Shown here piece after piece: positions 1-11,633 of a stretch of 11,633 nucleotides of DNA. The DNA is from Clostridiales bacterium. GTDB lineage: Bacteria > Bacillota_A > Clostridia > Oscillospirales > Oscillospiraceae. Below the pieces are notes generated by a model that made no database searches, was not told the DNA's origin, and worked only from the letters and a program-made list of their open reading frames with translations. The position numbers and the translations under genes were made by a program. The stretch lies in the NCBI GenBank assembly GCA_019417795.1, contig DXUR01000061.1:1-11633 (forward strand), read 5' to 3'. How positions within the stretch are numbered: position 1 is the first letter of the stretch; every line of letters begins with the position of its first letter.

Positions 1-161
1 AATCCATTGGACTTCTTCCAAAATGTCTCTACATCATACCCGACAGACTGGATAAACCCTTGCGCTTGCATGTCGTCCGGTGACAGCGTTTTATCAAAGT
101 CATAGCAAATTGCCAGTACAGGCTTTTCCTCTTTGCGCTCTCTTTTGTACTCAGTACTCAT
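1..161 (-). CDS. HAD-superfamily hydrolase, N-terminal part (runs off the left edge)
   Basis: This is the first 53 codons of a minus-strand gene that continues beyond the window. The translation begins MSTEYKRERKEEKP, then reads LAICYDFDKTLSPDDMQAQG and continues GFIQSVGYDVETFWKKSN. The DFDKTLSP stretch (about residues 20-27) is the HAD motif I (DxDxT/S), whose first aspartate is the nucleophile in this family; the hydrophobic run just before it is the first beta strand. Most such proteins are phosphatases of unknown small substrates; nothing here identifies the substrate. The ATG at 161-159 is supported by a purine-rich GGGAGGG ribosome site 5 to 11 bases upstream. The leader of about 70 bases contains an inverted repeat (199-215), and an extended -10 promoter lies at about 234-239. 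The assignment to the HAD family is secure; the exact subfamily is not. Confidence 0.85.
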   Translation of the reverse strand, partial: MSTEYKRERKEEKPVLAICYDFDKTLSPDDMQAQGFIQSVGYDVETFWKKSNG

Positions 162-198
162 GGAAACCCTCCCTTATAATTGATTATCCGTTAGATCC

Positions 199-215
199 TG
201 TCAAAGTGGTTGACA
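199..215. promoter_or_regulatory. Inverted repeat, candidate operator between divergent transcription units
   Basis: TGTCAA (199-204), five bases, then TTGACA (210-215) forms a perfect 6+6 inverted repeat. It lies downstream of the minus-strand promoter for the HAD gene and its right half is the -35 box of the plus-strand promoter, so a dimeric regulator bound here could affect both directions. The dyad shape is typical of operators, but I cannot name the regulator. Confidence 0.35.
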
Positions 216-238
216 AGTCCCCAGTATTTGTTTATTAT
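210..238 (+). promoter_or_regulatory. Sigma-A type promoter, plus strand
   Basis: A perfect -35 TTGACA (210-215), a 17-base spacer, and -10 TATTAT (233-238). It points at the cotJC remnant starting near 289, so it may be the promoter of whatever intact gene once stood here or may now produce a short non-functional transcript ending at the hairpin at 524-554. Confidence 0.55.
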
Positions 239-262
239 AGCACAAAAATGGGAAGAATAAAA
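234..262 (-). promoter_or_regulatory. Extended -10 promoter for the HAD gene, minus strand
   Basis: Read on the minus strand, TGTGC is followed by TATAAT (239-234), an extended -10 with TG at the right distance. The -35 position (262-257) reads TTTTAT and is weak, which the extended -10 can compensate for. The -10 occupies almost the same bases as the -10 of the plus-strand promoter, making a bidirectional promoter. Confidence 0.5.
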
Positions 263-288
263 GATTTTAGTCAGACACAATTCGACAT

Positions 289-519
289 TTGGAATGTTGT
301 TCTTACGCCATCGCAGCAGAGCAGAAGGCCCGTGTCACCTACGACAACATCCTACGCCTTTCCGACGATCCCGATGTCAACGATGCCATCAAGTTCCTCC
401 GGGAACGGGAGGTTGTCCACTTCCAGAGATTTGGCGAGGCGCTGCGTCTGGCCAAGGAGCGGATGAACAGCAAAAACGTCTATTATCTGAACCCCAGCTT
501 TGATACACCGTCCAAATAA
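289..519 (+). pseudogene. cotJC: C-terminal remnant of cotJC (Mn-catalase-like spore coat protein), copy 1
   Basis: The 76-codon open frame reads, from about residue 8, IAAEQKARVTYDNILRLSDD, continuing PDVNDAIKFLREREVVHFQR and FGEALRLAKER, and ends near NPSFD. That is the characteristic C-terminal end of CotJC, a ferritin-like/manganese-catalase-family protein of the spore coat in Bacillus and Clostridia. The ExxxH-type residues in LREREVVHFQRF belong to the last helix of the four-helix metal-binding bundle. Full-length CotJC is about 190 to 220 residues, so roughly the first two thirds are missing; the first few residues before IAAEQ do not resemble the family and there is no good ribosome site at the ATG. 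I therefore call it a truncated pseudogene. A second, more decayed copy of the same part lies at 1176-1278. It ends just before a strong hairpin. Confidence 0.75.
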
Positions 520-554
520 TAAAACAGACCGCCGCTCTGAGAGCGGCGGTCTGT
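514..554 (-). terminator. Rho-independent terminator, strongest on the minus strand
   Basis: A perfect 14-bp stem (ACAGACCGCCGCTC at 524-537, paired with 541-554) with a three-base loop. On the minus strand the stem is followed by TTTATTATTT, a proper U-rich tail, and the stop codon of the minus-strand remnant (557-555) touches its base. On the plus strand it also follows the cotJC remnant's stop (517-519), but the downstream bases are not U-rich, so plus-strand termination would be weaker. Confidence 0.8.
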
Positions 555-809
555 TCATGCTTTCAGAAATACGGAATCTTCCGCGCAGAAAGGTCTTGGC
601 AAATTTTTGAGATAATTGACCGTCTTTTTGCACTGCCGATCAATTTGTTCACCATCTTGAGGATCATGCCCCTTATCAATTCCCATCCACTTGACCTTTT
701 CCGAGTATCGGCCTGTCGCCTTGATGACAATGGTGGATTCCTCGCGTATGCGCCATCTCCCCTTCTTGACATTTTTGCAATCTTCGCTACAATAAATTTG
801 GGGGGATTG
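555..809 (-). pseudogene. Truncated unrecognised coding remnant, minus strand
   Basis: An 84-codon stretch open between stops (TAA at 812-810, TGA at 557-555) reads like real protein: IYCSEDCKNVKKGRWRIREE, then STIVIKATGRYSEKVKWMGI, DKGHDPQDGEQIDRQCKKTV, NYLKNLPRPFCAEDSVFLKA. It is charged, has balanced composition and four cysteines (including a CxxxC pair near the start) that might bind a metal. I do not recognise the family. There is no ATG, GTG or TTG until the internal ATG at 686-684, which would give only 43 residues, so the N-terminal part is probably lost. The strong support for a former gene is the perfect terminator abutting its stop codon. The small-peptide promoter on the opposite strand (766-793) sits inside its upstream end, suggesting that this end was replaced by a rearrangement. 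Confidence 0.45.
766..793 (+). promoter_or_regulatory. Sigma-A type promoter of the small-peptide unit
   Basis: Perfect -35 TTGACA (766-771), a 16-base spacer, and -10 TACAAT (788-793). The predicted start near 800 is immediately followed by a G-rich ribosome site and the ATG at 812. Confidence 0.7.
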
Positions 810-811
810 TT

Positions 812-925
812 ATGCGTTTCAAGGATGAAATGAAAGACTTTCTGACTTCTGTGCCGGGAAAGCTCCTTCTTTTTCTTTTCGGAATTGAAGTAATCACTCT
901 CATCTGGCTTTTCCAATGGCCATAA
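812..925 (+). CDS. 37-residue predicted membrane peptide
   Basis: The frame starts MRFKDEMKDFLTSVPG and continues into a single hydrophobic segment, KLLLFLFGIEVITLIWLFQWP, to the stop at 923-925. The layout is a short charged N-terminus (about 10 residues) and one membrane helix from about residue 17 to 35, suggesting a small single-pass membrane protein. It sits directly behind a strong promoter and has a G-rich Shine-Dalgarno (GGGGGGA, 800-806) at proper spacing. It shares its transcription unit with two still shorter frames (952-978 and 975-1037), and the unit ends with a good terminator at 1052-1083. I know no family match. It could be a regulator of a membrane complex, a type I toxin-like peptide, or a fragment of a larger lost protein; the complete expression signals favour a real gene. 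Confidence 0.55.
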   Translation: MRFKDEMKDFLTSVPGKLLLFLFGIEVITLIWLFQWP

Positions 926-951
926 GAAATTAAAACTAAGGAGCGATCACC

Positions 952-978
952 ATGACAGACGGGTTCAAAATACAATGA
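952..978 (+). CDS. 8-residue leader-like frame coupled to the next peptide
   Basis: A well-placed ribosome site (AAGGAG, 938-943, followed by CGATCACC) precedes ATG at 952 and the frame MTDGFKIQ, which stops at TGA 976-978. The stop overlaps the next ATG as ATGA (975-978), the usual arrangement for translational coupling. Alone it is too short to judge; either it is a coupling leader or the two pieces were once one frame, now split. Confidence 0.3.
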   Translation: MTDGFKIQ

Positions 979-1037
979 TCGTCTTTCTTATTGCATTATT
1001 TTTGGCTGGCTTATTTTATATCAACCTTTTATTCTAA
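975..1037 (+). CDS. 20-residue hydrophobic peptide
   Basis: The frame starting at the ATGA overlap encodes MIVFLIALFLAGLFYINLLF, almost entirely hydrophobic and just long enough for one membrane helix. It has no ribosome site of its own beyond the one for the 8-residue frame, so it would depend on coupling. It lies 15 bases before the terminator hairpin. Size and composition resemble tiny accessory subunits of membrane complexes and type I toxin peptides, but no specific family can be named. Confidence 0.35.
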   Translation: MIVFLIALFLAGLFYINLLF

Positions 1038-1051
1038 CCGCTTAATTTACT

Positions 1052-1083
1052 AAGCTCATCCGCCCGGATGTGCTTATTTTTTT
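1052..1083 (+). terminator. Rho-independent terminator of the small-peptide unit
   Basis: AAGC-T-CATCC, a four-base loop GCCC, then GGATG-T-GCTT forms a 9-bp stem with one mismatch (1052-1075), followed by A and seven T (1077-1083). Together with the promoter at 766 this closes a self-contained unit of about 280 bases. Confidence 0.75.
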
Positions 1084-1089
1084 GCCTTG

Positions 1090-1173
1090 CGGCTCAAATC
1101 GAATCATCCCGCCCTGCCGCAGGTCGCGGGTGAAACGGCTGACCTCCTTTGATCACGATCAGGTCGATCTGCC
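1090..1173 (-). pseudogene. Frameshifted fragment of a serine recombinase catalytic domain
   Basis: On the minus strand the bases 1173 to 1147 read GQIDLIVIK, and after a one-base shift 1143 to 1090 read VSRFTRDLRQGGMIRFEP. Joined, this resembles the conserved serine-recombinase segment (IDxIxxKxxSRFxRN) in the N-terminal catalytic domain of resolvases and large serine integrases. The shift is explained by one extra G in the run AAAGGAGGTC, where AAAGAGGTC would keep the frame and give IKEVSRF. Nothing else of the gene survives here: one side abuts the terminator at 1052-1083 and the other a cotJC remnant. It is probably the footprint of a decayed mobile element. Confidence 0.55.
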
Positions 1174-1175
1174 CC

Positions 1176-1278
1176 AACAATCCCAACATTAATGACACTA
1201 TTAAGTTTCTCCGGGAACGGGAGGGATCCACTTCCTGAGATTTGGCAAAGCAAAGCGCACTGGATGGAACCGAATGAA
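1176..1278 (+). pseudogene. cotJC: Decayed second remnant of cotJC, copy 2
   Basis: This stretch aligns base by base with 364-467 of the first cotJC remnant, including the identical 16 bases CTCCGGGAACGGGAGG. In translation it begins NNPNINDTIKFLRERE, matching DDPDVNDAIKFLRERE of copy 1; then a missing base shifts the frame and an in-frame stop follows (TTCCTGAGATTTGG against TTCCAGAGATTTGG). It covers only part of the C-terminal region, so it cannot be functional. The differences between copies are many, implying an old duplication or two independent acquisitions. Confidence 0.65.
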
Positions 1279-1291
1279 AAGAACTACTGAC

Positions 1292-1330
1292 AAAAAGACA
1301 TCCAAGGATCAAATTTCTTGGATGTCTTTT
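1292..1330 (-). terminator. Terminator downstream of the MATE gene
   Basis: A perfect 14-bp stem, AAAAGACATCCAAG (1293-1306) with CTTGGATGTCTTTT (1317-1330), and a ten-base loop. Read on the minus strand it lies about 50 bases after the MATE stop codon and ends in a run of five U. The A- and T-rich stem base would also let it work in the plus direction. Confidence 0.8.
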
Positions 1331-1378
1331 GCTATTCACGGTTCCGTACCTCTGCAAACGGTGCATCATGGTGTCACT

Positions 1379-2677
1379 CTAAATGTTTACATCTACACGC
1401 TGCTTGGCGGCCCATGCGATCACAAAGGTGATGACCTGCGCGACCGGCGTGGCAAGCCAGACACCGGTCAGCTTCAGCATTGGCGGCAGGATCAGAAGCA
1501 TCAGCAGCGTACAGACCGGCTCAGCATATACGAGAAGGTAGGAAAGTCCATTCTTTTCCGTTGCGTAGAAGTAAGATGTTGTAATACGGACAAACGCCAG
1601 AAACAGCAGCGTTGCGAGAAAAAGTGGGAGATACCGGATGACCCCGGCGTTTGCCTCTGTCGAAGCGCCAAACAGCGTGCCGACTTTTGCTCTTGCAAGA
1701 TAGACACCGATCGTGCAGACTGCCGTGATCGCAGCAGCGGTCAGATAGGCCAGCTTTCGGACAGCCTGAACGGAAGATCGGTCATCCTTTCCGTAATACT
1801 GGCTGATCAGCGGCTGACTGCCGTCGCCTACTCCTTGCAGCAGCAGATAGAGGATCGCGGTAATATAGCCGATACAGCCGTAAACCGCAACTGCCTGCTC
1901 ATCCCCGTACAGAAGCAGAAAGCGATTTATGAGGAGCATCGTGATGATGGAAGAAAAGGTCAAACCAAAGGGCGAGATCGCGACGATCAGGACATTTTTC
2001 CAAAGCCTGCATAGCTCCCGTAGTTCCGGCAGGCAAAATCCGCTCTTTTTTACAAGGAAGAAAATGACTGCCACGATCATAGTCACGGCCTGTCCGATAA
2101 TGGTCGCCCATGCAGCGCCGGCCATTCCCCAGCTCAGGGCCCACACGAAAACATAGTCCAAAGCAATATTCGTTGCAAAGCCGAAAGCCATGGCTATCAT
2201 GGCAACCGTTGCCCCGCCCATATTGCGGATAAATGGGACGAAGCCGGTTGCCAAAAGCTGAAAAACAGCGCCCAGCGCGATTACCTGGGCATACATGACA
2301 CAGAGCGTGAGCATATTGCCTCTTGCACCCAGCAGATGAAGAATCGGCTGGGCAAAAGCAAATAGGATCGCCGTCAATAAACCGGCAGTCAGCAGCATCA
2401 GCAGCGTTGTTCCGGAAAAGCACTCCTGACGCTTTTGGGTTTCCCCCTGCGCGTTCAGGATCGTAAAGCGAATCGCTCCCGACAGGCCAAGGCCCGTACC
2501 GACCGCTCCGATCAGCGCGGAAATCGGATAGCCCAATGTGATGGCGGTCAATCCTGTATCACCGAGGCTTTGCCCGATAAAGAACCCATCGACAATGGTG
2601 TAAACCCCCGACAATGCGAATGCGAGGATGGACGGAATGACATAGGAAAAGAATTTCTTGTTCAGTGCGGTGTTCAT
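1379..2677 (-). CDS. MATE-family multidrug/cation efflux transporter
   Basis: A 432-residue integral membrane protein of the MATE family, which exports drugs or other cationic compounds in exchange for Na+ or H+. The N-terminus has the family pattern: FFSYVIPSILAFALSGVYTI, then VDGFFIGQSLGDTGLTAITL and GYPI. Hydrophobic segments repeat along the whole length, consistent with 12 membrane helices in two related halves, and the second half starts near the LWKNVLIVAISPFGLTFSSI segment. The length is normal (420 to 460). The substrate cannot be read from sequence; it is closest in style to the MepA-like branch of Firmicutes. The ATG at 2677 has GGAG about ten bases upstream and AGGT closer in. It forms a single-gene unit with its own terminator (1292-1330), separated from recN by about 180 bases containing a lone CRISPR-type repeat. 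Confidence 0.9.
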   Translation of the reverse strand: MNTALNKKFFSYVIPSILAFALSGVYTIVDGFFIGQSLGDTGLTAITLGYPISALIGAVGTGLGLSGAIRFTILNAQGETQKRQECFSGTTLLMLLTAGLLTAILFAFAQPILHLLGARGNMLTLCVMYAQVIALGAVFQLLATGFVPFIRNMGGATVAMIAMAFGFATNIALDYVFVWALSWGMAGAAWATIIGQAVTMIVAVIFFLVKKSGFCLPELRELCRLWKNVLIVAISPFGLTFSSIITMLLINRFLLLYGDEQAVAVYGCIGYITAILYLLLQGVGDGSQPLISQYYGKDDRSSVQAVRKLAYLTAAAITAVCTIGVYLARAKVGTLFGASTEANAGVIRYLPLFLATLLFLAFVRITTSYFYATEKNGLSYLLVYAEPVCTLLMLLILPPMLKLTGVWLATPVAQVITFVIAWAAKQRVDVNI

Positions 2678-2695
2678 TTACCTGTGTCTCCATTT

Positions 2696-2711
2696 CTTGT
2701 TCAAAAACAAG
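2696..2711. repeat. Short inverted repeat in the MATE leader
   Basis: CTTGTT, four bases, AACAAG: a perfect 6+6 dyad ending about 19 bases upstream of the MATE start codon on the minus strand. It could be an operator or a small leader hairpin upstream of the ribosome site. No regulator gene is adjacent. Confidence 0.3.
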
Positions 2712-2764
2712 ATTGAATAGTGTGATGGCGTCCGTCATCTGCTTCATACGCTCTGCGCCCATAC

Positions 2765-2796
2765 ATTTCAACCCGCATACCCCACGAGGGGGCGAC
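2765..2796 (-). repeat. Solitary type I-C-like CRISPR repeat
   Basis: Read on the minus strand this 32-base element starts GTCGCCCCC, has a TCGT loop, then GGGG, and ends TATGCGGGTTGAAAT. Type I-C CRISPR repeats are 32 bases long, begin GTCGC, contain a short GC-rich hairpin and end in a variant of GTGGATTGAAAY, so length, both ends and the hairpin (CCCC/GGGG around TCGT) all fit. There is only one copy: no second repeat occurs at the expected 33-36 base spacing on either side. The bases that would be the leader (2797 to about 2856) lie between recN and the repeat. No cas gene is in the window. Confidence 0.65.
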
Positions 2797-2856
2797 AGCA
2801 AAAGTACACAAATTCCTTGTGAAGCTTTGCAACAAGGAGGCAATACAAAGACAGGC

Positions 2857-4545
2857 TTACACAAAATGCTGCTTTCGATAGGCGTCCGCCTGATCCAGCA
2901 GTTCGCTGGCACTTTCCAGCAGCGCGGGCGTTACCTGACTGCCGCCGGTAATCCGAGCCAACTCCGCTTTGCGGGCCTCCCGGTCCAATTGGATGACTCT
3001 TGTGAACGTCCGTCCCCCGCTCTCCCCTTTTTCCACGGAAAAATGGGTGTCTGCCATTGCGGCCAGCTGTGGCAGATGGGTCACGCAGAGTACCTGCTTG
3101 TGCCGGGCCACCTGAGTCAGCTTTTCCGCCACCTTTTGGGCCGCGCGGCCGGAAACGCCGGTATCCACCTCGTCGAATACCAGCGTGGCAATGGACTCCT
3201 GCTCCGCCAGCACGTTTTTCAGGGCCAGCATGATCCGGGCTAACTCGCCGCCGGAGGCGATCTTAGCGATGGGCCGCAGGTCCTCTCCCGCGTTGGCGGA
3301 CATCAGGAACCGGATCACGTCGCAGCCGTCGGCGGCAGGCTCTTTTTCCGTGAATTCGATAGCAAAGCGAACTTTGTTCATGTCCAGATCCCGTAGTTCC
3401 GACTGAATTCGCTGCTCCAGCGCTTGGGCAGCCGCTTTCCGTTTTTGGGTCAGTTCCGCGCCGGCGGCACGGACAACAGCCTCTGCCTTTTTCAATTTGC
3501 CGTTCAGTAGGATCAGGGTATCGTCCGCCGTCTCCATGGCGTCCAGTTCACTGCGACACTGTTCCAGATAGGCGATCATGTCCTCCACAGTGGCGCCATA
3601 TTTCTTTTTCAGGCGGTAAAGCTGGTCGGTCCGGGCCTCCGCGGCATCCAACTCCGCGGAAGAAAAGGCAAATTCTGCCCGTTTATCCCGAATCGTCTCG
3701 GCAAGGTCATATACTTCACAGCGAATGGATTCCAACCGTTTGTATAGCTCACCCAATTCATCGCTGAGGGTACGGATGCCCCGAAGGGCCTCCTCTGCCT
3801 CCCGGATGGCTGAGACCGCGCCTGCACCGTTGTCATCGCCGCTGAGACAGTAATCGGCCCCGGACAGGGCGGCAATATACTTCTCACCGTTGCGCAGCAG
3901 CTCCCGCCGGGCGTTCAGTTCCTCCTCCTCGCCGGAGATCAGCTCCGCCCGCTCCAACTCGTCGATCTGGAACCGGAGGGAATCCATGCGCCGGGCTTTC
4001 TCCGCCTCATTCATCTGCAAGGATCGAATTTGATCCCGGATAGCCGCCATGGCGTTGTAGGCGCTGCGGTAGGCAGCCAAGGGGGCCTCCATCCGCCCGA
4101 AGCGGTCCAGATACGCGCCATGCTGTTCCTCATCCAAAAGCTGCTGGCCGTCGTGCTGGCCATGGATGTTCAAAAGCTCTCCGCCGATCTGGCGCAGTTG
4201 GGTAACAGTCAGAGGGCGGCCATTGGCGCGGCAGACGTTCTTGCCGTCCCCGCCGATCTCCCGCTGCAACAGCAGATTACCATCCTCGTCAGGTGTGACG
4301 CCGTTGTCAGCCAGTCCCGGCAGTGTGGACGGGACCTGAGAAAAAACGGCGCTGACAAAGGCCTTGTCCGCGCCGGTCCGGATCAGCTCCCGGGAGGCCC
4401 GTCCGCCCAAAACGGCGCTCATAGCGTCGATCACAATGGATTTGCCGGCGCCGGTCTCGCCGGTCAGGGCGTTGAAGCCGGGGCGGAAGGATATATCCGC
4501 AGACTCGATCACCGCGATATTTTCAATATGAAGCAATTCCAGCAT
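2857..4545 (-). CDS. recN: DNA repair ATPase RecN
   Basis: RecN is an SMC-like cytoplasmic ATPase that gathers to DNA double-strand breaks and helps RecA-dependent recombination. The 562-residue length is normal. Visible parts in order: N-terminal ATPase half with MLELLHIENIAVIESADISF and Walker A GETGAGKS (residues 29-36); a long charged helical middle, about 160 to 370, which forms the coiled coil; then the C-terminal ATPase half with the ABC signature SGGELAR (431-437), Walker B TLVFDEVD (454-461) and the switch segment THLPQ (489-493). The ATG at 4545 has AAGGGAG about 9 bases upstream and follows the argR stop by 39 bases. RecN at the end of the xse-dxs-tlyA-argR block is the standard Firmicutes arrangement. 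No clear terminator follows the stop. Confidence 0.97.
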   Translation of the reverse strand: MLELLHIENIAVIESADISFRPGFNALTGETGAGKSIVIDAMSAVLGGRASRELIRTGADKAFVSAVFSQVPSTLPGLADNGVTPDEDGNLLLQREIGGDGKNVCRANGRPLTVTQLRQIGGELLNIHGQHDGQQLLDEEQHGAYLDRFGRMEAPLAAYRSAYNAMAAIRDQIRSLQMNEAEKARRMDSLRFQIDELERAELISGEEEELNARRELLRNGEKYIAALSGADYCLSGDDNGAGAVSAIREAEEALRGIRTLSDELGELYKRLESIRCEVYDLAETIRDKRAEFAFSSAELDAAEARTDQLYRLKKKYGATVEDMIAYLEQCRSELDAMETADDTLILLNGKLKKAEAVVRAAGAELTQKRKAAAQALEQRIQSELRDLDMNKVRFAIEFTEKEPAADGCDVIRFLMSANAGEDLRPIAKIASGGELARIMLALKNVLAEQESIATLVFDEVDTGVSGRAAQKVAEKLTQVARHKQVLCVTHLPQLAAMADTHFSVEKGESGGRTFTRVIQLDREARKAELARITGGSQVTPALLESASELLDQADAYRKQHFV

Positions 4546-4584
4546 GTTCCGCGTCTCCCTTCGGAATGGGTTTCTGCCGGTGGT

Positions 4585-5034
4585 TTACAGCATTTCCCGG
4601 ATCTCCTGGCAGAAGGTCTCCGCACAGGCGTTGTCCTTCATGACCACGAAGACCGTGTTCTCCCCTGCCAGCGTGCCCACCATGCCGTTGACATCCATGT
4701 GATCCAGGGCCTCGCAGGCGCCGCCGGCCAGACCGGCCAGCGTCTTGAATACCACAATGTTCTGGGCGCAGTCCACGCTGGTGATGCTCTCATGGAAGAT
4801 GGTGCGCAGCTTGTCCGCAATGTTCAGACGGGCACGGCTGCTGGAAACCGCGTATTTGTAGGTGCCGTGGCCCGTAGGCTCCTTCACCAGATGAAGCTGC
4901 TTGATGTCCCGGGAGATGGTGGCCTGGGTGCTGGCCACGCCCCGCTGCCGCAGCTGCTCCAGGAGCTGCTCCTGGGTCTCGATGTGTTCCTTTGCGATGA
5001 TGTCAAGGATCATGGATTGGCGATTGTTTTTCAT
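4585..5034 (-). CDS. argR: Arginine repressor ArgR (AhrC-type)
   Basis: ArgR is a hexameric DNA-binding protein that uses arginine as co-repressor to switch arginine biosynthesis and catabolism genes. The 149 residues are the family's usual length. The N-terminal winged helix has the recognition helix STQATISRDIKQLHL (35-49); the C-terminal oligomerisation and arginine-binding domain carries ALDHMDVNGMVGTLAGENTV (109-128), in which GTLAGENT matches the family's GTxAGDDT, with glutamate in place of the first aspartate. The start codon overlaps the nadK stop by four bases (ATGA at 5034-5031), and GGGAGG lies about 8 bases upstream inside nadK, implying translational coupling. I see no convincing ARG box in the neighbouring DNA. 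Confidence 0.96.
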   Translation of the reverse strand: MKNNRQSMILDIIAKEHIETQEQLLEQLRQRGVASTQATISRDIKQLHLVKEPTGHGTYKYAVSSSRARLNIADKLRTIFHESITSVDCAQNIVVFKTLAGLAGGACEALDHMDVNGMVGTLAGENTVFVVMKDNACAETFCQEIREML

Positions 5035-5909
5035 GACTGAAAACCTCCCGGCAGCATTTTTTGCGCGAATACTTCGCAGAAGCTCTTTTCAGACAGATGC
5101 GCCAGCCGGGTCAGATACCGGCTTCGGCGAATCTGGACAATATCGTTGGAATGCAGAGGGAACGCCCGACTCTCATCCACAAACAGGAATATCGGCTTGC
5201 GGCCATTGCGCTCAAAGGAGACCGTCAGAGTGTGGTCCGGCGAGAGAACGTAGGATGAAAAGCGCATATTGTGGGTGCAGATGGGCGTCAGAGTCAGGAT
5301 CTGGGCCACCGGCTCCACCACCGGGCCGCCGGCGGAGAGTGAATAAGCTGTGGAGCCTGTGGGGGTGGCAATGATGGCGCCGTCTCCCGCGATGTCTGCA
5401 AGGTGCTTTCCGTCGGAAAATACCTTCAGATGGATCACATGGGAGATGGGACCCTCTCGGATCACTGCATCATTCAGGCCCATATTCGTATAGATCTGCT
5501 TGCCGTCCCGCAGAACGGAAACGTCCAGCATCATTCGTTCTTCAATGGGAAAATCCCAGTTTTTCAGGCCGCGCAAAGCGTTCAGAGAGCCGACCTCCAG
5601 CTCTGCCAGAAAGCCCAGTCCCCCCATGTTGATACCCAGCATGGGGATCTTGTGCAGCGCCGCCAGCTTGGCCAGATGCAGGATCGTTCCGTCGCCGCCA
5701 AGGGTGATGACCAGATCCGCACCCTTCAATTCCGGCAGCAGCGGCTTGGAGGGCAGATCTCCGAAGGCGTCGGTTTTCGGGTCCCGGAAGGGCGAACAGA
5801 CCACCGTCTGAAAGCCCATGTCCCGCAAAATGGCAATGGCGGACTTTGTGGCCTTCATTCCGGTGTCCCGGTCCGGATTCGGAGAGAGAATGATTTTTTT
5901 CGGTTCCAT
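5031..5909 (-). CDS. nadK: NAD kinase
   Basis: NadK phosphorylates NAD to NADP, the only route to NADP in most bacteria. The 292-residue protein shows the family's motifs in order: GGDGT (71-75), the nucleotide-binding and catalytic motif; NMGGLGFLAE (94-103); the ND pair in GLNDAVI (146-147), where many relatives have NE; and the long signature GDGAIIATPTGSTAYSLSAG (175-194) that binds NAD. The ATG at 5909 shares one base with the stop of tlyA (TAATG), and the stop overlaps argR by four bases, so it is translated within the same message. Placement between tlyA and argR is common in Clostridia. Confidence 0.96.
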   Translation of the reverse strand: MEPKKIILSPNPDRDTGMKATKSAIAILRDMGFQTVVCSPFRDPKTDAFGDLPSKPLLPELKGADLVITLGGDGTILHLAKLAALHKIPMLGINMGGLGFLAELEVGSLNALRGLKNWDFPIEERMMLDVSVLRDGKQIYTNMGLNDAVIREGPISHVIHLKVFSDGKHLADIAGDGAIIATPTGSTAYSLSAGGPVVEPVAQILTLTPICTHNMRFSSYVLSPDHTLTVSFERNGRKPIFLFVDESRAFPLHSNDIVQIRRSRYLTRLAHLSEKSFCEVFAQKMLPGGFQS

Positions 5910-6730
5910 TATACCGTCCCCTCTCCGTGCTCCTTCAGGGTTTGATGGGATTCCTCCACCAGAGCGTCCAAGTCAAAGGCTGCGGTGGTTTCCGCACCCT
6001 TTTGTAGGAAGCCCAGATACTCGATGTTCCCCTCCGGCCCACGGATGGGGGAATAGGTCAGTCCCAGAACACCGAAGCCCGCTTCCCTTGCGTGCTCCAG
6101 ATAGTGCTCCAGCACCTCCTTGTGCACTGCCGGGTCCCGGACAACGCCCTTCTTGCCTACCTTCTCCCGGCCGGCCTCAAACTGGGGCTTTACCAGACTG
6201 GCCACATAGCCGCCGTCCTTCAAAACGTTGGCCACCGCCGGCAGGATCAGCTTCAGGGAAATAAAGCTCACATCGATGGAGGCAAAATCCAGCTCGTCCG
6301 GGATCTGCTCATGGGTCAGGTACCGGGCATTGGTGCGCTCCATGCACACCACACGGGGGTCCTCACGGAGCTTCCAGGCAAGCTGGCCGTAGCCTACATC
6401 CACCGAGTAGACCTTGCTGGCTCCATTTTGCAGCATACAGTCCGTAAAGCCGCCAGTGGAGGCACCGATGTCTCCGCAGATGCAGCCATTCAGCTCAATG
6501 GGAAATTCCGCCATGGCTTTTTCCAGCTTCAGACCGCCCCGGCTCACATACTTCAAAGTATTCCCACGAATTTCGATCTTCGCGTCATTGGGGACCGCCG
6601 TTCCGGGCTTGTCCACCCGCTGACCGTTGACGAACACCAGACCACTCATAATGGTGGCCTGTGCCTTCTGGCGGCTTTCCTGAAGCCCCTGCTCCGCCAG
6701 CAGCACATCCAGCCTCGTTTTCTTGCTCAC
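5909..6730 (-). CDS. tlyA: TlyA-family rRNA 2'-O-methyltransferase (YqxC)
   Basis: TlyA methylates the 2'-hydroxyl of cytidines in 16S (and in some species 23S) rRNA; earlier members were misnamed haemolysins. The 273 residues have an S4 RNA-binding domain (about 1-60: TRLDVLLAEQGLQESRQKAQ, then VFVNGQRVDKPG) and an FtsJ-type Rossmann methyltransferase. The SAM motif is GDIGASTGGFTD (86-97), and the expected K-D-K-E catalytic set is visible as K68 or K71 in RGGLKLEKA, D153 in SIDVSF, K181 in LVKPQFEAG and E237 in GNIEYLG. The start is GTG at 6730, backed by a perfect AAAGGAGG nine bases upstream. The dxs reading frame continues 146 bases into this gene. Confidence 0.93.
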   Translation of the reverse strand: MSKKTRLDVLLAEQGLQESRQKAQATIMSGLVFVNGQRVDKPGTAVPNDAKIEIRGNTLKYVSRGGLKLEKAMAEFPIELNGCICGDIGASTGGFTDCMLQNGASKVYSVDVGYGQLAWKLREDPRVVCMERTNARYLTHEQIPDELDFASIDVSFISLKLILPAVANVLKDGGYVASLVKPQFEAGREKVGKKGVVRDPAVHKEVLEHYLEHAREAGFGVLGLTYSPIRGPEGNIEYLGFLQKGAETTAAFDLDALVEESHQTLKEHGEGTV

Positions 6731-8579
6731 AGGACATGTCCTCCTTTACCGTTTTTACCACACCGTCAGCGTCAAGGCCGAACCGGTGCCGCAGTTGATC
6801 CACCGTGCCCTCCGGGGCAAAGTGATCCTTCAGATTTTGCAAAATCGTGTGAGAACAGCACTGCCCGGTCTCTTCCATGGCCGCAGCCAGCTGCTGGCCC
6901 ACGCTGCCGTTTTCAAAACAGTCCTCCAAAATCAGGACGGTCTTGGCTCCCTCCGTCTCCCGGAGGATCGCCGCCGTGTCCAGAGGGGCGATGCGGTTGA
7001 GCTTCACCACGCGGGTGGAGATCCCGGATCGTTCCAGCTCCTCCGCGGCGGACAGGGCCTGCTCCACCAGCGTTCCGTAAGTGATCAGGACTGCCTGACA
7101 GCCGTCCCTCATGCGCACTACGGCCTGAGTGCTGGTGTCCGCGTTAAAAACGCCCTCTCCCCCTCTGGGATACCGGATCGCCACCGGGCCGTCGATCTCA
7201 AACAGCGCCTGATGAAGCATGGTCCGCAGTTCCGCAAAGCTGGCGGGGCACAGGACCGTGAACCCCGGAATACTGGTGAGATAGGAAACATCCAGACAGC
7301 CGTGGTGGGTCTCGCCGTCAGCGCCCACCAGACCGGCCCGGTCCACGCCAAGGACAACATGAAGCTTTTGCAGAGCCACATCGTGGACCAGCATATCGTA
7401 GCTCCGCTGCAAAAAGGTGGAGTACACGGCGAAAACAGGGATCATCCCCTGCTTGGCCATACCGGCGGCCATGGAAACGCCGTGACCCTCCGCAATGCCC
7501 ACATCGAAGAACCGCTCCGGGTGGGCCTGCTCGAATACCGTCAGGCCGGTGCCTTCCTCCATGGCGGCGGTGATGGCACAGATGCGGCTGTCCTCCCCGG
7601 CGCAATCGCTGAGGGTCTTGCCGAATACGGAGGAAAAGGTCTCCCCGGGTGCTTTTTTCAAAAGTCCGGTTTCCGGATCAAAGGGCGCGATCCCATGGAA
7701 CTTGCCGGGGTCCCGCTCCGCGAAGGCGTATCCCTTACCCTTCTGGGTATGGACATGGACCACCACCGGGCCGGTGAGCTCCTTGGCCCACGTCAGCATA
7801 TCGCACAGGCGGGGCAGGTCATGGCCGTCGATGGGTCCCAGATAGGTGAAGCCCATATCCTCAAAGAGAGTGCTTCCCGGCCACAGTGTCTTTTTCAGGC
7901 TGGTTTTCAGCCGATGGTTAAAGCGATAGATGGCGGACTGGGAGGGAGACTCTCCAAAGAGGCCCCGATACCATTTCTTAAAGTGGTAGTAGGCAGGTTT
8001 GCTGCGCAGCTTGGAAAGATGATTCGGCAAAGCCCCCACATTGGGGTCGATGGACATGCCGTTGTCGTTCAGAAGAACGATCATATGCTCACCGGAGGCC
8101 CCAACGTTGTTCAGACCCTCGTAGGCCAGTCCGCCGGTGAGGGCGCCGTCTCCGATCAGCGCCATGACCTGATAATCCTGGTGCTGCAAGGTCCTTGCCC
8201 TCGCCATACCCAACGCCACGGAAACGGAGTTGGAGGCGTGGCCGGCGATGAAGGCATCATGGACGCTTTCGTGGGGCTTAGGAAACCCGGAAAGGCCGTC
8301 CAGCTGCCGCAGTGTGGAAAACAGTGTCTGACGGCCGGTGAGGGCCTTGTGGACGTAGGCCTGATGCCCCACGTCGAACACAAGGCGGTCATGGGCGGTG
8401 TCAAAGACCCGGTGGATCGCCACCGTCAGCTCCACAACGCCCAGATTGGAGGAAAAGTGTCCGCCTGTTTTCGACACGTTTTCCAGCAGAAACTGCCGCA
8501 ACTCCTTACAAAGCTGCGGCAGTTGATTTTGATCGAGTGCCCTGATATCCTCAGGGGAATGAATGGAATCCAGAATCAC
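6585..8579 (-). CDS. dxs: 1-deoxy-D-xylulose-5-phosphate synthase, with a C-terminal read-through tail
   Basis: DXS condenses pyruvate with glyceraldehyde 3-phosphate using thiamine diphosphate, the first step of the MEP isoprenoid pathway; it also feeds thiamine and pyridoxal synthesis. Seen: GHFSSNLGVVELTVAIH (40-56), the TPP site GDGALTGG (143-150) with N171-D-N173, the catalytic glutamate in DVGIAEGHG (E364), and RAGLVGADGETHHG (414-427). Start GTG at 8579 has AGGAGG five bases upstream. The normal family end is near residue 616 (GLDADGVVKTVKEDMS), but here the frame runs on for about 48 residues of low-complexity Gly/Ala-rich sequence inside tlyA. The neighbouring frame has stops (TAA) right where dxs would be expected to end, so a one-base difference would give a normal protein. 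It supplies the IPP/DMAPP that IspA, encoded upstream, elongates. Confidence 0.95.
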   Translation of the reverse strand: MILDSIHSPEDIRALDQNQLPQLCKELRQFLLENVSKTGGHFSSNLGVVELTVAIHRVFDTAHDRLVFDVGHQAYVHKALTGRQTLFSTLRQLDGLSGFPKPHESVHDAFIAGHASNSVSVALGMARARTLQHQDYQVMALIGDGALTGGLAYEGLNNVGASGEHMIVLLNDNGMSIDPNVGALPNHLSKLRSKPAYYHFKKWYRGLFGESPSQSAIYRFNHRLKTSLKKTLWPGSTLFEDMGFTYLGPIDGHDLPRLCDMLTWAKELTGPVVVHVHTQKGKGYAFAERDPGKFHGIAPFDPETGLLKKAPGETFSSVFGKTLSDCAGEDSRICAITAAMEEGTGLTVFEQAHPERFFDVGIAEGHGVSMAAGMAKQGMIPVFAVYSTFLQRSYDMLVHDVALQKLHVVLGVDRAGLVGADGETHHGCLDVSYLTSIPGFTVLCPASFAELRTMLHQALFEIDGPVAIRYPRGGEGVFNADTSTQAVVRMRDGCQAVLITYGTLVEQALSAAEELERSGISTRVVKLNRIAPLDTAAILRETEGAKTVLILEDCFENGSVGQQLAAAMEETGQCCSHTILQNLKDHFAPEGTVDQLRHRFGLDADGVVKTVKEDMSCEQENEAGCAAGGAGASGKPPEGTGHHYEWSGVRQRSAGGQARNGGPQ

Positions 8580-8614
8580 AATGACCTCCTGCGGCTGTAT
8601 GGATCAGCAAAGAC

Positions 8615-9172
8615 TCAGCCGCGATGAAACAAATGCAGAAACCGACCTGCCAGATGGACCACCCGCTTGCTCTGGTTCATGGCGAAGGGCTTTCCCAGCG
8701 CTTTTCCGCCGATGGTAGCGCCGGAGATCAGCGCCGTGACGCCCACGGAGATCAGCACGCTTTCCAGGTTCAGTCCCTTTTGCAGCCGGGCCACGATCAC
8801 CGCGCCGGTAGCGCCGGAGACGATGCCGCAGATATCGCCCACCACGTCATTGCAGACGCTGGACACCCGGTCCGCGTTCCGCAGGAGCTTCAGCGCCTCT
8901 TTCGCGCCCTTTTCCTTGTGGGCGGCCATGGAGTGAAAGGGGCGGGGGTCCGCCGCAGTCACCGCCACGCCGATGATGTCAAACAGGATGCCAAGTCCGA
9001 TGAACAGCGCCAGGATCAGCAGCGCCAGCAGCAGACCGGCGTTCTCCAAAATGGCCTCGGAGCTCAGGCTCAGCAGCCCGGACAGTGCCACGGCCATGAC
9101 AAAGGCCGTCAGCGCCCAGCGGTAGTGGTTATGTTCCTTCTTGCCGGTTTTCGGATTGGAAGGTTTTTTCAA
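8615..9172 (-). CDS. oapA: OLE RNA-associated membrane protein OapA
   Basis: A 185-residue membrane protein encoded immediately after the candidate OLE RNA and before dxs, the known site of OapA. OapA binds OLE RNA and brings it to the membrane in Bacillus halodurans, where the complex is linked to tolerance of cold, short alcohols and Mg2+ stress. The sequence shows a basic N-terminus (1-18), four likely helices (about 19-39, 46-71, 110-128, 138-156), a charged loop (76-102) and a basic C-terminus. The DxxxD motif I recall as a conserved OapA feature is present as D109-VVG-D113 in VCNDVVGDICG. The segment AADPRPF...KGAKEALKLLRNADR also recalls the DUF21 part of CNNM/CorC Mg2+ transport proteins, the main alternative reading. 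The start is TTG at 9172, in a T-run, with GGAGG (9184-9180) seven bases upstream. Confidence 0.85.
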   Translation of the reverse strand: MKKPSNPKTGKKEHNHYRWALTAFVMAVALSGLLSLSSEAILENAGLLLALLILALFIGLGILFDIIGVAVTAADPRPFHSMAAHKEKGAKEALKLLRNADRVSSVCNDVVGDICGIVSGATGAVIVARLQKGLNLESVLISVGVTALISGATIGGKALGKPFAMNQSKRVVHLAGRFLHLFHRG

Positions 9173-9194
9173 AAAAACGCCTCCGTTATCATTC

Positions 9195-9853
9195 AGATAT
9201 GCTAAGTCAGCGGCAGCAAATCAGGTAAATCTTGCGGCTTAGGTGCGGGTTTGTTTTCCCCACGGAACACCTCTCGTTGCCGATGGAGGCGGTTCCCCTT
9301 TCAGTTCCGAGGCGCGCCGTCGCCGATCGCGCTACCCGATTGCCACTGAGTCCGCACTGCAATCCCTGATTCGCTTCCCATGAACAGCCTAGGTGTTTTC
9401 CACCACAGTCTGTCCGTTTCTTTAGCCTCTTTTGCAAAACTGGTTTCAGCGGGCGATCACGATCGCCGTCCCGGCCAGGACAGCGCCGTGTTGATCCCAC
9501 ATTCACCAGCTTCACGCAAGGCAGGCTACGGCTGCACACAGCGTTACGCACCCGAAGGCACGATGCACCGCATTGCAGGTTCATCATCTGCTTCGTACAT
9601 GGATCCGCTTACCACAATGGGAGTACGTCCACGCACAAGAACAGGTCTCCACGGAAACAGGGGCGGGGTATCCATGCCATTGGAAATCGCCCTGAGTCCG
9701 CAAGCGCGAAAAGCGCGCTTCCTCCCAGCATCCACCCAAGACTGGGCGTCTCAAGCAGACACCAGAAGTTTCACAGGTGTGCCCTTTGGAGGCTTTTTAG
9801 GTCCTCCCTCGGAAACGGCAGATCTGACTAGAATACTGCGCCGCCGCTTAGCT
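9195..9853 (-). ncRNA. ole: Candidate OLE RNA (ornate, large, extremophilic)
   Basis: About 650 bases between ispA and oapA hold no believable protein: the open frames on either strand are rich in Cys, Arg and Ser and resemble no family. OLE RNA is about 600 bases, lies between ispA and oapA in Firmicutes, and forms a ribonucleoprotein at the membrane with OapA, OapB and OapC. The fit here is position, orientation, length, a strong dedicated promoter (9888-9860) and dense stems: AAGCGCG/CGCGCTT (9702-9720), a GGCGAT/ATCGCC hairpin (9453-9468), GGAGG pairing with CCTCC around 9787-9808, and AGGTG pairing with CACCT around 9241-9272 enclosing a GGG/CCC inner stem. The 5' end is set by the promoter; the 3' end is approximate. 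Conserved OLE sequence was judged from memory, not by alignment. Confidence 0.82.
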
Positions 9854-9859
9854 CATATC

Positions 9860-9888
9860 AGTATAGCATGGCTTGCGAAAATATGCAA
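9860..9888 (-). promoter_or_regulatory. Strong extended -10 promoter of the OLE RNA
   Basis: On the minus strand: -35 TTGCAT (9888-9883), a 17-base spacer, TG one base before the -10, and -10 TATACT (9865-9860). The predicted start is near 9853. It lies about 180 bases past the end of ispA, so the RNA and oapA can be expressed independently of the xse-ispA message. Confidence 0.75.
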
Positions 9889-9973
9889 CAGCTTCCGTAT
9901 ATATACAGAGCGGCTGACGGTGTGCTTCGTGGACCCGACGAGTGATTTTTGGCGGCATCTTAACAGCTTTCCA

Positions 9974-10013
9974 GGCCCCGGCCCATCCTGCCGACTTCGT
10001 TGTGTACGGGGCC
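9974..10013. repeat. Inverted repeat in the ispA-OLE spacer
   Basis: GGCCCCG (9974-9980) and CGGGGCC (10007-10013) are a perfect 7+7 inverted repeat with a 26-base loop that can itself pair partly. It lies in the 150-base spacer between the post-ispA hairpin and the OLE promoter, where no gene is seen. It may be part of the ispA 3' end or an additional structured element. Confidence 0.35.
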
Positions 10014-10027
10014 GATGGAGTTTTTCT

Positions 10028-10064
10028 AAGCAAACAACCGGGAGGTCTTCCCTCCCGGCTGCTT
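10028..10064 (-). terminator. Hairpin terminator after ispA
   Basis: Read on the minus strand, CCGGGAGG, loop GAAGA, CCTCCCGG makes a perfect 8-bp GC stem (10058-10038), flanked by AAGC and GCTT that extend it after an internal bulge. It begins about 7 bases after the ispA stop codon. The tail GTTGTTTGCTT is only moderately U-rich, so termination may be partial and some transcripts may read through into OLE. Confidence 0.6.
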
Positions 10065-10070
10065 GATGAA

Positions 10071-10949
10071 TTATTTCATGCGCTCAGTGAGGCTTTCCGC
10101 CAATGCGGTCAAAAAGCCCTCCCGGTCCAAGTCGGACACGGCGGAGACCGCCTGTTCCGTCAGCTCATGGACCAGCTTGCCGCAATCGTCCAGTCCCAGC
10201 AGGTCCACATAGGTGACCTTGCCCTCGTCCTTGTCGGAGCCGATGGGCTTGCCGAATTCGTCGGCGTTTCCGATGACGTCCAGCATATCGTCCCGGATCT
10301 GGAAGGCCAGACCCAACTGATAGCCGTAGTCCTCCGCGGCCTTCCGGGCCGCCTCGCTGCCGCCGGCTGCGCCGACGCCCAGCATACAGGCTCCGGCGAT
10401 CATGGCACCGGTCTTCAGGTGGTGGACCTCCGTCAGTTCATCCTGGGCAGAGGGATGGTGCAGCGTGTCCAGCACCTGCCCCGCTACCATGCCGTCCGGG
10501 CCGGACGCGTTCGCCAGAATCAAAGCGCAATCCGCCCGCTGGGCGTCGGTCAGGCCGGGAGCCGTCAGGATCAGGCGGTAGGCCGCAGGCTGGAGAGCGT
10601 CTCCCGCCAGTACCGCCAAGGTCTCGCCATAGACCTTGTGGTTGGTGGGTTTACCCCGGCGGAGATCGTCATCATCCATGCAGGGCAGGTCATCATGGAT
10701 CAGAGAATACGTGTGGACCAGCTCCAGCGCGCAGCCCATCGGCACGGCCTTGTGCCAGTCCAGACCGCACAGCCGGGCAAACTCCAGCGTCATCACCGGA
10801 CGCAGCCGCTTGCCGCCGGAGAGAACGCTATATCGCATGGCCTCATAGAGATCCGCCCAATGGGGCTTCTCCGCAAACAGGCTGTTCAAATAGTCCTCGA
10901 TGGCCGCCAGATATTCCTGATACCGGGCGTCAAACGCAGTCTTTTCCAT
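10071..10949 (-). CDS. ispA: Polyprenyl (farnesyl/geranyl) diphosphate synthase
   Basis: IspA joins isopentenyl diphosphate units to allylic diphosphates, giving geranyl/farnesyl diphosphate for undecaprenol and quinone-type lipids. From the ATG at 10949 the product has 292 residues, usual for the family. It shows GGKRLRP (45-51), the first aspartate-rich motif HDDLPCMDDDDLRRGK (85-100; DDxxxxD with the two-residue insert typical of bacterial FPP synthases), the lysine-containing HHLKTGAM (176-183), and the second motif FQIRDDMLD (216-224). I prefer the ATG at 10949 to the upstream ATG at 10970 because CGGAGG lies just upstream of it and it starts one base after the xseB stop; the earlier start would overlap xseB. 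A hairpin follows the stop. Confidence 0.95.
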   Translation of the reverse strand: MEKTAFDARYQEYLAAIEDYLNSLFAEKPHWADLYEAMRYSVLSGGKRLRPVMTLEFARLCGLDWHKAVPMGCALELVHTYSLIHDDLPCMDDDDLRRGKPTNHKVYGETLAVLAGDALQPAAYRLILTAPGLTDAQRADCALILANASGPDGMVAGQVLDTLHHPSAQDELTEVHHLKTGAMIAGACMLGVGAAGGSEAARKAAEDYGYQLGLAFQIRDDMLDVIGNADEFGKPIGSDKDEGKVTYVDLLGLDDCGKLVHELTEQAVSAVSDLDREGFLTALAESLTERMK

Positions 10950-10950
10950 G

Positions 10951-11187
10951 TCAATCCTCCGTACTTTCAAAGGGCAGCTCCACCGGCGCGCCGTCGGGCC
11001 CCTTCATCAGCTTGACCACCTGCTGCTCCGCCTTGTCCAGCTCCGTGGAGCAGGCATTGACCAACTTGGTCCCCTCCTCAAATAACCGTAGGGAATCCGC
11101 CAAGGGGGCATCCCCTTTTTCCAGCGCTGCCACGATCTCTTCCAACCGGGACAGCTTTTCCTCAAAGCTCAGTTTTTTAGCCGCCAT
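10951..11187 (-). CDS. xseB: Exonuclease VII small subunit
   Basis: XseB is the small helical subunit that binds in several copies to XseA to form exonuclease VII, which degrades single-stranded DNA from both ends. The 78 residues are of normal length and carry the family pattern LSFEEKLSRLEEIVAALEKG, then PLADSLRLFEEGTKLVNACS and ELDKAEQQVVKL, two helices. The start lies inside the end of xseA (11-base overlap), and ispA starts one base beyond the stop, so the three genes are tightly coupled. Confidence 0.96.
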   Translation of the reverse strand: MAAKKLSFEEKLSRLEEIVAALEKGDAPLADSLRLFEEGTKLVNACSTELDKAEQQVVKLMKGPDGAPVELPFESTED

Positions 11188-11633
11188 TTCGCGCCTCCTC
11201 GATATGATCCACTACGGCGGTCAGGCCGCCGCTGCCCAATATCACATGTATCCGCTCGCCTATATGGGTCTCCCCGCTGCTTTTCAGCACCTGCCCCGCC
11301 TCATTCCGGGCCACGGCGTAGCCTCGGCCCAGAACCTTCAAGGGGCTCATAGCATCCAGTGACGCCGCAAGAGCTGTAAAGGTTTTTTGCTTTCGTGCGA
11401 TCTCGGCATTTGCCAGATCTCCAAGGCGCTGCTGCAAGTGCAAAAGCTCCATGCGCTTGTCCTGTACGTAGGCCAGTTGGTCTGTCAGGACCCGTTTGCG
11501 GCCCAGCGCATCCACCCGCTCCCGCAGGGCTTGCAGGCGGGATGCTTGGCTGCCGGTCATCCGCTCCGCCAGGTCGCTGAGCTGCCGCCGCAGCTCCACC
11601 TGATCCGGCACCGCGATCTCTGCGGCGTTGGAG
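11177..11633 (-). CDS. xseA: Exonuclease VII large subunit, C-terminal part (runs off the right edge)
   Basis: The last 152 codons of xseA; the 5' part, with the OB-fold and most of the catalytic domain, lies outside the window. The fragment opens SNAAEIAVPD, the end of the catalytic region (family pattern PTxAAExAVPD), goes on to long heptad-like helices (about 11 to 95: VELRRQLSDLAERM through LLHLQQRLGDLANAEIARKQ), and ends with the conserved SPLKVLGRGYAVARNEAGQV segment followed by a small beta domain (GERIHVILGSGGLTAVV). The reading frame is open to the edge. The stop lies 11 bases inside xseB. Confidence 0.95.
   Translation of the reverse strand, partial: SNAAEIAVPDQVELRRQLSDLAERMTGSQASRLQALRERVDALGRKRVLTDQLAYVQDKRMELLHLQQRLGDLANAEIARKQKTFTALAASLDAMSPLKVLGRGYAVARNEAGQVLKSSGETHIGERIHVILGSGGLTAVVDHIEEARNGG

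Follow-up and report, generated by a model that had tools for sequence, protein, structure and literature searches.

In the Oscillospiraceae, the arginine repressor ArgR probably controls the OLE RNA, judging from a recurring palindrome in the OLE promoter, from the sharing of its motif with argG and from its absence in the few loci that lack argR. Few structured bacterial RNAs whose biochemical role is unsettled are as large as OLE; it forms a membrane ribonucleoprotein (RNP) for stress adaptation, the mechanism of which is unsettled. What looks new here is the palindrome that recurs in the OLE promoter, and searches of the open-licence PMC literature turned up no ole promoter with a described ArgR site. 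The operator lying across the -35 box went unmentioned in an earlier note on this DNA.

The OLE RNA of the window

The minus strand of the window, i.e. the whole stretch of 11,633 nucleotides that was analysed, encodes an OLE RNA. The earlier note had offered this RNA as a candidate, and running the covariance model returned a full-length match to RF01071 at positions 9860 to 9194 (424.2 bits, the gathering score being 50; E 5.8e-122; model positions 1-616 of 616), so that the feature spans 9194-9860 with a G+C content of 0.57 and its identity is, for practical purposes, certain. It is the sole Rfam match in the window to reach the gathering score. A 126-aa ORF lying within the RNA (9207-9587, minus) matched no Pfam family at E 0.001, and a coding alternative for the interval was dropped on that ground; a phage link was likewise dropped, as a megablast search of positions 8000-9900 against a phage collection gave no match.

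The two ends of the RNA fold together into a terminal stem, with the 5' strand at 9840-9852 and the 3' strand at 9201-9217 (both minus), strands that are unpaired in the Rfam model. In the 65 relatives' loci used for the count (seven of 72 were skipped), the ends pair by at least 9 in 62, yet they also do so in 55 of 65 when 3' ends are swapped among species, and the count is therefore weak evidence for the stem. An extra hairpin, inserted relative to the Rfam consensus, occupies J5/6 at 9702-9720 (minus) and is present in 67 of the 72 OLE RNAs of the Oscillospiraceae set. Measured between fixed sequence marks, the P5-P6 stretch comes to 17-129 bases (median 34) in the 72-locus set versus 14-15 in members of the wider phylum, the latter figure being drawn from the 13 measurable loci among 30. 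The proposed k-turn 1a draws on the J5/6 strand, and the J6/7 sequence GTGGAGA, seen at the sequence level in 71 of the 72 loci, belongs to k-turn 1b; the common occurrence of the J5/6 hairpin, combined with the retention of GTGGAGA, thus somewhat favours k-turn 1b as the form that holds generally. In P6 (about 9652-9691 in the window), the CCUCCU described for Halalkalibacterium halodurans as an anti-Shine-Dalgarno mimic for bS21 binding occurs in none of the 72 loci and in one of 13 measurable phylum members, and so this mimic may not be general. On the 11.5-kb contig of one relative (L074), OLE occurs twice in opposite orientation, at 2470-3133 (minus) and at 8410-9073 (plus); nhmmer gives both copies the same score, and they are probably an assembly palindrome.

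The gene cluster

Upstream of OLE, and like it on the minus strand, lie xseB, for the small subunit of exonuclease VII (10951-11187, PF02609), and the polyprenyl synthetase gene ispA (10071-10970, PF00348). Downstream, again on the minus strand, are oapA (8615-9172), the gene for the membrane protein partner, which was assigned by its position and by relatives' loci that have OLE; dxs (6585-8579, PF13292); a tlyA-type S4/FtsJ methyltransferase gene (5909-6730, PF01728 and PF01479); nadK, for NAD kinase (5031-5909, PF20143 and PF01513); argR, for the arginine repressor (4585-5034, PF01316 and PF02863); and a recN-like gene (2857-4545, PF02463). Pfam also places a MatE protein downstream in the window. 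The OapA-like protein has a sub-threshold Pfam match to CNNM, at 27.3 bits against a cut-off of 28.4, and the ArgR of the window matches a solved arginine repressor/activator structure, 1f9n, at E 3.4e-28. The order xse-ispA-OLE-oapA-dxs, which had been read from the letters of the window, is upheld.

From OLE through oapA, dxs, tlyA and nadK to argR, the elements share one strand and are separated by small gaps or overlaps. Among the 71 loci with enough sequence, argR follows within 9 kb in 66, and a recN-like gene follows in 69. Two irregularities were seen: the dxs frame of the window overlaps tlyA, which is read in a different frame, by about 145 bases (6585-6730), which may be either natural or an assembly frameshift, and, in one relative (L048), OLE at 4203-4856 and oapA at 10001 are about 5 kb apart, an exception to the tandem arrangement. 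In its full-length OLE, its upstream ispA, its downstream oapA and dxs, and the presence of argR in the cluster, the locus resembles the ole-oapA loci of H. halodurans and Clostridium acetobutylicum; it differs from them in its longer J5/6 with a hairpin and in having its own promoter with a candidate ArgR operator; the ole cluster of H. halodurans is reported to be transcribed as one polycistronic unit (PMC12265935).

Host lineage and distribution of OLE

Relatives were collected by a protein scan of genome contigs with OapA, and the best 80 of 503 confirmed relatives were retained. All 80 of these best oapA loci have OLE by nhmmer, and their titles name Oscillibacter, Dysosmobacter, Oscillospiraceae, Ruminococcaceae, Clostridia/Clostridiales or Eubacteriales, several being named after gut, rumen or faecal sources. 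In a tree of five proteins, built by a quick method, the window falls in an 18-row set that includes Oscillibacter and Dysosmobacter (SH-aLRT 97). Both the titles and the tree back the earlier view that the flanking genes are those of a gut-type member of the Oscillospiraceae. That such a host would broaden the range of OLE is no news, because OLE in gut Bacillota is already in print and is common: PMC11332333 gives 2,822 OLE hits in Bacillota and names the gut clades TANB77 and RF39 for variant OLE forms, and OLE was found here in 217 of 299 sampled genomes of the phylum.

Genes for the other known partners occur in the same group. An OapB-like gene is present in 27 of 39 relatives' genomes, the query matching the solved OapB structure (PDB 7k9b) at E 3.2e-7, and an OapC/YbxF-like gene, with rpsL nearby, is present in eight of nine. 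PF00467 was dropped as a marker of OapB, since its matches, two at most per genome, are not OapB; the second match in L111 is L24.

A palindrome in the OLE promoter

The promoter TTGCAT-N17-TG-N-TATACT that had been noted ahead of the RNA was located at 9888-9860 on the minus strand, and its elements are supported by both the sequence and the aligned relatives. The -35 box TTGCAT lies at 9883-9888 and the extended -10 box TG-C-TATACT at 9860-9868 (TG at 9868-9867, TATACT at 9865-9860), with a 17-base spacer, and transcription would begin near 9853, seven bases past the -10 box. OLE upstreams were aligned for the window and 71 other loci, nine of the 80 having been dropped as lacking a usable OLE upstream. 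The promoter is kept in these relatives, with an extended -10-like TGnTA[TAG][AT][ACG]T near the start of the RNA in 56 of 72.

Overlying this promoter is a palindrome, TATATACGGAAGCTGTTGCATATT (9880-9903, minus), a candidate ArgR site that is the window's best match to a motif derived from argG upstreams (see below). Its right half overlaps the -35 box, over which there is also an ARG-box-like sequence, GTTGCATATTTTCGCAAG (9872-9889, minus), the window's best match to an ARG-box matrix built from argG. A palindrome like TATATAC-GGAATATG-TTGTATATT recurs across the aligned Oscillospiraceae OLE upstreams. In the Oscillibacter-like group the right half of the palindrome is the -35 box, whereas in other clades the palindrome begins about 13 bases further upstream (-74 versus -61) and the -35 box is separate from it; because of this shift, the palindrome is more than a stretched -35 box.

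A motif shared with argG

A simple dyad, ATATAC-N10-GTATAT with one mismatch, was set aside as unspecific, its overall counts being like those of a reversed control; three additional matches to it sit upstream of argG, a gene located independently by Pfam. Unlike the bare dyad, the fuller forms of the palindrome are specific. From the argG matches of 39 genomes, 31 upstreams were scored with a motif that 32 distinct OLE sites had supplied; 13 of them outscored 99% of 585 background windows, and 14 beat all 100 shuffles. In the opposite direction, a motif was learned by EM from the distal argG upstreams, of which 29 remained after removal of near-duplicates, with zero OLE sequence in the training set and a width of 24 that was picked after the OLE site had been seen. 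Its consensus is TATATGCATAAATTTTCGTATATT; 19 of the 29 argG upstreams have a confident site, and the other 10 gave EM no confident distal site. When this argG-learned motif was scanned over 5-20 kb per locus (11.6 kb for the window), its top-scoring site fell in the OLE promoter for 62 of the 72 loci, one of which is the window.

It might be supposed that the AT-rich block is promoter architecture, an UP element plus a -35 box, and that its likeness to the motif is one of composition. The OLE upstreams are indeed AT-rich within GC-rich loci, and the OLE promoter came first in a mean of 18 of 72 loci (maximum 40) with 60 column-permuted motifs and in 38 of 72 with the reversed, non-complemented motif, results that make the AT-rich layout responsible for part of the ranking. 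They do not account for all of it: against the 62 of 72 obtained with the true motif, and a median lead of +10.6 over the best site elsewhere, 30 permuted motifs gave a mean lead of -4.7 and a maximum of -1.9. Also at odds with a purely architectural origin are the dyad symmetry of the site, its shift relative to the -35 box and its restriction within the phylum. In the scan of the loci with the argG-learned motif, 46 of the 72 Oscillospiraceae OLE promoters beat all 100 of their own shuffles and 26 did not; in the comparison with the phylum, 49 of the 72 beat all shuffles with the distal motif, versus none of 57 elsewhere in the phylum, the latter being those that could be anchored (13 could not) among 70 OLE upstreams taken from the higher-scoring hits listed for the 217 OLE genomes. 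Composition is thus a very unlikely explanation, and the operator, given the 0 of 57, looks specific to the family rather than general to OLE.

Across 12 whole genomes, a strict 20-base pattern matched 16 distinct sites in 10 genomes, with nine at OLE, four at argG and three elsewhere, and the reversed pattern matched three. Taking a common operator motif as the mark of an ArgR regulon, OLE has one in common with argG, the arginine gene that was scanned. As to the sites outside OLE and argG, one at L121 1501-1522 (G008:C7) repeats the OLE operator exactly and has 39 bases in common with the OLE upstream; it adjoins what, from the translations, was interpreted as the end of an aldehyde-dehydrogenase-like gene and a transposase-like ORF, and gives no clue. 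Another (G001:C11) adjoins a gene whose translation was interpreted as AbrB/SpoVT-like, and a further one is G008:C15.

ArgR as the likely binder

We infer that ArgR is the factor binding the palindrome, that its effect is repression and that transcription from OLE extends as far as argR. Two papers (PMC4865122 and PMC5291005) report that ArgR binds upstream of argG, and a match to TGNATAWWTATNCA at 14 of 14 positions occurs in 27 of the 31 argG promoter regions, a pattern that was written after they had been seen and that fits the ARG-box consensus forms published in PMC4865122. The argG ARG-box matrix by itself makes a weaker case across loci: its locus maximum falls in the OLE promoter for 36 of the 72, whereas 40 permuted matrices give a mean of 8.6 of 72, with one reaching 39; 12 of the 72 OLE promoters beat all shuffles with this matrix. 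Like targets of the known ArgR/ARG-box regulon (argG, argCJBD and others), OLE has a palindrome over its -35 box, a motif in common with argG and an argR gene encoded alongside. Unlike them, it is a structured noncoding RNA with a membrane partner rather than an arginine gene, and its palindrome does not consist of one classical ARG box.

The association between the operator and argR bears on the identity of the binder. By tblastn, six loci (L047, L066, L068, L069, L072 and L078) have no argR between nadK and recN, and the Arg_repressor_C domain was found in none of these six genomes and in 10 of 10 comparison genomes. Using a cut-off of 10 bits for a site to be called present, which was set after the scores had been seen, the operator is missing in five of five testable loci that lack argR versus six of 64 that have it (n=69, with three further loci having no readable argR position); Fisher's test gives p 4e-5 and a rank test p 3e-4, both ignoring kinship. 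On the tree the losses of argR number three, and for two of the three the close relatives L033 and L057 keep argR yet lack the site. Of the three independent pairs, a mean of 1.7 have site and argR changing together, 0 have them changing in opposite ways and 1.3 show no change in the site; with three independent losses, a sign test cannot reach significance and the evidence from argR loss is small. Counting against the ArgR reading, the site is present in some genomes without a full argG match (L029, L040, L058, L061 and L064), and OLE promoters elsewhere in the phylum lack it. For C. acetobutylicum, PMC3828012 could identify no ArgR motif at the promoter of the operon with argR; this, too, counts against the reading, though it is in keeping with the operator being a feature of the family.

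A transcription factor other than ArgR might bind the palindrome at both OLE and argG, and such a reading draws on the distal argG site, which is not a classical 18-bp ARG box and whose half-sites look, on our interpretation, everted. It is nevertheless unlikely, in view of the near-confinement of the strict motif to OLE and argG (13 of the 16 sites in the 12 genomes), the lack of the site in loci without argR and the -35 portion that, in the window, reads as an ARG box. ArgR is also reported to be linked to the RNA itself: it was found with OLE RNA in a pull-down from H. halodurans, and argR is often near ole (PMC10898510). The interaction of ArgR with OLE RNA in H. halodurans cells is described in PMC10898510 and PMC12054373, with the in vitro confirmation unpublished.

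A rival account is ordinary autoregulation of the argR operon, with OLE as a passenger in first position and no functional link between OLE and arginine. This is quite possible, for argR lies downstream on the OLE strand with short gaps, within 9 kb in nearly all loci as given above, and the operator is missing in loci lacking argR. Against it stands the placement of the site at OLE, several genes ahead of argR; in the 62 of 72 loci whose top-scoring site is the one at OLE, argR itself has no better one. The interaction of ArgR with OLE RNA, as related in PMC10898510, likewise speaks for something more than autoregulation.

A proposed arginine switch for OLE

Under the preferred reading, in which ArgR controls OLE, the RNA would head a unit OLE-oapA-dxs-tlyA-nadK-argR-recN in this Oscillibacter-like bacterium, and the extended -10 promoter would start it at its terminal stem. 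The -35 box lies inside an ARG-box-like sequence that is itself part of the larger palindrome; arginine-bound ArgR would occupy this site, whose position over the -35 box in this lineage should let the repressor keep RNA polymerase out. OLE and oapA, and probably argR too, would then be made when arginine is low. Since the genes follow on a common strand with small gaps or overlaps, the OLE promoter may feed argR in a negative loop. In the clades whose palindrome lies upstream of the -35 box, the sign of control could differ. By its description, ArgX of Lactococcus lactis (PMC6586332), an sRNA derived from the argR 3' UTR, is likewise a noncoding RNA genetically tied to argR. Whereas ArgX is a small RNA located after its argR, OLE measures about 650 bases and precedes argR by several genes.

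The DNA link and the RNA link between ArgR and OLE together lead to the idea of a closed loop, in which ArgR would control OLE-oapA, and also argR, according to arginine, and in which OLE RNA would bind ArgR and so may hold it at the membrane or titrate it there, making OLE an arginine-gated stress RNP. This loop is a tentative proposal that we consider somewhat unlikely as a whole. mTOR senses arginine, and, if the loop were true, OLE would be a bacterial parallel to that sensing. The bTOR idea is that of the OLE authors (PMC12265935). An ArgR-like operator fits the reports, in PMC10898510, of an ArgR-OLE RNA interaction and of the poor growth of OLE mutants on alternative carbon sources. For the Oscillospiraceae, the recurring ArgR-like operator gives OLE a named candidate signal, arginine, and a named candidate regulator, and it would place this RNA under the control of arginine supply.
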